Below are positions 1 to 64,000 of a stretch of 64,000 nucleotides of DNA, piece by piece (position 1 is the first letter of the stretch; each line of letters starts with the position of its first letter). Below the pieces are notes generated by a model that was given only the letters and a program-made list of their open reading frames with translations, did no database searches and was not told the DNA's origin. The position numbers and the translations under genes are program-made. Origin of the DNA: Bdellovibrionota bacterium (GTDB lineage: Bacteria; Bdellovibrionota; UBA1018; CAUJDS01); contig CAUJDS010000031.1 in assembly GCA_963169695.1 (NCBI GenBank), positions 1-64,000 on the forward strand. Reading direction: 5' to 3'.

Positions 1-147
1 CGGTTTTTGGACTACGTCCGAGGGTTTCGGGACAAGCAGGGGTACGCCCCGTCGCAGCAGGAGATCGCGCGACATTTCCAAGCTGCATCCATCAGATCCC
101 GCATCGCCATGGGTAACCCAGCGGTGCGACTTAGATCGAAAAGCTAA
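1..147 (+). pseudogene. LexA-like N-terminal fragment, cut by the window edge and broken
   Basis: Frame 1 from the first base reads RFLDYVRGFRDKQGYAPS and then QQEIARHF, which matches the N-terminal winged helix-turn-helix of LexA repressors (the GYAPS-x-x-EIA motif). After ARHF the reading stops resembling LexA, where the recognition helix should follow, and the frame ends at a TAA at 145-147. No LexA dimerisation or autocleavage (Ala-Gly / Ser-Lys) segment follows in any forward frame. The best reading is a truncated or recombined lexA-family remnant, although the 5' end lies outside the window. The 196 bases after it, up to the next gene, hold only a short gccct/agggc hairpin near 215-230 and nothing else I can name. 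Confidence 0.55.
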
Positions 148-343
148 GACGCAGAAAGACTGGAGTACGGACTCAGGGTCCAGGACTCGGATGGGGGAAT
201 TTTCGATTTTGGGCCCTGAAGGGCTCTTTGTTGCCCGTCGCCTTCGGGAAAAATGGTGTTTAAAATCCCTATCCCTCATTAAGCCGGACTTCAGAATCTT
301 TACAATCCTAAGTTGCTCCGTTAGGGTTTCTTCGGGGGTCGTT

Positions 344-919
344 ATGAAGCGACGATGGATTGTGCTTTTGGGCTTACTCGGTACGGTTTCGGCTCACGCG
401 TTTGATTCGTGCGACAGGAGTTTTCATGAGGGGCCATTGCCCTTGAGTCGCCTGTTTCAGTCAGGGGCGGCGGTTCTCGTTTTGCCGGAGGTGTTGGTTG
501 CGGTATTGAGGCGACCCATGGACTATTCGGCGCTGCTTCAAGATTTCTACCATCCTATCAACGCCGCACTGAAAGATGCAATTCGACGCGCGACGAAGAA
601 GGACTGGCCTCGTCTGAAGATTCATGATGCCCATGTGGTATTTGGAAGAACAGAGGCTGCGCCCTATCCGGTGAGAGATCGAGACGCTAGGGAGTGGACG
701 GTTCGGGTGACTATTCCGTTTCCGTATCGTGATCAGTCTCCTGGTTCTGCCTATCCCATTGAGTGGATGAGTGGAGGAGTCTATCGAGACTTGCCTAGCG
801 TGGCTGCTCCCCCTGGGGCTGCCTTGTTCAATGTTCTTGAAATGGGAGACCACGCCTTCAATGCCAATGCCTCTCGTGACGTAGTCCATTTTGACTTTGA
901 GGTGGAGCTTTGGCCCTAA
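344..919 (+). CDS. secreted protein of unknown function (191 aa)
   Basis: I do not recognise the family. The ORF opens further upstream, but the ATG at 344 is the likely start because it begins a classic signal peptide (MKRRW, a hydrophobic LLGLLG core, then AHA before FDSCDRS) and has a GGGGG stretch 5-6 bases upstream. The mature part is about 170 residues, with an FYHPINAALKDAI segment and a tail rich in beta-prone, aromatic and acidic residues (VHFDFEVELWP). It should be exported to the periplasm or beyond. It converges with the large minus-strand gene, with the two stops 11 bases apart. No lipobox or membrane segment follows the signal peptide. Confidence 0.7.
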   Translation: MKRRWIVLLGLLGTVSAHAFDSCDRSFHEGPLPLSRLFQSGAAVLVLPEVLVAVLRRPMDYSALLQDFYHPINAALKDAIRRATKKDWPRLKIHDAHVVFGRTEAAPYPVRDRDAREWTVRVTIPFPYRDQSPGSAYPIEWMSGGVYRDLPSVAAPPGAALFNVLEMGDHAFNANASRDVVHFDFEVELWP

Positions 920-930
920 GGCAGTTCAAA

Positions 931-3351
931 CTAGGCGCCCTTTTTCTTACCTAGCAGACACTGAAATCGATCCCAAAGGCCTTGGCGTTTTTTCTCGGGT
1001 GATTGGGGATTGGGCTGAGGTTTGGTTTCGATCCCGTGTTCAATATTGTAGATGGCTTGGTCGAGCTTTTGCTTAGCCGCTTGGCGACCGGCCAATCTCT
1101 CTACCGTTTCCTTATCTGGTGTTGAGTATTTCTTGGCAAGATCGGTCCATTTGCGCTCTTGGCAGACCTGATGGATGGCTCGTCGCCTGGATTCAGGTTG
1201 GATGGCTTCTCTTATGTCGAGCATGAAAGCATCTTTCGGCCGACCCATGTCTTTATTTAAATAGGCTTCAATAGCTGCTTCTGGAGTTAAGCGACTTCCA
1301 CTTATCTGACCATCAAGGTACTGACGAAGCTCGGGGAGTAGTGACTGGGTCTCGGTGTTGAGGACCTCTTCCGAAGGATAAGAAAGGTCGAACCAGGCTT
1401 TGAGCCTAGCGATCTCTGATGCATTATTCTGTCGCTTTCTTTCGGCCCGCCTTTCGCTGAGGTCCGCACTCATGGTTTGGTGAGAGCTTGCGGCCATTTC
1501 ATTGGCTGTCTTCCAGTTGGTCGCGACGAATGGATCCTTGCTTTGAGGAGGTTGAACGGATTTGGCCCATTCGAGAAAGGCAAGGGATTCGTCGTTGGGA
1601 GCCTTTTCAGCAAAAAATCGAATAAGAGCTTTCCATCCAAAGACAGAGCTTGGAGAGGGGTCGGCATCCTTGAGCAAGACTTGAGTGACAAAAGCCTTTG
1701 CAAACTCCGAGCGCTTTATCGGTGGAGTCCCCTTTAGTCGTGCATAGGTCATCCCGCCGTAATCTAAAAATTTGTCCACTGCTTTATTGGCTGATGAAGC
1801 TGCTTCGTACCGTCCGACTTCACGGAGGTGAAGGTGAGTGAGCGCAGCAAAGTCGGCATCCTTGGCAATAGAAGGATAAGTCGCGATAAAGTAGGTTTCG
1901 AGCTGTGGATAAATCGTAGCGAGGTTGTCGGTTCCGACTTTCTTTCTGAGGTCCTTGTAGACGCCTTGAAGGCGAGCAAGCGATACCTCTCCACTAAAGT
2001 AGGGGTCGTCTCTTAGGTAGGCTTTAAATCGATTTTGAGCACCCACGGCGTCTGAGCCACTCACCAGGCCAGGCACATTTCTTTGTCGTTCTACCGAACC
2101 TAGCGCGACTTCCACTGCCCGAGTGTGAGGGATGCCTTCCTTGAGGTATTTTAGCCAGCGGTCGTGAATTTTTCCAAAGAGTTGTTCGGTGGCATCATAT
2201 CCACTACTTGGTTTGGGAGGGGTGTCTGGGGTTACTGGAGTTCCCCCAACACCGAAGGAAGCATTCTCAAGTAAGTCGATGTGGCCGTTCAGCTTGGACT
2301 TCAATGCCTTCCACTCTGGCGGAGCAGTGGTGCCGTCCTTCCATTTGAATTGTTGAAGGATCCATTTTGCGGACGCTCCTGCTTCTGGTTCGGGGCTTTC
2401 GATCAAGTCTTGAACCAGCATGGAGAGGGTGCTGAGCGTGGTGGCTCTTGGGGTCTCTTTTTGGTGGACGTGATTTTGAAGGATGGCTCTGATCATGGCG
2501 GACTTTGTGGCGAATCGGGGATCCTTGGAGAATCGCTCTCGTAGCTTCTCGGTTGCAAAGTCAAATTTTAGCTTCTCCCAGCTTGAGCCACCTTGGTCGA
2601 CCAGGACGCGAGAGGTCGTCATAATGAGATGGTGAGAGGCTTCGATTGCAATATCGGGATTTTGAGTCTCGGAGAGTGTCGCCAGTAAGACTTCGACGGC
2701 TGCAGTATAACTTTTCTTTTGAGTGAGATCGGCAAAGAACCTGAGGTAGTCGGTGTCTTTGTTAGTCGAAGTATAAAAGGAGTTACTCCTCACACTCTTG
2801 CTGAATTCTTGGAAAGCGGCTTTCTCAATAGTTGTCGCGTTTGGATTGCGGGTGTCGAGTCCCGAGAGGGCCTTATCCCAGGTTTGGCCACGGCTCATGC
2901 GATTTGCCCAATACATTCGGAGTTCGGTCTTTCTTTGCTTTAGGGCGGATGCATGGTCAAGTGAACTGCCTTTTAGGGTTTCATGTCGTTCCGCCGCAAG
3001 CTCCATCCACTCCGCATACCGGGTCTTGTCTTTGAGTGCGGCATTGGCTCGATTGATCTCTTTCATGATGAGATTCTTGAGATAGCCAGTGGTCCCTGGA
3101 GTTTCTGTCTGAGATATTTCCTCACTGGTTACGGGGGCAAAGTTTTTTGCGAGAGCTCTCAATTTGCTTTGAATCTCTTCCGCTGATACACCTGGCGTTA
3201 TTCCAAATGCCTCTTCTGGGGTCTTGCTTGCGATAAGACTTGCTAGGGAATCTCTGAGTTGATCCAACTGACTAAGTGACTCAAGCTCCTTGGCAATTCC
3301 AAGATTGGTCAGGGCCAAAACTCCAAGCAAGATCCCTATCTTCAGTTTCAT
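931..3351 (-). CDS. large exported protein with a J-domain-like N-terminus lacking HPD
   Basis: The 806-residue protein begins with a signal peptide (MKLKIGILLGVLALTNLGIA). Residues about 46-115 follow the DnaJ pattern: FGITPGVSAEEI, then LRALAKNF, a loop, and EINRANAALKDKTRYAEW, equivalent to helices I, II, III and IV. The HPD tripeptide that activates Hsp70 is replaced by an A-P-V stretch at 72-74, so Hsp70 stimulation is not expected. The remaining ~690 residues are mostly alpha-helical and polar, with a Pro/Gly-rich linker (GVGGTPVTPDTPPKPSSG) separating two halves that may be distantly repeated helical regions. The C-terminus is basic. The location is predicted periplasmic or extracellular. 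Family and function are otherwise unknown, and the J-like assignment rests on pattern reading alone. Confidence 0.75.
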   Translation of the reverse strand: MKLKIGILLGVLALTNLGIAKELESLSQLDQLRDSLASLIASKTPEEAFGITPGVSAEEIQSKLRALAKNFAPVTSEEISQTETPGTTGYLKNLIMKEINRANAALKDKTRYAEWMELAAERHETLKGSSLDHASALKQRKTELRMYWANRMSRGQTWDKALSGLDTRNPNATTIEKAAFQEFSKSVRSNSFYTSTNKDTDYLRFFADLTQKKSYTAAVEVLLATLSETQNPDIAIEASHHLIMTTSRVLVDQGGSSWEKLKFDFATEKLRERFSKDPRFATKSAMIRAILQNHVHQKETPRATTLSTLSMLVQDLIESPEPEAGASAKWILQQFKWKDGTTAPPEWKALKSKLNGHIDLLENASFGVGGTPVTPDTPPKPSSGYDATEQLFGKIHDRWLKYLKEGIPHTRAVEVALGSVERQRNVPGLVSGSDAVGAQNRFKAYLRDDPYFSGEVSLARLQGVYKDLRKKVGTDNLATIYPQLETYFIATYPSIAKDADFAALTHLHLREVGRYEAASSANKAVDKFLDYGGMTYARLKGTPPIKRSEFAKAFVTQVLLKDADPSPSSVFGWKALIRFFAEKAPNDESLAFLEWAKSVQPPQSKDPFVATNWKTANEMAASSHQTMSADLSERRAERKRQNNASEIARLKAWFDLSYPSEEVLNTETQSLLPELRQYLDGQISGSRLTPEAAIEAYLNKDMGRPKDAFMLDIREAIQPESRRRAIHQVCQERKWTDLAKKYSTPDKETVERLAGRQAAKQKLDQAIYNIEHGIETKPQPNPQSPEKKRQGLWDRFQCLLGKKKGA

Positions 3352-3452
3352 AGCGTCCTAGAGATTCTCTCTGATTCTAGATCAAAGCACTACCGCATTT
3401 TTCTGACGGATGGAGAGATTCTATCGGGCGCCCCCGAGTTGTTGGGGCTTGG

Positions 3453-3944
3453 CTACGGCGCAATACCAAAGTGTGCCTTGACCGTACGCAGTGCAAGCTC
3501 GCTATGGTGGGAGATGGCGTTTTTGCCGTGGCCCAGTTGCATGGCTGTCAAAGCGCTTTGGATATTGCTCGATCCGATCAGAGTCCATCCGTTGCCTGGT
3601 GCTGCGGCATTGTGTTCGGCGACGGCTGCTTCGAAGAGTTGGGTGACGCTTGGTAGGACTGAGGGTTTGTAGGATTGAGTACCGTCAATTAAGTAACGCT
3701 GGACGTAGTCGAGGATGCGTTGATTGGCTGGGAAGCCGTCCAGTAAGAATGGACTGTGAATGAGAAGTGCGGCGGAGGATAATGCCTCGCCTGCAAAAAT
3801 CTGCTGATAGCCACTTCCGACTCCAGCGTCCATCGGTAAGTATTGCGGAGTATGAGCGAGGCAATAGGGAGACAATTGAAGTCTGCCATGCTTAACGAAG
3901 CGCATTAAGTCACAGGTCTCTCTCCCAGACAGTTGAGGCGACAA
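3453..3944 (-). CDS. ORF of unknown function, possibly the 3' remnant of a larger gene
   Basis: This is a 163-residue frame with protein-like composition (segments such as LLIHSPFLLDGFPANQRILDYV and a Gly/Ser/His-rich end). It has no signal peptide and no recognisable start context: its first ATG lies just downstream, in transcription order, of an IS30-type transposase remnant and a terminator-like hairpin. It could be the C-terminal half of a gene cut by that insertion, or a short hypothetical gene. No catalytic motif is evident. The 100 bases between it and the start of the 806-aa gene hold nothing I can identify. Confidence 0.4.
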   Translation of the reverse strand: MSPQLSGRETCDLMRFVKHGRLQLSPYCLAHTPQYLPMDAGVGSGYQQIFAGEALSSAALLIHSPFLLDGFPANQRILDYVQRYLIDGTQSYKPSVLPSVTQLFEAAVAEHNAAAPGNGWTLIGSSNIQSALTAMQLGHGKNAISHHSELALRTVKAHFGIAP

Positions 3945-3971
3945 CTAGGGGCATCGATGGAGGCGCTTCAG

Positions 3972-4002
3972 AAAAAAAAAGGCTCTGAATAGGTACGGAG
4001 CC
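3972..4002 (-). terminator. rho-independent terminator reading leftward
   Basis: On the minus strand the sequence reads GGCTC, a 12-base loop, GAGCC, then a run of nine T. It lies downstream of the SDR-like gene at 4234-5610 and just past the stop of the IS30-like remnant. It would end transcripts coming from the mutL-miaA cluster. The stem is only 5 bp with a large loop, so efficiency may be modest. Confidence 0.5.
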
Positions 4003-4006
4003 AATT

Positions 4007-4156
4007 TCAATTTGCCAGTGCAACACTTTGATTTGTAGCAACTTCATAGGGTGTTCTATAGTCGAGTACGCGTCTTGGTCTATGGTTTAATTTATCTTCA
4101 AAAGTTTTTAAGAGTCCGATCGTAAACTTTTTGGGGTCGAAGCGGCGAAACGGCTG
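4007..4156 (-). mobile_element. remnant of an IS30-type transposase C-terminus
   Basis: On the minus strand the open frame from after a TGA (rc at 4157-4159) to the TGA at 4007-4009 reads ...RRFDPKKFTIGLLKTF, then EDKLNHRPRRVLDYRTPYEV and a short tail. The element L-N-x-R-P-R-x-x-L-x-Y-x-T-P-x-E-V is the signature end of IS30-family DDE transposases. Everything upstream (the DDE core and N-terminal HTH) is missing or out of frame, and I could not find terminal inverted repeats. It is a decayed relic between the SDR-like gene and the ORF at 3453-3944. Confidence 0.6.
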
Positions 4157-4233
4157 TCACATCTCCCACCAATTTGGATCTTAGTGGGATCTATGCGGGC
4201 CTTATGATTGCTATCAATCTTTAGGTTGTCGAG

Positions 4234-5610
4234 TCACAACTTGGATAGATATTTTCCGAAGGATCTCATAACGAGCAAATGAAGTGGTGCTTGGGTGAAA
4301 ATATAAAAAAACCAGGGTAGTGCCGGCCGAAATTCATGGATGGCGGCTAGGACATACCTTCGATTAAGGACCACCCTGAATTCTAGCCTGCCGTGATTTT
4401 CCTCTCCCACCAAAATGCCATTCATGATGTTTAAAAGCTGCCTGTCAGGATTGCTTCGTATGGAGTTGGTTTTGAGCTCCAGAAGGACCGGGCGAGATGC
4501 AAAAGCTGAAAGAGCCAGAGAAGCTTCTTTTTTTCTTACCTTTACTAGGGGATTTAGGAATCTAGGTAGCCAATCAAGGTACTGGTTCATCACCCATTCA
4601 GCGTTCTTTCCGTGAGGAAGTGGCAAACGTTGGACGGATCGAACGGATTTTTGTGGTGCCCTAAATTGAAAAAGCCGAACACCGCCCACTGTTTTGAGGG
4701 GGATGACCTTTAGAAGATCAGCATATGTTGTATTCAAATGGTTATGGGAGAGTAAATTCTGGGGCCGAGCCAACATGGCGTGTTCGAGAGATTCAATCAG
4801 TGGGTAGACCAAATCCTTGGATGTGTTGGTGATTAAGCTGACCCAGAGTCGAGATAAGGTCGGAGTAAAAAAGGGCACGGAGAAAAAGAATCGCTTTTTT
4901 CCGACAATTTTGGAAGTTTCTTTCATCATCTCGAGATAGGTAATCGGCTTACAGCCAGCAAGATCATAGACCTTTCCTAGGTGCTTGCCTTCAAATGCAA
5001 CGGTGCAAAGCGAATGAATGACGGTTGCTAGATCTACTGGAGTGGTAAGGGTTTGAGTCCATCTGGGGCAAACCATGAATGGAAGGCGTTTGACGAGCTT
5101 TAATAAAATTTGGAATGAGGATCCCGCTTGTCCAAGGATGAGTCCTGCACGGAGGACAGTGATAGGAAGTTGAAATTGTGCAAAGACTTCCTCCACTTCA
5201 AGACGGCTCTGCAAATGAAGCGATAGTGTTTTTGTTTCGGGAATCAAACCGCCCAAATAGATCAATTGTTGGATTTTGGTTTTCTTAACCGCTCTAGAAA
5301 AATTATCTGCAAGGATCAAATCATAGTCCGCGAAGCTTCCCTGATCGAGGTGGGCGGTCGGTCCCATGGAGTGCACCAGGTAGAACGCTAGGTCCGTTTC
5401 TGCAGGTACCGCTTCCTCAATGGACTTGAGACTGAAGAGATCACATGCCTTCCAGTTAATTCGAGGGTCGCTCGATTTCTGTAAACTCCGTGACAGAGCT
5501 ACTACCTTTGCATTGGGAAATTTTTCTAGGAGGCGCGTAAGCAAAGCCATGCCGATATAGCCACTTGCGCCAGCGACTAGGATGGTGGGTGAATTTTGTT
5601 CCATGGACAA
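4234..5610 (-). CDS. NAD(P)-binding epimerase/dehydratase-like SDR protein
   Basis: The 458-residue protein starts with a Rossmann fold: the glycine motif GASGYIG at about 13-19, an LSRS basic patch after beta-2 that suggests NADPH, and YLVHSMG, which is typical of the atypical extended SDR branch often annotated as NAD-dependent epimerase/DUF2867-like. The N-terminal ~290 residues are the SDR domain; the C-terminal ~150 residues contain an FQFRAPQ segment and end in an aromatic WFFYIFTQ stretch that may be membrane-associated. The substrate is unknown. It is the last gene of the minus-strand cluster, 59 bases after miaA, and is followed by an IS30 relic and a terminator-like hairpin. Confidence 0.75.
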   Translation of the reverse strand: MSMEQNSPTILVAGASGYIGMALLTRLLEKFPNAKVVALSRSLQKSSDPRINWKACDLFSLKSIEEAVPAETDLAFYLVHSMGPTAHLDQGSFADYDLILADNFSRAVKKTKIQQLIYLGGLIPETKTLSLHLQSRLEVEEVFAQFQLPITVLRAGLILGQAGSSFQILLKLVKRLPFMVCPRWTQTLTTPVDLATVIHSLCTVAFEGKHLGKVYDLAGCKPITYLEMMKETSKIVGKKRFFFSVPFFTPTLSRLWVSLITNTSKDLVYPLIESLEHAMLARPQNLLSHNHLNTTYADLLKVIPLKTVGGVRLFQFRAPQKSVRSVQRLPLPHGKNAEWVMNQYLDWLPRFLNPLVKVRKKEASLALSAFASRPVLLELKTNSIRSNPDRQLLNIMNGILVGEENHGRLEFRVVLNRRYVLAAIHEFRPALPWFFYIFTQAPLHLLVMRSFGKYLSKL

Positions 5611-5669
5611 CTCCTTACCGACGCAGCTTGCTTACGAACGGGGATGGCTATTTTCTGTTAAAAAAAATA

Positions 5670-6611
5670 TTAGTTTAGGTACACGCTCTCCAGTGATTGA
5701 GAGACTAAAGACCGATCTCGATCGAGCACAAAGTGCAGCGCATCCTTTTCGCCGCGAAACCAAGTGCGTTGGCGTTTGACGAGTTGGCGAGTAGCTAGCG
5801 CAATCTCCGATTCCAGGCCAAGCAATCCTTCAGCAACTTTTCGACCTTCGGGCTTTTTTCCTGCGAGGTAGTCGAGGCATTGTCGGTACCCTACGGCTTG
5901 AAGCGATCTCGCGTCGGGATAGGTCTTGTGCAAATTTTGCACTTCTTCAAGGAAGCCACTATCAAGCATCTTCTTGGTCCGAAGTGAGATGCGTTGGTTT
6001 AATTCATTGGCGTCGCGGTCTAGGATCAGTGTCGGAAATTCGATGCGGGGAGAAGTGGGCCTTTCGCTTTCGAGTTGTGAAGGCTTTTTTCCATGAAAGA
6101 GCAAGATTTCGCAGGAACGAATCAGACGATAGCGGTCATTCTTTTCTACCTTACCGGCATACTCAGGGTCCCCAGCTTGGAGTTGCTGATACAACGCTTC
6201 ATTGGATTGAAGCTCGAGTTGTTTGCGCTTTTCGGGATCTGGTTTTGCAACGTCCCATAGACCATACCGCAAAGCCTTCAAGTAAAAGCCTGTTCCGCCA
6301 ACAATAAGTGCGCGGTTGCCGCGAGAATGTACTTCGTCGAGAACCTTCAATACGTCCTGGTAGAAATCTCCAGCAGAGTAAGGCTCATCAGGACTTCGGA
6401 CATCCAAGAGGTGATGTCGCACTTCACTTTGTTCTTGGGGTGTTGGTTTGGCAGATCCGAGATCCATTCCACGATAGACCTGGATGCTGTCGGCATTGAC
6501 AATCTCGATCGTCGGGTGTTTGCGGCAAAAGCTGAGGGCAAATTCTGACTTTCCACTAGCTGTGGTCCCGGTAAGAATAGGAACGGCTTTGGCTATCACC
6601 TCTGAAACCAT
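5670..6611 (-). CDS. miaA: tRNA dimethylallyltransferase MiaA
   Basis: MiaA transfers a dimethylallyl group from DMAPP to A37 of tRNAs reading UNN codons. The 313-residue length is normal. The P-loop GTTASGKS sits at residues 15-22, followed by VNADSIQVYRGMDLGSAKP (the D-S-x-Q-x-Y substrate motif), the HHLLD motif, and IVGGTGFYLKAL. The C-terminal region has AVGYRQCLDYL and the typical RQLVKRQRTWFRG. The start at 6611 overlaps the mutL stop by 16 bases, consistent with translational coupling; the mutL-miaA order is widely conserved in bacteria. The protein is cytoplasmic. Confidence 0.96.
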   Translation of the reverse strand: MVSEVIAKAVPILTGTTASGKSEFALSFCRKHPTIEIVNADSIQVYRGMDLGSAKPTPQEQSEVRHHLLDVRSPDEPYSAGDFYQDVLKVLDEVHSRGNRALIVGGTGFYLKALRYGLWDVAKPDPEKRKQLELQSNEALYQQLQAGDPEYAGKVEKNDRYRLIRSCEILLFHGKKPSQLESERPTSPRIEFPTLILDRDANELNQRISLRTKKMLDSGFLEEVQNLHKTYPDARSLQAVGYRQCLDYLAGKKPEGRKVAEGLLGLESEIALATRQLVKRQRTWFRGEKDALHFVLDRDRSLVSQSLESVYLN

Positions 6612-8377
6612 TCTTCAAAGCGAGATCGAGGGACTTGCACAAGCGTGGGTCGTCCATGGGGACAATTCCAAGGGTGTTGGCATCGAAAAAGCCGATAGAA
6701 GACGGCCTTTGCTTCTTCAGGTTCTAAGACGTCGCCTGCGCGTATGGCTGAATGGCACGCTTCGGAGGCTAGCTTCTCAAAAAGTGCTTCGTCCAGCTCG
6801 AGTTTGGAGCGAACGACGTCTGCCTCCGTGAGTCGTGACACAAGTCCCGTGAGGCGAGCAGTTAGGTTCTGGTCGCCCCAGTACGCAGGTATGGATCGAA
6901 AAACGAGAGCGTTTTCGCCAAATGGGTCCGCGACAAAACCCATCCTCTCCAGAAGCGGAAGTCTCTCGGTTATTCGTTTCATCATAAGCGCATCTACTCG
7001 AATCGCCTCGGGTAAGAGGAGCTCTTGTGATGGTGGCGGTGTGTCTGTTTGAAAAACCGCTTTCTGTAGCTCTTCATAGCGGATGCGTTCGTGCGCGGCA
7101 TGCTGGTCAACCATCCAAATTTTTTCGCTTTCCTCAAACAAGAGGTAAGTCTGAAAAACCGATCCTCGAAAAACCAGTTGTGGAAGTGGATGACTTTCCG
7201 TCAATACGACCGTCGTTCCGTCCGTGGGTGAAGAGAAAGTTGCAAGTGGAAGTTCGGATTGAAAGGCAGGAATGGAGGAAGCTCCTGGACTTGGAGTAAA
7301 GGAGGAAGGCGCGCTGGTTGGGAAGAATAGTCGCGGTTCCGAAGCGGTCCACTCTTGCGATGCCGAAGGAACATAGCCGGTACTACCGTGATGCGCGATT
7401 AATTGCTCTGCTAAGGACTGAACACTTCGAAAAACATCCTGCGATCGCAGAAACCGTACTTCGGTTTTTGTCGGATGGATATTGACGTCGATTTCGTTCG
7501 GCGGAACCTCCATTTTCAACAAGAGTGCCGGAAACTGTCCCGGCAAAAGCGCCTGGCGAAATGCCGAAAGCATCGCTTGCTGAAGCAGGCGATCTTTGAG
7601 AATACGGCCATTCACAATCTGAACCAGCTTGCGCGTAGAAGGTAGGCTCAATCCCTGAAGCCAATAAAGCGTCATTCCTGGTTCGTTCTGTGTATGGGAT
7701 TGGAGTGGAAACGATTGGCCATCAGCAAGGATGCGTTGGATTCTTTTCTCTAAAGGCTCAGCGGGTGCGTCGAATATAAGTTTGTCCTGATGGGTAAGTT
7801 GAAAGCTGACATTTGGGTGAGAAAGTGCAAAGCGTTCCATCCATTCCTGTACAGCCATGAGTTCGGAGCGATTGGATTTGAGAAACTTGCGTCGCGCAGG
7901 GATTTTAGAAAAAAGATCGCGCGCCTGAATTCGGGTGCCACTTTCTTTATCCAGAAAATAGCCAAAGGTAATTTTTCGTGTCTCACCCGAAGTTCCATTG
8001 AGCTCATACGCGTCTGTCGCTCCTTGAAGACGAGAAAGGATGGACACATCCGCACTTGCTGCAATGGATGCCAGGGCCTCGCCTCGAAACCCAAGTGTGT
8101 GGAGTCGCTCGAGGTCTTCCATTTCTCGGAGTTTGCTAGTGGCATGGCGAAGTAGACATTTGGTTAGATCCATTGGACCCATCCCGGCCCCATTATCGAT
8201 CACCTCTATAAGGGTCTTTCCACCCTCTTCAAGGATTACGGCAATCCGAGTTGCACCAGCATCGAGTGAATTTTCTATCAGTTCTTTAATGGCGCTTGAA
8301 GGCCGTTCAATCACCTCACCAGCAGCAATTTTTTCGGCAACATCATTGGGGAGGACTTGGATGAGAGGAGCGTTCAT
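6596..8377 (-). CDS. mutL: DNA mismatch repair protein MutL
   Basis: MutL couples MutS mismatch recognition to strand incision and excision. The 593-residue protein has the GHKL ATPase N-terminus: VIERPSSAIKELIENSLDAG, DNGAGM, and TLGFRGEALASI, plus the transducer domain ending in VNIHPTKTEVRF. A proline/serine-rich linker (about 340-390) leads to the C-terminal dimerisation domain with VDQHAAHERIRYE and the QHPWNCPHGRPT motif. I do not see the DQHA-x2-E-x4-E endonuclease motif in a strictly canonical form, although DQHAAHERIRYEE fits it well, so metal-dependent nicking is likely. It lies between the C45 acyltransferase (12-base gap) and miaA (overlap). Confidence 0.96.
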   Translation of the reverse strand: MNAPLIQVLPNDVAEKIAAGEVIERPSSAIKELIENSLDAGATRIAVILEEGGKTLIEVIDNGAGMGPMDLTKCLLRHATSKLREMEDLERLHTLGFRGEALASIAASADVSILSRLQGATDAYELNGTSGETRKITFGYFLDKESGTRIQARDLFSKIPARRKFLKSNRSELMAVQEWMERFALSHPNVSFQLTHQDKLIFDAPAEPLEKRIQRILADGQSFPLQSHTQNEPGMTLYWLQGLSLPSTRKLVQIVNGRILKDRLLQQAMLSAFRQALLPGQFPALLLKMEVPPNEIDVNIHPTKTEVRFLRSQDVFRSVQSLAEQLIAHHGSTGYVPSASQEWTASEPRLFFPTSAPSSFTPSPGASSIPAFQSELPLATFSSPTDGTTVVLTESHPLPQLVFRGSVFQTYLLFEESEKIWMVDQHAAHERIRYEELQKAVFQTDTPPPSQELLLPEAIRVDALMMKRITERLPLLERMGFVADPFGENALVFRSIPAYWGDQNLTARLTGLVSRLTEADVVRSKLELDEALFEKLASEACHSAIRAGDVLEPEEAKAVFYRLFRCQHPWNCPHGRPTLVQVPRSRFEEWFQR

Positions 8378-8389
8378 ATCCTAGGAGGG

Positions 8390-9427
8390 TTACCACTGAA
8401 TGGAGTGAACGTCGCCATCTGTATATAGTCCGGCAAAAATCTCGCCGCGTTTGTCCTTTAAATTCATGACGATTCCGCCGCAGGTCATCGTATCCAAGGG
8501 ATCTGAAGTAGGACGTATGCATACGGACGGAGTCTTATTGCCAGCAATGACATCGTCTCTCAGACTTTGATAGCTATGAGAGTCAGGATTGGCAGCCTGA
8601 AAATACTCCGTAAGAGCCCGATAGCGACTATCCGTTGTTTTGCTCCGTCGGACGGAATCTTCAGTTTCGCGCAGCGCGCTCACAAAGTGATTGGTATGAA
8701 AGCTTGCGCCGGTCTTGTTGGAATCATAGGTGAGCAAGAATCGTTTGCCCGTTGTTTCGACATTGAAAGTGTCGGTCGAATCCATGAGTTGGTAATTATG
8801 TCCCGAGCAAGGCAAGTGGGCTTGAAGAAAGTTCAACGCCTCACGCGCGGTTTTTTTGGCCAGCATCGTCTTCACGAGTGCGCCCCACATCAATCCATTT
8901 TTTGTTTCAAAACTCACAAGGTTATTGATGCAAACACTGAGGCCAAACTCATTGACACCCGCCAATGCAATTCCGCCTGTGATGGTCAAAATATGCATTC
9001 TAATCGGTTCTTGAATATCCAAGTGCACCACATATGGAGCCGCGCTCGCGTGCATGTCCCATGTTTGGCCTGCGACTTTGGCTTTGGCGTTGCGGACTGC
9101 AATGAGGCTGCAACCATCTTCGTCTTGAGGTTGGCTTCGCGAAAAGTCTTTGAAGTCAGAATAATTATTGAGAAGCATCAAGGCATTGTGAGTGAGTCCG
9201 CTCGCTTTTGCGATTCCGTCAAATTCACTCCAGCAGTCAGGATAATTCTTGAGAATTGCGACATGTTCAGAAAGTAAGTTTTGAATCTTCTCTTCAGGAA
9301 TTCCTTGAAAGTAGTGGTCGATCAGTTCTTTCCGAAGGGCGTAGAATGCTTGAATCTCTTTTCGAAATGTCTCCCCATGTTGGATGCCCTGATCATGAAA
9401 GGAGCCTTTTAGCTTGACTTGGAGCAT
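8390..9427 (-). CDS. C45-family autoproteolytic acyltransferase/hydrolase
   Basis: The 345-residue Ntn-hydrolase resembles acyl-CoA:6-aminopenicillanate acyltransferase (peptidase family C45). The N-terminal GSFHDQGIQHGE matches the family's G-x-x-x-x-x-G-x-x-x-G-x opening. DEDGCS places the catalytic and self-cleavage Cys at residue 106, followed by AGQTWDMH, equivalent to the G-Q-N-W-D motif. Family members cleave themselves before that Cys and then transfer or hydrolyse amide-linked acyl groups. There is no signal peptide, so it is probably cytoplasmic. Its start overlaps the end of the upstream fusion gene by 19 bases, which implies coupled expression and a shared pathway. The substrate cannot be inferred from sequence. 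Confidence 0.85.
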   Translation of the reverse strand: MLQVKLKGSFHDQGIQHGETFRKEIQAFYALRKELIDHYFQGIPEEKIQNLLSEHVAILKNYPDCWSEFDGIAKASGLTHNALMLLNNYSDFKDFSRSQPQDEDGCSLIAVRNAKAKVAGQTWDMHASAAPYVVHLDIQEPIRMHILTITGGIALAGVNEFGLSVCINNLVSFETKNGLMWGALVKTMLAKKTAREALNFLQAHLPCSGHNYQLMDSTDTFNVETTGKRFLLTYDSNKTGASFHTNHFVSALRETEDSVRRSKTTDSRYRALTEYFQAANPDSHSYQSLRDDVIAGNKTPSVCIRPTSDPLDTMTCGGIVMNLKDKRGEIFAGLYTDGDVHSIQW

Positions 9428-12400
9428 AAACTCGCGAGTGCCTTCCTTCTAAAGAGGGTCATACTATGTTCATCGCCGTCCCAAGTCGAGATCATTTGCA
9501 ACGGCTTTTCTAGATACAAATCTTTATTCACGGCAAGCAGTCCAAATTGTCCGCCTCCATGAAAGTAGATTCCATCCGGCTTCAAGGCATCTCCCGCGCA
9601 AAAAAATCGCTCAGGCGAGTATTGATGAAAGAGGCAGGCCGTTTCGTGAAAAATCACAGGCACTCCGTGTTTTCTGCACGTCTCGATCAAGTGCTGGAGA
9701 ACGTCTGGTGATTTGGAGAGTCCCGTTTTTTCGCTCTTTGGTTCTACAAATACTCCCAAAATTTCTTCGAGATTACTTTGAGCAAGTGTGGCTTCGACTT
9801 CTTCCAACGCAACAGCCGGCCAATCAAAGTACTTCAATTTGGAAGAGGTTACGCCCAGGCTTCGTGCACAAGCCGTGGTATCTCCAAAAAAATCGCCTCG
9901 GATGCTGATCGCACGGTGAGCTTTGGGGCGCTTGGCACGTAGGAGCTTCACCAATTTGTCTACCGATTCAGCCCTACCCGATGCGACGTAGGCGTGGCGC
10001 AGATCTTTGGGAAGTAAGTCCTTGAAGATGGTCATGTTCGAGACAAAGGACTGCCCGACGAAGTTGGATAAGGTCATTTTATTTCTGAGAGAGCCCAAGT
10101 GTGGAGAGTGGTATGGGGGATGGTGTTCTTTCGGTACGTTATTGGCGTTGAAAGTAAGGCTTTGATAAGCGGCCCATCCTTTGCCACTGTATTGATGGTC
10201 GCGTCGATCCAACTCTACAGCCGAGAGCTTCTGATTGATGTGAGCCATGGCGTCGCTGTCTGGAATTTTGTTACGACTGCGCAAGACACTAGCACCCTGG
10301 CGCAAGCATTCCATATATTGCTCTGCTTTGAGTCGAAGACCGAGTCCCTTGCCATGCCATCTTGGATGGACATTCTGATCCATAGAATACAATGCATGCG
10401 GATCTTTAATAGCAGGATCGGCTTCTACAAAAGTGACTTGCGTAAAGAGTTTGAGAGGAGCTGCTGTGTTGAATCCCACCATTGAACCAGTATCTGGATC
10501 AAGTGCCGCTAGCATAAAAGATTGGGGGTCCTTCGTAGCAGCAAGGACGCGATCAGCAGGATCGATGCGGTCTTGATCATAGGCCAATCCTTGAAGGCGC
10601 ATGATCTCTGCAATTCGACCTTCGACTTCACTGGGTTTGAGCCGCTGGATCCGAAAACCAAATGCGCGCGCCGATTGAAAAAGCAGGTCCAAAAGGCTCA
10701 TCTCAGGGTCGGATTCGTAGAGCTTCCAGAATTCGGATTTACTGGTCTTGGCAAGTCGGTCGAGGTTCCATTCGAGGGATGCCTTGGACCGCATGAGCTG
10801 TGGATAGGCACTTACCAACGAAGCAAAAATTTTCTGCCAGTCATTGGAGGTGAATTTTTCGTAGGCTTCTCGATTAGCCGGAATAGAGAAATCCTTCCAT
10901 GTCGTGCTCAAAGAAGTTTTGGGTTGTTCGAGTGCGAAGTTTTGCCATTCGGCGGGTAATGATCGCGCCCAGTCCTGGATGGGTGGGATCTTCCATATTT
11001 TCTTGAGATCGGAGACCGCTTGAAAAGAAAGGTAGATCGAACGAAAAATATGAATCAACTCACGATCGCTTGTCGTCGCCGTGACTCGAAATCGCGCGGT
11101 TTTTTCGCCAGCGGGGTAAAATAATAACCCACACTTAAACCGCGCAGCGATCAATTCGTTGAGGATTTCTTTGCTGGGTAGATCAAAGGCAAATGCCATT
11201 CCTTTTCCGCGTGGATTCTGGACAAGCTCGGGGTCCAGAACTTTTTGGAGAGAACTCATCAACGTGTAGAGTTTGGTTTCGAGTTCTTCGGCTCGAAATT
11301 GCTGAACTCGCCTTGCAAAAAGGTATCCACGATAGAAGGACGCTGGCGAAGTCTCATTGGGAAGGTCTTGTGGCCAGTGGGTTGCGAGCGCGGCAACCTG
11401 GGCCTTCTTGGCTACGCAAACGACGTCTGGGGTATCGGGTTTTCCGTCGACGGTTTGAAGGTCAAAGAGTTCGTGCCAGAAAAGCGGGCCTCCGAGGCCA
11501 AATCCCGTCTGGACTTCGTCCATGATCAGAGGTGTTTCGAATGCGCGGGTAAGGACGCGCAATGCTCGATAGAAACGTTTGGTTCCGTATCGGTCACCGC
11601 CCTCGCACTGCAAGGGTTCGATAGCGACGCAGAGACGCTTTTCTTTTTTCAGCAACGATCGCAGGTGCAAGAGGCAGTGAATTTCGCGATCGAGGAGTGT
11701 TTCTTTTGATTTTTGGCAAACTGCGAGCAGAGTGTGAAAGGCAGAGTCCTCTGTTTGACTCCACGTTTGAAGCCAACCTTCGGGCTCAGGACAGGGAGCC
11801 TTCGGGTTTTTGGTTTCTGGAAAGGGATTGAATTCAACCAATCCCGGAAATATCTCATACGGTAGGCGCTTGTCGGGAGAATGAGTTGTATGCAACGATA
11901 GCAACGAGCGACCATGAAAAGATCCTTCAAAGGCTACGATTTTTCGTCGATCGGGATACTGAGCTTGGCAAGCGCGATAAGCGGATTCGAGCGCTTCAGC
12001 GCCAGAATTCAGCCAATAAACATATGGCAAACGTGTTGCTCGTTGGATCATGGACTCCATGGCTTTTTGCACATCCCATTGGCGTGTATCCCATCCATTT
12101 TGCCAAAGCTCAGGTCGAAGCGGCATAGGAGAAGTAGCGGCGTCGTTGATCCCAGTGGCCAGTGAAGCAATCTGTGAGGCACCGTCGATGATGGATTTTC
12201 GATCTGGCGGAATAGAGACGAGGTAATTGCCAGTCGACTTCAGCAAATCGAGAACGAAAGGTTTCTTCTCTGCAACCAAGTACTGATCTGCATAGAGTTC
12301 TGCCAAGAGATCCGTGCTGGGAGTCTTTGTTTCTTTTTCGTCAAATCCGGTGGGCACGATACCTGTGGGCATGCCCCAGAGCTCGGCGTTTTCGAGATTC

Positions 12401-12708
12401 TCTTCTGCGAGTTGGGTCGTGAGGCGATCGAGTTCGTTCAGTATGGCGGTGAATTTTTTGAGAGTGAGGGTTCCGTCGATTTTCCAAGTGGTGCCGTGGA
12501 AGTCCAGGCCTTCTAGTCCTTTGAGGCGTGACTGAAAAAAACTCGGAAGTGCTGCGGGGTCAAAGGTCTGTCTTTTCCACTGCAGGCTTCTGAGTCCCTG
12601 CAGGTCGAGGTGGATTTGGTGGGCCTCGGTCCGAGCGATCGAGACAGGAAAGAGATTAAAGCATTCACGTAAGAGCGCGACATAGCTGGAGATCATCATA
12701 CCCAGCAT
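9409..12708 (-). CDS. class III aminotransferase - GNAT - degenerate aminotransferase fusion
   Basis: This is a 1099-residue three-part protein. Residues about 140-570 form a class III (ornithine/DABA-type) PLP aminotransferase: WLNSGAEALESA, EGSFHGRS at 261-268, DEVQTGFG at 397-404, and a candidate Schiff-base lysine in VAKKA (434/435). Residues about 685-850 form a GNAT acetyltransferase with the acetyl-CoA loop RWHGKGLG at 783-790. Residues about 890-1099 look like the large domain of a second class III aminotransferase that has lost its chemistry: FFGD replaces FHGR, HETAC replaces DEVQT, and GGGQFG sits where the lysine loop should be. A transamination-then-acylation route is inferred, with the overlapping C45 enzyme as partner. 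It has three possible ATGs close together (12708, 12699, 12696) and heads the minus-strand cluster. Confidence 0.85.
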   Translation of the reverse strand: MLGMMISSYVALLRECFNLFPVSIARTEAHQIHLDLQGLRSLQWKRQTFDPAALPSFFQSRLKGLEGLDFHGTTWKIDGTLTLKKFTAILNELDRLTTQLAEENLENAELWGMPTGIVPTGFDEKETKTPSTDLLAELYADQYLVAEKKPFVLDLLKSTGNYLVSIPPDRKSIIDGASQIASLATGINDAATSPMPLRPELWQNGWDTRQWDVQKAMESMIQRATRLPYVYWLNSGAEALESAYRACQAQYPDRRKIVAFEGSFHGRSLLSLHTTHSPDKRLPYEIFPGLVEFNPFPETKNPKAPCPEPEGWLQTWSQTEDSAFHTLLAVCQKSKETLLDREIHCLLHLRSLLKKEKRLCVAIEPLQCEGGDRYGTKRFYRALRVLTRAFETPLIMDEVQTGFGLGGPLFWHELFDLQTVDGKPDTPDVVCVAKKAQVAALATHWPQDLPNETSPASFYRGYLFARRVQQFRAEELETKLYTLMSSLQKVLDPELVQNPRGKGMAFAFDLPSKEILNELIAARFKCGLLFYPAGEKTARFRVTATTSDRELIHIFRSIYLSFQAVSDLKKIWKIPPIQDWARSLPAEWQNFALEQPKTSLSTTWKDFSIPANREAYEKFTSNDWQKIFASLVSAYPQLMRSKASLEWNLDRLAKTSKSEFWKLYESDPEMSLLDLLFQSARAFGFRIQRLKPSEVEGRIAEIMRLQGLAYDQDRIDPADRVLAATKDPQSFMLAALDPDTGSMVGFNTAAPLKLFTQVTFVEADPAIKDPHALYSMDQNVHPRWHGKGLGLRLKAEQYMECLRQGASVLRSRNKIPDSDAMAHINQKLSAVELDRRDHQYSGKGWAAYQSLTFNANNVPKEHHPPYHSPHLGSLRNKMTLSNFVGQSFVSNMTIFKDLLPKDLRHAYVASGRAESVDKLVKLLRAKRPKAHRAISIRGDFFGDTTACARSLGVTSSKLKYFDWPAVALEEVEATLAQSNLEEILGVFVEPKSEKTGLSKSPDVLQHLIETCRKHGVPVIFHETACLFHQYSPERFFCAGDALKPDGIYFHGGGQFGLLAVNKDLYLEKPLQMISTWDGDEHSMTLFRRKALASLCSKSS

Positions 12709-12770
12709 TTAATCGCAGTTCTCCGCTTCTGTAAACGAAGAGGGGACGTTTAAAGAAATGACTTATGGCA

Positions 12771-13244
12771 TTACCAAGCTGGAAAGTAACCAGGCGTACC
12801 GAATGGAGGTGGCGAATAGCCGCCATACCCGCCATACGTGGGCTGGTTGAATAAGCTCTGTCGTGCGGACTGGTCCCATGCTTGGCGATCCTGAATGGCG
12901 CGCATCCCTACTATCGGCCGATAAGTTGAGCCCATTGGAACAGTATTATTCCACTGAGATTGAACGGAAGCCACCCACATGGGGTCTTGAAAAGGGTCGT
13001 ACCCTTGATTTCTGGAAGAGTAACTTGCTTGTGGCCACTGACCTGTACCCATTGAATAATAGGAATTTCCGCCCATCATAGGGTCCATCCATCCCATTTG
13101 ATTCATCACCTGGGGTTGGTACAAAGATTGAGAAAATCCTGGGTACATTCCGCCCATATTCCACTGAGCACTCGCTTCAGGGATGGCGGACACTCCGGCC
13201 ATAATCAAAAATCCAATTGCTAAAATCCACGATCGACTACTCAT
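12771..13244 (-). CDS. small exported Met/Tyr/Gly/Pro/Gln-rich protein
   Basis: The ATG at 13244 is preferred over one 48 bases upstream because it has GAGGAG 7 bases before it and begins a signal peptide (MSSRSWILAIGFLIMAG... ASAQ). The mature part, about 130 residues, is low in charge and rich in Met, Tyr, Gly, Gln, Pro and Trp (QVMNQMGWMDPMMGGNSYY; YGGYGGYSPPPFG). This composition recalls secreted disordered or self-assembling surface proteins; methionine-rich segments also occur in copper-binding proteins. No domain is recognised. It stands alone, 62 bases upstream of the fusion gene start on the same strand. Confidence 0.7.
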   Translation of the reverse strand: MSSRSWILAIGFLIMAGVSAIPEASAQWNMGGMYPGFSQSLYQPQVMNQMGWMDPMMGGNSYYSMGTGQWPQASYSSRNQGYDPFQDPMWVASVQSQWNNTVPMGSTYRPIVGMRAIQDRQAWDQSARQSLFNQPTYGGYGGYSPPPFGTPGYFPAW

Positions 13245-13320
13245 CACGCTACTCCTCAAAGGACAACTCTGCTCTTCCCCTAGGTAGAGCAAGACCCATG
13301 CCTGTCGAGACGCATGCCAG

Positions 13321-13337
13321 TAGCGATAGGATCGCTA
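13321..13337. repeat. short perfect inverted repeat (7-bp arms)
   Basis: TAGCGAT, three bases, ATCGCTA. It lies in the 648-base gap between the small exported protein and the HNH gene, 40 bases from a second palindrome. It could be a hairpin at the 5' side of the mobile element; no T-run follows. Confidence 0.5.
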
Positions 13338-13377
13338 TGGGGACTTCTAGGTGTCGAAAGATTGTTCACCCGTTCAA

Positions 13378-13394
13378 AAGGTGCCAGGCACCTT
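13378..13394. repeat. REP-like palindrome AAGGTGCCAGGCACCTT
   Basis: A perfect 8-bp-arm palindrome with a single central A. It lies 20 bases outside the left inverted repeat of the HNH element. The motif GGTGCC-N-GGCACC is of the kind seen as dispersed REP sequences in several proteobacteria, but only one copy was noticed in this window. Confidence 0.55.
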
Positions 13395-13496
13395 GGGTAT
13401 CACCTGAAACAACCCAGCCCCAGCAAGGCGGGATTGAATCTGGGAAGTTGGCAACGGATGACAGGAAGGGGACTCAGCGAGGGGGGTTGGCAGCGG

Positions 13497-13620
13497 TTTC
13501 GATTAAATACATTGAATTTATGTACAACAATGGATCTGTACTAGGATTTGAAAGGCAGCCTTTCGTCGTACTGTACGACGAGAGCTTGATACCCGAGAAG
13601 CATGCAGCAAAGCTAGCTTT
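13497..13620 (+). repeat. dispersed repeat copy A with a 19-bp palindrome
   Basis: It begins TTTCGATTAAATACAT and contains a CTGTACTAGGA-type block and the palindrome TCGTCGTACTGTACGACGA (13563-13581), followed by GAGAGCTTGATACCCGAGAAGC. Copies B (51.6 kb) and C (58.1 kb) share the palindrome and the flanking AGGGCTTGATACCC/GAAGC block. Copy A lies inside the HNH element. The rest of the gap up to the HNH gene (13621-13892) is AT-rich and holds nothing else I can name. Confidence 0.6.
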
Positions 13621-13892
13621 TCCGATTGTGACTTAGTTGTGAGTGCAAAATAAAATGCAGATGATTTTTCTCTTGGTGCCTTGAAAATTAGTTTCATTTG
13701 TTTCTCTTCGAAAATTGCTCGACCTCTTCTATCACAATGCTAAGGCTTCCCGCTTTCATTCAGAGCGGCGCATGTTCAATTTACGGGAAGGATTCTGCTC
13801 TTAAGAATGAAACGCAATAGAAGCCAAAATAGCGATGAAAATCGCACCGAAAAACCCGTGGTAAGTTCCATCTCGTTGAAAGGAACGCTCCA

Positions 13893-14456
13893 ATGTCACA
13901 CGTATTTTATTCTCTCCACGATCAAGCCTTGAAACTTTCAAGACGGTACCTTGCTTGTGAGAAAGAACTCTTAGAAATCCTTGTAAAGATTGAATCCAAG
14001 AAAGTCTATCTTCAGCAGGGCTATTCAAGCCTAACGGAGTATTCGCAAAAGGCACTTGGGCTCTCTCGAGATGTCAGCTGGAACCTCGTCACCATTGTTC
14101 ATAAATCCAAAGCCGTACCAGAGCTAAAGCACGCGGTACAAATGGGAGTGCTTCCTCTGAGTAAAGCCAGGCAGATCGCTCCCCATTTGACGAAAGAGAA
14201 TTCTCAGAAGTTTATCGCACTTGCTCAGGCCATGCCAAGAGAGAAGCTCCAAGAGGCGCTCGCCAAAGTAGTCACTGCCCAGGCACATCAGTGCACCTAT
14301 CAAGACCCTAGGACCCAGCTTCGATGTGACAAAGAAAGGTTCTTGCACATCCATCACAAGCTTCCAGTAGCAATGGGTGGAACCAATGCTCTAGAGAATC
14401 TCACCTTGCTTTGCAGCTCCCATCATCGTCTGGAACATTATCGAAGTAGCGGGTAG
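13893..14456 (+). CDS. HNH endonuclease, short form
   Basis: The 187-residue protein has a helical N-terminus (residues about 1-125: a Y-L-Q-Q-G-Y-S-S-L-T-E-Y segment and an LSRDVSWNLV segment) of the kind found in the multi-copy HNH proteins of Bdellovibrio-like genomes. The C-terminal HNH nuclease has zinc-type cysteines (C-x10-C around 134-145), HIHHKLPVAMGGTN, ENLTLLCSSHHRLEH. It is shorter than many relatives, which carry a spacer between the two parts, so an internal deletion is possible. The start has AAAGGAA 7 bases upstream. It is the only gene between the flanking inverted repeats, and its orientation opposes the upstream cluster. Confidence 0.85.
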   Translation: MSHVFYSLHDQALKLSRRYLACEKELLEILVKIESKKVYLQQGYSSLTEYSQKALGLSRDVSWNLVTIVHKSKAVPELKHAVQMGVLPLSKARQIAPHLTKENSQKFIALAQAMPREKLQEALAKVVTAQAHQCTYQDPRTQLRCDKERFLHIHHKLPVAMGGTNALENLTLLCSSHHRLEHYRSSG

Positions 14457-14503
14457 GATTTTCGTGATCGCTGCGCACTTGTACTCGTAGGAGCCTTTCT
14501 TAG

Positions 14504-14576
14504 GCGCCCCCTCGCTGAGTCTTCTTCCTGTCATCCCGTAAGGGCTTCCTAGCTTCAAACCCGCCTTGCTGGGGTT
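14504..14576 (-). repeat. right inverted copy of the ~72-bp element end
   Basis: This is the reverse complement of 13415-13486 with scattered differences and about one gap. On the + strand it ends with a TAGCTTCAAACCCG block that also closes repeat copy C at 58148-58163, linking the HNH element to the dispersed repeat family. The next gene's longest frame opens 6 bases after it. Confidence 0.6.
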
Positions 14577-14582
14577 GCACTA

Positions 14583-15710
14583 GTGTCATTACTGCGGAGT
14601 CCCCAGACACTTTTTTCATTTTTCAAAAAAAGCTCTGGAAAGAAGGCGGGCAATCGCATATCTGTGATTGTTCAAAAAATAAGGGTAAGACGTTTGAATC
14701 GCTGGATTTTATTTTTACACATGGCTTGGTTGGGGTTCTGTCCATTGGCTGGAGCATCCGAGCAGTCGATCCTTGGCTATTGCTTTCGTGCATTCCTATC
14801 GGACGTCAAAGGGCTCATTGTGCCGAAGGATGTAGCCATGTATCAGGAAGCAATCGGTGACGGCTCCCACACCGTAGGGCTCTATGGAAGGCTCGGTTGG
14901 CTTGGGTGGCGCTACCGCTGGGAAATTTCGCAAAGTAACCCGCTGTTTCCCAGTGCGCCGGATTCATTTTTCAAGCAATTGGGTTGGGAGCGTAAGCATC
15001 AGCGCAGAATGGTGATGGACCTGGCCCGGGCTGCACCCGTCGTTTATGGCCTGAAAGTCCCTCTGCGGGGAAATTGGGACAGCTACGAGAATCACCTTTC
15101 ACCGAAGATGCTAATGGAAATTTTGCAGCGGGGCGAGATTCCTTTTCCGACCACACGTAATCCCGATTTAGGAGTGATGGGATATTCGCTATGGGACTAC
15201 TTTATGTGGGTCTATCCTGCTTGGTTTCTTCTACCTCCGGAGGCATTGAGCTGGATGAGGCAAAGAGGAGAGTTGCTTCAACGACTCCATAAAGTCAGCG
15301 ATAGCGGCAAATTGCCAAGGAAGTTGAGCCTCCTTCTAGTTCAGTGGAATCGCCAATTGTACGAGGCATGGAGGAAGGATTTGGTTTCTCTGACGGCGGC
15401 TCTTTATGAGACAGATTTTGAGAATTTCTGGTCTTTGTGGAACCAGGCAGTGGGGAATATTGCGAATTTTCCGGATTTGAAGAATCGTTCGTCGCTAGTG
15501 CAGGCTCTTTTGATAAAGGGCCGAGCCTCACATTCCTTGATATTCCAGCTAATGAGTGAACTCGGTGCAACAGAATTGGATGAGGCGCCAGAGCCTTCTC
15601 GATCATTTGCTAAGGGCCTTTGGGAATCCTGGTACGGCAAAGGAGTGGTCCGTGTCAGAAGCCGAAACGGAATGCAACGTCTTGCCGGTGGAGCTGAAAG
15701 CGCCAATTAG
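14583..15710 (+). CDS. exported protein of unknown function (up to 375 aa)
   Basis: I do not recognise the family. The longest frame opens with a GTG at 14583, directly after the mobile-element end, but its first ~30 residues look non-genuine. A hydrophobic signal-like stretch (NRWILFLHMAWLGFCPLAGAS) is better served by the GTG at 14664 or the TTG at 14694, the latter with AAGGGTAAG just upstream. The mature part is helical and rich in Trp, Leu and Arg (RGNWDSYENHLSPKMLMEIL; DFENFWSLWNQAVGNI). It ends 48 bases before the RAP-domain gene on the same strand, and the two are probably cotranscribed. No catalytic motif is visible. Confidence 0.65.
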   Translation: MSLLRSPQTLFSFFKKSSGKKAGNRISVIVQKIRVRRLNRWILFLHMAWLGFCPLAGASEQSILGYCFRAFLSDVKGLIVPKDVAMYQEAIGDGSHTVGLYGRLGWLGWRYRWEISQSNPLFPSAPDSFFKQLGWERKHQRRMVMDLARAAPVVYGLKVPLRGNWDSYENHLSPKMLMEILQRGEIPFPTTRNPDLGVMGYSLWDYFMWVYPAWFLLPPEALSWMRQRGELLQRLHKVSDSGKLPRKLSLLLVQWNRQLYEAWRKDLVSLTAALYETDFENFWSLWNQAVGNIANFPDLKNRSSLVQALLIKGRASHSLIFQLMSELGATELDEAPEPSRSFAKGLWESWYGKGVVRVRSRNGMQRLAGGAESAN

Positions 15711-15758
15711 TTCTGCGGAGTTGCATGTCCCGCAGATATTCTGTATCAAGATTCTCGG

Positions 15759-17981
15759 ATGGATATTGAAAAGTCGCGGTTTTCTGTGGGGTTTTGGGCG
15801 CTGATTCTGTTGGTGCAGGCAAATGCAGCGTACTGTCAGGACGGAGATATTTGCCGTCCTATCTGGAATGCTCAAAAGAGCCCTTGGTCCCAGCGGCTAG
15901 CATCCCTACGTTACCCGCAAGAGGTCTTACGACTTTATCTCCAAGCTGAATCAGACCCCGAACTTACTGTTAGAGATCGCATTTCTTTTCTGAGAGCTTA
16001 TGCAGTAAAATTGAGAACAGAAAAACCGGACCTGATTCGAGAAGAACTTCGGCCCGTACTTCCGGCACTCCTTTCTGCTATCGAAGGTCATTTGTCAGAA
16101 TTGGATGTATCGGGCCTAGCCGCCTTTGTTTTGAGTATTGGTGGGACAGACCTTCGGGTGGAATCCTTACTCCAAAAGGTAGGTGAGCAACTCGAACATC
16201 GTCTTCGCGCGGGCGAAGCATCCAAGGGACATCATATCGTGGATGTGCTTTGGGGATTTTCTCGATTGGCCTATGTTGCGCCTGCGAGTTTGCTATCTGC
16301 GTTGGCAGCTAGGCTCAGCGTGAAGGATTTAAATCCCGAGCAGCGCATTCGATTGGGATGGAGCTTGGTCTATCAAGGGGCACATCTGGTGGAGCCAGAT
16401 GCGATTGCGAAGTGGTGGAGGAGTTCCAATATCCCTTATAGAGCACTTAGTCCGGAATCCATTCGTCAACTTGCCGAAATGAGGGGAATGATTGCTGCAA
16501 GTGGCGCTACCGATTTTCTCGGAGGAAGGCGCGCTAATCAGTACGGACGCCTTAGTCCTCATAATCCAATCAAAAAAACAATGGATTCTTTGACTCGGTA
16601 CTTAGGAGTGAAGTTAGTCACTCGAGAATTTTCTGGAATGGATTTTCCCATATGGCAGATAGAGCTGGATGGCCAACCTAGTCTTTTTGTGGATCCTGGG
16701 AGGAAAGGTGCTGACCTTTTCAAGATGCGTATTGTCGCGTACTTGGGCGGTGAATTGCTCGCCATTCCAGCGGACTTGCAGGACTTCGACAAGCGGGGTT
16801 TTTTTGCCGAGGCGAAGGGAGCAATTGAAAGCAAATTGGCTGGACTAGCAGGAAATGTGAAACAAGCCAATGGAAGTAAAGTTCCATCAGCTGTGTTTCG
16901 AGCCATTGGGGAGCTACCAAGGCGTTCGAACCTTTCCATTTGGGATTCACTTCTTGATGCCGCTCGTGGAACGGATCACGATCATCCTTATTACTACATG
17001 GAAATACTACGTCGTCTTTACTTAGAAGAGGCGCGAGATAAGCCCTCGCAGGAATTGCTGGGGCATCGGGCATTTTTTAAGAAGGTCTTAGAACGTATCG
17101 AAAGCCAAATGCCTTTTCTTACGGGAGATCAGGTTGTCACTCTTGGTCAAGTTGCACTTTATTTGAGGTACCATGATCGACCATTCCTACAAAAGCTTGC
17201 CGATCAGGCGACCCATCTTTTGGGCGGTAGCTCAATGGTGCATTCCAATGCTTCCTTCCTTCTTAATGTTTTTTCAGCGTTTCAGTTTCGAGATGATTTG
17301 TATTTTGAAGCATTGATGAAGAGCTTCAATCTTAAAATGAGAGAGCTTCAGGTTCTGAGTGATTCAGAAAAAATGAGCCTAATTAATTCCAAAGTGTTTT
17401 TGGGACTCGGGCAATCAGCCGTTGTTTTAGGTTTTGATAAGACGCATCCAGCATTCTTTGAGACTTGGTCCGGACTTCTGAGAATGGTGGAAGGGAGTGC
17501 ACCAAATCCTGCGTTCGACAACCTTCGATTTCATGTTCAGTTGAGGTTAGGTGCGACGCTGGGAGAGCAATACGGCCCTTCCATTGAGTTAAAGAGGGAA
17601 GTGGTTGGTAGAAACGATCCGGTTAGTCATTCTCCCTTCGAGACAACGGTCGAGTCTTGGATTCGTGCAAATGGTTGGCAAGTAGAAGTCGCACCCAAGA
17701 GAAATGTGATGGGCTATCAAATGGATTTTGTCTTGAATGCGGGTGGTAGACTGATTGACCTGGAGGTCGATGGTGACCAGCACTATATGGATGGCCCCAG
17801 TGGTAGGCAGTTAAGAGGCAAGGACGTTTTGCGAGATGAACAGTTGGGAGTGGAGCATTACTCTGTGATTCGCTTTGATTTTGGCAAGACTGCGGATGGC
17901 ATGGATGCACATGGCTTTCGGAAATGGATGAATCAAGAGCTCGATAAACGCGGTCTGTCGGAGCTCTATACTGTAAGGTGA
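15759..17981 (+). CDS. exported FASTK/OPR-like helical-repeat protein with C-terminal RAP/PD-(D/E)XK-like domain
   Basis: The 740-residue protein starts with a signal peptide (residues 1 to about 24-26, hydrophobic GFWALILLVQANAA). Residues about 112-210 and again about 450-570 show repeating helix pairs with the W/L-A-hydrophobic pattern typical of octotricopeptide/FASTK repeats, e.g. HHIVDVLWGFSRLAYVAPAS and LLSALAARL. The last ~90 residues hold a QMDFVLNAGG segment, then RLIDLEVDGDQHY, then RGKDVLRDEQ and YSVIRFDF, which matches RAP domains and the wider Vsr/DUF559 endonuclease-like fold, with D656, E669 and D671 in the positions of a PD-(D/E)XK core. Eukaryotic FASTK/OPR-RAP proteins bind or process organelle RNA; bacterial ones are rare and mostly from intracellular bacteria. 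The combination with export is striking. It converges on trhO, 20 bases apart. Confidence 0.7.
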   Translation: MDIEKSRFSVGFWALILLVQANAAYCQDGDICRPIWNAQKSPWSQRLASLRYPQEVLRLYLQAESDPELTVRDRISFLRAYAVKLRTEKPDLIREELRPVLPALLSAIEGHLSELDVSGLAAFVLSIGGTDLRVESLLQKVGEQLEHRLRAGEASKGHHIVDVLWGFSRLAYVAPASLLSALAARLSVKDLNPEQRIRLGWSLVYQGAHLVEPDAIAKWWRSSNIPYRALSPESIRQLAEMRGMIAASGATDFLGGRRANQYGRLSPHNPIKKTMDSLTRYLGVKLVTREFSGMDFPIWQIELDGQPSLFVDPGRKGADLFKMRIVAYLGGELLAIPADLQDFDKRGFFAEAKGAIESKLAGLAGNVKQANGSKVPSAVFRAIGELPRRSNLSIWDSLLDAARGTDHDHPYYYMEILRRLYLEEARDKPSQELLGHRAFFKKVLERIESQMPFLTGDQVVTLGQVALYLRYHDRPFLQKLADQATHLLGGSSMVHSNASFLLNVFSAFQFRDDLYFEALMKSFNLKMRELQVLSDSEKMSLINSKVFLGLGQSAVVLGFDKTHPAFFETWSGLLRMVEGSAPNPAFDNLRFHVQLRLGATLGEQYGPSIELKREVVGRNDPVSHSPFETTVESWIRANGWQVEVAPKRNVMGYQMDFVLNAGGRLIDLEVDGDQHYMDGPSGRQLRGKDVLRDEQLGVEHYSVIRFDFGKTADGMDAHGFRKWMNQELDKRGLSELYTVR

Positions 17982-18001
17982 AGAGCTCCGGGTGATTGGA
18001 C

Positions 18002-18871
18002 CTAAGAAACTTGTCGCCTACAGCAATGCGGGCATGGGTGCTTGGTGTCGTATCCTGACTTCTTCTGATCCTCGATAATGGTTGGATTTCCGCAGTGAAG
18101 GCAATGCACTTTTTCTGCCGGAGCCAGGTTTGGGGTAACTGCAACCCGTCGATCGAATACAAAGCAATCTCCTCGCCAATGATCGCCTCCGACTTTTTCG
18201 AAGTAGTTGAGGATTCCACCGTCGAGTTGATAGACTTGATTGAAGCCTTTCTTTATCAGCATAGGTGAGGCTTTTTCGCATCGAATGCCGCCGGTGCAAA
18301 ACATCACGACGGGCTTGTCCTTCCAGCTTGAATCAATGGCAGCTACCTTTGTGTCAAACCCTCTAAAAGTCGAAAGGTCCAAATGTTCGGCCTTTTCGAA
18401 AGTGCCAATCGTAAATTCATAGTCGTTGCGTGTATCTAATATCAACATCTCTTGACCTGCTTCGTACCAACGTTTGAAGTCCACAGGCGCAATCGTGGGC
18501 CCCGTATAGTCGTGAGGCCGAATGGAGGTGTCCTCGGTGGGGACCAGTTGCTTTTTAACTCGTACAAGCATGCGATGATAAATGCGATCCTTGGACCAGC
18601 TTTCTTTAAAGATAAGGTCCGCTATCCCAAGGTCTTCGCGCAGGAAGGCCTGAAGCTGCCGAACATTCTCGGGTTCGCCAGAGATAAAGGCATTGATCCC
18701 TTCAGGGCAGAGGACAATGGTCCCCATCAGGTCTAATTCTTTGGCTTTGGCCAGGTAGATGACCTTCATAGCGGGGAGGTCCCGATGGAGATCAAAAAAC
18801 CGATAGCAGGCAAAGTTGAGTATCGACGGTTCCGAAAGCATGCGGGGCACTATAGCCAAAATAAAGGCCAT
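18002..18871 (-). CDS. trhO: tRNA uridine-34 hydroxylase TrhO (rhodanese family)
   Basis: TrhO (YceA) makes 5-hydroxyuridine at U34 of certain tRNAs from prephenate-independent oxygen chemistry. The 289-residue protein has the N-terminal acylphosphatase-like segment (CPEGINAFISGE), then a rhodanese domain with LDTRNDYEFTIGTF and the active-site loop CTGGIRCEKAS with Cys192. The C-terminal tail carries four cysteines in two CxxC-like pairs (CLHCGN and CPHC), as in many homologues. An internal ATG at 18841 (MLSEPSILNF) would remove 10 residues and is a good alternative, as neither start has a clear ribosome site. The upstream region is shared head-to-head with the toxin-antitoxin-like pair. Confidence 0.92.
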   Translation of the reverse strand: MAFILAIVPRMLSEPSILNFACYRFFDLHRDLPAMKVIYLAKAKELDLMGTIVLCPEGINAFISGEPENVRQLQAFLREDLGIADLIFKESWSKDRIYHRMLVRVKKQLVPTEDTSIRPHDYTGPTIAPVDFKRWYEAGQEMLILDTRNDYEFTIGTFEKAEHLDLSTFRGFDTKVAAIDSSWKDKPVVMFCTGGIRCEKASPMLIKKGFNQVYQLDGGILNYFEKVGGDHWRGDCFVFDRRVAVTPNLAPAEKVHCLHCGNPTIIEDQKKSGYDTKHPCPHCCRRQVS

Positions 18872-18904
18872 TGTCTAATCTCGCCAAAATCAGCCGCTTT
18901 GGGC

Positions 18905-18953
18905 TGACTATTTGTGACTATGTGTTGACTATGTGTGAATGTCAGCCTATGCT
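18905..18953 (+). promoter_or_regulatory. promoter with overlapping 10-bp direct repeats for the DUF4258/DUF2283 pair
   Basis: TGACTATTTG, TGACTATGTG and TTGACTATGTG follow one another from 18905 to 18935. The third contains a -35 box TTGACT (18925-18930), and 17 bases later is TATGCT (18948-18953) as a -10. Repeats over a -35 box are typical operators for antitoxin HTH domains, and the second gene downstream encodes such an HTH. If this promoter is right, transcription starts near 18960, so translation may begin at the GTG at 18961 rather than the ATG at 18949. Confidence 0.5.
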
Positions 18954-19206
18954 TAGAAGAGTGAAAGTCAGATTTCTTCCGCACGCCGTCATTCGAATGC
19001 AGGACCGCAAAATCAGTGTCGCTGAGGTTGAGCAAATTCTGACAAGCCCCGATGGGAAGATCAGGCAATCGAGGGATAAGGCTATTTTTTATAGGCACTT
19101 GAGTCGTCGAAAGGACAACCTGATTGCTGCAGTGGTGATTGAAAAGCTCCCAGATGATTGGATTGAAGTATTGACAGTGCTCGTGAATTTTGAGGTGCGA
19201 AAATGA
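18949..19206 (+). CDS. DUF4258-family small protein, putative toxin
   Basis: The protein is about 85 residues from the ATG at 18949; an ATG at 18931 or a GTG at 18961 are alternatives. It has VRFLPHAVIRMQDRKISVAE followed by V-E-Q-I-L, then KAIFYRHLSRRKDNLIAAVV, the pattern of DUF4258 proteins (H-A-x-x-R-M then a beta-rich core), which are related to RelE/BrnT-like small toxins. The stop overlaps the next start in an ATGA, so the pair is translationally coupled. A DUF4258 gene followed by DUF2283 is a recurrent bacterial arrangement usually interpreted as toxin-antitoxin; activity is inferred. Confidence 0.72.
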   Translation: MLRRVKVRFLPHAVIRMQDRKISVAEVEQILTSPDGKIRQSRDKAIFYRHLSRRKDNLIAAVVIEKLPDDWIEVLTVLVNFEVRK

Positions 19207-19517
19207 AAATCGTTCATAGACCGGATGTGGATTTTATTTCCATCGATTTTAAGGATGGAATTGAGGCCAAGTCTTACTTTGAGAATGGCATTGTTGTCCG
19301 TCTTGATCGGCGAGGGAATGTCTTGGGCCTGGATATCACGGACTCTTCGGAATTTTTTTCTGGAGAAGAAGAGATCGACTTGAAGCAGGCGTGTGTCCTT
19401 CTTAAAGTGTCCGAGTCGACCCTCCGTCGGCGTATCAAACAAGGTCTGATTCCTTATCGTAAGAAGGGAAATAAGGACTATCGCTTTAAGCGCAAGGATC
19501 TTCTGAAGCTCGGGTGA
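19203..19517 (+). CDS. DUF2283 protein fused to an excisionase-type HTH, putative antitoxin
   Basis: The 104-residue protein has two parts. Residues 1-55 match DUF2283 (MKIVHRPDVDFISIDFKDG, then GIVVRLDRRGNVLGLDI). Residues about 62-104 are a MerR/excisionase-like helix-turn-helix: LKQACVLLKVSESTLRRRIK, GLIPYRK, YRFKRKDLLKLG. Most DUF2283 proteins consist only of the first part, so the fused DNA-binding tail gives it the means to act as an autorepressor. The direct repeats ahead of the upstream gene are the natural candidate operator. It overlaps the DUF4258 gene by 4 bases. Confidence 0.78.
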   Translation: MKIVHRPDVDFISIDFKDGIEAKSYFENGIVVRLDRRGNVLGLDITDSSEFFSGEEEIDLKQACVLLKVSESTLRRRIKQGLIPYRKKGNKDYRFKRKDLLKLG

Positions 19518-19589
19518 AGGAGTTCAATCGAAAAGCGTTTGCTTCAAGACCACAAGAGACGCAAAGATGCTTCATGGATCGAGCGCGCT

Positions 19590-20588
19590 TCAGAATACCT
19601 CGTTGAACTCGACTTCGCCTTCGACGCCCATTTGGTAGGCCGAAACCCGCCGTTCAAAGAAATTAGCCAATTCCTGCATGTCTTGAAGTTCCATAAAAGG
19701 AAAGGGATTCTTGCTTCGGTACTTCTTAGGAAATCCAAGGGCCACAAGTCGTTGATCCGCAATAAATTGCAGGTATTCTCGCATATCGCTCGGGGATAAG
19801 CCGGCAATTCCTTTCCCGAGAATGTCTTCTGCAAAAGCCATTTCGCATTCGATGGCTTCGGCCAGCATCTCTTTGATTTGTTGGTGCATGCGCTCGTCCA
19901 TCAATTCGGGCTGTTCTTCGCGAGCAATATTGATGATCTCGAAAGCAAAATTCATATGGCAGCTCTCGTCCCGAAAAACCCAATTGGTTCCGGAAGCAAG
20001 GCCATTAAGAAGTCCTTTCGATCGAAGGAAGTAGACATAAGCAAAGGCCGCAAAGAAAAACAATCCTTCAATGCACGTCGCAAAACAAATAAGGTTCAGT
20101 AAGAACTGCCTGCGACTTGCGAGGCTATCGAGGTGATCGACCTTTTGAATAGAGTCCATCCACTTGAAGCAGAAGTCTGCTTTCTTTTTGATCGAAGGAA
20201 TATTGTCGATGGCTGAAAATGCCTGCTCTCGCTCTTTGATGTCTGGAATATAGGTATCCAGCAGTGTGAGATAAAATTGGACGTGCAGGGCTTCTTCGTA
20301 AAGCTGCCGTGATAGATAAAGCCGCGCCTCGGGTGAATTGATGTGCTTATAGAGGTTCAGCACGAGGTTATTGGCTACGATAGAATCTCCCGTAGCAAAA
20401 AAAGCTACGAGCCTCTTGATCAGGTGCTTCTCAGAGTCCGGGAGCTTCATATGCAGGTCGGCCACATCGGAAGTGAAATCCACTTCGTCCACTGTCCACG
20501 TGTTCTTGATAGCATCCTTATACATTTCGAAAAGCTGAGGATACTTCATCGGTCGAAGCGTGAGGTTGAATCCGGGATTGAGAATCAT
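19590..20588 (-). CDS. nrdB: class Ia ribonucleotide reductase beta subunit
   Basis: NrdB supplies the tyrosyl radical for reducing ribonucleotides to deoxyribonucleotides. The 332 residues contain the diiron ligand pattern: VDFTSD, EEALHVQFY (E, H and the radical Tyr spaced as in E. coli E115/H118/Y122), CIEGLFF and RDESCHMNFAFEI. A radical-bearing tyrosine in place rather than Phe/Val argues for the Ia/Ib chemistry. The C-terminus ends EVEFNEVF, the acidic tail that binds NrdA. It lies 28 bases downstream of nrdA and is cotranscribed with it. Confidence 0.95.
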   Translation of the reverse strand: MILNPGFNLTLRPMKYPQLFEMYKDAIKNTWTVDEVDFTSDVADLHMKLPDSEKHLIKRLVAFFATGDSIVANNLVLNLYKHINSPEARLYLSRQLYEEALHVQFYLTLLDTYIPDIKEREQAFSAIDNIPSIKKKADFCFKWMDSIQKVDHLDSLASRRQFLLNLICFATCIEGLFFFAAFAYVYFLRSKGLLNGLASGTNWVFRDESCHMNFAFEIINIAREEQPELMDERMHQQIKEMLAEAIECEMAFAEDILGKGIAGLSPSDMREYLQFIADQRLVALGFPKKYRSKNPFPFMELQDMQELANFFERRVSAYQMGVEGEVEFNEVF

Positions 20589-20616
20589 TGCTTAGGGCTC
20601 CTTGTCGATTGCTTCA

Positions 20617-23085
20617 TTACTGACAAGCCTCGCAGCTCTCAGGATTTTCCAGAGAGCAACTAACAGCTTCCACGGTGGTGGTGGTCTTCGTGGGGGCTTC
20701 GGTCGAGGTAACTTGATTGATGCGAGTCGCGGGACGCGAGCGGAGGTAATAGGTCGTCTTTACGCCCTTTTCCCACGCGTACATATACATCGACGAAAGT
20801 TTGCCGATGGATGGGCTTTCCATAAACAGATTCAAGGACTGGCTCTGGTCAATATAAGGTCCACGTTCGGCCGCCATGTCGATCAATGCGCGCATGGGCA
20901 CTTCCCATGCGGTACGGTAGATGGCCTTGAGATCGTCTTGAATTTCTGGAATGGCCTGAATCGATCCCTCATTCATCTTGATCTGCGCTCGAATGTCTTC
21001 GCGCCACAATCCTCGCTTGCGTAAGTCTTCAACGAGGTAGCGATTGATTTGCACAAACTCTCCCGAAAGCGTTTCTCGCTTAAAGAGATTCGAAACCTGC
21101 GGTTCAATGCTTTCGAAGGATCCTACAATCGAAGCGATCGTAGCTGTTGGAGCGATTGCAATGATCAACGAATTGCGCAATCCGTGCTGGGTGATCTCCG
21201 TCTTGAGCGTATTCCACTCGTCCAATAACTTAGGTTGCACACCCCAGAGGTCAAACTGCAGCTGACCCTTGGCAGCGCGGGTTTCTGAAAACGCCTCGTG
21301 AGCGCCAAATTCCTTAGCCAAATTGCATGAGGTTCTCATCGCTTCGAGGTAAATGACTTCTTGAATATCCTTGGAGAGCTCTAGTGCTCGTGGGTCATCA
21401 AAGGCCCAGCCCATTTGAAAAAACGCATCCTGAAGCCCCATGATCCCCAAGCCCACGGGCCGCCATCGAAAATTGGAGGTAGAGGCTTCTGAGATCGGAT
21501 AGTAATTGATGCCGATTACGCGGTCCAAGAAGGTGACTGCGATAGAAACATTGGTGCGAAGCTTTTGAAAATCGAATGCTCCATTGGCGACGTACTTAGC
21601 TAGATTGATCGAACCAAGGTTGCAAACAGCAGTCTCTCCTTTGGAAGTGATTTCGAGAATCTCGGTACAAAGATTCGAGAGGTGAATCACATTTTCGGGA
21701 CGTCCCGTTTGGTTGCTCTTCAGGTTGGAAGCGTCTTTGAAGGTCATCCAGCCATTGCCGGTTTGGGCCAGCGTCTTCATCATTCGACCGTAGAGATCGC
21801 GCGCTTTGACTTGTTTTTTGGCGAGGCCCTTTTTTTCGGCTTCGGAGTAGGCTTGTTCAAATGCGGGTCCATAGAGCTCAATGAGTTGCGGTACGTCCTT
21901 GGGATCAAAGAGTGACCAAAGGGCATTCTGCTTCACACGCTTCATAAAAAGGTCAGGGATCCAATTAGCTAAATTGAGATTATGCGCACGTTGAGCTTCG
22001 TCGCCCGTGTTGTCTCGAAGTTGTAGAAAATCTTCGATATCTGCATGCCAGGTTTCGAGGTAGACGCATGCGGCGCCCTTGCGCTTTCCACCTTGATTGA
22101 CGGCAGAAACGGAAGAGTCCAGGGTCTTAAGCCAAGGCACGATTCCGTTGGAGTGGCCATTGGTTCCGCGAATCAAGGAGCCACGTGATCGCACGCGGTG
22201 GTACGCTAATCCAATTCCACCCGCAAATTTGGAGAGCAGAGCAACGTCCATGTATTTTTTGTAGATGTCACGAAGGTCGTCCTCTGGAGAATCCAAGAGG
22301 TAGCATGAAGAAAGTTGCGAATGCATGGTCGCAGAGTTGAAGAGTGTGGGGGAGCTTGGCATGTACTCCAATTTTGAGATCAGATGGTAGAACTCAATCG
22401 CTTCATCGGCATTCTCACTGAGACCGCAGGCAACTCGCATAAAGAAGTACTGCGGGGTTTCGAATACATTTCTCGATAAGGGATCTCGAAGTACATAGCG
22501 ATCATAGAGTGTGCGCACGCCAAAATACTCAAAGAGCTCTCCGCGTTGAGGATCGATTGCCGCATTGAGCTTTTCGGAATGAGCCTGCACGAGCTTCAAG
22601 GTGCGTTCAGAAATCAGGCCCTTCTCAAAACCAAATTGCACCGACTGCGAGAACGATCGCACGCCTAAGGTCTCGACTTCCTCGCTGACGTACTTGCCCA
22701 AGAGTCGGGCTGCGAGGCGCGAATATTCGGGTTCATCTCCGATAAGAAGCGAGGCAATGCGAATGCAAAGGTTGTCCAACTCTTTGGTGGTCGCACCGTC
22801 GTACAGTCCGCTGATGGCCTTAGTGGCGACTCGAAGGGGATCCACATGCTTCAAGCCCATCGAGCAAGACTGTACACGACGGACGATCTTATTGAGGTCA
22901 ACGGCTTGGAAAGACCCGTCGCGCCTTTTGACGCGCATAGCCAATACGGCATCTCCGTCGATGGGCAGACCAAGGATCGGCTGGGTCTTCAGAGAAACCG
23001 GGCGGCTTTGTGGTGTGGCCTGGTCCTGCTGGGAGGCTTCGGTTTGGGGTTGATTTGAGAATACAGTATCCGTCGTCCTATCCAT
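20617..23085 (-). CDS. nrdA: class Ia ribonucleotide reductase alpha subunit
   Basis: This is the 822-residue catalytic subunit. Residues about 50-140 form an ATP-cone (VKRRDGSFQAVDLNKIVRRV), so activity should be allosterically switched by dATP/ATP. The core carries SSCYLLD, the radical-site N-L-C-x-E motif in SNLCTEILEI, TAVCNLGSINLAKYV, and the TATIASIVGSFESIEP loop. The tail ends SCSLENPESCEACQ, with the C-x-x-C pair that re-reduces the active site. A 45-residue low-complexity stretch (Gln/Thr/Ser/Pro) precedes the ATP-cone. Two NrdR-box-like sites lie 184-230 bases upstream. Confidence 0.96.
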   Translation of the reverse strand: MDRTTDTVFSNQPQTEASQQDQATPQSRPVSLKTQPILGLPIDGDAVLAMRVKRRDGSFQAVDLNKIVRRVQSCSMGLKHVDPLRVATKAISGLYDGATTKELDNLCIRIASLLIGDEPEYSRLAARLLGKYVSEEVETLGVRSFSQSVQFGFEKGLISERTLKLVQAHSEKLNAAIDPQRGELFEYFGVRTLYDRYVLRDPLSRNVFETPQYFFMRVACGLSENADEAIEFYHLISKLEYMPSSPTLFNSATMHSQLSSCYLLDSPEDDLRDIYKKYMDVALLSKFAGGIGLAYHRVRSRGSLIRGTNGHSNGIVPWLKTLDSSVSAVNQGGKRKGAACVYLETWHADIEDFLQLRDNTGDEAQRAHNLNLANWIPDLFMKRVKQNALWSLFDPKDVPQLIELYGPAFEQAYSEAEKKGLAKKQVKARDLYGRMMKTLAQTGNGWMTFKDASNLKSNQTGRPENVIHLSNLCTEILEITSKGETAVCNLGSINLAKYVANGAFDFQKLRTNVSIAVTFLDRVIGINYYPISEASTSNFRWRPVGLGIMGLQDAFFQMGWAFDDPRALELSKDIQEVIYLEAMRTSCNLAKEFGAHEAFSETRAAKGQLQFDLWGVQPKLLDEWNTLKTEITQHGLRNSLIIAIAPTATIASIVGSFESIEPQVSNLFKRETLSGEFVQINRYLVEDLRKRGLWREDIRAQIKMNEGSIQAIPEIQDDLKAIYRTAWEVPMRALIDMAAERGPYIDQSQSLNLFMESPSIGKLSSMYMYAWEKGVKTTYYLRSRPATRINQVTSTEAPTKTTTTVEAVSCSLENPESCEACQ

Positions 23086-23268
23086 TGGCGAAGCTCTCCT
23101 AAAACAAACTTATGAAAATGACTTTTGGGCTATTCACCCTGTATTTGACGGCCATCATCGACCGGTTCTCCGTTGCTTTTCGTCCTAAAAAGCAGGAGGG
23201 ATTCAAACCGAATTCCATCCTGGTTAAACTCAGACTGCAGTCAATCCTCAGAATTGTCAAAGCTCCTA

Positions 23269-23315
23269 CCACTATTAGTTGTGGGTTGCCTAGCGTCACC
23301 CACTATAAATTGGGG
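23269..23315 (-). promoter_or_regulatory. tandem NrdR-box-like operators upstream of nrdAB
   Basis: CCACTATTAGTTGTGG at 23269-23284 and CCACTATAAATTGGGG at 23300-23315 both resemble the 16-bp NrdR box (ACA-C-W-A-T-A-T-x-T-x-G-T-G-T type), and their starts are exactly 31 bases apart. Paired boxes separated by about three helical turns are the hallmark of NrdR control. On the minus strand a TTGACA lies just downstream (23260-23255) and could be the -35 of the nrdA promoter. The rest of the 426-base gap between nrdA and the next gene (23086-23511) holds a CCGAC/GTCGG hairpin near 23370-23390 and nothing else I can name. Confidence 0.6.
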
Positions 23316-23511
23316 TGTCGCTGCGTTAGGTTCTCGTCAGGATTGAGGATTTTAAAATGTCCCACCGTCACCGACCGAGACAGTCGGGACAGCTGGCGGG
23401 GCGTTATTTGGCGGGCGATTTTTTACACAAGTTATTAATGAAGCGACGTTCCATCTTCGTGACTACCGTGGTAGGTGTTGAATTTTTCAGAGGAAAGGCA
23501 CTGTTTCTGCC

Positions 23512-24543
23512 ATGAAATACCGAGCATGCTTTTTTGCATTCGCTGCCATAGTCCCTGGAGCTTTGTCTATGGCTGCTGGCCCAGGAGATAACTGCGTTGG
23601 AGTCTTTCGGGCAACGGCTGGAGCAAGAGACGACGGGGAGTCTCTTTCGGTGCTTCGCGCGTGGGCGAGGTCCCTCGAGTTGGGTAGGAATCCCAGTCCC
23701 GGATGGCGCGAGACCCTCCGAGCCGATAGCAGAACGGCTACCCCACGGATTCGAAAGAAGCTCGTCAGCCAAATTCGCGGAATTGAAAAGGGCGCTTTTC
23801 AGAGCACTCCCGATGGCGAGAAGAATCCAGGAATTTTAATCACTCGAAGGTTTTGGGGATTAGACGCTCTTGCGGAGTGGAATCAAAAGACTTTTGATAG
23901 TATCCCGCAAGGCTCAGACCGCTGGAATTTGGATGACATTTCAGACTTCAGGGTTGCTCAATCTTTTTTTGCTCTGCTTGCGATAGGGACCTCGTTGGCA
24001 GTATCGCCTTGTCTCTTTATGGAAGGAGGTTGGATACTGACAGGCCCGATGACACTGCTGGCTTGGATCACAGATCCATTGAGGCATCTGCGCTACTTTG
24101 TACTAAGTCGCGATGTAGCGTATAGGGCGAGTCAACGGAGGCTTCAGGAGTGGATCATTGAGGAAGACCTCACCTGGCGTTGGGATACGTGGTCCTATCA
24201 AGTCCACGGTAGTCTGATGCGAGCAATGCAAGGGGGCGACGGCGCTGGCTCAATCACCAGCGGATTGCAAGATCATCGCGACGCCCTTGTGCTTGGATCC
24301 TTTGGTAGGGTCGTCTTCAAATCCCAGGGCAAGGAACACCTCATTCCTGATCAAAAGGACCAAGGCTTTATCACGTTTGATCGATTGCTCTGGAGAAGAC
24401 CAAGTCGGGAGGGAGTTTCTCCCGATGTTGAAATGGTTGTGGCAATACGCACGAGTAAGGATAGGCCGAAGATTCGTCAGAAGAAAGAAGTGCGCGAAAC
24501 GCTCCCAGAGCTTCAGTCCATTGTGGTTCCGGCAGAAAACTAG
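23512..24543 (+). CDS. exported protein with a central hydrophobic segment, unknown function
   Basis: 343 residues; family not recognised. The N-terminus is a signal peptide (MKYRACFFAFAAIVPGALSMAAG). About residues 145-185 are hydrophobic enough for one or two membrane segments (FFALLAIGTSLAVSPCLFM and LTGPMTLLAWITD). It also contains RRLQEWIIEEDLTWRWDTWS and a basic C-terminus (RPKIRQKKEVRETLPELQS). AGAGGAAAGG lies upstream of the ATG, at a rather long distance. Trp/Arg-rich content resembles the secreted unknown at 14.6 kb, but I cannot show homology by eye. Confidence 0.65.
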   Translation: MKYRACFFAFAAIVPGALSMAAGPGDNCVGVFRATAGARDDGESLSVLRAWARSLELGRNPSPGWRETLRADSRTATPRIRKKLVSQIRGIEKGAFQSTPDGEKNPGILITRRFWGLDALAEWNQKTFDSIPQGSDRWNLDDISDFRVAQSFFALLAIGTSLAVSPCLFMEGGWILTGPMTLLAWITDPLRHLRYFVLSRDVAYRASQRRLQEWIIEEDLTWRWDTWSYQVHGSLMRAMQGGDGAGSITSGLQDHRDALVLGSFGRVVFKSQGKEHLIPDQKDQGFITFDRLLWRRPSREGVSPDVEMVVAIRTSKDRPKIRQKKEVRETLPELQSIVVPAEN

Positions 24544-24592
24544 AGCGCCGATTTCGTGGGAATATTGGCACTTTCCCTTCTATCCTACAGCT

Positions 24593-25360
24593 TCAATGCT
24601 TCTCTTCCGCGAGATTCGATGGATCCAAACGCAACTCACTAGGAAGTTGGTGAAAGGCCTGTTCTTGAGAAACGAAGTAATTGAATCGAATCAAATGAAA
24701 CAAAGCAGCGACACCATCCTTCCAGTTGATCTTCTTTCCTTGGAGTTGGGTTCGGGGATAGTAGGAGATGGGGAGTTCGTGGATGCGGGCGCGAACTTTG
24801 CCGAGGTAGGCGGTGACTTCGACTTCAATGCCAAAACGTTTGGATTGGAGTCGCATGGATTTGAGCAGGTCGGCTCGAAATATTTTGTAACAAGTCTCCA
24901 TGTCCGTGAGGTAGATCCCCGAAAAAAGATTGCTTAACACCGTGAGGAGTCGATTGACGAAGTAGTGATAGGTGCGATGCACCTGGGTGGAGCTTTTTTT
25001 GAATCGACTGCCATAGACCACATCTGCTTTGCCTGAGAGGAGCGGCTCAAGCAAGCCCGGAATATCGTTTGGGTCGTATTCAAAATCGGCATCTTGGATA
25101 AGGATCCAATCTCCGGTTGCGGCTTGGATACCGCGTATAACTGCGGCACCTTTTCCGGCATTGGGGTTCTGTTCCAGAAGAACCATGGGGAATCGGCTTT
25201 GAAGGGACTTCAAAATGGCGAGACTTTGGTCCGTAGAGCTATCGTCTACAAAGATCCATTCCCGCTGAATGGGGCAAGGGGAGGCCATGAGTTTTTGGAC
25301 GACCGCCTCGAGTTGAGGAGCCTCATTGTAAACAGGTACGATTATCGAAAGGGTAGGCAT
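24593..25360 (-). CDS. family 2 glycosyltransferase, DPM/polyisoprenyl-phosphate type
   Basis: The 255-residue GT-A glycosyltransferase opens LSIIVPVYNEAPQLE, then IFVDDSSTDQSL, GKGAAVIRGIQAATGDWILI and QDADFEYDPNDIP, the nucleotide-sugar D-x-D type motif of the GT2 dolichyl-phosphate mannose synthase-like branch, then YGSRF. The C-terminus has no clear transmembrane pair, so it is a soluble or peripheral form that probably charges a lipid carrier with a sugar. A GT39-like membrane transferase lies 1.2 kb away on the same strand and could use such a lipid-linked sugar; the gene between them is on the other strand. Confidence 0.88.
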   Translation of the reverse strand: MPTLSIIVPVYNEAPQLEAVVQKLMASPCPIQREWIFVDDSSTDQSLAILKSLQSRFPMVLLEQNPNAGKGAAVIRGIQAATGDWILIQDADFEYDPNDIPGLLEPLLSGKADVVYGSRFKKSSTQVHRTYHYFVNRLLTVLSNLFSGIYLTDMETCYKIFRADLLKSMRLQSKRFGIEVEVTAYLGKVRARIHELPISYYPRTQLQGKKINWKDGVAALFHLIRFNYFVSQEQAFHQLPSELRLDPSNLAEEKH

Positions 25361-25526
25361 CTTGGTTTTTAAGAAGACCAGATACGCGGCGAGATTTCAA
25401 GGTCAACGGTACGGAACCTGCTATTCAACCTATCCTTTTTTGAGAGGGATATTCTCAGATCCCGCAGTTAGTTTCCTATTCTATTATCCTGTGGACGCCG
25501 CGTTAGGGTTTGTATAACTAGCCTGA

Positions 25527-26399
25527 ATGATGGTGCTGGGATTGTTGAGTTTAGTAACTGTCTGCTTTGGCCAGGAGGTAAGCCCTTCTTGGCTTGAAGT
25601 AATCCATGTAGTGGAACCGGGGTACGTTCCGGTTGAAAGGACGCCTGCAGTAGTTGGAGAAAAACTTGAGAGTGTTTTAGTCCATCATGCTGATCATTTA
25701 CCTCTGCTTCGCAAATTTCTTGATGTTGCATCCACCCATTATGATGAAGTTCTCGTAGCCGCGTTGGAACCAGGAATTATCCAAATCGCGAGGCGAGTTG
25801 CAATGCGGTCTTATTTTCTTCGGCGTTATGTGGATGAGGAGGACCTTCGCCAGGAGGCCTGGGTGCATTTGCCTCTGGTCATGAGCACCATGAGAGATAA
25901 GGTGGAAAGCCGTACGAGCGGAAATGCGCTGGGCTATATAGGCACTGCATTTCAACGCAAGATGGTGGGGGTGGTCCTAAAGGCTCGGGACAAGCTACCG
26001 TTCATTGACCTGGATTTGAATCACCTTGTTGAGGAGACGGATGAGCCAGAGCACTTCTCAGGGTATAAGGTTGCTGCGGATATTCGTAATATCAGCTCAA
26101 CCTTCGCCGAAACGGTCTTTCGAAATGGTGTTCAGTTTCTTCGTGAAGACGATGCTTACCTAATGATTGAAACAAAAATCAAACGGCGTTCCTATTTAGA
26201 AGTCGCTGGTTGGCACGTGTTTCGGGTGATTCGAGTTTGGGAAAAGCGTGGATTGAAAACAGTTCAAAAAAAAGAAATGCCAGTAGAAATAAGATTTTGC
26301 AGATTAAACCAAGAATCCTTGTTTATGGAAGTGCATTGCTCGCCGACATCGTCACGAAACACGATCAAGAGGGCAATTTGGACACCCACCCTTCATTGA
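25527..26399 (+). CDS. sigma-70 region 2-like protein with a hydrophobic N-terminus
   Basis: 290 residues. The stretch IARRVAMRSYFLRRYVDEED, then LRQEAWVHL, then GNALGYIGTAFQRKMVG (about 85-155) follows sigma-70/ECF region 2, including the D-x-x-Q-E core helix. RRSYLEVAGWHVFRVIRVWE near 230-250 could be a degenerate region 4. The N-terminus MMVLGLLSLVTVCFGQEVS looks like a signal peptide, though without a basic n-region. No other in-frame start would leave region 2 intact without it. The 3' end follows a run of eight A (about 26268-26275); a slip there would give a different tail, so the last ~40 residues are uncertain. It may be an unusual ECF factor or an exported protein of sigma-like fold. 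Confidence 0.6.
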   Translation: MMVLGLLSLVTVCFGQEVSPSWLEVIHVVEPGYVPVERTPAVVGEKLESVLVHHADHLPLLRKFLDVASTHYDEVLVAALEPGIIQIARRVAMRSYFLRRYVDEEDLRQEAWVHLPLVMSTMRDKVESRTSGNALGYIGTAFQRKMVGVVLKARDKLPFIDLDLNHLVEETDEPEHFSGYKVAADIRNISSTFAETVFRNGVQFLREDDAYLMIETKIKRRSYLEVAGWHVFRVIRVWEKRGLKTVQKKEMPVEIRFCRLNQESLFMEVHCSPTSSRNTIKRAIWTPTLH

Positions 26400-26514
26400 C
26401 ATGTGAAGCTCTGTTTAATTCACAGTAATGAAAATAATTTCCATCTTCGCGCGCGCGAACTGGATCTAAACTACTTCTTCGGCTCCTGTACAGGATAACT
26501 CTAACGTTTCCGAT

Positions 26515-27789
26515 TCAACGGTGTTGTTGACCATAACTAATCCCGTAGTCCCCGTCGGGCGCACCCTGATGATCATGCACAAAGCGCAAAAATTGAACGG
26601 ATACCAGGAGTTGGGCAAGCCAGATGCTAACAAGGATGAGCCGTTGAAGGCGAGGGCTCCAGCTGCTGTGCAGGACCACGCAGGCAAGCCATAGCGATTC
26701 CAAAGGAAAGGTCACATTGAGGTAGTAGCGTCGAACCAATACCAGTGAGCATGTCAGCACCAAACCATAACCAATCAAAGCGGCATTTCGAAGGGTCAAG
26801 GAATCTTCGGAGGTGACCAGCAGCCCGCGCCATCCACTTCGTTGAAGTTTAGCCAAGAGTTGGCGAGTTGCTTGAATCAAAATGCCTATGAGTGCGACGA
26901 AGAGAATAAAGTGGGCAATAGCAACACCGGCGTAGTCAAAGAAAGCGCGGTTTTGTTCCAGAAATCCATTTCCAAGATGAACGCCAAGCACGTTTCCAAG
27001 ATGGAGGCCTAAGGGGTCTGTAAACCAAAATCCCCAGTAGCGCGATTGCCAGAGCAATCCCCAATCAGGATGTGTGGACGAACCATTCCACTGCAGGAGA
27101 TGTAGCACCCAAGGAATCAAAGTGAGGCTGCCCAAAACAGATCCCACCAACCATGGCCTCCAATGAAATCGCTGCGTGGATTTTCTTTGAAACAAGATCG
27201 TCCAAGCCCAAATCGCAAAGGCAAAGAAGAATCCACTCATATGGACTTGCCCAATCCAAGCTCCGATCATGCCCCAAAAAAAACTTCCTTTTTTGCTACG
27301 TCGATTCATCCACGCGAGGATGAATAACGCAGAAAAAAGTGGGAGAATCGACTGCGCCCAGATCTTGCGGCTCATCCAGACCCATAGTGGATTGACAGCG
27401 ACTAAGCTGAGCGCCCAGAGCCAGCGTTCTCGTTCGAGGGCTGAAGCCTTTTGGCGTAGGATCCATCCCATCAAGAGCGCAATAGAAAGAACAAACGCAA
27501 CTCCAACCAGACCTGCGATGGCGGGTGGGGATTTCAATCCAAAAATCTTGGCAGGTATGGCAAAGACCCAGAGGCTTGCGCCGGGATTTCGGATCAAGAC
27601 GCCTGATGGCATTCCGAGCCAAGGAAAGGTTTGTCCGTTGCCTAGGGTTTGGCTTGCTTCGAAGGCACGACGCTCATCATCTTTGTATTCGATGTCACTT
27701 AGCCAAACGAGACGAAGGCTAAGAGCCGCCAGCAGCGACAATGGTAGGAGGAACTTCCAATGCAAGGGGAGTGAGCTTAGCTTTGGCAC
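26515..27789 (-). CDS. GT39/ArnT-like membrane glycosyltransferase
   Basis: The 424-residue protein has about ten transmembrane segments spread over its length and an early periplasmic loop, YKDDERRAFEASQTLGNGQT, with acidic residues in the position of the catalytic D-E of PMT_2/ArnT-type (GT39/GT83-like) enzymes. These use polyprenyl-phosphate sugars to modify proteins or lipids at the periplasmic face. FWHW-rich and YWGFWFTDPLG loops are typical of the family. It overlaps nothing and lies 21 bases downstream of the lipoprotein gene at 27811-29544 on the same strand, so the two may be cotranscribed. The acceptor is unknown. Confidence 0.78.
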   Translation of the reverse strand: MPKLSSLPLHWKFLLPLSLLAALSLRLVWLSDIEYKDDERRAFEASQTLGNGQTFPWLGMPSGVLIRNPGASLWVFAIPAKIFGLKSPPAIAGLVGVAFVLSIALLMGWILRQKASALERERWLWALSLVAVNPLWVWMSRKIWAQSILPLFSALFILAWMNRRSKKGSFFWGMIGAWIGQVHMSGFFFAFAIWAWTILFQRKSTQRFHWRPWLVGSVLGSLTLIPWVLHLLQWNGSSTHPDWGLLWQSRYWGFWFTDPLGLHLGNVLGVHLGNGFLEQNRAFFDYAGVAIAHFILFVALIGILIQATRQLLAKLQRSGWRGLLVTSEDSLTLRNAALIGYGLVLTCSLVLVRRYYLNVTFPLESLWLACVVLHSSWSPRLQRLILVSIWLAQLLVSVQFLRFVHDHQGAPDGDYGISYGQQHR

Positions 27790-27810
27790 GTCAAAACTAA
27801 ATCTAACTCA

Positions 27811-29544
27811 CTAGAACGGATTGTCGCAATAGAGACTTCCGAGAGGACAAGGATAGACTCGGATTCCGGGTGTATTCCATTGTAAGGGTAAGTTGAGAGC
27901 GCTGCCGTTGACGAAGGAGGAATTGCGAAGGAGAACGTGGCTAATTCTTGCCGGGTCAAAAATGGAGGGTCCACCAGGGGCTTCACCGCAAAAATCTCCG
28001 GATCCTACCATGCGAGAATCTTCGACCACCAAATGGTCGATGGTATGACCGATACCCGATGTGGAAGAGGATGCGCAGAAGGAAAAGACCCACTGTGCAC
28101 TGCCATTGACTGTGAGGTCCACATCGGTATTGAGAATGGCGATATCATGATGGAAGCCATTGTCCGACTTTCCAACGATTCCTCGCAAGCTCAGAATGCC
28201 GCCTGGCTGAATCCGAAATCCATAGAGGATGACATCGGCTTGTCGAGAATAGAATTGATAAAGATCCCCGTGATAATCAGGGCCTACTTGTCCCAAAGTA
28301 GGGAAATAGTAATTGGAACCAAATGCTGTTTTCAGCGTGTAATTCACTACGGTGGCAGACCCACTTGAATGTCCGTCACCGGTATTTACTGCAAAGATAT
28401 TGAGCGCATATTCTTGATTGCGAGGGCCACTTGCTAGGTAGTCGATGTAAGAATCCGTCATATACGACGCCGTAATCATCGTTGGATCCGCGCCACCAGA
28501 CACAGACCAGCTATTGCCTTGCTGAATCGTGATAAGACCTTCCCCAACGATTCCAACTTGATCAAACCAAAGATAGCGCTTGTTGCTAGCATTTTGATAG
28601 GACGTGTACATCGGTCCCGTGATGGTTACCCGCTCAAACTTGGTAAGCTCCACGGACCAAGATCCTTGATAACCATTCGGAAACGGATTGATAAATACAG
28701 TAGCTGGATTCACTGCGGGGTCTGCTTTGATAATGAGCCAACGAGTTTGACCCTGGTGATTGGGAGCGCCTGCACCCTCGAGTGTCCAAGGCTGGTTTTG
28801 GGAGCTTGGCCCTAGACGAATTTCTGAAGTGCCAAGTGCCGCGGCACTTCCCCCTACGACAAGCATGCGCTGAAAAACCTTTAGCAAAGTCGAGCAAGGT
28901 GCAGCCGCCGTGCAAGTGGTATTGCCACTGGGCGCATTTTGGTAAGCGTAATAAAGTGTACGAAGAGGAGCGGAGCTATAGGGAGTGACGGTGATGGTAT
29001 CAGCTCCATTGAGGCTTGGCGAAAGCACTGTTTTGGAATTGCCGGATCGAGGTACTGCTACCGCTTTGATTTTGAGTGGAACACCACTCGTATAGTCCCC
29101 GGCATTGAGGGTGATAAAATAGTCTTCTACGTCAGGCCGTGCAATAGTTGGCATCGGTCCCCAATTGCGTCGATCCGTAGTAGATGGGTTGGCTGCCTTG
29201 GTAGTAACGACAAACTGAGGATCGGTAGTAAAAGTTCCGGACTGGGAGACCCAAAATTTTACGGACTCAATTCCCATATGGTGGACAGCCAGGACTCCAA
29301 TTTCCTTTAGTCCGGTAAAATCATCAAATGGAACTACATCCCAATGTGCAATAGCGGTTGCATATGATCCAGAGGATTCCAAGGTACTTGCTTTGGTATC
29401 AAGTTTTTGGCTTTGAAAGCTTGGAGTGCAAGCAGAAGAAGTGAATGCTAATAGGACTAGGGGCACTAGGACCTCGCAGATCGTTCCTTCTAAGGTCAGC
29501 CGCCGCCAATGGAGACTCCATGCAAATAATCTCAAAACCCGCAT
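27811..29544 (-). CDS. large predicted lipoprotein, beta-helix-like
   Basis: The 577-residue protein has a hydrophobic leader (LVPLVLLAFTSSAC) with a weak lipobox ending at Cys39. The mature part is rich in Gly, Ser, Thr and Asn, with beta-strand repeats such as TGLKEIGVLAVHHMG and VLLRNSSFVNGSALNLPL, and Cys pairs in NTTCTAAAPCSTLL. This resembles the right-handed beta-helix surface lipoproteins common in Bdellovibrio-like and myxobacterial genomes (AAPCST is frequent at the start of their helix domain). Such proteins may bind or cleave polysaccharide, but no catalytic residues can be named. A start within the first 25 codons is possible because the leader is longer than usual. Confidence 0.7.
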   Translation of the reverse strand: MRVLRLFAWSLHWRRLTLEGTICEVLVPLVLLAFTSSACTPSFQSQKLDTKASTLESSGSYATAIAHWDVVPFDDFTGLKEIGVLAVHHMGIESVKFWVSQSGTFTTDPQFVVTTKAANPSTTDRRNWGPMPTIARPDVEDYFITLNAGDYTSGVPLKIKAVAVPRSGNSKTVLSPSLNGADTITVTPYSSAPLRTLYYAYQNAPSGNTTCTAAAPCSTLLKVFQRMLVVGGSAAALGTSEIRLGPSSQNQPWTLEGAGAPNHQGQTRWLIIKADPAVNPATVFINPFPNGYQGSWSVELTKFERVTITGPMYTSYQNASNKRYLWFDQVGIVGEGLITIQQGNSWSVSGGADPTMITASYMTDSYIDYLASGPRNQEYALNIFAVNTGDGHSSGSATVVNYTLKTAFGSNYYFPTLGQVGPDYHGDLYQFYSRQADVILYGFRIQPGGILSLRGIVGKSDNGFHHDIAILNTDVDLTVNGSAQWVFSFCASSSTSGIGHTIDHLVVEDSRMVGSGDFCGEAPGGPSIFDPARISHVLLRNSSFVNGSALNLPLQWNTPGIRVYPCPLGSLYCDNPF

Positions 29545-29684
29545 CCCCCTTATGGAAGCCCTTTTTTTAGTTTCTCATAAAAGGACGCGATGCAGCAAGC
29601 TGTGTCTTCGGCGACAAAGCGCTTGGAAGTGGCTTTTATGTCAGATGAAAAGGAATCTACCGGGACATTAATAATTCTCCTTTA

Positions 29685-29701
29685 ATTCGGTTCAGCCGAA
29701 T
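29685..29701. other. small hairpin ahead of the histidine kinase gene
   Basis: ATTCGG, five bases, CCGAAT. It lies 36 bases before the kinase start, between divergent genes. It has no T-run, so it is more likely an operator or leader hairpin than a terminator. The rest of the 192-base gap shows nothing definite. Confidence 0.3.
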
Positions 29702-29736
29702 CCAGGAAGACGACGTACCCTCCGAGAGGCCTTGGT

Positions 29737-31914
29737 ATGCCATTGATTGAAGTGCGAAAATTGTTTGCTAAGGTTCCAGTCCTCTCGGGAATGCGCGCAA
29801 GGGGTGTTCTCTTTATATTGAGTACGGGCTTCATTCTTTTAGTAGGGATTGGTCTTGTGATGGCTACTCGGGGTCGTAGCTTGGTCTATGACGAAACCAT
29901 CAAAATTCTGGAAGAAAAAGTAGGCAATGCGGTTAGTAAATTGGGAACCAAGCTTTCTGAAACCGCAGCCTTAGCTCGCTCTGAAGCAAGTCTGCTCAAG
30001 CTTTTGAATCACGATGAAAAAGCGATAAGGAAGGTGCTTCCCGGGGTACTGGATTTCAATGGAAATCGTACGATTGCAGGGGGAGGTATATGGCCTGAGC
30101 CCTTTCTCTTTTCGAAGAACAGAGAGCGTCGAAGTTTTTTCTGGGGGCGAGATACCTCGGGGGTCTTGAAGTATTTTGATGACTACAATGATCCAAAAGG
30201 AGCGGGATATCATCACGAAGAGTGGTATGTCCCCACACGCTATACTCATGAGGACCGTTGCTATTGGAGTGGCTCTTATACGGATCCTTATTCTTTTCAG
30301 CCTATGGTGACTTGTTCAGTTCCCGCCTTTGAGAGAGGTAAGTTCTTAGGAGTTTCTACCGTTGATCTTAAGCTCGATGGACTTCATGAGAAAGTGGCTG
30401 AGCTTGCCAAAGAGACGGGAGGCTACTTATTCGTATTGGATCGCGACAACAAGTTTATTACGTTTCCGAGTCCTGATCTCGCCAAACTAACTGGAACAGG
30501 CGTAAAGGGGAAGAAAACAGCAGAGTTCATGAATGTGATGGCTTTTGCAAAAAAAATTCCAGAATTTTATCCCATTGCTCAAATGGCAGAATCGATCAAT
30601 CGCGAGCTTCTGTTTCAGGGAAAAGCTCAGGCTACCTACCAGACCGGACTCCCAAAGAAACTAAAGGATGGAAGTTATCAGATTGACCCTAATGCTGCAG
30701 AGCTCATTACGGCAATTTTGACGGATGCATTTCGTAATCGCACTTTTTTGAAGCAGGTGTCAGTTCCAATTGATTTTCTTACAAAGAAGGAATCCATCGC
30801 GTTTGCTTTTCATGTTCCAAATACCTATTGGAAGTTAATATTGGTCAAGCCTTCTAGCGAACTTGTAGAAGCTTCCTCAAAAATCACATGGATCCTCCTG
30901 GCATACTTATCGAGTTTTGTCTTACTAGTAATGGTCTTGGCCTTCCTTCTTGTACAACGGTGGATTGTCCGTCCCATTCAGCAACTGGGAGAAGTAGCGG
31001 ATCGAGTTATTTTAGGCGACTATCAGTCTCGGGCCAAAATTGTCGGTAGGAATGAGATATCAGTTTTGGGGGAAGCGATTAATGCGATGTTGGATCGAAT
31101 ATCCGAGAGAAATCAACAGTTGGAGGGATATGCCCAAGGCTTAGAAAAAAGTGTAAAGGACCGAACTCAAGCGTTAGAAATGCAACAATCACAACTGCTC
31201 GCCAATTCCAAAATGGCTGCATTGGGAGTAATGGCCGGAGGAGTTGCCCATGAGATCAACAATCCATTGGCCATTATTGTGGCATCGGCAAGTCGATTGA
31301 GAAAGTTGGCAGATCAAGGTTCTATAGAAAATCAACAAGTTGTGAAGGTCGCAGAGCAAATCAGAGATACCGCGAATCGAATCGCGAAGATCGTAATAGG
31401 TCTTAAGTCCTTTGCGCGCGAGGGATCGGATGATCCCATGGAGCTGACCTCCTTGGGGAGGATTTTGCAGGAGAGTGTGTCTTTTTGTGAAGAGCGTTTT
31501 AAGGTCAAAGGAATTCGATTTGAAGTAGAAATGCCCACAGAACTGCCTTTGGTGAAATGTCGCGGCGTACAGATTTCTCAGGTCATTCTCAATCTTCTCA
31601 ATAACGCAGTCGATGCGATCGAGAGTATGAAGGATCCTTGGATTCGGTTAGCAATTGATTTTGACGACGATAAAGTTCGAATTCGAGTCAGAGATAGTGG
31701 CCTGGGTATCCCCGAAGAAATTGCTCAGAAGCTTATGACACCGTTTTATACCACTAAGGCGGTTGGTAAAGGAACGGGACTGGGTCTCTCCATTTCCTTT
31801 GGGATCTTAGAGAGCCAAGGTGGAAAGTTGAGCTTAAATCGAGGATGCCCCAATACCGAATTCGTTATTGAATTGCCTCGCGGAAAATACGCCATAGATG
31901 AATTGGCAGCCTAA
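29737..31914 (+). CDS. sensor histidine kinase with dCache-type sensor
   Basis: The 725-residue protein has a transmembrane helix near residues 22-42, a large periplasmic double-Cache-like sensor (about 45-375, including WSGSYTDPYSFQPMVTCSVP and GVSTVDLKL), a second helix (about 385-408), a HAMP linker (RPIQQLGEVADRV to NAMLDRI), a coiled coil, then a kinase core. The HisKA motif GGVAHEINNPLA carries the phospho-acceptor His505. The HATPase has NLLNNAVDAIE (N box), DSGLGIPEE (G1) and GTGLGLSIS (G2). dCache sensors usually bind amino acids or other small molecules. No response regulator lies next to it, so it is an orphan kinase. Confidence 0.93.
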   Translation: MPLIEVRKLFAKVPVLSGMRARGVLFILSTGFILLVGIGLVMATRGRSLVYDETIKILEEKVGNAVSKLGTKLSETAALARSEASLLKLLNHDEKAIRKVLPGVLDFNGNRTIAGGGIWPEPFLFSKNRERRSFFWGRDTSGVLKYFDDYNDPKGAGYHHEEWYVPTRYTHEDRCYWSGSYTDPYSFQPMVTCSVPAFERGKFLGVSTVDLKLDGLHEKVAELAKETGGYLFVLDRDNKFITFPSPDLAKLTGTGVKGKKTAEFMNVMAFAKKIPEFYPIAQMAESINRELLFQGKAQATYQTGLPKKLKDGSYQIDPNAAELITAILTDAFRNRTFLKQVSVPIDFLTKKESIAFAFHVPNTYWKLILVKPSSELVEASSKITWILLAYLSSFVLLVMVLAFLLVQRWIVRPIQQLGEVADRVILGDYQSRAKIVGRNEISVLGEAINAMLDRISERNQQLEGYAQGLEKSVKDRTQALEMQQSQLLANSKMAALGVMAGGVAHEINNPLAIIVASASRLRKLADQGSIENQQVVKVAEQIRDTANRIAKIVIGLKSFAREGSDDPMELTSLGRILQESVSFCEERFKVKGIRFEVEMPTELPLVKCRGVQISQVILNLLNNAVDAIESMKDPWIRLAIDFDDDKVRIRVRDSGLGIPEEIAQKLMTPFYTTKAVGKGTGLGLSISFGILESQGGKLSLNRGCPNTEFVIELPRGKYAIDELAA

Positions 31915-31989
31915 GCTGCGTCACTAAATTGACGAAGAAAATAGAGTCCTGACTTTGGATTTTTAATCAAACTACCGATATCCAATCGT

Positions 31990-32883
31990 ATGAGAATGAT
32001 GTTTGGAATCGTTGGTGGGTTACTGTTGGGTTTTTCGGCTATGGCAGGTGAGTTGCCAAAGAAGAAAGCGGACTGCTTTGCCGCGCGTGAGTACATCACG
32101 ACGTTGGGGTTTCTGAGAGAGCATAAAGACTTTCAGATCAAAGAAGATGACGCGAGAAAGTTGTCTGACCAGGTGTCTCTAGGTTGCACTGGGGCGGCCC
32201 AGCGATTCATCAAAGTGACCAACCTCCTGGTAAAATCTAATATGGGCACCGCTGATGCGCTACGCACGGCTGTAAAATTTGTAGAAGCAGATGACAAGAC
32301 CACCGAGACATTTCTCAAAGTTTTTCAAACTGCTTTTTTGGCAGACGAGTATGACTTAGACCTGCCAAGTTCCTTGCGATACGCGCTGGCACTTTCGGTT
32401 CAGTACCAAGGTGAGCCGGAGTACGCGCTTGCGGACTTTGCGAAGGTTTCGGAGTTTTGTTTGGAGAGAAAAGGACTAGACCTGTCGAAGCCTTATTGCG
32501 CAGAACTCGGCGTCTTCGTAGCAAGGACGGGAATGGCATATCCACAAGGCGCAGCGCCATCGTTCTTTGAATTACTGGATTTTGTTCGGTCGGAGGGTGG
32601 ACCCAGTCGATCCACCGCTGAAGCGTTGAACTTGTCGAAAGAAATCCTAGGTTACGGCCCACTTGCAGTGCAGAATTTTCGCTATGGATATCAATTTGCA
32701 GTATCCAAAGAAGGGTTCAGCCAACCGTATGGTGCTGCCATGGAATTTGCGAAAAGACTCGCTTCGCGTTCTACTAAAGAAGAATCCGCTCGCGGATTTG
32801 ACTTCGAACGCCCCTCTAAAAATGGAGGGATGCAACGAGCCCTGGGGTCCATTCCCCCGTCGTCGAATTCTGAAAAAGAGTAG
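31990..32883 (+). CDS. exported helical protein of unknown function
   Basis: 297 residues (an ATG two codons later is equally possible). Signal peptide MRMMFGIVGGLLLGFSAMAG. The mature part is helical with several evenly spaced aromatic/Leu segments (YALALSVQYQGEPEYALADF; YGYQFAVSKEGFSQPYGAAM) and five cysteines, which could be disulphide-bonded. The repeated 35-40-residue helix pairs hint at a TPR/SEL1-like solenoid, but I cannot confirm it. Its end overlaps the end of the convergent gene by 68 bases. No family is recognised. Confidence 0.65.
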   Translation: MRMMFGIVGGLLLGFSAMAGELPKKKADCFAAREYITTLGFLREHKDFQIKEDDARKLSDQVSLGCTGAAQRFIKVTNLLVKSNMGTADALRTAVKFVEADDKTTETFLKVFQTAFLADEYDLDLPSSLRYALALSVQYQGEPEYALADFAKVSEFCLERKGLDLSKPYCAELGVFVARTGMAYPQGAAPSFFELLDFVRSEGGPSRSTAEALNLSKEILGYGPLAVQNFRYGYQFAVSKEGFSQPYGAAMEFAKRLASRSTKEESARGFDFERPSKNGGMQRALGSIPPSSNSEKE

Positions 32884-33547
32884 GTGAAGCGGACACGATC
32901 GGTCCGTAAATCTTCTTCTTGTACTCTTCGTGTTCGGTAGCGACTTGCTGCCATCGCGTTTTAAAAATAATGGGTAGGAAAGCCGCAGCAATTGAGAAAG
33001 CCGGATAGACCTTCGAAATCGATCCGCTCTGAGCATTGGCCATCATGTAGATGCTGGTACCGATCGTGGTGGCCAAATGGGTAATAGCGACAATGTTTCC
33101 GATCTTCGAGGCGCTGTAGAGGGCTTGCTCGGCATAGCGTTCTTTGGCGAGTTTTTCTTGTTTATTGCCCGAAGGAAGCCTGCCGATTTGAGCTGAGGCA
33201 GACTGATAGGGATCGTACATAAACGCAAGGAGTGCGCCCACGGTGAGCCAAGTTCCACCCATAAAGGCGCCAACCTTCGCACCATATTTGTCGCCATCCT
33301 TAGAAATGTCCGTATTGCCATTTTGAAGGATGCCTCCAACAAATAAGACAGCCGATGACGCCATGAGTGGAAGCACATTGGAGAACCTTCTTGAACGCTC
33401 ATCTTTGGCTTCTAGCTCTATGCGTTGACTTGCACTTGGTGTGACCATGAGCTCAGGATAATCAAGTTCGCCTTGGGCAGCATGTCCCAGCGTCATGGAA
33501 GATGAAAATGCAGTGCAAAATAAAACCGTCAAGACCGTGTGCTTCAT
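32816..33547 (-). CDS. signal-peptide membrane protein of unknown function
   Basis: 243 residues. The N-terminus is a signal peptide (MKHTVLTVLFCTAFSSSMTLGHAAQ). Two or three further hydrophobic segments follow: LPLMASSAVLFVGGIL, VGAFMGGTWLTVGALLAFMY, and NIVAITHLATTIGTSIYMM with AFSIAAAFLPIIF. The layout suggests an inner-membrane protein with its N-terminus outside. It converges with and overlaps the preceding gene by 68 bases. No domain recognised. Confidence 0.7.
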   Translation of the reverse strand: MKHTVLTVLFCTAFSSSMTLGHAAQGELDYPELMVTPSASQRIELEAKDERSRRFSNVLPLMASSAVLFVGGILQNGNTDISKDGDKYGAKVGAFMGGTWLTVGALLAFMYDPYQSASAQIGRLPSGNKQEKLAKERYAEQALYSASKIGNIVAITHLATTIGTSIYMMANAQSGSISKVYPAFSIAAAFLPIIFKTRWQQVATEHEEYKKKIYGPIVSASPTLFQNSTTGEWTPGLVASLHF

Positions 33548-33658
33548 AGAAATTCCTTTCGATCGCGTTCAGAAAAATAGTACCGGGATGTTGTTGAGCT
33601 TCCTAGAGGAAAAGCGGATACTGATGAGATTAGATACAAGTTGATGGAGGCTTAAGTT

Positions 33659-34597
33659 ATGCGTCGAGTTATGTTTTGTGCATTGATGGCGGGTTGGAGT
33701 TCATTGGGGATTGCCAGTGCATCCCAAGTTGCAACGATCACTCGTTTGGACGGCAAGGTTCAGGTTTTTACCAATCCGAGCAAGACGCTTCAAGACAAAA
33801 AGAGCACCGTGAAGTTTGAAGATGCGTACTATCAGCTCGTTGATGCCAAAATTGGTGACAAGCTCGAAAAGGGAAACATCCTCAGAACTTTCCCGGACAG
33901 TAAGGCGTTAGTTATTTATGACAATGGCGATCAGATCAATGTAGGTTCGGGAAGTTCTTATAAGATTGAGTGGGATGGAGCGGGTGAAGCTGGCAAGTCT
34001 CCAAAGTTGGAACTCAAATACGGGTCGATTCGCGCGGTGATTTCAAAGCAGGGTCCCCGCAATGGCCTTCGATTAAAGACGCGTTCTGCGACGATGGGCG
34101 TGCGAGGCACTGATTTCTCTGTCTCTGACAATGTTGCGGATGGAGCCACGAAGCTTTCGGTGATCCGAGGAGAAGTCTTGATCAAACGCATTGGCGAAGC
34201 CAAAGAAACTCCCGTGAAGAATGGTAAGACGGCGGAAGTCAAAGCCGAAGTTCAGGTGCGACCGACGACCAAGGAAGAGACCGTTGTGATTCATCAGAAT
34301 TCAGTAATCCCCAAGCAAGCATTGCGGGAAGAAGTTTTGGCAACTCCCCAAGCGGTTGCTCAGGTGGAGGTCTTAGAAAAGAAAGCTGTCGAAACAACCT
34401 TGCGGGACATCAAGGAGCACGATCCCAAGCTCTATGCTTCGATCTCGGAGCAGAAACTTAATTCTGTGCAAGCAGTGGAGAGCCAAGTGATGAAGCAAGC
34501 ATTTATCGCTGCTCCAAAGGGTCCCTCTAAACCAGGTGCGCATGAGTTGGACAATTTGGATGAGAATGCTTACGAGCGTTACTTCAAGGCGCAGTAG
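33659..34597 (+). CDS. periplasmic FecR-domain protein
   Basis: 312 residues, signal peptide MRRVMFCALMAGWSSLGIASA, GGAGG 9 bases before the ATG. Residues about 25-190 fit the FecR fold: VATITRLDGKVQVF, DKLEKGNILRTFPDSKALVI, GSIRAVISK and ATMGVRGTDFSVS, the conserved R-G-T-x-F motif. Classical FecR has a transmembrane anti-sigma N-terminus; this one is a free periplasmic form with no sigma factor gene beside it. The C-terminal third is a charged helical tail. Stand-alone FecR proteins of this kind are common in the former Deltaproteobacteria and their role is not settled. It ends overlapping holA by 14 bases, convergently. Confidence 0.82.
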   Translation: MRRVMFCALMAGWSSLGIASASQVATITRLDGKVQVFTNPSKTLQDKKSTVKFEDAYYQLVDAKIGDKLEKGNILRTFPDSKALVIYDNGDQINVGSGSSYKIEWDGAGEAGKSPKLELKYGSIRAVISKQGPRNGLRLKTRSATMGVRGTDFSVSDNVADGATKLSVIRGEVLIKRIGEAKETPVKNGKTAEVKAEVQVRPTTKEETVVIHQNSVIPKQALREEVLATPQAVAQVEVLEKKAVETTLRDIKEHDPKLYASISEQKLNSVQAVESQVMKQAFIAAPKGPSKPGAHELDNLDENAYERYFKAQ

Positions 34598-35516
34598 CTT
34601 TTTGAATAAAGACGCTCCACGAAGCTAGCGGCAAACGTGGTGTCTGCTTGATTGCATGATCCAAATCCATCAGGGCTCGTTGGGCTTTTTGGCAAGTGGA
34701 CAGTGACCAATGCTCCGCCAGCCTTCGCAAACGGTCCGTGACAAAGGACGGCCCCTTGGGTGTATGGCCCGAAAAGAGTAAGGTGAGTTGCCGAAGGTTC
34801 CAGGCAAGCAAGCCGACTAGGGGAAGTGTGATTTCGGGATCATTGGCAAAGCGATGGCATTGCGACAGGCAGGTGTTGTAATTGCGCTCCAAAAAAGCAG
34901 ACACAAACTGATCCACCGAAAATCCTTCAAGGGGCAGGTCCTCCGCTTCGTAGCCGAGTTGTGATTTTTCGAGTTCTTGGTCCACGCGATCAAGGCTCCA
35001 CGGATCTAAGGAAACTAAGCGCTGCTGAAGCTCGCCCGTCAAAGCAAGTGAGCGACGCTTTGCTAGGTATTCAATCCATGCGCTACGATCGGCTTCAAGA
35101 ATCTCTTCGCAAGGAACCATGGCCGCTTTCTCGCTCAAAATTTTAATGCTCTTGCGCCGTTTGTCCCAGTCGGGACTCATCAAGACGCAGACGGTGGAGC
35201 TGGGGCCCATTTTTTCTGCTGGTCCAGTGAGGTCTTTAAGGGCTTCAAGACCTTCTACTAGTTGCGCGTCTCGGACTACCACTAGCTGCGCCCCTGGAAG
35301 GAGCGAATAGGATTGAGCGATGTCGAGGATCTGGTCGACGGTGGTTTCCTTGCCATCCAGAGAATAGAAGTGGTTGGAGTCAGCACCGAGTTGGGTTCGT
35401 ATTTGCCTCAAGAGCTCACGAGCCTTCATGGCTTCGGATCCGTAAATCCAATACACAGGGTAGATTTGATTTTTCTTAAGCCCTTGTTGAACTTCTTTGG
35501 TCGTTACGATGGGCAT
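34584..35516 (-). CDS. holA: DNA polymerase III delta subunit
   Basis: HolA is the clamp-loader subunit that opens the beta clamp. The start at 35516 (MPIVTTKEVQQ) is preferred over an upstream ATG because CTAGGAG lies 8 bases before it and the residues in front resemble nothing. The 310-residue length is near the family norm. Typical features are IYPVYWIYGSEAMKARELL, VVVRDAQLV, and a C-terminal LLAWNLRQLTLLFSG segment, with a degenerate AAA+ fold. The gene follows lptE with a 10-base gap, a widely conserved pairing. Confidence 0.85.
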   Translation of the reverse strand: MPIVTTKEVQQGLKKNQIYPVYWIYGSEAMKARELLRQIRTQLGADSNHFYSLDGKETTVDQILDIAQSYSLLPGAQLVVVRDAQLVEGLEALKDLTGPAEKMGPSSTVCVLMSPDWDKRRKSIKILSEKAAMVPCEEILEADRSAWIEYLAKRRSLALTGELQQRLVSLDPWSLDRVDQELEKSQLGYEAEDLPLEGFSVDQFVSAFLERNYNTCLSQCHRFANDPEITLPLVGLLAWNLRQLTLLFSGHTPKGPSFVTDRLRRLAEHWSLSTCQKAQRALMDLDHAIKQTPRLPLASWSVFIQKATAP

Positions 35517-35526
35517 CCAGATTCTC

Positions 35527-36141
35527 CTAGAACAGGGCCAGCATGGATTCATTAAAATCCGACGCCAGCTCGTCGCTTAAGTCACGAATGGCACGCTGGT
35601 AAGAACTTTCATTGTGAAGGGCAGAGGTTGTGCCTAGGACTCCTAGACGATTATTACCCACAAAAACTTTGCTACGAGAAAGCCCGGTGCTCCAAAGCAT
35701 CTTGGGATCGATTCCTTTCTTTGGATTATAGCGATACAAACCAAAACTTGCTGTGAGGGTAGCGTTGTAGTGTGAAGCAATGATGCGCTTATTGCCAACC
35801 GCAGCGCTGCTTGGCTCCAGCTGATCCACTGAGGTTGTGAGGTAGGTGCCGTAGTCGGCTTTTTCGATCGTGCCAAGGACCACCGCATCGGCTTCCGCTT
35901 TGTTGTCGGTTACGCGAACCAACTGATGAGAATTGATGGTACGAACCAAAGCATTGTAGAGGACGTTCTCGGCACCAGCAGTGAGAGAATGGTTTTCGAT
36001 AGGCTTGAGGTAGATTTTACGAATGCCTTTTTCTACCAATTGGCTATTGGAAGACTGACGAAGGGTGTAGCCGCAGCCCATGCCAGCCAAGCCGATCACC
36101 AGAATACTCAAAACAGCCTTGAAAGGTCGTAGGCTTATCAT
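35527..36141 (-). CDS. lptE: LPS-assembly lipoprotein LptE
   Basis: LptE is the lipoprotein plug of the LptD outer-membrane LPS translocon. The ATG at 36141 is preferred; the frame opens with a TTG three codons earlier. The N-terminus is a lipoprotein signal, VIGLAGMGCGYTLR, with Cys as the lipidated residue, followed by the family-typical G-Y-x-x-R and IRKIYLKPIENHS, ALVRTINSHQLVRV. The position directly upstream of holA supports the assignment. Length 204 residues, normal for the family. Confidence 0.85.
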   Translation of the reverse strand: MISLRPFKAVLSILVIGLAGMGCGYTLRQSSNSQLVEKGIRKIYLKPIENHSLTAGAENVLYNALVRTINSHQLVRVTDNKAEADAVVLGTIEKADYGTYLTTSVDQLEPSSAAVGNKRIIASHYNATLTASFGLYRYNPKKGIDPKMLWSTGLSRSKVFVGNNRLGVLGTTSALHNESSYQRAIRDLSDELASDFNESMLALF

Positions 36142-36204
36142 GGGGGGCAATCTATCAGAGCCGAACTATGAAAAAAACCTGGATTACGCTATCCTGGAAG
36201 CAGC

Positions 36205-36564
36205 ATGGCATTAGGCATCTTTTCTAGTTTATCCGAGATCTTAGAGAAGGCGAGGGGGCGGCATCCTGCTTGGTCTAAGCGTATGGATGAGGCGGAGGCA
36301 GTGGCGCGCTGGGAAGCCGCCGTTGGAGAGACCATCGCCAAGCATGCCCGGGCCAAAACCATTCAGGATTCCGTTTTATGGGTAGAGGTTGACCATGCTA
36401 TTTGGCGAGCGGAGCTTCAGTTTCGGAAAGTCCAGATTCTTGAAATCCTCAATCAAGGCAAGTCCGCGCTTACAGACATCTTCTTTATCAATCCGAGAGA
36501 GCCGTCGCATAAATGGACCTCAGGATCCAAGAAGGCGTCGAACAGCCGAAATCCCAAAGACTAA
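36205..36564 (+). CDS. DUF721 (DciA-like) protein
   Basis: The 119-residue protein matches DUF721: MALGIFSSLSEILEKARGR, RWEAAVGETIAKHARAKTI, LWVEVDHAIWRAELQFRKV, with the characteristic W-x-x-x-V-G-x-x-I and L-x-V-x-x-x-x-x-x-W-x-x-E-L pattern. Members include DciA, the replicative helicase loader operator of many bacteria. Whether this copy loads DnaB is inferred. It is divergent from lptE and its 3' end overlaps the convergent gene by 45 bases. Confidence 0.8.
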   Translation: MALGIFSSLSEILEKARGRHPAWSKRMDEAEAVARWEAAVGETIAKHARAKTIQDSVLWVEVDHAIWRAELQFRKVQILEILNQGKSALTDIFFINPREPSHKWTSGSKKASNSRNPKD

Positions 36565-37083
36565 AAATATCAAAATGGCCAAAACCAGGAATTGATACAA
36601 ACGAATGCTTTCAATTCCGCGAGGAGGATTGGCGCGGGTTCCGCTGGCGTGTGGTCGATGAACCGGCTGGTAGCGACGTGCTGCTTTGATGGGTGCTTTG
36701 ATCTCTCGAAAAGAACGGTTTTCTAGGACGCCGGCTTCGACTCCAGATTCCATCTCGAGTTCTATTTCATCGAGTGTGGGGTCGGCTTCTTCCCAATCGC
36801 GCTTAACGTCGATTACCGTCTTCGTTGCGCCGCTATCTGTTTCTGTGATTTCTTCCTGGACATCGATCGGGGTCGAAAACGCAGGTTTCAAAGGAAAATC
36901 ACAGAACCTGCGACCTTCTTCCACATCATGAACGTAAAACCAATATCCGCCGGCTGGACAAAGTTCATCATCGGCCATAAGACCACGGGTTTCGGACAGT
37001 GCCCTAATCTCTTCTTTCGTGTACGGACCGGCGATGACATTGTCAGCCGAACGTACCAGCCAGCGATCGATATTTAGCCCCAT
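36520..37083 (-). CDS. GYF_2-like domain protein with a C-terminal membrane anchor
   Basis: 187 residues. Residues 8-60 (WLVRSADNVIAGPYTKEEIR ... GGYWFYVHD) follow the W-x-x-x-x-x-x-x-x-G-P-Y/F pattern of GYF_2-like domains, short modules seen at the start of many bacterial membrane proteins. An acidic middle (EEADPTLDEIELEMESG) and basic stretch lead to one transmembrane helix at the end (LYQFLVLAILIFLVFGISAV). It would be tail-anchored with a cytoplasmic GYF domain. It overlaps the DUF721 gene convergently and lies 27 bases downstream of the MlaF-like gene on the same strand. Confidence 0.72.
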   Translation of the reverse strand: MGLNIDRWLVRSADNVIAGPYTKEEIRALSETRGLMADDELCPAGGYWFYVHDVEEGRRFCDFPLKPAFSTPIDVQEEITETDSGATKTVIDVKRDWEEADPTLDEIELEMESGVEAGVLENRSFREIKAPIKAARRYQPVHRPHASGTRANPPRGIESIRLYQFLVLAILIFLVFGISAVRRLLGS

Positions 37084-37110
37084 GGACCTAGCATACGCGA
37101 AGGAGCCTGT

Positions 37111-37890
37111 TCATGAAAGTGCTTCGACAGTTCGACGTTCCGCCTCCAAAAATCCTACGACCGACTCATGTTGGCATTTCTTGAGGTCCGAGGCGCTTCC
37201 ACAGAAAGCCACATGACCCCCACTCAAAAATACAATCTGGTCGGCAAGGTGTAGGGCAGCTGGAATGTCGTGACTAATAACGATCGACGTCGTCTTGAGT
37301 TCTCGCTTCACCGTAGCAATAAGGTCATCCACCGTGATGCGAGTAATCGGATCGAGTCCGGTGGTTGGCTCATCGTAAAGAAGCAGGGCAGGTTCGGCAA
37401 TGATGGCTCGGGCCAGACCTACTCGTTTCTTCATACCGCCTGAAATTTCATTGGGGTATTTGTCGTATCCTTCATGCATTCCGAGGAGCGAAAGCGTCTT
37501 CTTGACTCGCTTCTGGATCTCAGCTTCTGGAGGATTTTCGTGTTCTCTCAGAGGAAACGCCACGTTTTCAAAAACAGTTTTGTCGTCAAAGAGCGCCGAG
37601 TTTTGGAAAAGCACTCCAATTTTTAGCCGAATTTGCGTCAATTCTTTATTGGAAAGGTTGGTCACGTCTTTTTGGTCGATCAAGATCTGACCGCTGTCTG
37701 GCTTAAGCAATCCAAGGATGTGTTTGATCAGAACCGACTTCCCCGTGCCGGAGGGGCCCAGAATATAGGTCAATTTGCCTTTAGGAAAAAGGACCGAAAT
37801 GCCTTTGAGGACTTGGTCCCTGCCGCCACGAAAACTTTTGCGGAGGTTTACGACTTCAACTTCGACTTCCATCGACGTAGCGTCGCTCAA
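37111..37890 (-). CDS. ABC transporter ATP-binding protein, MlaF type
   Basis: 259 residues. Walker A GPSGTGKS at 45-52, Q-loop LFQNSALFDD, signature EISGGMKKRVGLARA, Walker B LLLYDEPTTGLD, switch His in IVISHD. The signature SGGMKKR and the F-x-x-G-A/S-L-F-D-D Q-loop are characteristic of the MlaF/MKL subfamily, which drives phospholipid or lipid traffic through MCE proteins. No permease (MlaE) or MCE gene sits beside it here. The frame opens with a TTG; an ATG six codons in (37872) is equally plausible. It overlaps alr by 35 bases. Confidence 0.88.
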   Translation of the reverse strand: MSDATSMEVEVEVVNLRKSFRGGRDQVLKGISVLFPKGKLTYILGPSGTGKSVLIKHILGLLKPDSGQILIDQKDVTNLSNKELTQIRLKIGVLFQNSALFDDKTVFENVAFPLREHENPPEAEIQKRVKKTLSLLGMHEGYDKYPNEISGGMKKRVGLARAIIAEPALLLYDEPTTGLDPITRITVDDLIATVKRELKTTSIVISHDIPAALHLADQIVFLSGGHVAFCGSASDLKKCQHESVVGFLEAERRTVEALS

Positions 37891-39028
37891 CTCGATCCGA
37901 AAGTGAAGTCAGCAGTTCGTAGGGAACCGTCTGAGCCGCCTGGGCCTGTTTCCAGAGGTCCAAGTGGTCGCCCCAGAGTTCCACCCAGTCCCCTGTCTTT
38001 GTACTAGGAGGCAGGGATGCCGCCATCAAGTCCATGCTGACCCGTCCCAATAAAGGTCGACGCGTTCCGGCATAAACCCAGCCCTTGGAGCTGAGGAGTC
38101 GATGCATGCCGTCTGCATATCCTGCGCTGATAATCCCAACGCGAGTGGAGGTCTTTGGTCGAAAGGTGAAGCCGTAGCCAACGCCTTGGCCCGCGGCCAC
38201 CTGATGAATCTGAATAATGCGCACTTCGACTCGCATCACAGGCTTCAATCCACGTTGAGGGGCATCGGTCCAAGGTGGAATTCCATACAGGGCTAGTCCC
38301 GGGCGCACCAAAGTGGATTGATCTTCCACCTTCCATGCCCGAGCGTTCCAAATGGCGGCGCTATTGGCAAAGTGCCAATCCGAGGCATCGTGCTTTTGCC
38401 AAAATCGACCTCGAAGTTCTTGGAAGCGTTGAAGTTGGAGGCGGCTGAGTGGGTGATTGGGTTTTTCGGAGTGTGCCAGGTGGGTCATCCATCCCTGTGG
38501 TTGGTGCCGGTGTTCGAGTTGGTCGAGCACGCGCGCAAGATCACTGACTTCTTCCATATCAATTCCGAGGCGATTCATGCCGGTGTTGAACTTCAAGTGG
38601 TAGGGCAAGGTGCGGTGCGCGCCCTGGCGAATAAAGTGATTGAAGTCTTCGAGCGAAGTTAGGACGGGAGTCAAGTGATGCTTCTGACAGAAGGAGCGCT
38701 TCCAGGTTTCCCACGGCGTACAGTCAGAAAAAACCAGAATCTTGGGGTTGGTTCGTGAGGCGCCCAATCCCATGCGAAGTTCTGCACCTTCTTGCAGGGT
38801 TGCTACGCCAAATCCCGCCAAACCAGGTTCTTTCAATAGGGAACGTGCGACGGCAGTAGCGCCGTGGCCATAGGCATTGGCTTTGACCATAGCGAGAATA
38901 TCGCGCTGGCCTGATTCTCGACGAAGGATTCTAAAGTTGTTGTGAAGTCGCTGAAGATCCACGAATGCCGTGATTCGAGTGGAAGAGGGTCTAGAGGGAT
39001 GCAGTGGGACTTTTTTCTTTTGGATCAT
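37856..39028 (-). CDS. alr: alanine racemase
   Basis: Alr interconverts L- and D-alanine for peptidoglycan. The 390-residue PLP enzyme has the lysine motif AMVKANAYGHG (Lys49) that forms the Schiff base, HLKFNTGMNRLGI, AHSEKPNHPLSRLQL, FANSAAIWNA, and RPGLALYGIPP. The C-terminal domain carries GYADGMHRLLS, GRVSMDLMAA and the catalytic Tyr region near GVGYGFTFR. It overlaps the upstream membrane gene by 38 bases and mlaF by 35 bases, so the three are translationally coupled. Confidence 0.94.
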   Translation of the reverse strand: MIQKKKVPLHPSRPSSTRITAFVDLQRLHNNFRILRRESGQRDILAMVKANAYGHGATAVARSLLKEPGLAGFGVATLQEGAELRMGLGASRTNPKILVFSDCTPWETWKRSFCQKHHLTPVLTSLEDFNHFIRQGAHRTLPYHLKFNTGMNRLGIDMEEVSDLARVLDQLEHRHQPQGWMTHLAHSEKPNHPLSRLQLQRFQELRGRFWQKHDASDWHFANSAAIWNARAWKVEDQSTLVRPGLALYGIPPWTDAPQRGLKPVMRVEVRIIQIHQVAAGQGVGYGFTFRPKTSTRVGIISAGYADGMHRLLSSKGWVYAGTRRPLLGRVSMDLMAASLPPSTKTGDWVELWGDHLDLWKQAQAAQTVPYELLTSLSDRVERRYVDGSRS

Positions 39029-40601
39029 AATAGACAGCCATGGTCCTCATCATTCTTACCAGGAGATCGCGTCGGGTGGAACTCAAGACTCCAGATTGAA
39101 GGATGACTAAGATACCCATGAGGTGAATCCGCTGCTGAGCGTCCATGCGGGGGACTGCCCACGCTTCAAAAAAAGCGACTTTCCATCGCTCCATGACTTG
39201 TTTGGAGAGAGGCTCGTAATTGGCAAGGGAGGCAAGTTTTCCGCGCCGGGTGCAATCGAGGATTCGCTGATAGGCACCCGAATGAATCGGAAATGACAAT
39301 TCCGCAGGGGTCGCAGTGGATTCGAGTCCTGAGTCTGTTTCGAGAAAAGCGACGCTAATACTAGGATTGTATCGAAAAAACAACGTCGGGCTTTCGCAAA
39401 GCTTTTCGGCAGTTGAGGCGAGGAGCGATGCAATGACTCGAGGATCTTGAATTCGCCGCGCATGGTTTTCGAATTGTGCAAGTGCTTGGAGCGCTTCTTT
39501 CTGGTCATCGGGAATTTGATGGACGGGAGGTGGTGCTGGAGCATGAAATCCCACGATGATTTCATCGCCGTGGATGGTGACTGGGATTCCGGTGACTTCC
39601 TCGCCGAAGCTTGCTTCGGGTATTCCAACGGGCAGAGAGGTCGCTAGGAATTTTTTGGGACAATTTCTGAAGCGCTTCCATGCAGTACCAGAAAGCAAAA
39701 GAACCCCTGTAGCAATGAAGATGGCTCCCACTGGGAAGTTCGAAGTTTCATCATTCGGTAGGCGGAATGCCGCGTGACGATCTACACGTTCCATCACCAA
39801 GAACCAAGGCCAGGGTTCAAGGTTCTGGACCGCAGCAAAGGCAGGGAGTTGATCGAGAGATGGAAAGGCAACGGGAGACACTTCAGGGCGCGAAGTTGCA
39901 GCTTGGTGAAGAAGAATCCAATTCTGGTAGACGTCCGTCTTTTGAAAGTCGGTTTGGATCAGGGCAGTTTGATTGTGAAAGGCTATTTTTCCATCTAAAG
40001 ATAAAAGGAAGCTACGATACAAGTCTTTATCGGTTGCTTCGCTAGCGGATTGCAAAAGCTCATTGATCCAACGGTCGGGACGGATGGTGATGATCGCGCG
40101 GCTTATGGGGCTTGATCCAGCAGTGGCTTTCAGAATAGCGAAGCCCATCCATTTGTTTTGTCCTGGAGCCGCTCCTTCCGCACGGTAGTGAACAGGAAAA
40201 GCCGTGACTCCATATTGACGAAGGTGACTGACGTTGAGATTTTTCTGTAGGTCTCCCAAAAGAATGGACTCAAAGAATCGTGCTTGGGTACTTGGAAAGT
40301 TGGTGTTCTTGGTGCTTGCTATCAGCTTCTCTAATCCCTTGGCTCCCAGGGTGATTTCTGCGCGATAGAGCCAGGAGTCTTTTTGGAGGAATTGGCCATT
40401 GAGCGATTCCTCCGAGTAGGTCCTGATTTTGCGAAGGATGCCTTGGCGAAGGGTTGTGAAGCGGGACTCGAGTTCGTCTTGGGCGCCTTGCTCAGCCTCT
40501 ACCTTGCGGTGATGCGCGCGATAAACCAAGGTAAGGCTCAGGCCAACCAGAATAGCGAGCGACCCCGATAGAATCGGACGTGATTTCAGAAGGATTGACA
40601 C
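38991..40601 (-). CDS. two-helix membrane protein with periplasmic sensor-like and cytoplasmic GAF-like regions
   Basis: 536 residues. A transmembrane helix near 8-27 (LSGSLAILVGLSLTLVYR) and another near 290-307 (VGAIFIATGVLLLSGTAW) bracket a ~260-residue periplasmic region of Cache-like flavour (WMGFAILKATAGSSPISRA, LLSLDGKIAFHNQ). The cytoplasmic part, about 230 residues, ends with a GAF-like stretch (SVAFLETDSGLE, FFEAWAVPRM, LMGILVILQS) and no kinase or cyclase motif. It looks like a signalling protein without a recognisable output. It starts the alr-mlaF-GYF transcription unit and is divergent from nadB. Confidence 0.65.
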   Translation of the reverse strand: MSILLKSRPILSGSLAILVGLSLTLVYRAHHRKVEAEQGAQDELESRFTTLRQGILRKIRTYSEESLNGQFLQKDSWLYRAEITLGAKGLEKLIASTKNTNFPSTQARFFESILLGDLQKNLNVSHLRQYGVTAFPVHYRAEGAAPGQNKWMGFAILKATAGSSPISRAIITIRPDRWINELLQSASEATDKDLYRSFLLSLDGKIAFHNQTALIQTDFQKTDVYQNWILLHQAATSRPEVSPVAFPSLDQLPAFAAVQNLEPWPWFLVMERVDRHAAFRLPNDETSNFPVGAIFIATGVLLLSGTAWKRFRNCPKKFLATSLPVGIPEASFGEEVTGIPVTIHGDEIIVGFHAPAPPPVHQIPDDQKEALQALAQFENHARRIQDPRVIASLLASTAEKLCESPTLFFRYNPSISVAFLETDSGLESTATPAELSFPIHSGAYQRILDCTRRGKLASLANYEPLSKQVMERWKVAFFEAWAVPRMDAQQRIHLMGILVILQSGVLSSTRRDLLVRMMRTMAVYYDPKEKSPTASL

Positions 40602-40687
40602 TGCGCACGGTCCCCCATAGATTGGAGCACTTCCCCAGACTTAGGATAGCACGGGAATGGGCAGAGAGAAGAGGCGAGTCGAAACGT

Positions 40688-42298
40688 ATGAGAGATGTCA
40701 AAATATTGATCCTCGGTACCGGCTTGGCAGGAATGAGCGTCGCCCTCAAGTTGGCGGAGCGAGGATTTCCTGTCTCTCTCGTCAGCAAAACACGGCTCGA
40801 AGAAGGCGCCACCCGTTATGCTCAAGGTGGTATTGCCTCCGTTTGGTCTGACCAAGATAGCTTTGAAGAACATGCACGGGACACGATGGACTCTGGTGCA
40901 GGACTCTGCCGACGAGAGGCCGTTGAAGCGTGCGTAAGAGAAGGCCCTGAACAAGTTCGAGAATTGATTCGATGGGGAGTAGCGTTTTCTCGACAGTCCG
41001 ATCAATTGGATTATGACCTGCATCGCGAAGGGGGCCACGGTAAGCGTAGGATCCTTCATTCTCAAGATCGAACGGGAATGGCTATCACGGAAGCATTAGC
41101 CAAACAGGTTCGAAGCCATTCCAAAATTGAAATCCTCGAAAATCATATTGCAATCGATCTCATCACTGATGAAAGTCTGGGCAGATCTCCGCGAGGTCAT
41201 TCGCGTTGTCTGGGTGCCTATGTCTTAGATGAAGCGACCGGTGAAGTGCTGACCCTACGAAGTGATGTGACGGTGCTTGCAACGGGGGGTGCCGGCAAAG
41301 TCTACCTCTATACCTCCAATCCGGATGTCAGTACTGGAGATGGAATTGCGATGGCCTATCGTGCGGGTGCTCGAGTCGCCAACCTTGAGTTCATGCAATT
41401 TCATCCCACTTGCCTTTACAATCCTGCTTTGGATGCCATCGGAAAAACTTTTTTAATTACGGAAGCCCTGCGAGGAGAAGGCGCTATTTTGCGCAATCGA
41501 TTGGGTGAGGACTTCACAGTCCAGACGGACCCGAGGGGGTCTTTGGCTCCTCGCGATCTCGTAGCTCGCGCTATAGATTATGAATTGAAGAAGTCGGGTG
41601 AGACCCATGTTTTCTTGGATGCCACGTCTCTTTCGGATGAGAAATTTCGTGAGCAGTTTCCGATGATCTTAGCGGTCTGCAAAAAAATGGGAATTGATCC
41701 ACGGGTGGATTGGATTCCGGTGGTACCCGCCGCGCACTACAGTTGTGGAGGAGTGTGGACGGATCTCTTTGCACGTACGAGCGTATCGCATCTTTTTGCG
41801 GTGGGAGAAGTGGCATGTACGGGGCTTCACGGTGCCAATCGACTCGCAAGCAATTCTTTACTGGAGGCCGTAGTTTTTTCGGAACGTTGTGTCCGTGCCG
41901 CGCTTGAACTCTTAGGTGCCCCTACGGAAGCTTGCGAAGACCTTCCTGAACTACCTCGTTGGGAGACCGGATTGGCAGTGCCTGCGGAGGATAAAATCGA
42001 CGTGGCCGCGCTTTGGCGTGAAATCCGAACACTGATGCAAACCTATGTAGGAATCGTTCGAAGCGATCGACGACTCAAAAAGGCCGAGCGGCGATTAGAA
42101 ATATTGAGACGAGAAGTAGAAGATGATTATTGGAAGCATTTGCCTACGCGGGATCTCATAGAACTAAGAAACTTATCCACCGTAGCAGAATTGATCGTGC
42201 AAAGCGGCCTGCTTCGAAAGGAGAGCCGCGGACTCCATTATACGGTTGACTATCCAATCAAAAATGACGAATTCTTTCTAAGGGATACCCTTTTATAG
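40688..42298 (+). CDS. nadB: L-aspartate oxidase
   Basis: NadB oxidises L-aspartate to iminoaspartate, the first step of NAD synthesis. The ATG at 40688 begins MRDVKILILGTGLAGMSVAL, an FAD Rossmann motif; a longer frame from 40580 overlaps the divergent gene and is rejected. The 536-residue length is normal. Motifs: EEGATRYAQGGIASVW, EGGHGKRRILHSQDRTGMAI, TGGAGKVYLYTSNPD and DGIAMAYRAGARVANLEFMQ, HPTCLY, PAAHYSCGGVWTD, GEVACTGLHGANRLASNSLL. These fit NadB and the frd/sdh flavoprotein family. No nadA or nadC is adjacent. Confidence 0.95.
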   Translation: MRDVKILILGTGLAGMSVALKLAERGFPVSLVSKTRLEEGATRYAQGGIASVWSDQDSFEEHARDTMDSGAGLCRREAVEACVREGPEQVRELIRWGVAFSRQSDQLDYDLHREGGHGKRRILHSQDRTGMAITEALAKQVRSHSKIEILENHIAIDLITDESLGRSPRGHSRCLGAYVLDEATGEVLTLRSDVTVLATGGAGKVYLYTSNPDVSTGDGIAMAYRAGARVANLEFMQFHPTCLYNPALDAIGKTFLITEALRGEGAILRNRLGEDFTVQTDPRGSLAPRDLVARAIDYELKKSGETHVFLDATSLSDEKFREQFPMILAVCKKMGIDPRVDWIPVVPAAHYSCGGVWTDLFARTSVSHLFAVGEVACTGLHGANRLASNSLLEAVVFSERCVRAALELLGAPTEACEDLPELPRWETGLAVPAEDKIDVAALWREIRTLMQTYVGIVRSDRRLKKAERRLEILRREVEDDYWKHLPTRDLIELRNLSTVAELIVQSGLLRKESRGLHYTVDYPIKNDEFFLRDTLL

Positions 42299-42321
42299 GG
42301 GATTCCTTAAGTAGGATCAAA

Positions 42322-43068
42322 ATGAATCTATTATTCATCTATAGTTTTGGCGCCGGAGTGTTTTTGATTTTAGAAGCGCTCTCCTTTTGGCGTGTGCAGG
42401 AGCGATACTCTCGGCGAGTGCGATGGAATGTAGGAATGGCATTCCTTGGACTTCTTGCTATTCGGATTTTAGGGATGGCTGGGATGATTCGCTCAGGCTC
42501 GGGAGCGTTGTGGGATAAAATCCCGGTCTTGCTTCAGTTTGTTTTTGGGTTTTTGCTATTAGATTTTATTCAGTACTATGTGCACCGCGCGTTTCATTTT
42601 TTTCCAAGTCTTTGGCGATTTCATCGCATTCATCACATGGACCAAGGGTTGGATTGGTCGACCGGAATGCGATTTCATTTTCTAGAGCTGGTACTTTCTT
42701 TTTGGGTGCGAGCAATCTTTGCTTATCGATTGGGAGTCCCTACTCAAGTGTTTTTTGCGTATGAAGGCGCACTCATTTTTGCTGAGTTGTATACGCATTC
42801 CAATTGGAAGCTTCGCCCTTCCATCGAGCATTTTTTGCAGCGTGTATTGATTACTCCCTCGCTTCACCGCGTCCATCATTCACAAAATGAATATGAGCGA
42901 CTCTCTAATTTTGGATCTGTGTTTTCTTTTTGGGATCGTCGCTTTGAAAGCCTGAGGCTGCACTGTGATGGCGAACTTCAGCTTGGAGTTCGAGCATTGA
43001 AAGATGAGGACTATAAGTGGATCAGCCTGTTGTGGTTGCCCTTTCAAAAAGGACCGTCCGAAAAGTAG
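42322..43068 (+). CDS. fatty acid hydroxylase / sterol desaturase superfamily protein
   Basis: 248 residues, four or five membrane segments. The histidine clusters of the diiron hydroxylase superfamily are all present: YVHRAFHFFPSLWRFHRIHH, HSNWKL, and a SLHRVHHSQNEYE motif. It starts 24 bases after nadB with TAGGATC upstream and is probably cotranscribed. Members hydroxylate or desaturate sterols, carotenoids, fatty acids or ether lipids. The substrate is not readable from sequence. Confidence 0.88.
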   Translation: MNLLFIYSFGAGVFLILEALSFWRVQERYSRRVRWNVGMAFLGLLAIRILGMAGMIRSGSGALWDKIPVLLQFVFGFLLLDFIQYYVHRAFHFFPSLWRFHRIHHMDQGLDWSTGMRFHFLELVLSFWVRAIFAYRLGVPTQVFFAYEGALIFAELYTHSNWKLRPSIEHFLQRVLITPSLHRVHHSQNEYERLSNFGSVFSFWDRRFESLRLHCDGELQLGVRALKDEDYKWISLLWLPFQKGPSEK

Positions 43069-43083
43069 CGTAGCGCTAGAAGC

Positions 43084-43320
43084 TTATTCCGCTCCGTCGC
43101 TTCCAATGGCTTCTACTGGACAGGCTTCGAGCGCAGCCTGACATCGTTTGACCTCATCTTCATTGGCCGGCTGCTTAGAAACATAGGAATAGCCGTGTTC
43201 TTCGTTTCGAATAAAATTATCGGGTGCCTCAGATCGACAGGCATCACAGTCGATGCACTGCTCATCTACATAGAAAGTCCCGGTTGCGTTGTCTGCCCAT
43301 TTTGTCGATTTGTCTGCCAT
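43084..43320 (-). CDS. single-cluster ferredoxin
   Basis: 78 residues from the ATG at 43320; the frame itself opens at a TTG five codons earlier. Ligand pattern C-x2-C-x2-C (C22, C25, C28) and a distant CP (C67-P68) with an extra Cys at 60: the arrangement of monocluster [4Fe-4S]/[3Fe-4S] bacterial ferredoxins. FYVDEQCIDCDACRSEAPDN and EACPVEAIG are typical. It may pass electrons to the hydroxylase encoded convergently 15 bases away; that is inference. Confidence 0.88.
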   Translation of the reverse strand: MADKSTKWADNATGTFYVDEQCIDCDACRSEAPDNFIRNEEHGYSYVSKQPANEDEVKRCQAALEACPVEAIGSDGAE

Positions 43321-43346
43321 AAGCTTGGGTCCCAATTTAGGGGAGA

Positions 43347-44546
43347 CTAGGGATGCGTGTCAATTGCCTTGATCACGGTCTGGGCAGGTTTGCGAAGATT
43401 TCTGTCCCCAAATAACTCAGGGAGTCCCTGAATCCAGCGGCTTCTCACGCGGTAGCGCTCCCGTACAGTGTGGCGCAATTGAGGGCTGCCTAGGTTCTCA
43501 TAAGCCAAAAGGGGCTGCTCGGACTTGAAGTTTCGCCACTCGTCGCTTTTGAGCCAAGCGGATTTTAAGGGATAGGCCCCGGCTGCCACGATCCAACGCA
43601 CCGCCACCTTGGGGGAGTAGAGGAATTGCAGAAATCGGTAGGCAGATTCGCTGGGCTTCAGCAGGAGCCATTGCGTTCCTGAACTGACAAGACTTTGCTT
43701 GGGGTTTAGCGGAAGGCGTTGAAATCTCCACGAGAATTTCAGATCGCGCTGAAGTTGCGGAAGGTGGTGAGAGAATGTGACGAGAAAGGGAACTTTTTCG
43801 TTCTTAAACTGTTCCAGCGATTCTTCGGCAGAAAGGTGGGTAACAAGGTACCCCGCATTTTCCAAAAAACTTTGAAAGTCCGACCACTGGGCCGCTGTTC
43901 CTGGTAGGGACTCTCCTCTGGAATTCCAAAATGGGGATTTCAATAGGGTTTCTATTAGCCATAGTCCTTCTTCGCCCAGAAGCGAGAAGGTGAGCACCTT
44001 AGGTAGGTTGGCTTGTTCGGAAAGTGTTTTTAGTTGAAGCATCCATCGGCCCCAATTGTCGGAAGTACGCCGCAAGGAGGGGGGGAATTTGGCAATCCAA
44101 TCATTGTTGATGACCAGAATCGGGCTGATGCGCAAAAACGGAATCGACAAGATGCGCCCACTTCGATCTCTTGATTGCTTTACTAGAAAGGGCGTCAATC
44201 CTTGGAACAAAGCGTCCACTTCTTTTTTGGCGGGCGGCTTGGGCGTAAGTTCAGGCAGGTCATCCAGTTCTGAAAGATCTTCTACGGCAAGAAGGTCGGG
44301 GGTGCCACGGGCAACGCGCTCCACCAAATAGTCCTTCATGCTGGACCAGCCAGAGCGAGTAACGGTCCACTCGACTCTTCCATCAAGCGGGTTGGCCTCT
44401 TGAAATTCCGACAAGAGAGTATTCATTTCGACTTCAAAGGCACTTGAGATCTGAGGGTGCATGATTTGGAGCCCCGACGCTTTGGCCCAAGAAGCTGTCA
44501 GAACAATGCCACACGAAAAAAAAAGCAAGAGCCATGCGGGTTTCAT
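43347..44546 (-). CDS. periplasmic extracellular solute-binding protein (family 1)
   Basis: 399 residues with a signal peptide (MKPAWLLLFFSCGIVLTASWAKASG). The mature part follows the ABC sugar-binding fold: LLSEFQEANPLDGRVEWTVT, a PDLLAVEDLSELDD segment, ILSIPFLRISPILVINNDWI, and a C-terminal FLQFLYSPKVAVRWIVAAGA, YPLKSAW. It resembles UgpB/MalE-type proteins. No permease or ATPase lies nearby, so it is an orphan binding protein. It is 11 bases downstream of the ferredoxin's 5' end on the same strand. Confidence 0.8.
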   Translation of the reverse strand: MKPAWLLLFFSCGIVLTASWAKASGLQIMHPQISSAFEVEMNTLLSEFQEANPLDGRVEWTVTRSGWSSMKDYLVERVARGTPDLLAVEDLSELDDLPELTPKPPAKKEVDALFQGLTPFLVKQSRDRSGRILSIPFLRISPILVINNDWIAKFPPSLRRTSDNWGRWMLQLKTLSEQANLPKVLTFSLLGEEGLWLIETLLKSPFWNSRGESLPGTAAQWSDFQSFLENAGYLVTHLSAEESLEQFKNEKVPFLVTFSHHLPQLQRDLKFSWRFQRLPLNPKQSLVSSGTQWLLLKPSESAYRFLQFLYSPKVAVRWIVAAGAYPLKSAWLKSDEWRNFKSEQPLLAYENLGSPQLRHTVRERYRVRSRWIQGLPELFGDRNLRKPAQTVIKAIDTHP

Positions 44547-44579
44547 ATTCCTATGTTACTCTGAGCGAGCTGGACGTCC

Positions 44580-45695
44580 ATGGATAAAGTAATATTAGTC
44601 ATTAGCGATTGCCATCTTTCTGCGGGGCGATTCTTTGAAAATCGACTGAACCCTCACGAAGACTTTAATTTCGATGAAGACATGTGCGATTTAATCGAGC
44701 ATTTTTCTACCGGACGTTATGGCTCAGACGAAAAAGGCCCCGTCGAAGTCGAATTGTTTATTGATGGGGATTTTTTTGACTTCCTTAATGTTCCGATTCG
44801 CGGCGAATTCATTGATGCCATCACAGAAGAAGTTTCCACCTATAAAATTGACGCCATCCTAAAAGGTCACCCCAAAGTCATGAGCGCGTTTCGGCGGTTC
44901 TGCACTTTGCCAGGCAAGAGCATTTCGTACTTGATTGGAAACCACGACGCAGACCTCTTCTTTCCAGCGGTGCGAGAAAGAATTATTCGAGCCTGGGATC
45001 CGGAGGGAGCCTTTCCAAGTTCGAAGGTGACCCTCATTGCTGATCGGGATCGCGTAGCCATGGGTGGCGGACTAGAAATTCATCATGGCAATCAGTGGGA
45101 GCCTGGAAATGAGCTCGACTTTGCGCGGCCTTTTGTTGAACGAGGCGAAAAGAAGCTACTGAATCTCCCTTGGGGTAGCATTTATGTACTGAAGATCATC
45201 AATCGCCTCAAGACGGAGCGAGATTATTTGGACAAGATTCGTCCCATTAAGGCGTTCTTATTTTTCGGAATCATTTTTGATCCGCTTTTTACGTTTCGTT
45301 ACATGTTCTTGTCAGCATTCTATTTTGTAGCGACGCGACTCACTTCGCCCTTTCGAGCAAAGAGGGGCCTGCGTAATGTGATTGAGATCCTTCGGGAAGA
45401 GTTGAATGTATTTCAGGACCTTGAGCGGCCTGCAAGAAAGCTGCTCGACGAAAATCCAGAAATTCGAACGATCATTTTTGGCCATACTCACCGGCCAATG
45501 GATCGTATTTATCCCGATGGAAAGCAGTACATCAATACAGGCACCTGGACAAAGATGATTGACTTGGATTGGCGAGGATTGGGGCAGCAGTTTCGCCGAA
45601 CTTTTGCCTACGTTGAGATCAAAGACGGAGTGGCCAATTGTGAATTGAGAGAATGGGTGGGGTTCCGAGGGCCTCACAAAACTTTTGGACGCTGA
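44580..45695 (+). CDS. metallophosphoesterase (LpxH-like/calcineurin fold)
   Basis: 371 residues with all dinuclear-metal motifs: ISDCHLS (D-x-H), FIDGDFFDF (G-D), LIGNHDADLF (G-N-H-D), EIHHGNQ and IIFGHTHRPMD (G-H-x-H). A helical hydrophobic insert near 205-245 (FLFFGIIFDPLFTFRYMFL, AFYFVATRL) could contact the membrane, as in UDP-diacylglucosamine pyrophosphatases. It is divergent from the solute-binding protein gene, 33 bases apart, and ends 2 bases before a convergent gene. The exact substrate is uncertain. Confidence 0.86.
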   Translation: MDKVILVISDCHLSAGRFFENRLNPHEDFNFDEDMCDLIEHFSTGRYGSDEKGPVEVELFIDGDFFDFLNVPIRGEFIDAITEEVSTYKIDAILKGHPKVMSAFRRFCTLPGKSISYLIGNHDADLFFPAVRERIIRAWDPEGAFPSSKVTLIADRDRVAMGGGLEIHHGNQWEPGNELDFARPFVERGEKKLLNLPWGSIYVLKIINRLKTERDYLDKIRPIKAFLFFGIIFDPLFTFRYMFLSAFYFVATRLTSPFRAKRGLRNVIEILREELNVFQDLERPARKLLDENPEIRTIIFGHTHRPMDRIYPDGKQYINTGTWTKMIDLDWRGLGQQFRRTFAYVEIKDGVANCELREWVGFRGPHKTFGR

Positions 45696-45697
45696 CG

Positions 45698-46507
45698 TTA
45701 GTCCGATGCCTTCAGTAGCGAAAAACGAGCCCGCTTGGCGAGTACTTCATCGATTGGGAATTTCTTCAATGCTTCTTGTGCCTGATTACGGATCTCTTCC
45801 GATGACAATGCTGGGTTTTCAGCTCGAAGTTTAAAGGCGACATCGGACAGAAAAAGTCCCTCCACCGAATCGCGCCATGGTCGAGACGGAGCAAAGACTC
45901 GAATGAGACCCCAATTGGCATCAAAGAAATCATATTCCGTATAACGGGTAGCATTCTTTCCATCAGCTTCGAGGACAATGATCCCGTCGCTGTATTTGAG
46001 TGATCCACCTGATTTGAGCTGATAGCGATAAATATGCCGACCCGGTGTCTGCTTATCGAGCAGGTAAGTCATGTGGTATTTTTCGTTGGGAAAAGGTGAG
46101 GGAATGATTTGCTCCCAAAAAGTTACGATCTTGTTTTGGTCGCGCGATTCTACCTGGATCTTCTCGAACCCCGTAAATATTTCCTGATAGTGGTCGATGT
46201 CATCAATGACTTTGGCAACTTCCTCGAGGGGCTTTTCGATACGCATGACCTGTTCGAGCCCAATGGCAAAGGAATTGTCCGGCGTCTCGAGGCATCGTAG
46301 TTGAAGAGGATGAGGTGAGTCCTTCTGAAACGAAAGGTCCTTCGGTGGCCACTGTTCGAGGAGTTGAATGAGGAGAGGTGTGTAGATACTTTTGGGCCCT
46401 GGCAATTCTGTCTGGATTGGGTAATTGGCGCCAGCTGTTCGTGGTGCCAGAGCCGCGAGGAGCAGGAAGAATATGCAGGGTAGTAAGTTGGTGGTGTTCC
46501 CAGTCAT
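45698..46507 (-). CDS. exported SRPBCC/START-like protein
   Basis: 269 residues. N-terminal signal peptide (LLPCIFFLLLAALAPRTAGA). Residues about 85-225 resemble the SRPBCC lipid-binding fold: IEKPLEEVAKVIDDIDHYQEI, VTFWEQIIPSPFPN, HIYRYQLKSGGSLKYSDGII, TEYDFFDANWGLIRVF. It should be periplasmic and could bind a hydrophobic ligand. The C-terminal tail is basic. Family assignment is by pattern and could be wrong in detail. Confidence 0.68.
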   Translation of the reverse strand: MTGNTTNLLPCIFFLLLAALAPRTAGANYPIQTELPGPKSIYTPLLIQLLEQWPPKDLSFQKDSPHPLQLRCLETPDNSFAIGLEQVMRIEKPLEEVAKVIDDIDHYQEIFTGFEKIQVESRDQNKIVTFWEQIIPSPFPNEKYHMTYLLDKQTPGRHIYRYQLKSGGSLKYSDGIIVLEADGKNATRYTEYDFFDANWGLIRVFAPSRPWRDSVEGLFLSDVAFKLRAENPALSSEEIRNQAQEALKKFPIDEVLAKRARFSLLKASD

Positions 46508-46560
46508 AATATTTTGAATTCCTATTTTGCAAAACCTCTGTATAGCGTACGGTCAATTTT

Positions 46561-47676
46561 ATGGCTAGTTTGGTCCTTCATCAAGATCTCAGAACTTTCA
46601 AAGTACTCCGATCTTTTTTGGACTCCTACCCGGGGCATGTGCTCACTTCAGCGAATGATGTGAATGAGGCTGTAGGCTTTTTAATGCGCAATCGAGATCG
46701 AACACGTAGCATTTTCATGGATTTTGACCAGATGGGTCAAGCGGCATGGGATCTTTTCGAAAAAATGCAGTCATCGCCATTTTTGAGGGACTGTGCTTGG
46801 ATTGGAATGGGCGCTCCATTGATTCGACAATCGACCCTTCCCAAAGTCGATGCTTGGCTTACGAAACCATTTGGCGCACGCGGTTTTGGTCAAGCATTGG
46901 ATGAAGCAATGCAGAGCAAAGGTCGGCATCGCGACACGCTGATGCTCATCAAAGGTGGGGAATCATTTGAAGAACAAAAACTCAATCAAGCCTTGTCTAC
47001 CCATGGCGGACATTGGAAAAGGTTAATTCGGGTTGCCTCGCGCGAGGATTTTTTCAGAGAGCTTTCAATTCACTCCGCTCGCCTGGGCGGTGTGTTGGTT
47101 GATCCTTTGACCTACCATCGCGAGGCGAAGGATTGGTTCCGAGGGTTTGCAAGAAGCGTTCAGGGCAAGCGTACGGTCTTTGGAGTGTTGAGTCGGGTGC
47201 CGCTAGAAGTGGGAGACTTGCGATGCCATGGACACTTCTTTGTTCAAGGAAATTCACTGACCTTATTTGGAGCCAATGAACTTCTGTTGCGAATGTCGCG
47301 TCGCTTGATCTGTCTCGCCCAAGTGGAACGCGCGGTTCAACAGGGTTCGGATCTGCAAGAGCGAGCAAACCTACTTGAAAGGATCGATCCGCATCTTTTG
47401 GAATATCAAGTGGCAAGGGCTGGAGTACTCTTGGATTTGGGAGAATATGAATCAGCGTCACGATGCTGCGAAGCGATCCTTCAGCTCAATCCTTATTTGC
47501 CGCGGGCGCATTGGATATTGATGAAAGCCGCTCAAGCGCTTCAGCTTGAACGAGCGAAAGATCATGCACAGCTAGCCCTTCATCATTGCCCCCGTCACCT
47601 AGGCGTCGTGGAAGAAGCCAATAAAATATTAGGATCCTATGGAAGTAGCAGCGATGGATTCTCCCGAGCTTCGTAG
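46561..47676 (+). CDS. degenerate receiver-domain protein with C-terminal TPR
   Basis: 371 residues, no signal peptide. The first ~120 residues have a response-regulator shape (SIFMDFD..., WIGMGAP, DAWLTKPFGARGFGQAL), with the phospho-acceptor Asp region altered but the lysine of the K-P motif kept. A second receiver-like stretch follows (about 125-235). Residues about 265-350 are TPR-like (LLDLGEYESASRCCEAILQL, NPYLPRAHWILMKAAQALQL). It overlaps the DUF2156-rhomboid gene by 38 bases. No kinase is adjacent. Output probably occurs through protein contacts. Confidence 0.68.
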   Translation: MASLVLHQDLRTFKVLRSFLDSYPGHVLTSANDVNEAVGFLMRNRDRTRSIFMDFDQMGQAAWDLFEKMQSSPFLRDCAWIGMGAPLIRQSTLPKVDAWLTKPFGARGFGQALDEAMQSKGRHRDTLMLIKGGESFEEQKLNQALSTHGGHWKRLIRVASREDFFRELSIHSARLGGVLVDPLTYHREAKDWFRGFARSVQGKRTVFGVLSRVPLEVGDLRCHGHFFVQGNSLTLFGANELLLRMSRRLICLAQVERAVQQGSDLQERANLLERIDPHLLEYQVARAGVLLDLGEYESASRCCEAILQLNPYLPRAHWILMKAAQALQLERAKDHAQLALHHCPRHLGVVEEANKILGSYGSSSDGFSRAS

Positions 47677-49330
47677 TCTGCTCAAAGACCATGGATGGAA
47701 TAGCAATGCTTTCATGGCTCTTTACCCTGAGTTTGAGCTCTTTCGATCGAAGGATAGACTTCGTTCAGCCATTGCCTATGTCGAAACCAAGACCGCATGG
47801 GTTGGCGCCGCAGATCCGTTAGGACCGCTCGAAGAGCACGGGGAAATTTTAAAACAATTTGGACTAGCTGCAAAAGCGCGAGGAAAAGACGCCCTATTAA
47901 TTGCAGCTGGGACTGCTACACGGCAGCAGGCAAAGCTTCAAGGGTATGGTTCGATCTGGATTGGCTCCGAGCCAAGTTTTGATTTTCAAAAATACCAACC
48001 ACGTGCCGATACCGTCCAAACAGCACGTCGATTGGAACAACGTGGATTTCGGGTAGAGGAAGTTCGGCCACGAGAAATGAATCCACAGGACCGGGTGCAA
48101 TTGGAAAAGCTACTCCACAATTGGTTGGCCTCCCGAAAAATGGAACTCCTTGGATTTCTGAATACCGTGAATCCGTGGATCCTAGAAGCGGACAAAAAAT
48201 ATTTTGTGCTGAAGCAGGGTTCGGCGCTGCATGCGTTCGTGGCTGCTATTCCGATTTGGCCCCGCAAGGCCTGGTATTTAATTGATGTGATTCGTCCTCA
48301 AGAGTCCCTTCCTGGGGGTTCCGAGCTACTGATTCTCGAAGCGATGCGAATCCTCAAGCAGCAGGGTGCAAGAGAGGTCAGTCTAGGTGTCTCTCCGCTA
48401 TCGAATCTTCATCGAGCACCATTGCCTGAGCATCCTTGGCTGTACCGGGGAATGAGTACCGTCTATCGGCACTTCAATGTCTTCTATCGATTTCAGTCGC
48501 TTCATCAGTTCAAATTGAAGTTTAAGCCAACCTCCGAAGAGCCCTCTTATTTGCTTTATTGGCCCGGGCGGCTGAGTCTTCGAGTTCCTGTCGGACTGAT
48601 TCAGGCAATCTTCCCGGATGGCATCCGAGGAATGTTATGCGGAACTTTCTTGCGGTCGCTTCGGCAAGCGCGACTGCGAGAGGTGCTGGCCTCCGCTCTA
48701 AAAGAACATTTTGTGTTGAGACCCATTCCATTGGATGGCAGGTCACTTCTGCAAAGGACTCGCATGACTCAGTACCTTCTCGCCTTCAATCTCGTGGCTT
48801 TCTTGATCTCATCGGGCGGAGGTTGGATGCCTCGCCCTGAGTGGATAACTTGGGGAAGTTTTTCTTTGAAGAAGGTGCTGGCTTTTGACTTCCTTCCAAT
48901 GGCCACTGCAGGAATGCTGCATTGGAATGCCTGGCACCTTTTGGCCAACTCGGGTCTGCTCTTTGGGTTTGTGGGGCTTCTGGAGGTGTTGCTTGGAGCG
49001 AGTTGGGTTTTGCCACTTTATTTCTTGGGTTATTTTTCAACGAATCTTTTGACGGCGCTCCTTTTGGTATGGCCGGCCACAAAAGTGTTTCCAGGAGCCG
49101 CGGCCTACCTTTCCTTAGAGTCCGACGTCGGGGCGTCATTGGCTATCTTTTCTTGTCTTGGTGGGCTTATTTTCTTTTTGAAAAATACCCGTGCATGGTT
49201 GATTCTCCTTGGCCTAGGAGTTTTACTCGCATGCCTATTTTTTCAAAGCCTTCTTCAAGCCAATCACTGGGTGGCCATTATTTTGGGAGTGTTCGCAACT
49301 GGGTGGATGGCCAAAAGACGACTTGGTTGA
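47639..49330 (+). CDS. DUF2156 acyltransferase-like domain fused to a rhomboid-like membrane domain
   Basis: 563 residues; ATG at 47654 is an alternative start. Residues 1-310 match DUF2156, the C-terminal domain of MprF-like aminoacyl-lipid synthases (GNAT-like): YVETKTAWVGAADPLGP, LGFLNTVNPWILEADKKYF, SLGVSPLSNL. Residues about 370-560 look like a rhomboid intramembrane protease: HWNAWHLLANSGLLFG with the H-x3-N oxyanion motif, a helix ending GLLEVLLG, GASLAIF with the candidate catalytic Ser500, and NHWVAIILG with candidate His543. The GxSG loop reads VGASLA, so activity is uncertain. This fusion would join lipid aminoacylation-like chemistry to membrane proteolysis. It shares coupled starts and stops with both neighbours. 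Confidence 0.72.
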   Translation: MEVAAMDSPELRSLLKDHGWNSNAFMALYPEFELFRSKDRLRSAIAYVETKTAWVGAADPLGPLEEHGEILKQFGLAAKARGKDALLIAAGTATRQQAKLQGYGSIWIGSEPSFDFQKYQPRADTVQTARRLEQRGFRVEEVRPREMNPQDRVQLEKLLHNWLASRKMELLGFLNTVNPWILEADKKYFVLKQGSALHAFVAAIPIWPRKAWYLIDVIRPQESLPGGSELLILEAMRILKQQGAREVSLGVSPLSNLHRAPLPEHPWLYRGMSTVYRHFNVFYRFQSLHQFKLKFKPTSEEPSYLLYWPGRLSLRVPVGLIQAIFPDGIRGMLCGTFLRSLRQARLREVLASALKEHFVLRPIPLDGRSLLQRTRMTQYLLAFNLVAFLISSGGGWMPRPEWITWGSFSLKKVLAFDFLPMATAGMLHWNAWHLLANSGLLFGFVGLLEVLLGASWVLPLYFLGYFSTNLLTALLLVWPATKVFPGAAAYLSLESDVGASLAIFSCLGGLIFFLKNTRAWLILLGLGVLLACLFFQSLLQANHWVAIILGVFATGWMAKRRLG

Positions 49331-50163
49331 AGTCCATTGTTTTTGTACAGATTTTCTTTCTGCTTATAGCAAGTGTTGGCGTATCCCAGTCCTTTGCTGA
49401 TTTTGAATTTCTTCCGAATAATCGGCATCATCAATTTAAGACGTACGGGCTTTTTTCAGAGGAACATGGTTCCCTGCTTTATCGTAATGGAGGTAGGGCT
49501 TGGGGAGATTTGGGCGTCAGTTTGGCTTTCATTGAAATGAGTGATTGGTGGGGAAGACCGCAACTCATTCTCTTCGGGACGGCAAGCAGCAATTTTCGAT
49601 TGGGAAATGATGGCGCTGGATTTCTTACCGAGACAACGGATGGACGGTTCGGTACGTGGATTGAGTGGGTGATCGACGCGCAGCTTCGGGTGTCCTTAGG
49701 TTGGCTGCACTATTCGGGACATGTATCGGATGATGTACCTGACCGAAGTCTGATGGGGTTGAATTTAGGTAATCAGTTTCTTGCGGTGAAGTTGATCTAT
49801 GATGGCCTTCCGAATATGAGGGTAGGGGGCACACTCAAGCCTATTTTGAGTTCTGATCCAGCGATGAAGGCTCTCGCAATGGAACAGTTTTTGGAATGGT
49901 TTCCTTTCGGGATCAATGAGCCTATCAAGCGAGGAAAGCCATACCTTGCCTTGGGGTTTGAGCAGGGCGGAACCACTCAGTGGCATTGGACAAGTCACTT
50001 GCAATTGGGCCTGGCGTTTGGAAGTCACTTCCTTGAGCAGCACACGGCAGGGGCGCGGATCGTAGTGGGTTATTACAATGGTTGGGATCCAAGCTTGAAA
50101 TACGCGCAATTCAAAAATCTGCGCGCAACCTTTGGGTACTTTGGATTCATGTTGGATTTTTAA
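49327..50163 (+). CDS. outer-membrane barrel-like exported protein
   Basis: The frame extends far upstream inside the previous gene, but the signal peptide MKSIVFVQIFFLLIASVGVS starts at the TTG at 49327, overlapping the previous stop in TTGA; a GTG at 49303 is the other option. The 278-residue product alternates hydrophobic and polar residues and ends in F (FGFMLDF), as outer-membrane barrels do: LRVSLGWLHYSGHV, NLGNQFLAVKLIYDGL, ARIVVGYYNGWDPS. It resembles DUF1207-like barrels. It is translationally coupled to the DUF2156-rhomboid gene and converges on the vWA lipoprotein gene. Confidence 0.65.
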   Translation: MKSIVFVQIFFLLIASVGVSQSFADFEFLPNNRHHQFKTYGLFSEEHGSLLYRNGGRAWGDLGVSLAFIEMSDWWGRPQLILFGTASSNFRLGNDGAGFLTETTDGRFGTWIEWVIDAQLRVSLGWLHYSGHVSDDVPDRSLMGLNLGNQFLAVKLIYDGLPNMRVGGTLKPILSSDPAMKALAMEQFLEWFPFGINEPIKRGKPYLALGFEQGGTTQWHWTSHLQLGLAFGSHFLEQHTAGARIVVGYYNGWDPSLKYAQFKNLRATFGYFGFMLDF

Positions 50164-50168
50164 TTCAA

Positions 50169-51380
50169 TTAAGGCTGGCGAATATAATCGACTTTGATCG
50201 TGTCGAGACCAACCAGCTTAGCTGAGCCATTGAGCCTGAAAATATATCCCGTGATAGGGCGCATCGAAAAAGGGGCCGTAATAGAATTGATGCTGGCTTG
50301 ATAGCCCACATAAGTCCAACCGTTTTGTGCATTCTGGGGAATCGTTTGCGCATTATTAGCATCACCATTGATGTACTTGGTGAGGGTGACGGGTTCGTTG
50401 AAGTTGGGCGCAGTAGCTACTGCTACATATTCGGTCTGAAGACTCAAAAGGGTTCCTTCTAAGTTTTGAGCGATGGCATCAAATGCGCCGTTGATCGACC
50501 CACTCACAGGATGATTGCAAATATTGAGTTGGTTGGAAGCTCCGCCATCAAAATGAGTTGCCATACGCAAGTAGCGTGAGCCACGTCGCGAAGAACCATT
50601 CAAGCAGTTCGTGGTAGCAGTCTGCGCGACCAATGAGAAGAATCGAAAATCTGCGGTCTTGCCTTGATTCTCTAAGTTCTGAAATCGAGTCTCGTACAAA
50701 CCATAAGTCCGTTCGTCTTCACCGGCGCAAGGTACCAAACTATTATCAGGTGCCGTACACCAAGCGATTTCGGAAGTATCTTCGGAGTTGCTCATCAGTA
50801 GCACTACTGAGATAGCTCCTGGTCTCAAAAATCCAGTGTTGTTATAAGTCTGAGTCAATGCTTGATGCACGCGCGTGAATCCTGCTTCTGCAGTGGTGGT
50901 GACATGACTTTGAGTGATGAAGCGCGAGTAGTTCCAAGGTTCAATAAAATAAGTGGCTGGAAGGGTGAGGCCAGGTAGTCCAGCGGTTGCACCAGGAAAA
51001 AGGGGCAGCCAGCCCGTTCGGCCATTCAATGCCCAGTTGCCATCATAGTACGATGGAACAACTTGAACAGGCGTGATGATGGAGCCTGTTAGTGGGACGC
51101 TAGTAAAATGAAAATCCCAACCGCGTTCTTGTAGCTGATTGAGAAACAGGGGCGTCTCGGCTTGAATTTCTGCAAAGCTCTCCGCGCCAGAACCGGAGTC
51201 ATCTTGAACTAATAGCAAATCGACGGAGGGAGGAATAAAGAAAGACCCAGGCGCGACTTGGCGCTTGGTGCTGACTCCTTCTCGAAAGGTGGTGTTATCC
51301 CCACAGCTCGAAAGCAGACCGATGCCCAAGATCAGGGTTAGGGCCTTGAGAGTCGTTGCACTGTTAGAAATCTGACGCAC
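50169..51380 (-). CDS. lipoprotein with a von Willebrand A-like domain
   Basis: The frame opens at 51440 with a poor context; the GTG at 51380 with AAGAGGAA ahead starts a proper lipoprotein signal (VRQISNS..., LILGIGLLSSCGD). The mature ~375 residues hold a vWA-like fold: DLLLVQDDSGSGAESF carries the D-x-S-x-S MIDAS motif, then AISVVLLMSNSEDTSEIAWC. The rest is Gly/Asn/Thr-rich with paired cysteines. Such proteins act in adhesion or metal-dependent binding at the cell surface. It is the convergent neighbour of the barrel protein, with 5 bases between the stops. Confidence 0.72.
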   Translation of the reverse strand: MRQISNSATTLKALTLILGIGLLSSCGDNTTFREGVSTKRQVAPGSFFIPPSVDLLLVQDDSGSGAESFAEIQAETPLFLNQLQERGWDFHFTSVPLTGSIITPVQVVPSYYDGNWALNGRTGWLPLFPGATAGLPGLTLPATYFIEPWNYSRFITQSHVTTTAEAGFTRVHQALTQTYNNTGFLRPGAISVVLLMSNSEDTSEIAWCTAPDNSLVPCAGEDERTYGLYETRFQNLENQGKTADFRFFSLVAQTATTNCLNGSSRRGSRYLRMATHFDGGASNQLNICNHPVSGSINGAFDAIAQNLEGTLLSLQTEYVAVATAPNFNEPVTLTKYINGDANNAQTIPQNAQNGWTYVGYQASINSITAPFSMRPITGYIFRLNGSAKLVGLDTIKVDYIRQP

Positions 51381-51540
51381 GATAGGGTTCCTCTTAAGGA
51401 AGCTATCGCAAGGACCATACCAGACCCTGGCCTTTGGCATTTAATAAAAGTCTTTGAATACGAGGGGATAGGATGGGTAGCTTCTCTGGTCTCCTGGGAA
51501 ATCAAGGCTTTTCACCCAAGGATTCAACGCCTGTCTAGAA

Positions 51541-51700
51541 CTTAGACGGTACCTTCTAAGCGCAGCCCCAGCGAGGGCGGGCTGTGACTTCGATTAAATA
51601 CATACAAAATACGTATGCTAACGAATCCGTACTAGGACCTGAAAGGTACTCCTTCATCGTACAGTACGACGAGGGCTTGATACCCAGGAAGCGGGCTGCA
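51541..51700 (+). repeat. dispersed repeat copy B with hairpins
   Basis: It starts with a hairpin whose arms are CTTAGA and TCTAAG (51541-51560), continues with CAGCCCCAGCGAGGGCGGG, matching the HNH element's end, then TTCGATTAAATACAT and the palindrome TCATCGTACAGTACGACGA (51654-51672), and GAGGGCTTGATACCC. It is a shortened version of the left half of the HNH element, without the gene. The rest of the 466-base gap between 51381 and 51846 shows only the divergent promoter region and nothing else I can name. Confidence 0.6.
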
Positions 51701-51846
51701 TTTGTAGTCACTGTTTTGACGCTGTGTCTTCAGTTTGATTTTAAGGGCTAACCAAGTCTGAGTAGGGTGTGTTTGATCGGGATCAAGTTCATCGAACCTA
51801 TGGTTTCTTTAAGGTTTGTGTAGAGCAAGACGATAAGTCGAGTGGA

Positions 51847-52647
51847 ATGAAGGGTACAAGCAATCCCGCAGCAAAAGGTGAGTGGAAGCGTAAGCTCAAG
51901 AAGCCGTTGAAGGTGCTTGGGGTTTTGCTCGTTTTGGGGATGGCGTGGAAGTTCCATGTCCTTGGGCCTTTGGGTACCGCAGCAGGAAAACTTGGTCATC
52001 TGGGTTCGACTGTTCAAGAAGCCGGAGAAAGTGTTCAGGAGAAGGTTGAAGAGCTCAGTGACGCTGTCTATGTTCGAGAGCGACTTGAATTAGAAAATGC
52101 TCAGCTTCGACATTGGATTGAAGACGAGAAATTTAATTGCCGTACACTAGCCGCTGAAAGAAAGACCAAAGAAATATCCATGCGACTGAACGAAAAGACC
52201 GGCGCATTGGTAGGTAGAACACTCGCTAGCATCGACTATCGTCCTCCGACGCACCTCTTGCCCAACCAGCTCTTAACCTTGGCAGTTTCTTACTTCAAGG
52301 CGGGTGAGAGCGAAAAGTCGGCGGTGATCATGACCTTCCTTACGGGCCAGGAAGAGAATGACACCTACAAGACTCCCAAAAACTACCTCCTCACTGGAAT
52401 CTCCTGGTACCGAGTCGATCACTTCAACTTGGCGCAATCGTACTTCGATAAGATCCTACAAGAGAAGCCAGCAAAAGAGTTATTGGGTTATCAAGCGCAG
52501 GCTCGCCTTTGGAGCGCACTAGTCTCCAAGCGGCTTGGCCAGGCTAGCAAATCACAGGAGTGGTTGACTAAGCTCTTGGATCATCATCCTCATTCGATGG
52601 AAGCGGCTTGGGTCAATCGAAGCATCGCTGGAGTCACTCACGAATGA
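51847..52647 (+). CDS. membrane-anchored TPR-like protein
   Basis: 266 residues from the ATG at 51847; earlier frame positions have no start support. A single transmembrane helix lies near residues 20-36 (LGVLLVLGMAWKFHVLG) after a Lys/Arg-rich cytoplasmic leader, then an amphipathic coiled stretch (GSTVQEAGESVQEKVEELSD). The C-terminal half is TPR-like (LTLAVSYFKAGESEKSAVIM, GISWYRVDHFNLAQSYFDKI, AQARLWSALVSKRLGQASKS). It heads the FecR operon, its stop overlapping the next start in ATGA. Confidence 0.72.
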   Translation: MKGTSNPAAKGEWKRKLKKPLKVLGVLLVLGMAWKFHVLGPLGTAAGKLGHLGSTVQEAGESVQEKVEELSDAVYVRERLELENAQLRHWIEDEKFNCRTLAAERKTKEISMRLNEKTGALVGRTLASIDYRPPTHLLPNQLLTLAVSYFKAGESEKSAVIMTFLTGQEENDTYKTPKNYLLTGISWYRVDHFNLAQSYFDKILQEKPAKELLGYQAQARLWSALVSKRLGQASKSQEWLTKLLDHHPHSMEAAWVNRSIAGVTHE

Positions 52648-53723
52648 AGAAGCTCATGGCGATTGGAATGCTTTTCTTGGGAGGTTTATTTGAGCTGGCT
52701 CACGCAAACAACGTGGCACCACTTCCGGGCGATGCTGCAAGTTGCGGAGTATTACAACGTCTCGAAGGAGATGCTCAGATCCTGAATGCTGATCGGTCAC
52801 AACTATTGAATGTAAGCCTTAATGCTTCGATTCCATGTAGCTCATGGATCTCCATCAATGAAGGATATGTAGAGATTCTTCATCGACAGGGGCACCTAGT
52901 GAAGCTTAGCTCCAATACCTTGGCAGAAATTTTTGATAATCAGAATGACCAGCAGAAGACGGGTTCTGATCATTTGGTACTTTTCAAAGGCTCTGCTTAC
53001 TTGGACGGGAAGAAATCTACCTCTGAGTTTCGTGTCCTAACGCCCAATGCTCGTGCACGAGTGGAAAAAGGTATTGCGCTAGTCGTGTACAGTCTGGGCG
53101 ATGAGGATACCCAGATTATTGCCTTAAGAGAAAAGGCATCCCTAGAGAATCGATTCGAGGCTTCCAGAAAAATGGAAGCGGCACCTGGAGAAGCCACTTC
53201 TTTGAACTTTAAGTTTCTGCGAGTCGTGCCTACTGCGCCTAAGAATGTCTCCGTAGCCTCGCTTAAAATTTTACTCAACGGCCTGTCCTTGACGCCTAAA
53301 GAATTCAACGGCGCAATGGATGCAGCGGTGGTTCGAGCCAAGCGTACCTTCGCCACACAATTGGCAGAGAAGAAATCTAAACCTAGTGCTGAAGAAGCAG
53401 ATCGAGTTCTTGCCTCGGAACCAGGCGTTACTGCGCAGGCTGAACAAAAAGCCGCATTTGCCAAGCGCCAAGATCAAAAGCGCTACGAACGTTATGCCAT
53501 GAAAGCAGATGACAAAGAGGCCAATGATCGCTGGCTTCTGCGCGTCGTTGGGGGAGACCCAGAGGGCAAAGATTTTTTATTTCCAAAATTGAGAAACCTT
53601 TCTTCAAAACAGAAGGAAAAAGTGTACGTGCGTAGTTTGAGCTCCAAGGAAAATCCCAAGTGGGTCAAAGAGGAGCACAAGCGCATTATTTCTAGCATCC
53701 GATCAGTTTCGGACGAGGAATAA
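52644..53723 (+). CDS. periplasmic FecR-domain protein
   Basis: 359 residues from the ATG at 52644. Signal peptide MKKLMAIGMLFLGGLFELAHA. Residues about 35-185 resemble FecR: VLQRLEGDAQILN, SSWISINEGYVEILHRQGHLVKL, VLFKGSAYLDGK, EFRVLTPNARARVEKGIALV. The rest is a lysine-rich helical region (KQKEKVYVRSLSSKENPKWV). With the upstream anchored TPR protein it may form a membrane complex. No ECF sigma factor is nearby, so classical cell-surface signalling is not implied. Confidence 0.75.
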   Translation: MKKLMAIGMLFLGGLFELAHANNVAPLPGDAASCGVLQRLEGDAQILNADRSQLLNVSLNASIPCSSWISINEGYVEILHRQGHLVKLSSNTLAEIFDNQNDQQKTGSDHLVLFKGSAYLDGKKSTSEFRVLTPNARARVEKGIALVVYSLGDEDTQIIALREKASLENRFEASRKMEAAPGEATSLNFKFLRVVPTAPKNVSVASLKILLNGLSLTPKEFNGAMDAAVVRAKRTFATQLAEKKSKPSAEEADRVLASEPGVTAQAEQKAAFAKRQDQKRYERYAMKADDKEANDRWLLRVVGGDPEGKDFLFPKLRNLSSKQKEKVYVRSLSSKENPKWVKEEHKRIISSIRSVSDEE

Positions 53724-53750
53724 AGCGGCGTTCGTCAAGGAGTGAGACAG

Positions 53751-54320
53751 ATGAAGATCGTAAGGTTCTTGAGCCTTTTGGCTTTTCTATTAGTGGTGTG
53801 GGCGCTGCCCAAGGATGTTCAGGCGGGTGTCGTCGAATTTGGCACTTCGTTTTCGTTTAGCAAGACGACCTACTCGGATTCGGGTGAGGATTTTTCGTGG
53901 AACAGACGTTTTACGGGGTCGGTGGGATATCATTTTAGCTCGACGTCGGGGGTAGAGTTTGCTTACCAATTGGCGACGAATCGCACTTTCATTCGCAATT
54001 ATCAAGATACCACTTTTGAGGATCAGATTTTTAGCTGCGATTGGATTCAGTCTTTCTTACCTCGGGGTTCCACTTTTCAACCCTACGCAAAACTAGGACT
54101 CGGTCAGTTAAACCGAAAGTCATCAGGATCTTATGCCGGTGGAGCCTCTCCTCCTCGTGAAGTACTGGCCCTAACTATCATTATGGCTGTTGGGCTCAAG
54201 GTTTATTTGACTCAGCAGTTTGCATTGAAGTTGGAGGCAGCATCTTATTTGGCAAAAGGAAGCTTGCGAACCTTCGACGATAACTTCAATATCTCCATAG
54301 GGACTTCGATCTTCTTTTGA
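53751..54320 (+). CDS. small outer-membrane beta-barrel protein
   Basis: 189 residues; the ATG at 53751 has AAGGAG 8 bases upstream and is preferred over a GTG three codons earlier. Signal peptide MKIVRFLSLLAFLLVVWALP... VQAG. The mature part is strand-rich with alternating hydrophobics and aromatic girdle residues (VVEFGTSFSFSKTTYSD, GVEFAYQLATN, YAKLGLGQLNRKSSG) and ends in Phe (NISIGTSIFF), the outer-membrane targeting signature. OmpW/OprF-like eight-strand fold is likely. It follows the FecR gene on the same strand. Confidence 0.72.
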   Translation: MKIVRFLSLLAFLLVVWALPKDVQAGVVEFGTSFSFSKTTYSDSGEDFSWNRRFTGSVGYHFSSTSGVEFAYQLATNRTFIRNYQDTTFEDQIFSCDWIQSFLPRGSTFQPYAKLGLGQLNRKSSGSYAGGASPPREVLALTIIMAVGLKVYLTQQFALKLEAASYLAKGSLRTFDDNFNISIGTSIFF

Positions 54321-54335
54321 TTCGATGGAGTTGTA

Positions 54336-55358
54336 TTGAGAATTTATTTGGCCATTCTTGGTTTGATGCTGACTCAGGTGGGTTGTTCGAGCCTCCATTT
54401 TTTCTGGCAGGCTGGAATGGGCCAAATGAAACTCGTCAATCGCGCACGTCCCATTGAAGACGTACTGAAAGATGAGCGGACTCCGCCTCATCTTCGAAGG
54501 CTCCTGCATGAAGTTGCTGGAATCAAGGCGTACGCAGAATCAATTGGGCTGAAGCCGACTTCCAATTATCAGGAATATGTTCAGTGGGATGATGACGCGG
54601 TAGTGTGGGTTGTGACAGCCAGTCATCGACTTCGATTGGAGCCTAAGCTTTGGTCCTTCCCTGTAGTGGGAAGCTTCAATTACCTCGGATGGTTTTCGAA
54701 AGACGACGCCAAGGTTTTGGCTGAACAGCTTGAAGCTGAGGGGTGGGATGTCTATCTGCGTGGTGCAAGTGCTTTTTCGACTTTGGGTTGGTTCAAGGAT
54801 CCTGTTATCTCGACCATGCTCGGAGGCGGCGAAGCTGCCATAGGTGACCTTGTCAATGTGCTTATCCACGAATCGGTGCACGCGAGCTTCTACATTCCCA
54901 ATCAGTCCGTTTTTAATGAATCCATTGCTGATTTTGTCGCTGATCAGTGGACTCCCAAGTACCTTGAAAAGCAGTTTGGAAATGATTCAACTGAGACCAC
55001 TCAATACCTCAAGCGCGAAAAGGCAGGAGAGCTTCGCGGGGAACTTTTTAGAGCTGCTTACCAGGAGCTGACGAAGCTTTACGAATCAGATATGCCTGAC
55101 GAAGCGAAACTCAAAAACAAAGAAAAAGTTCTGGAAACTTTGAAGACAGCGGCGGAATGGAAGGGCTCCATTAATAATGCCACATTGATTCAATTCAAGA
55201 CCTACGGAAGCGGTCGAGTAGAATTTCGAGAGGTCTTTGACTCTTGCAAAGGAGACTGGAGGCTCTTCTGGTCGAAAATCCGGGAGCTACGAGAAGAAGA
55301 CTTCTCTGCGCCGCAACTCGAAGATCCGCACGAAGTGATCCTTCGAAAGAAGTGTTAA
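54336..55358 (+). CDS. aminopeptidase-like lipoprotein (HExxH)
   Basis: 340 residues starting at a TTG with GGAG 5 bases upstream. The leader LAILGLMLTQVGCSS is a lipobox with the lipidated Cys. The zinc motif HESVH in LVNVLIHESVHASFYIPNQ, followed by FNESIADFVADQW with a downstream Glu ligand, fits the putative aminopeptidase family PF10023. It should be anchored in the outer membrane facing the periplasm. It is the last gene of the TPR-FecR-barrel operon, suggesting that peptide trimming belongs to that system. Its stop overlaps the convergent lipoprotein gene by 4 bases. Confidence 0.8.
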   Translation: MRIYLAILGLMLTQVGCSSLHFFWQAGMGQMKLVNRARPIEDVLKDERTPPHLRRLLHEVAGIKAYAESIGLKPTSNYQEYVQWDDDAVVWVVTASHRLRLEPKLWSFPVVGSFNYLGWFSKDDAKVLAEQLEAEGWDVYLRGASAFSTLGWFKDPVISTMLGGGEAAIGDLVNVLIHESVHASFYIPNQSVFNESIADFVADQWTPKYLEKQFGNDSTETTQYLKREKAGELRGELFRAAYQELTKLYESDMPDEAKLKNKEKVLETLKTAAEWKGSINNATLIQFKTYGSGRVEFREVFDSCKGDWRLFWSKIRELREEDFSAPQLEDPHEVILRKKC

Positions 55359-56023
55359 TCTACAAAGACCCGTCCATTGGTTCGAACTTCCAAGATTGCA
55401 GAAGACTGCCGGTAGATGTGCTGAGATTGCATTGGGCAACCCACAAAGTTGGTTTGGCAGTTATTGCTTTCTTGCTGGTTATACACCTTGATCTTGTAGG
55501 ATTGGTTTCCTGAAGGATAGAAGCTGAAGATGGCACTCTTGCGTGGGGCACCCATGCAAGCAAAGCTAGAAAAAATATTCCACTGGGCAGCCTTGAGGAT
55601 TCCTGAAGTATGCCCACCACCGATCACCGTTCCGCTCGTATTGGTGACGGCGACGTCGTATCCAACACAGTCAAAGTAATTTGAGAGGCTGGTTCCGATG
55701 GACTGCCAGAATCCGTAGTTGGCAGAAGATATCCTAAATTCCAAAATCGTATCCGTCGTGAAGACTGGAGAGTACGAAGCGGTATTGCCAACTAGCTCAA
55801 TTGGAAAACTATAAGCAGGGGTGCCGGTGGAACCGCCAGAACCGCTACCTGTGCTGCCGCCCGTGCCTCCGCCAGAAGTTGCATTACAATTGCTTTGGCA
55901 GAGGGCAGAAGTCTGCGCGGCATCCGTGGCGACAAGTGGCTCTTGGCCGCAAGCACTGAGGAAGAGTGTCGCAAGGACGAAGCTTCCTAAATGATACAAA
56001 GGTTTCATGGTTTTCTTATTCAT
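55355..56023 (-). CDS. predicted lipoprotein of unknown function
   Basis: 222 residues from the ATG at 56023, with AGGAG 5 bases upstream; the frame opens earlier but inside the neighbour. Lipobox FVLATLFLSACGQ. A Gly/Ser/Thr linker (GGGTGGSTGSGSGGSTG) separates the anchor from a globular part with beta strands and several cysteines (ALCQSNC, DCVGYD). It overlaps the next lipoprotein gene by 4 bases (ATGA), so the two are coupled, and its stop overlaps the aminopeptidase stop by 4 bases. Confidence 0.72.
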   Translation of the reverse strand: MNKKTMKPLYHLGSFVLATLFLSACGQEPLVATDAAQTSALCQSNCNATSGGGTGGSTGSGSGGSTGTPAYSFPIELVGNTASYSPVFTTDTILEFRISSANYGFWQSIGTSLSNYFDCVGYDVAVTNTSGTVIGGGHTSGILKAAQWNIFSSFACMGAPRKSAIFSFYPSGNQSYKIKVYNQQESNNCQTNFVGCPMQSQHIYRQSSAILEVRTNGRVFVD

Positions 56024-56721
56024 AATAGCTCCTGAGTTTGGTCGGTTCCGATCCGAAGCGTGCCTTGCCAGACATCGCCAATGGTGTGGCTCTGCGAATC
56101 GAGAAGGGATCGAACATGGGTATGGGTTGGAAAGTAAGGGAAACAAAATCCCTGATAGTAACATTGCGCATCGTAGTTAGGCATCATCACCTTGACTTGA
56201 TAGGTGCAAAGGGGAGTTGCGGTTCCACAATGGGATTGTGCATAGACGGTGTAATCTTCCACGGGGCTCTTCTGAGAGGTTAATACAACTCCGTTGCTCA
56301 GCAGCGGAGTGGCTCGTCGCGTAGCGGTGTCGGATCCAATCTGAAAGTGCACAGCGAGCTGGCTGTAAGGGAAGTAGCCATTGGTCCCAGTGATTGGAGT
56401 TGTTTGAGCCTGGGGTTCAAACTGAACTTCTAGATGGTCACGAGCTTGAACCGTAAAAGTCAGGACTTGTTCGTAACCATAACCAACGACCGAAAATTCA
56501 TAAGGCGGTCTTAAGTTAGCTCGGGGATCTTCGCTTCCGCCGTTGCCGACGCTTCCGTTGTTACCAGAAGAGTTGCCTCCATTTGAGGTGCTCGTTGGTA
56601 GCACTAAGCTCTGCGTACTTGTCTTTGCAGCCACATTGCGAGTGCTCCCGCAACCGGTCGTCAAGACACCAAGACTGAGGGTAGTCACCCAAGTCATCAC
56701 GATTAAAATTCCTCTTCTCAT
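56020..56721 (-). CDS. predicted lipoprotein, partner of the downstream lipoprotein
   Basis: 233 residues. Lipobox VTTLSLGVLTTGCGST. A Gly/Asn/Ser spacer (SNGGNSSGNNGSVGNGGSED) leads to a beta-rich globular part (YEFSVVGYGYEQVLTFTVQA, LAVHFQIGSD) with four cysteines. Overall plan matches the gene it overlaps (leader, flexible linker, then beta domain), so the pair may be paralogous or form one complex. Both lie on the minus strand opposite the aminopeptidase operon. Confidence 0.72.
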   Translation of the reverse strand: MRRGILIVMTWVTTLSLGVLTTGCGSTRNVAAKTSTQSLVLPTSTSNGGNSSGNNGSVGNGGSEDPRANLRPPYEFSVVGYGYEQVLTFTVQARDHLEVQFEPQAQTTPITGTNGYFPYSQLAVHFQIGSDTATRRATPLLSNGVVLTSQKSPVEDYTVYAQSHCGTATPLCTYQVKVMMPNYDAQCYYQGFCFPYFPTHTHVRSLLDSQSHTIGDVWQGTLRIGTDQTQELL

Positions 56722-57142
56722 CTCTCACTCCCGAACTCGTCAGTAGGTTGATCAGCGTCTAGTCAGCTTCATCTCAGCGACAGCCTCTTTTCTGGGAGGA
56801 ACTGTCTCAACAACATCCACAGCTCGGATACAAACCAAGTTCATTGCAAAGGGAAGGCCAACACCGTGACTGGTGGGACCCATGTGCTAATGACCTGAAA
56901 ATACAGTGTTTATCTCCTCGGACGGGTGGCGTTGTCACATCTTTAGACAGAGCTGTCTTGATAGTTTTCAGGCAGGTGTTGAGAGTTTAGACAGCCGGAA
57001 GTTAGGCAAAGGGGCAGGCGGTGAGGTTGAGAAATTTAGGATTTCGGGGACTTAGCTTCCTAGTGTCCGCGTCCAAACGGCTGGCCTAGGTCTTGCTTCA
57101 CTGAAAGTGAGTTTTAATTTTTGAAGCGATGAGGTTTTTGAA
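56722..57142. promoter_or_regulatory. divergent intergenic region with hairpin and repeated TTTAGACAG
   Basis: 421 bases between divergent genes. A hairpin spans 56779-56806, with arms GACAG/CTGTC and CCTC/GAGG interrupted by two bases, in the leader of the minus-strand lipoprotein genes. TTTAGACAG occurs at 56942-56950 (there as an inverted pair with CTGTCT) and again at 56986-56994, 44 bases apart, about four helical turns; these are candidate operator sites. A weak promoter may be TTGCTT-N16-TAATTT just before 57143. Nothing else is apparent. Confidence 0.35.
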
Positions 57143-58081
57143 ATGTTCCGACGAAATTTTATTCTTACCGCCTTTATGGGTGTCCAAGTCTTTGCTGGTT
57201 TAGCTAGTGCCGCACCTCAGTCGGTTGTGCATATGGGACAAGGAAGAGTTGCTACTTTTCGTAAGATCAATAAGAACGTCGTAGTAATCCGATTCTGCAT
57301 TCCCAATACCCTCGATGAAGAAATCACTTCCGAAAGAGGTTGCGAGCGAGCCAAAGATAAAGATGGCAAGGACGTCTCTGATCTTATTTTGAATTGGAGT
57401 GCCTTTGAAAAAATGAGAGATCTACAACTCTCCAAACAAGTTCAAGCAAGTGGTGAGCTGAGTGCAAAGCAGCAGGACCTGCTTGACTTAAGTTTGTCAG
57501 AGCCTCTAGCAGTACGAAAATTGAAAGCGACCCAGGAGAAGAAGACTCGTGCAGAGAAAGCCCTCGAGAAAAATCAAGCCTACAAATCCAAGCATCCCAA
57601 GGAATACAGTTGGCCCGAAGAAGTAGCATTGAAAAACGAAATTCAGGAATGCACCAACCAGATCAAACCGCTCGAAGCGGTTGTCAAAGCCCAAGAGTCA
57701 GTGCAAGAAACCCTCGCCGCAATATCGAAGGCGATGGAAGGCAGTGAGATCCAAGCGTCCTATGAAGTGAGCCATAAAATGATGGATGCTTTGGTGCTGA
57801 AATCCATTGCAGAGATGAAACCCTGTGCCGACGTGGCGTTGTTTGGAGCTTGGGAAGGTGAGGTCTGTAGAACTTCGAAGGACGGCGTTTATCTCAAGCT
57901 CAAAGAAGGGTGGTTGGACGCTAAGACCAATCGGACTTGGTATGATGCGCCTGCAGGGACGACGGATGCTCCAGCTCGTGAGGTTGCAAACCAAGAAGAT
58001 CGCGATAAAGCTCTGACCTTCGGACTGGCAGAAGTATTCCCTACATTTTTACCCGATAGAAAACTTTGGATCAAGAACTAA
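57143..58081 (+). CDS. exported coiled-coil protein of unknown function
   Basis: 312 residues with GAGG 9 bases before the ATG. Signal peptide MFRRNFILTAFMGVQVFAGLASA. The middle (about 95-205) is a long charged helix likely to form a coiled coil (LKATQEKKTRAEKALEKNQ; EEVALKNEIQECTNQIKPLE). The C-terminal part has Gly/Trp motifs (GAWEGEVCRTSKDGVYLKL; NRTWYDAPAGTTDAP) and paired cysteines. No family recognised. It lies upstream of repeat copy C and converges on the HD-domain gene. Confidence 0.68.
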   Translation: MFRRNFILTAFMGVQVFAGLASAAPQSVVHMGQGRVATFRKINKNVVVIRFCIPNTLDEEITSERGCERAKDKDGKDVSDLILNWSAFEKMRDLQLSKQVQASGELSAKQQDLLDLSLSEPLAVRKLKATQEKKTRAEKALEKNQAYKSKHPKEYSWPEEVALKNEIQECTNQIKPLEAVVKAQESVQETLAAISKAMEGSEIQASYEVSHKMMDALVLKSIAEMKPCADVALFGAWEGEVCRTSKDGVYLKLKEGWLDAKTNRTWYDAPAGTTDAPAREVANQEDRDKALTFGLAEVFPTFLPDRKLWIKN

Positions 58082-58091
58082 TCGGTTTCTC

Positions 58092-58163
58092 ATGAAAGCT
58101 ACCGCTTCGTCGTACTGTACGAAGAGGGCTAGGTGCCCGAGAAGCCTGCTAGCTTCAAACCCG
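58092..58163 (+). repeat. dispersed repeat copy C with palindrome
   Basis: It contains GAAAGCTACCGCTTCG and then an imperfect palindrome TCGTCGTACTGTACGAAGA (58107-58125), GAGGGCTAGGTGCCCGAGAAGC and TAGCTTCAAACCCG, the last block also forming the right end of the HNH element. It fills the gap between convergent genes and might act as a bidirectional terminator-like structure. Confidence 0.6.
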
Positions 58164-58166
58164 AAC

Positions 58167-59522
58167 TCAAGTTGGCAGAATTGCGTTTAGAACTCTGCTG
58201 AAAGCGTGATGCGATCCAAGCCATGGGTGGGCATTGACAAAATTCCGAATCGACCATTGATTGGCGGCCTCTTCTGATGTGGGTCCCATGATCCGATCAT
58301 GGGCGATGGCGTGGGCGAGCAGGAAGATAGCCAAGGGCTCTGTCATGTCACTTGGCCTTAGTTGTGGAAATCCGGCATCCAACGGAAAGGAGTGATGAAA
58401 CTTCAGCATGCCTTGCAGATCGGGAGTGCACCCGCGACCAGACTGAAGCATGACCCTCAAAATTGCTTCTGGATGTTGGAGGTAGGCTTGAATCTCTTCC
58501 TTCGAAAAATCGTTCTGGCGTAGCTGGAGGTCTTGGTAGTTTCGAACTTCTGCGAGTTCAGCCTTTGGTACAAAAGCGTCGTGCAAAATCCCTGCCGTAG
58601 CTAGGTCAAGCTGGAGTTGGGTCTGCGTGGGGTAGAGACGCCAACCTAAGTAGCAAGCTATTTCCGCCGTCAAGACGCTATGAGAGGAGAGGTAGTCATA
58701 GGTGCGCGAGAGCGATTGGCCCAGAATTTGATCGAGTGATGGAGACAACGTCAGAGCTTCGGTTGCAAATCGCACATTGAGATTTACCAGATTTTCCACC
58801 TCTGGACTCATGCCTAACTTCGGAATCAGATCTTTCCAGATTCGGTGAGTAAAATACGATACAGGGATGCTTCCAGCAATCCTCTGATAGACCGCTCTAC
58901 GGGGTGACATCAATTGCTCTTGAAGGGCTTCGCTGAGTGCCAGAATGTCCTCTCGTGTAATATAGACCTCGAGTACTTTGTCTTGAATCAGGCGTTGGAG
59001 CATGGCCTTGGAGGGCTCACCATTGGTCGAAGCCATGGCTCTGACATGCGAAGTTTCCGAAAGCCTTCGATAAATATCGACTGGAAGGCTGTCCAGTTCT
59101 GAAAGTAGGTGGGTCGATACCGAAAGAAATTCTACCCCTGCGCCGGGGTTAAGCACTCGGGAGGCGTGTTTGGCCTTGATCAGGGGTTGAAGGGCGGGCC
59201 AGACGTCGGGCTTCTTTAGTATGGCGAGGCAGTTGCTAGCCTTCTTAAAGGCAGAGAAGCGTTTGGGTTCGTCCGCCAAGATGACAAAGTCATGGATCTT
59301 TTCTCGAGCCATGCTTTTGGCCATCATTTCTTTTTCATCGTTTTCAAACTCAGAGAGTGCGTAGACCGCTAGGTCTGGGATTTGACCCGACTCGAGGAAC
59401 TGACGGGCCTCCAGCGGAGTGCGCGCCAACGAGGTTCGGCCTTGTATCTGGGTCTGACATAAGAAATGAAGGGCGTCAGAAAAGGTAGTTGTCGGTTCGT
59501 AAATAAGTAACGATGATTCCAT
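58167..59522 (-). CDS. HD-domain protein with N-terminal receiver-like region
   Basis: 451 residues. Residues about 1-110 resemble a receiver domain (LLIYEPTTTFSDAL, VYALSEFEND, FVILADEPKRFSAF, CLAILKKPDVWPAL) without a clear phospho-Asp triad. Residues about 290-440 hold an HD domain with H-D in AGILHDAFVP, HPEAILRVML and KFHHSFPLD. The HD-GYP signature is not seen, so c-di-GMP cleavage is uncertain. It sits head-to-head with murJ, 49 bases apart. It resembles the response-regulator-like protein at 46.5 kb only in its N-terminal shape. Confidence 0.7.
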   Translation of the reverse strand: MESSLLIYEPTTTFSDALHFLCQTQIQGRTSLARTPLEARQFLESGQIPDLAVYALSEFENDEKEMMAKSMAREKIHDFVILADEPKRFSAFKKASNCLAILKKPDVWPALQPLIKAKHASRVLNPGAGVEFLSVSTHLLSELDSLPVDIYRRLSETSHVRAMASTNGEPSKAMLQRLIQDKVLEVYITREDILALSEALQEQLMSPRRAVYQRIAGSIPVSYFTHRIWKDLIPKLGMSPEVENLVNLNVRFATEALTLSPSLDQILGQSLSRTYDYLSSHSVLTAEIACYLGWRLYPTQTQLQLDLATAGILHDAFVPKAELAEVRNYQDLQLRQNDFSKEEIQAYLQHPEAILRVMLQSGRGCTPDLQGMLKFHHSFPLDAGFPQLRPSDMTEPLAIFLLAHAIAHDRIMGPTSEEAANQWSIRNFVNAHPWLGSHHAFSRVLNAILPT

Positions 59523-59571
59523 GGTGTGTATTCCTCTTTGATGTTTAACAATTCAACGGAAATGTGTATTT

Positions 59572-61218
59572 GTGCCACTTAAGAAATATAAAATGAATAC
59601 CTTACGTTCTGCGGGATCTATGAGTCTCGGGACCCTTGTTAGTCGTGTCATGGGGTTGGTTCGAGAGCAAGTGTTTGCTGTTTTTTTCGGGGCGGGCAGC
59701 GCGTCAGATGCCTTTCAGATCGCCTTTCGAATTCCCAATTTATTGCGTGATCTCTTTGCAGAAGGGGCCATGAGTTCCTCCTTTGTACCGTCCTTTATTC
59801 GCACTCGAGAAAGCGAAGGAAGCGAGCGAGCGTGGCAGGTGGCGGGGCGCGTCTTTCGGATTTTGTTTTTTCTCACGCTTTTGTTGAGCTTGGTGGGGAT
59901 CTATTATTCTGAGAACTTAGTCGGACTCTATGCCGGAGCGTTTCGACAAGTACCTGGCAAATTTGAACTCACCGTCACGCTCACGCAGATCATGTTTCTC
60001 TTCTTTCCGTTTGTGGCCCTCGCTGCAGCTTATATGGGCGTCCTGAATGCCAGCAAAGTCTACTTCCTTCCTGCCTTTGCATCGGCCCTCTTCAATCTCG
60101 TATCGATTGTTGTGGGTTTGGCGACCATGGGGTTCTTCGCTAAGGCCGGTAAGAATCCTATTTTGGGAATGGCCGTGGGCGTGGTGGTAGGGGGATTAGT
60201 CCAAGCTTTTTGCCAGCTGCCTTCGATTTATCGCGTGGGTTATCGTTGGAAAAAAGGCGGCCCTTCCATTCGAAAATGGACGCAAGACCCCGCCCTTCGA
60301 CAGATTCTGTTTTTGCTTTTGCCGGGTACCGTGGGCTTGGCGGCGACTCAAGTTACTATTTTGGTAAACAGCATCCTGGCGACGTCTCAGGGGACCGGCG
60401 CGGTGTCCTGGCTGAATTATTCTTTTCGGTTGATGCAATTTCCTATTGGAATTTTTGGTGTCTCACTTGCTTCGGCGACGCTACCTGTGTTTTCGAAGGC
60501 TTGGTTTACGGGGAAGAAAGACGAGGCCGAGTCCGAGCTGCTTGGGGCAATTCGTAGCACTTGGGCGATCAACCTCCCAGCCGCTGCTGGCATGGCGGCG
60601 ATTAGTGCACCGTTGATCCAGCTTCTTTTTGAATATGGCCGCTTTCATCCTCAAGACACGACGGCAACGGCTATGGCATTGGCTGCCTATTGCCTCGGTC
60701 TACCATTCTACTCTTTGGTAAAGGTGCTGGTGCCAGTTTGCTATGCCTTGCAGCAAACCCGGATTGCGGTGATGGCAAGTCTAGGTTCTGTTGCGGTTCA
60801 CGTTGGACTCAATCTCCTCCTGGTCCGATGGATGGGGTTCTGGGGGTTGGGAATTGGTACCTCCATTGCTGCGGGGGTTCAGTCTTTGGTGCTTTTTTAT
60901 TTCATTCGAAGGCGCTTGAGTAAGGAAGGTCCGACTTATTTAGTCTGGTGGTCCTTTTTTAGGGATTTCCTCAAACATGCGCTGATAGCCGCTGTGATGG
61001 GTGGAGTTTGTTGGTTTACGGCCCAAGGATTGTTGGGAGTAGGGCCTGAGTTTCCTGATGCTGCCTGGATCCGTGTTTTTTGGCGTAGCTTACGCGTGTT
61101 TTTCCTAGTCGCCGAGGGGGTTCTTGTGGTGTATCTGATAGCACAACTGTTCCATATTGAAGAAACGTTAGACTTTTTTAAGCTTCTAAGACGTAACCAG
61201 AAAGCGGGGAAAGCGTGA
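59572..61218 (+). CDS. murJ: lipid II flippase MurJ
   Basis: MurJ (MviN) flips lipid II across the inner membrane for peptidoglycan synthesis. 548 residues from a GTG; an ATG at 59593 removes seven residues. About fourteen transmembrane helices are visible. Family motifs: MSLGTLVSRVMGLVREQVFA, GAGSASDAFQIAFRIPNLLR with DLFAEGAMSSSFVPSF, GIFGVSLASATLPVFS, and the central arginines that bind the lipid II pyrophosphate. Its end overlaps the DUF507 start by 4 bases, so the pair is coupled. Confidence 0.94.
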   Translation: MPLKKYKMNTLRSAGSMSLGTLVSRVMGLVREQVFAVFFGAGSASDAFQIAFRIPNLLRDLFAEGAMSSSFVPSFIRTRESEGSERAWQVAGRVFRILFFLTLLLSLVGIYYSENLVGLYAGAFRQVPGKFELTVTLTQIMFLFFPFVALAAAYMGVLNASKVYFLPAFASALFNLVSIVVGLATMGFFAKAGKNPILGMAVGVVVGGLVQAFCQLPSIYRVGYRWKKGGPSIRKWTQDPALRQILFLLLPGTVGLAATQVTILVNSILATSQGTGAVSWLNYSFRLMQFPIGIFGVSLASATLPVFSKAWFTGKKDEAESELLGAIRSTWAINLPAAAGMAAISAPLIQLLFEYGRFHPQDTTATAMALAAYCLGLPFYSLVKVLVPVCYALQQTRIAVMASLGSVAVHVGLNLLLVRWMGFWGLGIGTSIAAGVQSLVLFYFIRRRLSKEGPTYLVWWSFFRDFLKHALIAAVMGGVCWFTAQGLLGVGPEFPDAAWIRVFWRSLRVFFLVAEGVLVVYLIAQLFHIEETLDFFKLLRRNQKAGKA

Positions 61219-61682
61219 AGGACCGAGCTTCGACAGCACTCACTAGCCGTAATTCAGTTCAACATCTGTGCAAGAGCATCTTGAATCGTTTGGACAATAG
61301 CAAAGTCATTCGATTCCCTTCAGAAAAGCGAGCCGAACTTCAGGAAGAGATGGTTGGATTGATTTCCCCCTACATCTTTACGGATGAAGACCTTCGGTCA
61401 AAGACTCTGGAAATGTTGGGCGCATCCTCTGATATGCTGATGGATGCCGGGTTCACGGAAAGCTCCAACTATCGTACCGCCCGATCCATGGTGAGAAAAT
61501 CTTTTGGTGACGATGAACTCAATGGTTTTTATTTTCAAAAGTCTCTGCGTGAGATTGCCAAGATGATGGCAGAATTCTTTATGAGTTCTCCCTTGGTGGA
61601 CGATGTTTTTGAATCCGATAACGAAGTCATCTTACGCGTCGTCGAAGTCGTTAAGCGGTTCAACCCGGAACAGTCGCACTAA
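61215..61682 (+). CDS. DUF507-like protein
   Basis: 155 residues starting at a GTG that overlaps the murJ stop (GTGA). The pattern LCKSILNRLDNSKVIRFPSE, then a helical LQEEMVGLISPYIFTDED and a long C-terminal helix bundle, agrees with DUF507-type proteins known from several Proteobacteria and related phyla. No catalytic residues. Being cotranslated with MurJ suggests a role near cell-wall synthesis. The 3' end overlaps the convergent protease gene by 23 bases. Confidence 0.6.
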   Translation: MKDRASTALTSRNSVQHLCKSILNRLDNSKVIRFPSEKRAELQEEMVGLISPYIFTDEDLRSKTLEMLGASSDMLMDAGFTESSNYRTARSMVRKSFGDDELNGFYFQKSLREIAKMMAEFFMSSPLVDDVFESDNEVILRVVEVVKRFNPEQSH

Positions 61683-63225
61683 AAAATCCAAGTTCCTCAA
61701 AGAGGCCGTGAATGCTCTGACAGGTAGCACTGCTTTCTCGCGTCTTGCACGCCTTGAGTAGCCCATCTCTAAAATCAGAAAACCTCGCCAGTGGAGTCAG
61801 GTAGTGATTCAGCGTCGCGTACATCAAGCCTTCGGCGGAGGGTTTGCCAATCAATTGCACCAGCCGATAGCCAAAATGCCCAATGATGGTTGAATTGACG
61901 TGGACCCAGCAATAGTCGTTGTAAGGGCCACAGTCTTCGGGCTCAGGGATTTTTTCAAAATAGGTTTTGGGATATCCCGCTTCGACACGATTATCATCCT
62001 TGTCGTAGTACGCAATTCTGCGAACCCCCGGTTCGATGAGGTTTCGAATCCCTCTGCCATGCTCAGAAGGGTTGACGAAAATTTCCTTGCCGATGATCCA
62101 GTCATTTTTATTGTCGATCATTTTGCCAAAGAAGTCCGCAAAGGCTTCGTTGAGCGCACCGGACTCGCCCATATAGACCAAGCCATAGATTGGCTCTTCG
62201 AGGCCGGGAACAATAAATGGGCCTACGGCGTGCGATACCACTCCGTGTGTAAATTCGTGACCAGCAATATCGAGGGCCTTGGTGAAAGAGCTGTAGCGTT
62301 TGCCATCCCCATCGCCAAAAACCATGGCGCGATATTCACTGCTCCAGAAGGCATTCGAATAGCGAATGCCTCCGTGAACTACTGACCGAATTGCAAATCC
62401 CTTGCCATCAAAGCTATTGCGCGCTTGAATGTCACGATAGTACTTGCTCACTTTTTCCATCGCCGAAAAAGCTTCTAGTCCAGCTTGGTCAATAGTGAGA
62501 TTCGCGACACCGTTGCTCACCATTTTTGGAAGTTCATTCAATCGGATCATCATGGGTGTTCCGGAGGAGAAGTCGATGTCGCGGGGAGATATTTTTCTTC
62601 CATCGTAAACTTCTTGAGTAGCTTGTTGAAGCTTGCCGCCTGGAACATGAAGCGGTTTAGAAGGCGGATCTTGCGTCAAGACAGCGGGATGAGACTCCTC
62701 AATATCCGTGGTCATAATTCGAGGAAGTGAAGCAATGAGCCGGCCGGATTGTGCATCGATGATTTTGAAATGAGCCTGAAGAGAATCGGATGGCCGAGGC
62801 GATACCCAGTAAATCAGTCGAGGGGTACGCGACGAGCCATGACGTAGGATCTTGAGCACGGGTTGAGAATCTGGAATCATGGCAATGCGTTGAGCCTCTT
62901 CGGTAGAAACATTCGGAACCGAATCAAGATCGAAGGTCGGACCGCTCATGATCCATTGGTCCTTGCCCGTGCCATTGCGCTGAAGGGATACGACATCCCC
63001 TAAGACTTCTATTCCGCGGTAGAAATGCCGAAACTGCTGTGTTTCGGTATTGGAACCCGAAACCGTGCGAAGAGGCTGAAGGGAATGCCCCGTTTCGACG
63101 TTGGAATAACCGGCAGGGAGGAGGCTGGGTAAGGCGCTTCCAAAATCCGACGCCAATGCCGTCGTCGCTAGAAAAATCACCCCGAGAGCCAGGACCTTCC
63201 TTGGTACCTTTTTACACTGCCCCAT
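61660..63225 (-). CDS. secreted M4 (thermolysin-like) metalloprotease
   Basis: 521 residues from the ATG at 63225, with GGGGG 8 bases upstream; a TTG ten codons earlier is less likely. Signal peptide (KVLALGVIFLATTALASD). The propeptide (about 30-235) has FTP- and PepSY-like segments (TETQQFRHFYRGIEVLGDVV; HFKIIDAQSGRLIASLPR). The catalytic domain has HEFTH in DIAGHEFTHGVVSHA and the third ligand in GALNEAFADFFGKM, then the C-terminal His in YCWVHVNSTIIGHFGYRL. Such enzymes are secreted as zymogens and degrade proteins outside the cell; predatory bacteria use them on prey. Confidence 0.9.
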   Translation of the reverse strand: MGQCKKVPRKVLALGVIFLATTALASDFGSALPSLLPAGYSNVETGHSLQPLRTVSGSNTETQQFRHFYRGIEVLGDVVSLQRNGTGKDQWIMSGPTFDLDSVPNVSTEEAQRIAMIPDSQPVLKILRHGSSRTPRLIYWVSPRPSDSLQAHFKIIDAQSGRLIASLPRIMTTDIEESHPAVLTQDPPSKPLHVPGGKLQQATQEVYDGRKISPRDIDFSSGTPMMIRLNELPKMVSNGVANLTIDQAGLEAFSAMEKVSKYYRDIQARNSFDGKGFAIRSVVHGGIRYSNAFWSSEYRAMVFGDGDGKRYSSFTKALDIAGHEFTHGVVSHAVGPFIVPGLEEPIYGLVYMGESGALNEAFADFFGKMIDNKNDWIIGKEIFVNPSEHGRGIRNLIEPGVRRIAYYDKDDNRVEAGYPKTYFEKIPEPEDCGPYNDYCWVHVNSTIIGHFGYRLVQLIGKPSAEGLMYATLNHYLTPLARFSDFRDGLLKACKTRESSATCQSIHGLFEELGFFSATVPG

Positions 63226-63385
63226 TCCAGCTTCCCCCCTTTTTTGAATTCGCAATCCGTTGCGTTTGGGCTTTCTTTAAGCAAGGGTTGGGCCAGAATG
63301 AAAACGGGGAATGTTTTCAACGTTTTATGTTTAAAAATATAAAAATGTCTTTTGCGCAGTATCAAAAGCATGAAAAAGGCACCGC

Positions 63386-63391
63386 ATTATA
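63386..63391 (-). promoter_or_regulatory. possible -10 box for the M4 protease gene
   Basis: TATAAT on the minus strand, 161 bases upstream of the protease start at 63225. A good -35 is not seen, so this is tentative. Divergent from the MltD promoter region. Confidence 0.25.
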
Positions 63392-63429
63392 ACGCAATAA
63401 GTCCTGAAAAAAAGATAGGGTTTCGTCAA

Positions 63430-63489
63430 TTTCGTGATTTGAAGTTTTTCACGAAAACCTCTGCGAGATGCGCGCGGGATCAGTATAAT
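63430..63489 (+). promoter_or_regulatory. promoter with an 8-bp inverted repeat ahead of the lytic transglycosylase
   Basis: TTTCGTGA at 63430-63437 and TCACGAAA at 63449-63456 form perfect arms 11 bases apart, shaped like an operator. A TATAAT lies at 63484-63489 with a weak -35, giving a start near 63496, 35 bases before the ATG. The regulator is unknown. Confidence 0.4.
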
Positions 63490-63530
63490 GGGGGCGGAGC
63501 GTGGAATTGAGAATCATTAGGAACCCATTC

Positions 63531-64000
63531 ATGAAAGTAAAGTTGGCTCTCCCAAGCGTCGGTCTCATTTTGTTGGTGGGAGCAGGATGTGCACAAAAAG
63601 AAATCGTACCGGACGAAACCATTGCAGTGTCGAAGGTGAAGCCCCTTCCACTGATCGTCACGAAGAGTGATATCGGTGATTATTCTGGTGGCATCGTCCT
63701 GACTAAGGGTGCCGCTCTTCCCAAGGGACCCGTAGAAGTGAAGGGCATCACTCTTCAGAGTACTAAGTTTGATATTCCGGTCGTGATCAACTCTCAGGTC
63801 CTTAGGTGGGTGGACTATTTTACAGGTCGAGGCAGAGAGTTGTTTGAAGTCTATTTGCATCGATCAGAATATTTTATTCCCTACCTTCAGCGCATGCTTA
63901 AGAAGAACGAAATGCCAGAAGACCTCGTTTATTTGGCGATGATTGAAAGCGGTTTCAATCACGGAGCACGATCTCGCGCAAGGGCAGTCGGTGCTTGGCA
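63531..64000 (+). CDS. MltD-like lytic transglycosylase lipoprotein, 5' part
   Basis: The frame runs off the right edge. ATG at 63531 with AGGAA upstream. Residues 1-21 are a lipoprotein signal (LPSVGLILLVGAGCAQK) with the lipidated Cys at 20. Downstream, DIPVVINSQVLRWVDYFTG, GRELFEVYLHRSEYFIPYLQ, EDLVYLAMIESGFNHGARSR, and AVGAWQ match MltD-type soluble lytic transglycosylases: the E in MIESGF is the catalytic glutamate. It would cleave peptidoglycan in the periplasm. LysM repeats, usual at the C-terminus, would lie beyond the window. Confidence 0.9.
   Translation, partial: MKVKLALPSVGLILLVGAGCAQKEIVPDETIAVSKVKPLPLIVTKSDIGDYSGGIVLTKGAALPKGPVEVKGITLQSTKFDIPVVINSQVLRWVDYFTGRGRELFEVYLHRSEYFIPYLQRMLKKNEMPEDLVYLAMIESGFNHGARSRARAVGAW

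What the first reader, a model, noticed from the sequence alone, without database searches (positions are those of the whole stretch)
15759..17981. Exported FASTK/OPR-RAP-like protein
A signal peptide is followed by helical repeats matching OPR/FASTK patterns and a C-terminal RAP/PD-(D/E)XK-like module (D656, E669, D671). Such proteins act on organelle RNA in eukaryotes and are rare in bacteria; an exported version suggests action on RNA or DNA outside the producing cell, perhaps in prey or a host.
Basis: partly seen in the sequence, partly recalled or inferred. Interest (0 to 1): 0.78.

Follow-up and report, generated by a model that had tools for sequence, protein, structure and literature searches.

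The report
Exported bacterial FASTK/RAP-type RNA-binding protein
A bacterium of the phylum of the predator Bdellovibrio carries a protein built like those that control RNA inside our mitochondria, yet it bears a signal for leaving the cell's interior, and its scattered relatives in the same phylum carry that signal too.

Summary
The 740-aa ORF at 15759-17981 (+) is a real gene: the genome holds a diverged paralog over nearly its full length. It has a signal peptide, a helical solenoid and a C-terminal RAP/DUF559-type PD-(D/E)XK domain with D656, E669 and D671 where stated, plus H675. On its own sequence the Pfam evidence is weak (MTES_1575 0.003, FAST_1 0.027, DUF559 0.033; no RAP). The paralog and relatives settle it: RAP to 1.4e-10, FAST_1 4.3e-29 and eight 38-aa OPR-like repeats in one relative. 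Foldseek of two AlphaFold models puts organellar RAP/OPR proteins at the top (trypanosome RESC6/8, Toxoplasma mitoribosome proteins, human FASTKD4).

I found eight complete members and one fragment in six of 369 Bdellovibrionota genomes. All eight complete N-termini look like signal peptides. FAST_1 found nothing in 739 genomes of five other bacterial groups.

New here: the 740/757-aa pair look like tandem duplications (solenoid-RAP-solenoid-RAP) with a degenerate first RAP.

Best reading: an exported bacterial branch of the FASTK/OPR-RAP proteins that binds, and probably cuts, nucleic acid outside the producer's cytoplasm, perhaps in prey. Architecture is well supported; export is inferred from sequence; target and catalysis are untested.

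The parts
15759..17981 (+). whole gene, 740 aa plus stop (P0001)
   Evidence: paralog E=1.1e-29
15759..15827 (+). signal peptide, residues 1-23 (cleavage at ANA/A is my reading; VQA is possible too)
15828..15881 (+). residues 24-41, N-terminus of the mature protein with the only two cysteines (C26, C32)
15882..16520 (+). first helical solenoid, residues 42-254
   Evidence: AlphaFold, pLDDT mostly 70-88
16236..16379 (+). FAST_1/OPR-like repeat segment, residues 160-207
   Evidence: Pfam FAST_1 E=0.027; match to P0005 at 43%; repeat HMM
16566..16793 (+). putative degenerate first RAP domain, residues 270-345
   Evidence: topology in the paralog; low pLDDT in P0001 itself
16887..17606 (+). second helical solenoid, residues 377-616
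   Evidence: matches the first solenoid by hhalign, P=4e-5
17616..17957 (+). C-terminal RAP/DUF559-type PD-(D/E)XK domain, residues 620-733
17724..17783 (+). motif D656...E669-x-D671-G672...H675

Best explanation
The gene encodes an exported member of the FASTK/OPR-RAP class of nucleic-acid-binding proteins. A signal peptide sends it across the inner membrane. The mature protein consists of two helical-solenoid-plus-RAP units: the solenoids grip single-stranded nucleic acid (most likely RNA), the first RAP has degenerated into a scaffold, and the C-terminal RAP/DUF559-type PD-(D/E)XK unit keeps the acidic residues for cutting. The most likely role is binding and cleaving RNA (or DNA) met outside the producer's cytoplasm, which for a member of a largely predatory phylum would most simply be prey nucleic acid. 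Shown here: gene, relatives, predicted fold similarity. Inferred from sequence: export. Inferred from the family: nucleic-acid binding and cleavage. Speculative: prey as the target.
For: Paralog and phylum homologs match Pfam RAP (P0002 8.5e-4, P0003 1e-4, P0004 1.4e-10) and FAST_1 (P0006 4.3e-29, P0007 1.6e-17, P0005 6.6e-6). P0006 carries eight 38-aa repeats and finds trypanosome RESC6 (2.9e-8) and Chlamydomonas mL115 (1.4e-4) among solved structures. Foldseek of the P0001 and P0002 models puts organellar RAP/OPR proteins at the top, human FASTKD4 9gek included. Signal peptides: 8 of 8 complete members pass a fixed rule, against 104 of 306 genes in a sample of the own genome with up to eight starts tried per gene, about 2e-4 if members were independent; the 14 ORFs read from other phyla all fail it. 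Acidic residues retained. Literature: FASTKD5 reported in 2025 as an endoribonuclease (PMC12687428); Bdellovibrio secretes nucleases with signal peptides (PMC7925074).
Against: P0001 itself reaches no Pfam cut-off. FASTKD4, a solved FASTK module, appears to lack nuclease activity (PMC11879112), so a RAP fold does not prove catalysis. Paralog P0002 has K for H, and P0008/P0009 have Q for E. Mature net charge is near zero and the RAP part acidic (pI 5.5), not typical of a general RNA binder. A Sec signal alone gives the producer's periplasm, not prey cytoplasm. No predatory habit has been shown for this organism.
Confidence: 0.5

Rival explanations
1. Exported FASTK/OPR-RAP scaffold: it binds RNA or a protein partner in the periplasm, cell envelope or outside, and does not cut; the RAP domain is a dead nuclease as in FASTKD4.
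For: FASTKD4 precedent (PMC11879112); catalytic residues not kept in all members; first RAP degenerate; organellar fold matches are largely structural or scaffold proteins of ribosomes and editing complexes.
Against: D656 and D671 invariant in all members aligned, E669 and H675 kept in P0001; an RNA scaffold in the periplasm has no obvious use.
Confidence: 0.25
2. Effector against a eukaryotic host: the exported protein enters host cells and meddles with organelle RNA, as may be supposed for OPR/RAP-like proteins of Orientia and the Ralstonia RipS effectors.
For: Bacterial proteins of similar architecture described so far come from eukaryote-associated bacteria (PMC7729196); best fold matches are organellar.
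Against: Route is a Sec-type signal, not an injection signal; relatives are spread over several families of Bdellovibrionota; nothing seen ties this genome to a eukaryotic host (not tested systematically).
Confidence: 0.1
3. Not exported: the N-terminus is an uncleaved anchor or a mis-called start, and the protein regulates the producer's own RNA like an organellar OPR protein.
For: Organellar kin act on the RNA of their own compartment; no signal-peptide software was available.
Against: Eight very diverged members all have signal-peptide-like N-termini and no other TM stretch; the hydrophobic stretch is encoded downstream of the ATG, and any start that keeps the conserved length includes it.
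Confidence: 0.1
4. Ordinary secreted DUF559/Vsr-type nuclease with an unrelated helical domain; no kinship to FASTK/OPR.
For: P0001's own best Pfam hits are the nuclease families MTES_1575 and DUF559.
Against: FAST_1 4.3e-29 and 38-aa repeats in relative P0006; P0001's FAST_1-like segment lines up with P0005 (43% over 47 aa); fold search returns OPR/RAP proteins over the joint architecture.
Confidence: 0.05

Closest known systems
Human FASTKD4 FAST1-FAST2-RAP module (PDB 9gek)
   Same: Helical FAST region followed by a Vsr-like RAP domain; Foldseek E=7e-4 (P0001) and 2e-4 (P0002), probability 1.00
   Different: Mitochondrial, single unit, apparently without nuclease activity (PMC11879112); no FAST_2 match in our proteins
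Trypanosome RESC6/RESC8 and Toxoplasma mitoribosome RAP-type proteins
   Same: Helical solenoid proteins, RESC6 named a RAP-domain protein; best fold matches; RESC6 also found by sequence with relative P0006
   Different: Organellar, built into RNA-editing or ribosome complexes
OPR-RAP proteins of green algae and Paulinella
   Same: 38-aa repeats followed by RAP (PMC7729196); P0006 has eight 38-aa repeats
   Different: Organelle-targeted; P0001's own repeats are degenerate
Orientia RAP protein and Ralstonia RipS/SKWP type III effectors
   Same: Bacterial proteins described with OPR-like repeats and similar architecture (PMC7729196)
   Different: Eukaryote-associated bacteria, type III route in Ralstonia; not compared by sequence here
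DUF559/MTES_1575/Vsr-type endonucleases (3hrl; I-Bth0305I, 3r3p)
   Same: PD-(D/E)XK core and D...ExDGxxH motif
   Different: Small proteins or helicase fusions without solenoid or signal peptide in the hits read
Bdellovibrio secreted DNases Bd0934 and Bd3507
   Same: Signal-peptide nucleases released by a member of the phylum during predation (PMC7925074)
   Different: No kinship to RAP/OPR known to me; not tested

Membership tests
RAP domain (Pfam PF08373) | score above the curated cut-off | tested here: not met
   No RAP hit for P0001 at E<1. Paralog P0002: 24.4 bits in the genome scan (cut-off 24.2) but 19.7 in hmmscan. Relatives P0004 41.4 and P0005 27.1 pass.
RAP domain (Pfam PF08373) | PD-(D/E)XK-like fold with the D...ExDG..H motif | tested here: met
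   Predicted topology and motif D656/E669/D671/H675; prediction, not a solved structure
FASTK family | FAST_1 domain (PF06743) | tested here: inconclusive
   P0001 E=0.027, below cut-off; P0006 and P0007 over the cut-off
FASTK family | FAST_2 domain | tested here: not met
   No FAST_2 hit in P0001-P0008 at E<1
FASTK family | fold of the FAST-RAP module | tested here: met
   Foldseek to 9gek, probability 1.00 with both models, TM 0.3 over the whole query
OPR proteins | tandem 38-40-aa two-helix repeats | tested here: inconclusive
   P0001: one detectable repeat plus predicted helices; relative P0006: eight 38-aa repeats
OPR/FASTK-RAP proteins | RNA binding | not testable with these tools
   No assay; net charge near zero
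Sec-exported proteins | signal peptide with cleavage site, no later TM stretch | tested here: met
   Rule-based, 8 of 8 complete members; no dedicated predictor available
DUF559/Vsr-type nucleases | nuclease activity | not testable with these tools
   Residues present, activity unknown

The most novel reading that the evidence does not exclude
Bdellovibrionota hold an exported, fast-diverging family of OPR/FASTK-RAP endoribonucleases, some tandemly duplicated and some with freshly amplified 38-aa repeats, deployed outside the cell to recognise and cut particular RNAs of bacterial prey: a secreted, modular RNA-targeting enzyme, and a bacterial counterpart of the organellar RNA-control proteins.
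Probability: 0.15. Interest if true: 0.9.

Novelty: new variant of a known kind. Interest (0 to 1): 0.7.

Why it matters
A 2025 review states that bacteria and archaea lack fastk genes (PMC12687428). Here are bacterial proteins with strong FAST_1 and RAP matches, and they bear export signals. This bears on where the organellar OPR/FASTK-RAP proteins came from, and it offers exported bacterial relatives, some under 400 aa, in which to test whether RAP domains cut RNA, a point still open for most of the family. If they act on prey RNA, that would be a new kind of predation enzyme.

Tried and rejected
Bdellovibrio-genus ORFs of about 1000-1150 aa with weak RAP hits: the ones read carry the hit near the N-terminus of another conserved exported protein and were set aside as chance. 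Large ORFs of G057, G136 and G298: DUF559-type ends on big cytoplasmic proteins, not exported. Genome-contig hits from Geomonas, Ruminococcus, Hymenobacter and others: lone DUF559 proteins or helicase fusions, no signal peptide. FAST_1 hits outside G056: G272 lies in a methyltransferase-like ORF, most others are short or broken frames. A single-protein genome-contig scan and a viral scan gave nothing; viral hits of the RAP profile were not followed; plasmids gave nothing. Defence models: nothing for P0001; P0006 only a weak restriction-enzyme match in its nuclease domain. A conserved partner gene: the upstream neighbour has no homolog at the other loci fetched. Promoter and terminator scans no better than shuffles. 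Two failed repeat-HMM scripts were repaired.

Full report
The gene. The ORF at 15759-17981 (+) encodes 740 aa. The window is part of contig C31 of a 2.79-Mb, 82-contig genome. Relatives from the same class and phylum are records titled Bdellovibrionales or Bdellovibrionaceae, so the organism belongs to Bdellovibrionota; I could not name it further. Neighbours are mostly ordinary chromosomal genes: MutL, IPP transferase, a rhodanese-type protein, and by my reading of the translations both ribonucleotide reductase subunits.

What the sequence alone says. Pfam gives only sub-threshold hits on P0001: MTES_1575 0.0032 and DUF559 0.033 at the C-terminus, FAST_1 0.027 at 161-205. NCBIfam gives none.

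Relatives. A search with P0001 alone finds a paralog in the same genome (P0002, 757 aa, E=1.1e-29) and one homolog among 97 genomes (P0003, 9.1e-5). Both match Pfam RAP without help from the window sequence. Scanning 369 Bdellovibrionota genomes with Pfam RAP and reading the ORFs gave P0004 (G098), P0005-P0007 (G056; P0007 is cut by a contig end) and P0008 (G337). A RAP profile of these (the high scores of its own seeds are circular) added the divergent P0009 (G262). That makes eight complete members and one fragment in six genomes: sporadic, very diverged, and none found in the genus-level group with many complete genomes that I take to be Bdellovibrio itself. P0006 reaches FAST_1 4.3e-29 and DUF559 4.1e-10, has eight 38-aa repeats and finds RESC6 at 2.9e-8.

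Limits of the rarity claim. FAST_1 found nothing in 739 genomes of five other groups (229, 128, 129, 128 and 125). Those searches had no positive control of their own, though the same profile did find G056. The collection-wide scan used one short motif and would miss diverged members.

Structure. AlphaFold2 on an eight-sequence alignment gives mean pLDDT 70 for P0001 and 69 for the paralog. The alignments were shallow and included the FAST/RAP relatives, so the models are not independent of the homology claim. Foldseek against the PDB puts organellar OPR/RAP-type proteins at the top for both: RESC6/8, Toxoplasma mitoribosome proteins (target TM up to 0.57), Chlamydomonas mL115 and FASTKD4. TM over the whole query is low (about 0.2-0.35), as expected if a hit covers one half.

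Two units. The first and second solenoids match by hhalign at P=4e-5; the profiles hold two sequences each and helical proteins resemble one another, so this is suggestive only. Between them, P0002 residues 289-365 are predicted as helix, three strands, helix, strand, helix, the order of its own C-terminal RAP. The same stretch of P0001 is largely below pLDDT 50. Its sequence match to RAP is weak but in register (P=0.0098). I read this as a tandem duplication with a degenerate first RAP: likely, not proven.

Export. Under a simple rule (basic residue, hydrophobic stretch, AXA-type site) all eight complete members pass, and none has a later TM stretch. In a sample of 306 own-genome genes 104 pass, with up to eight starts tried per gene, so eight of eight would come about once in 5,000 if members were independent draws, which they are not fully. 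The 14 ORFs read from other phyla all fail. Each member also has a cysteine soon after the signal peptide.

Catalysis. D656 and D671-G672 are invariant in the alignments; P0001 keeps D656, E669, D671 and H675. P0002 has K for H, and P0008 and P0009 have Q for E. FASTKD5 is reported as an endoribonuclease (PMC12687428) and FASTKD4 as inactive (PMC11879112), so activity cannot be read from the fold.

Conclusion. What it acts on is unknown; prey nucleic acid is the simplest guess for the phylum. No paper in the library searched holds both 'RAP domain' and 'Bdellovibrio'. Bacterial OPR/RAP-like proteins have been described before, in Orientia and as Ralstonia type III effectors (PMC7729196), so I call this a new variant of a known kind.

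Noticed in passing
own-genome sample: window, L040, L043, L134-L153; also P0001-P0009: Many exported-like proteins have a cysteine shortly after the signal peptide, often in a CxxxF/W/L-like setting ('GDICRPIW', 'DACQGVF', 'GDNCVGVF', 'YCFRAFL'). Cys frequency is about 3-fold raised in the 20 residues after the hydrophobic stretch in proteins without an obvious lipobox; part of this may be unrecognised lipoproteins.
   Followed up: partly
14583-15710: Gene directly upstream (375 aa, GTG start, 48 bp before the ORF) without a significant Pfam match and without a homolog at the other loci. A hydrophobic stretch and 'YCFRAFL' suggest export from an internal start, but it fails the signal rule from its annotated start.
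   Followed up: partly
13893-14456: 187-aa HNH endonuclease-domain protein (PF01844, 1e-7) two genes upstream.
   Followed up: no
18871-19206 and 19203-19517: DUF4258 and DUF2283/HTH_17 genes side by side and overlapping; they look like a toxin-antitoxin-type pair.
   Followed up: no
L037 179-1963 and 2064-3164; L036 1-617: Nearly identical 38-aa repeats in adjacent OPR-RAP genes P0006 and P0007 (81% identical), with a further partial copy at the end of L036: recent amplification in G056.
   Followed up: partly
L040 5664-6506 and 6571-8844: The paralog lies 64 bp downstream of a gene that reads like an exported N-acetylmuramoyl-L-alanine amidase.
   Followed up: no
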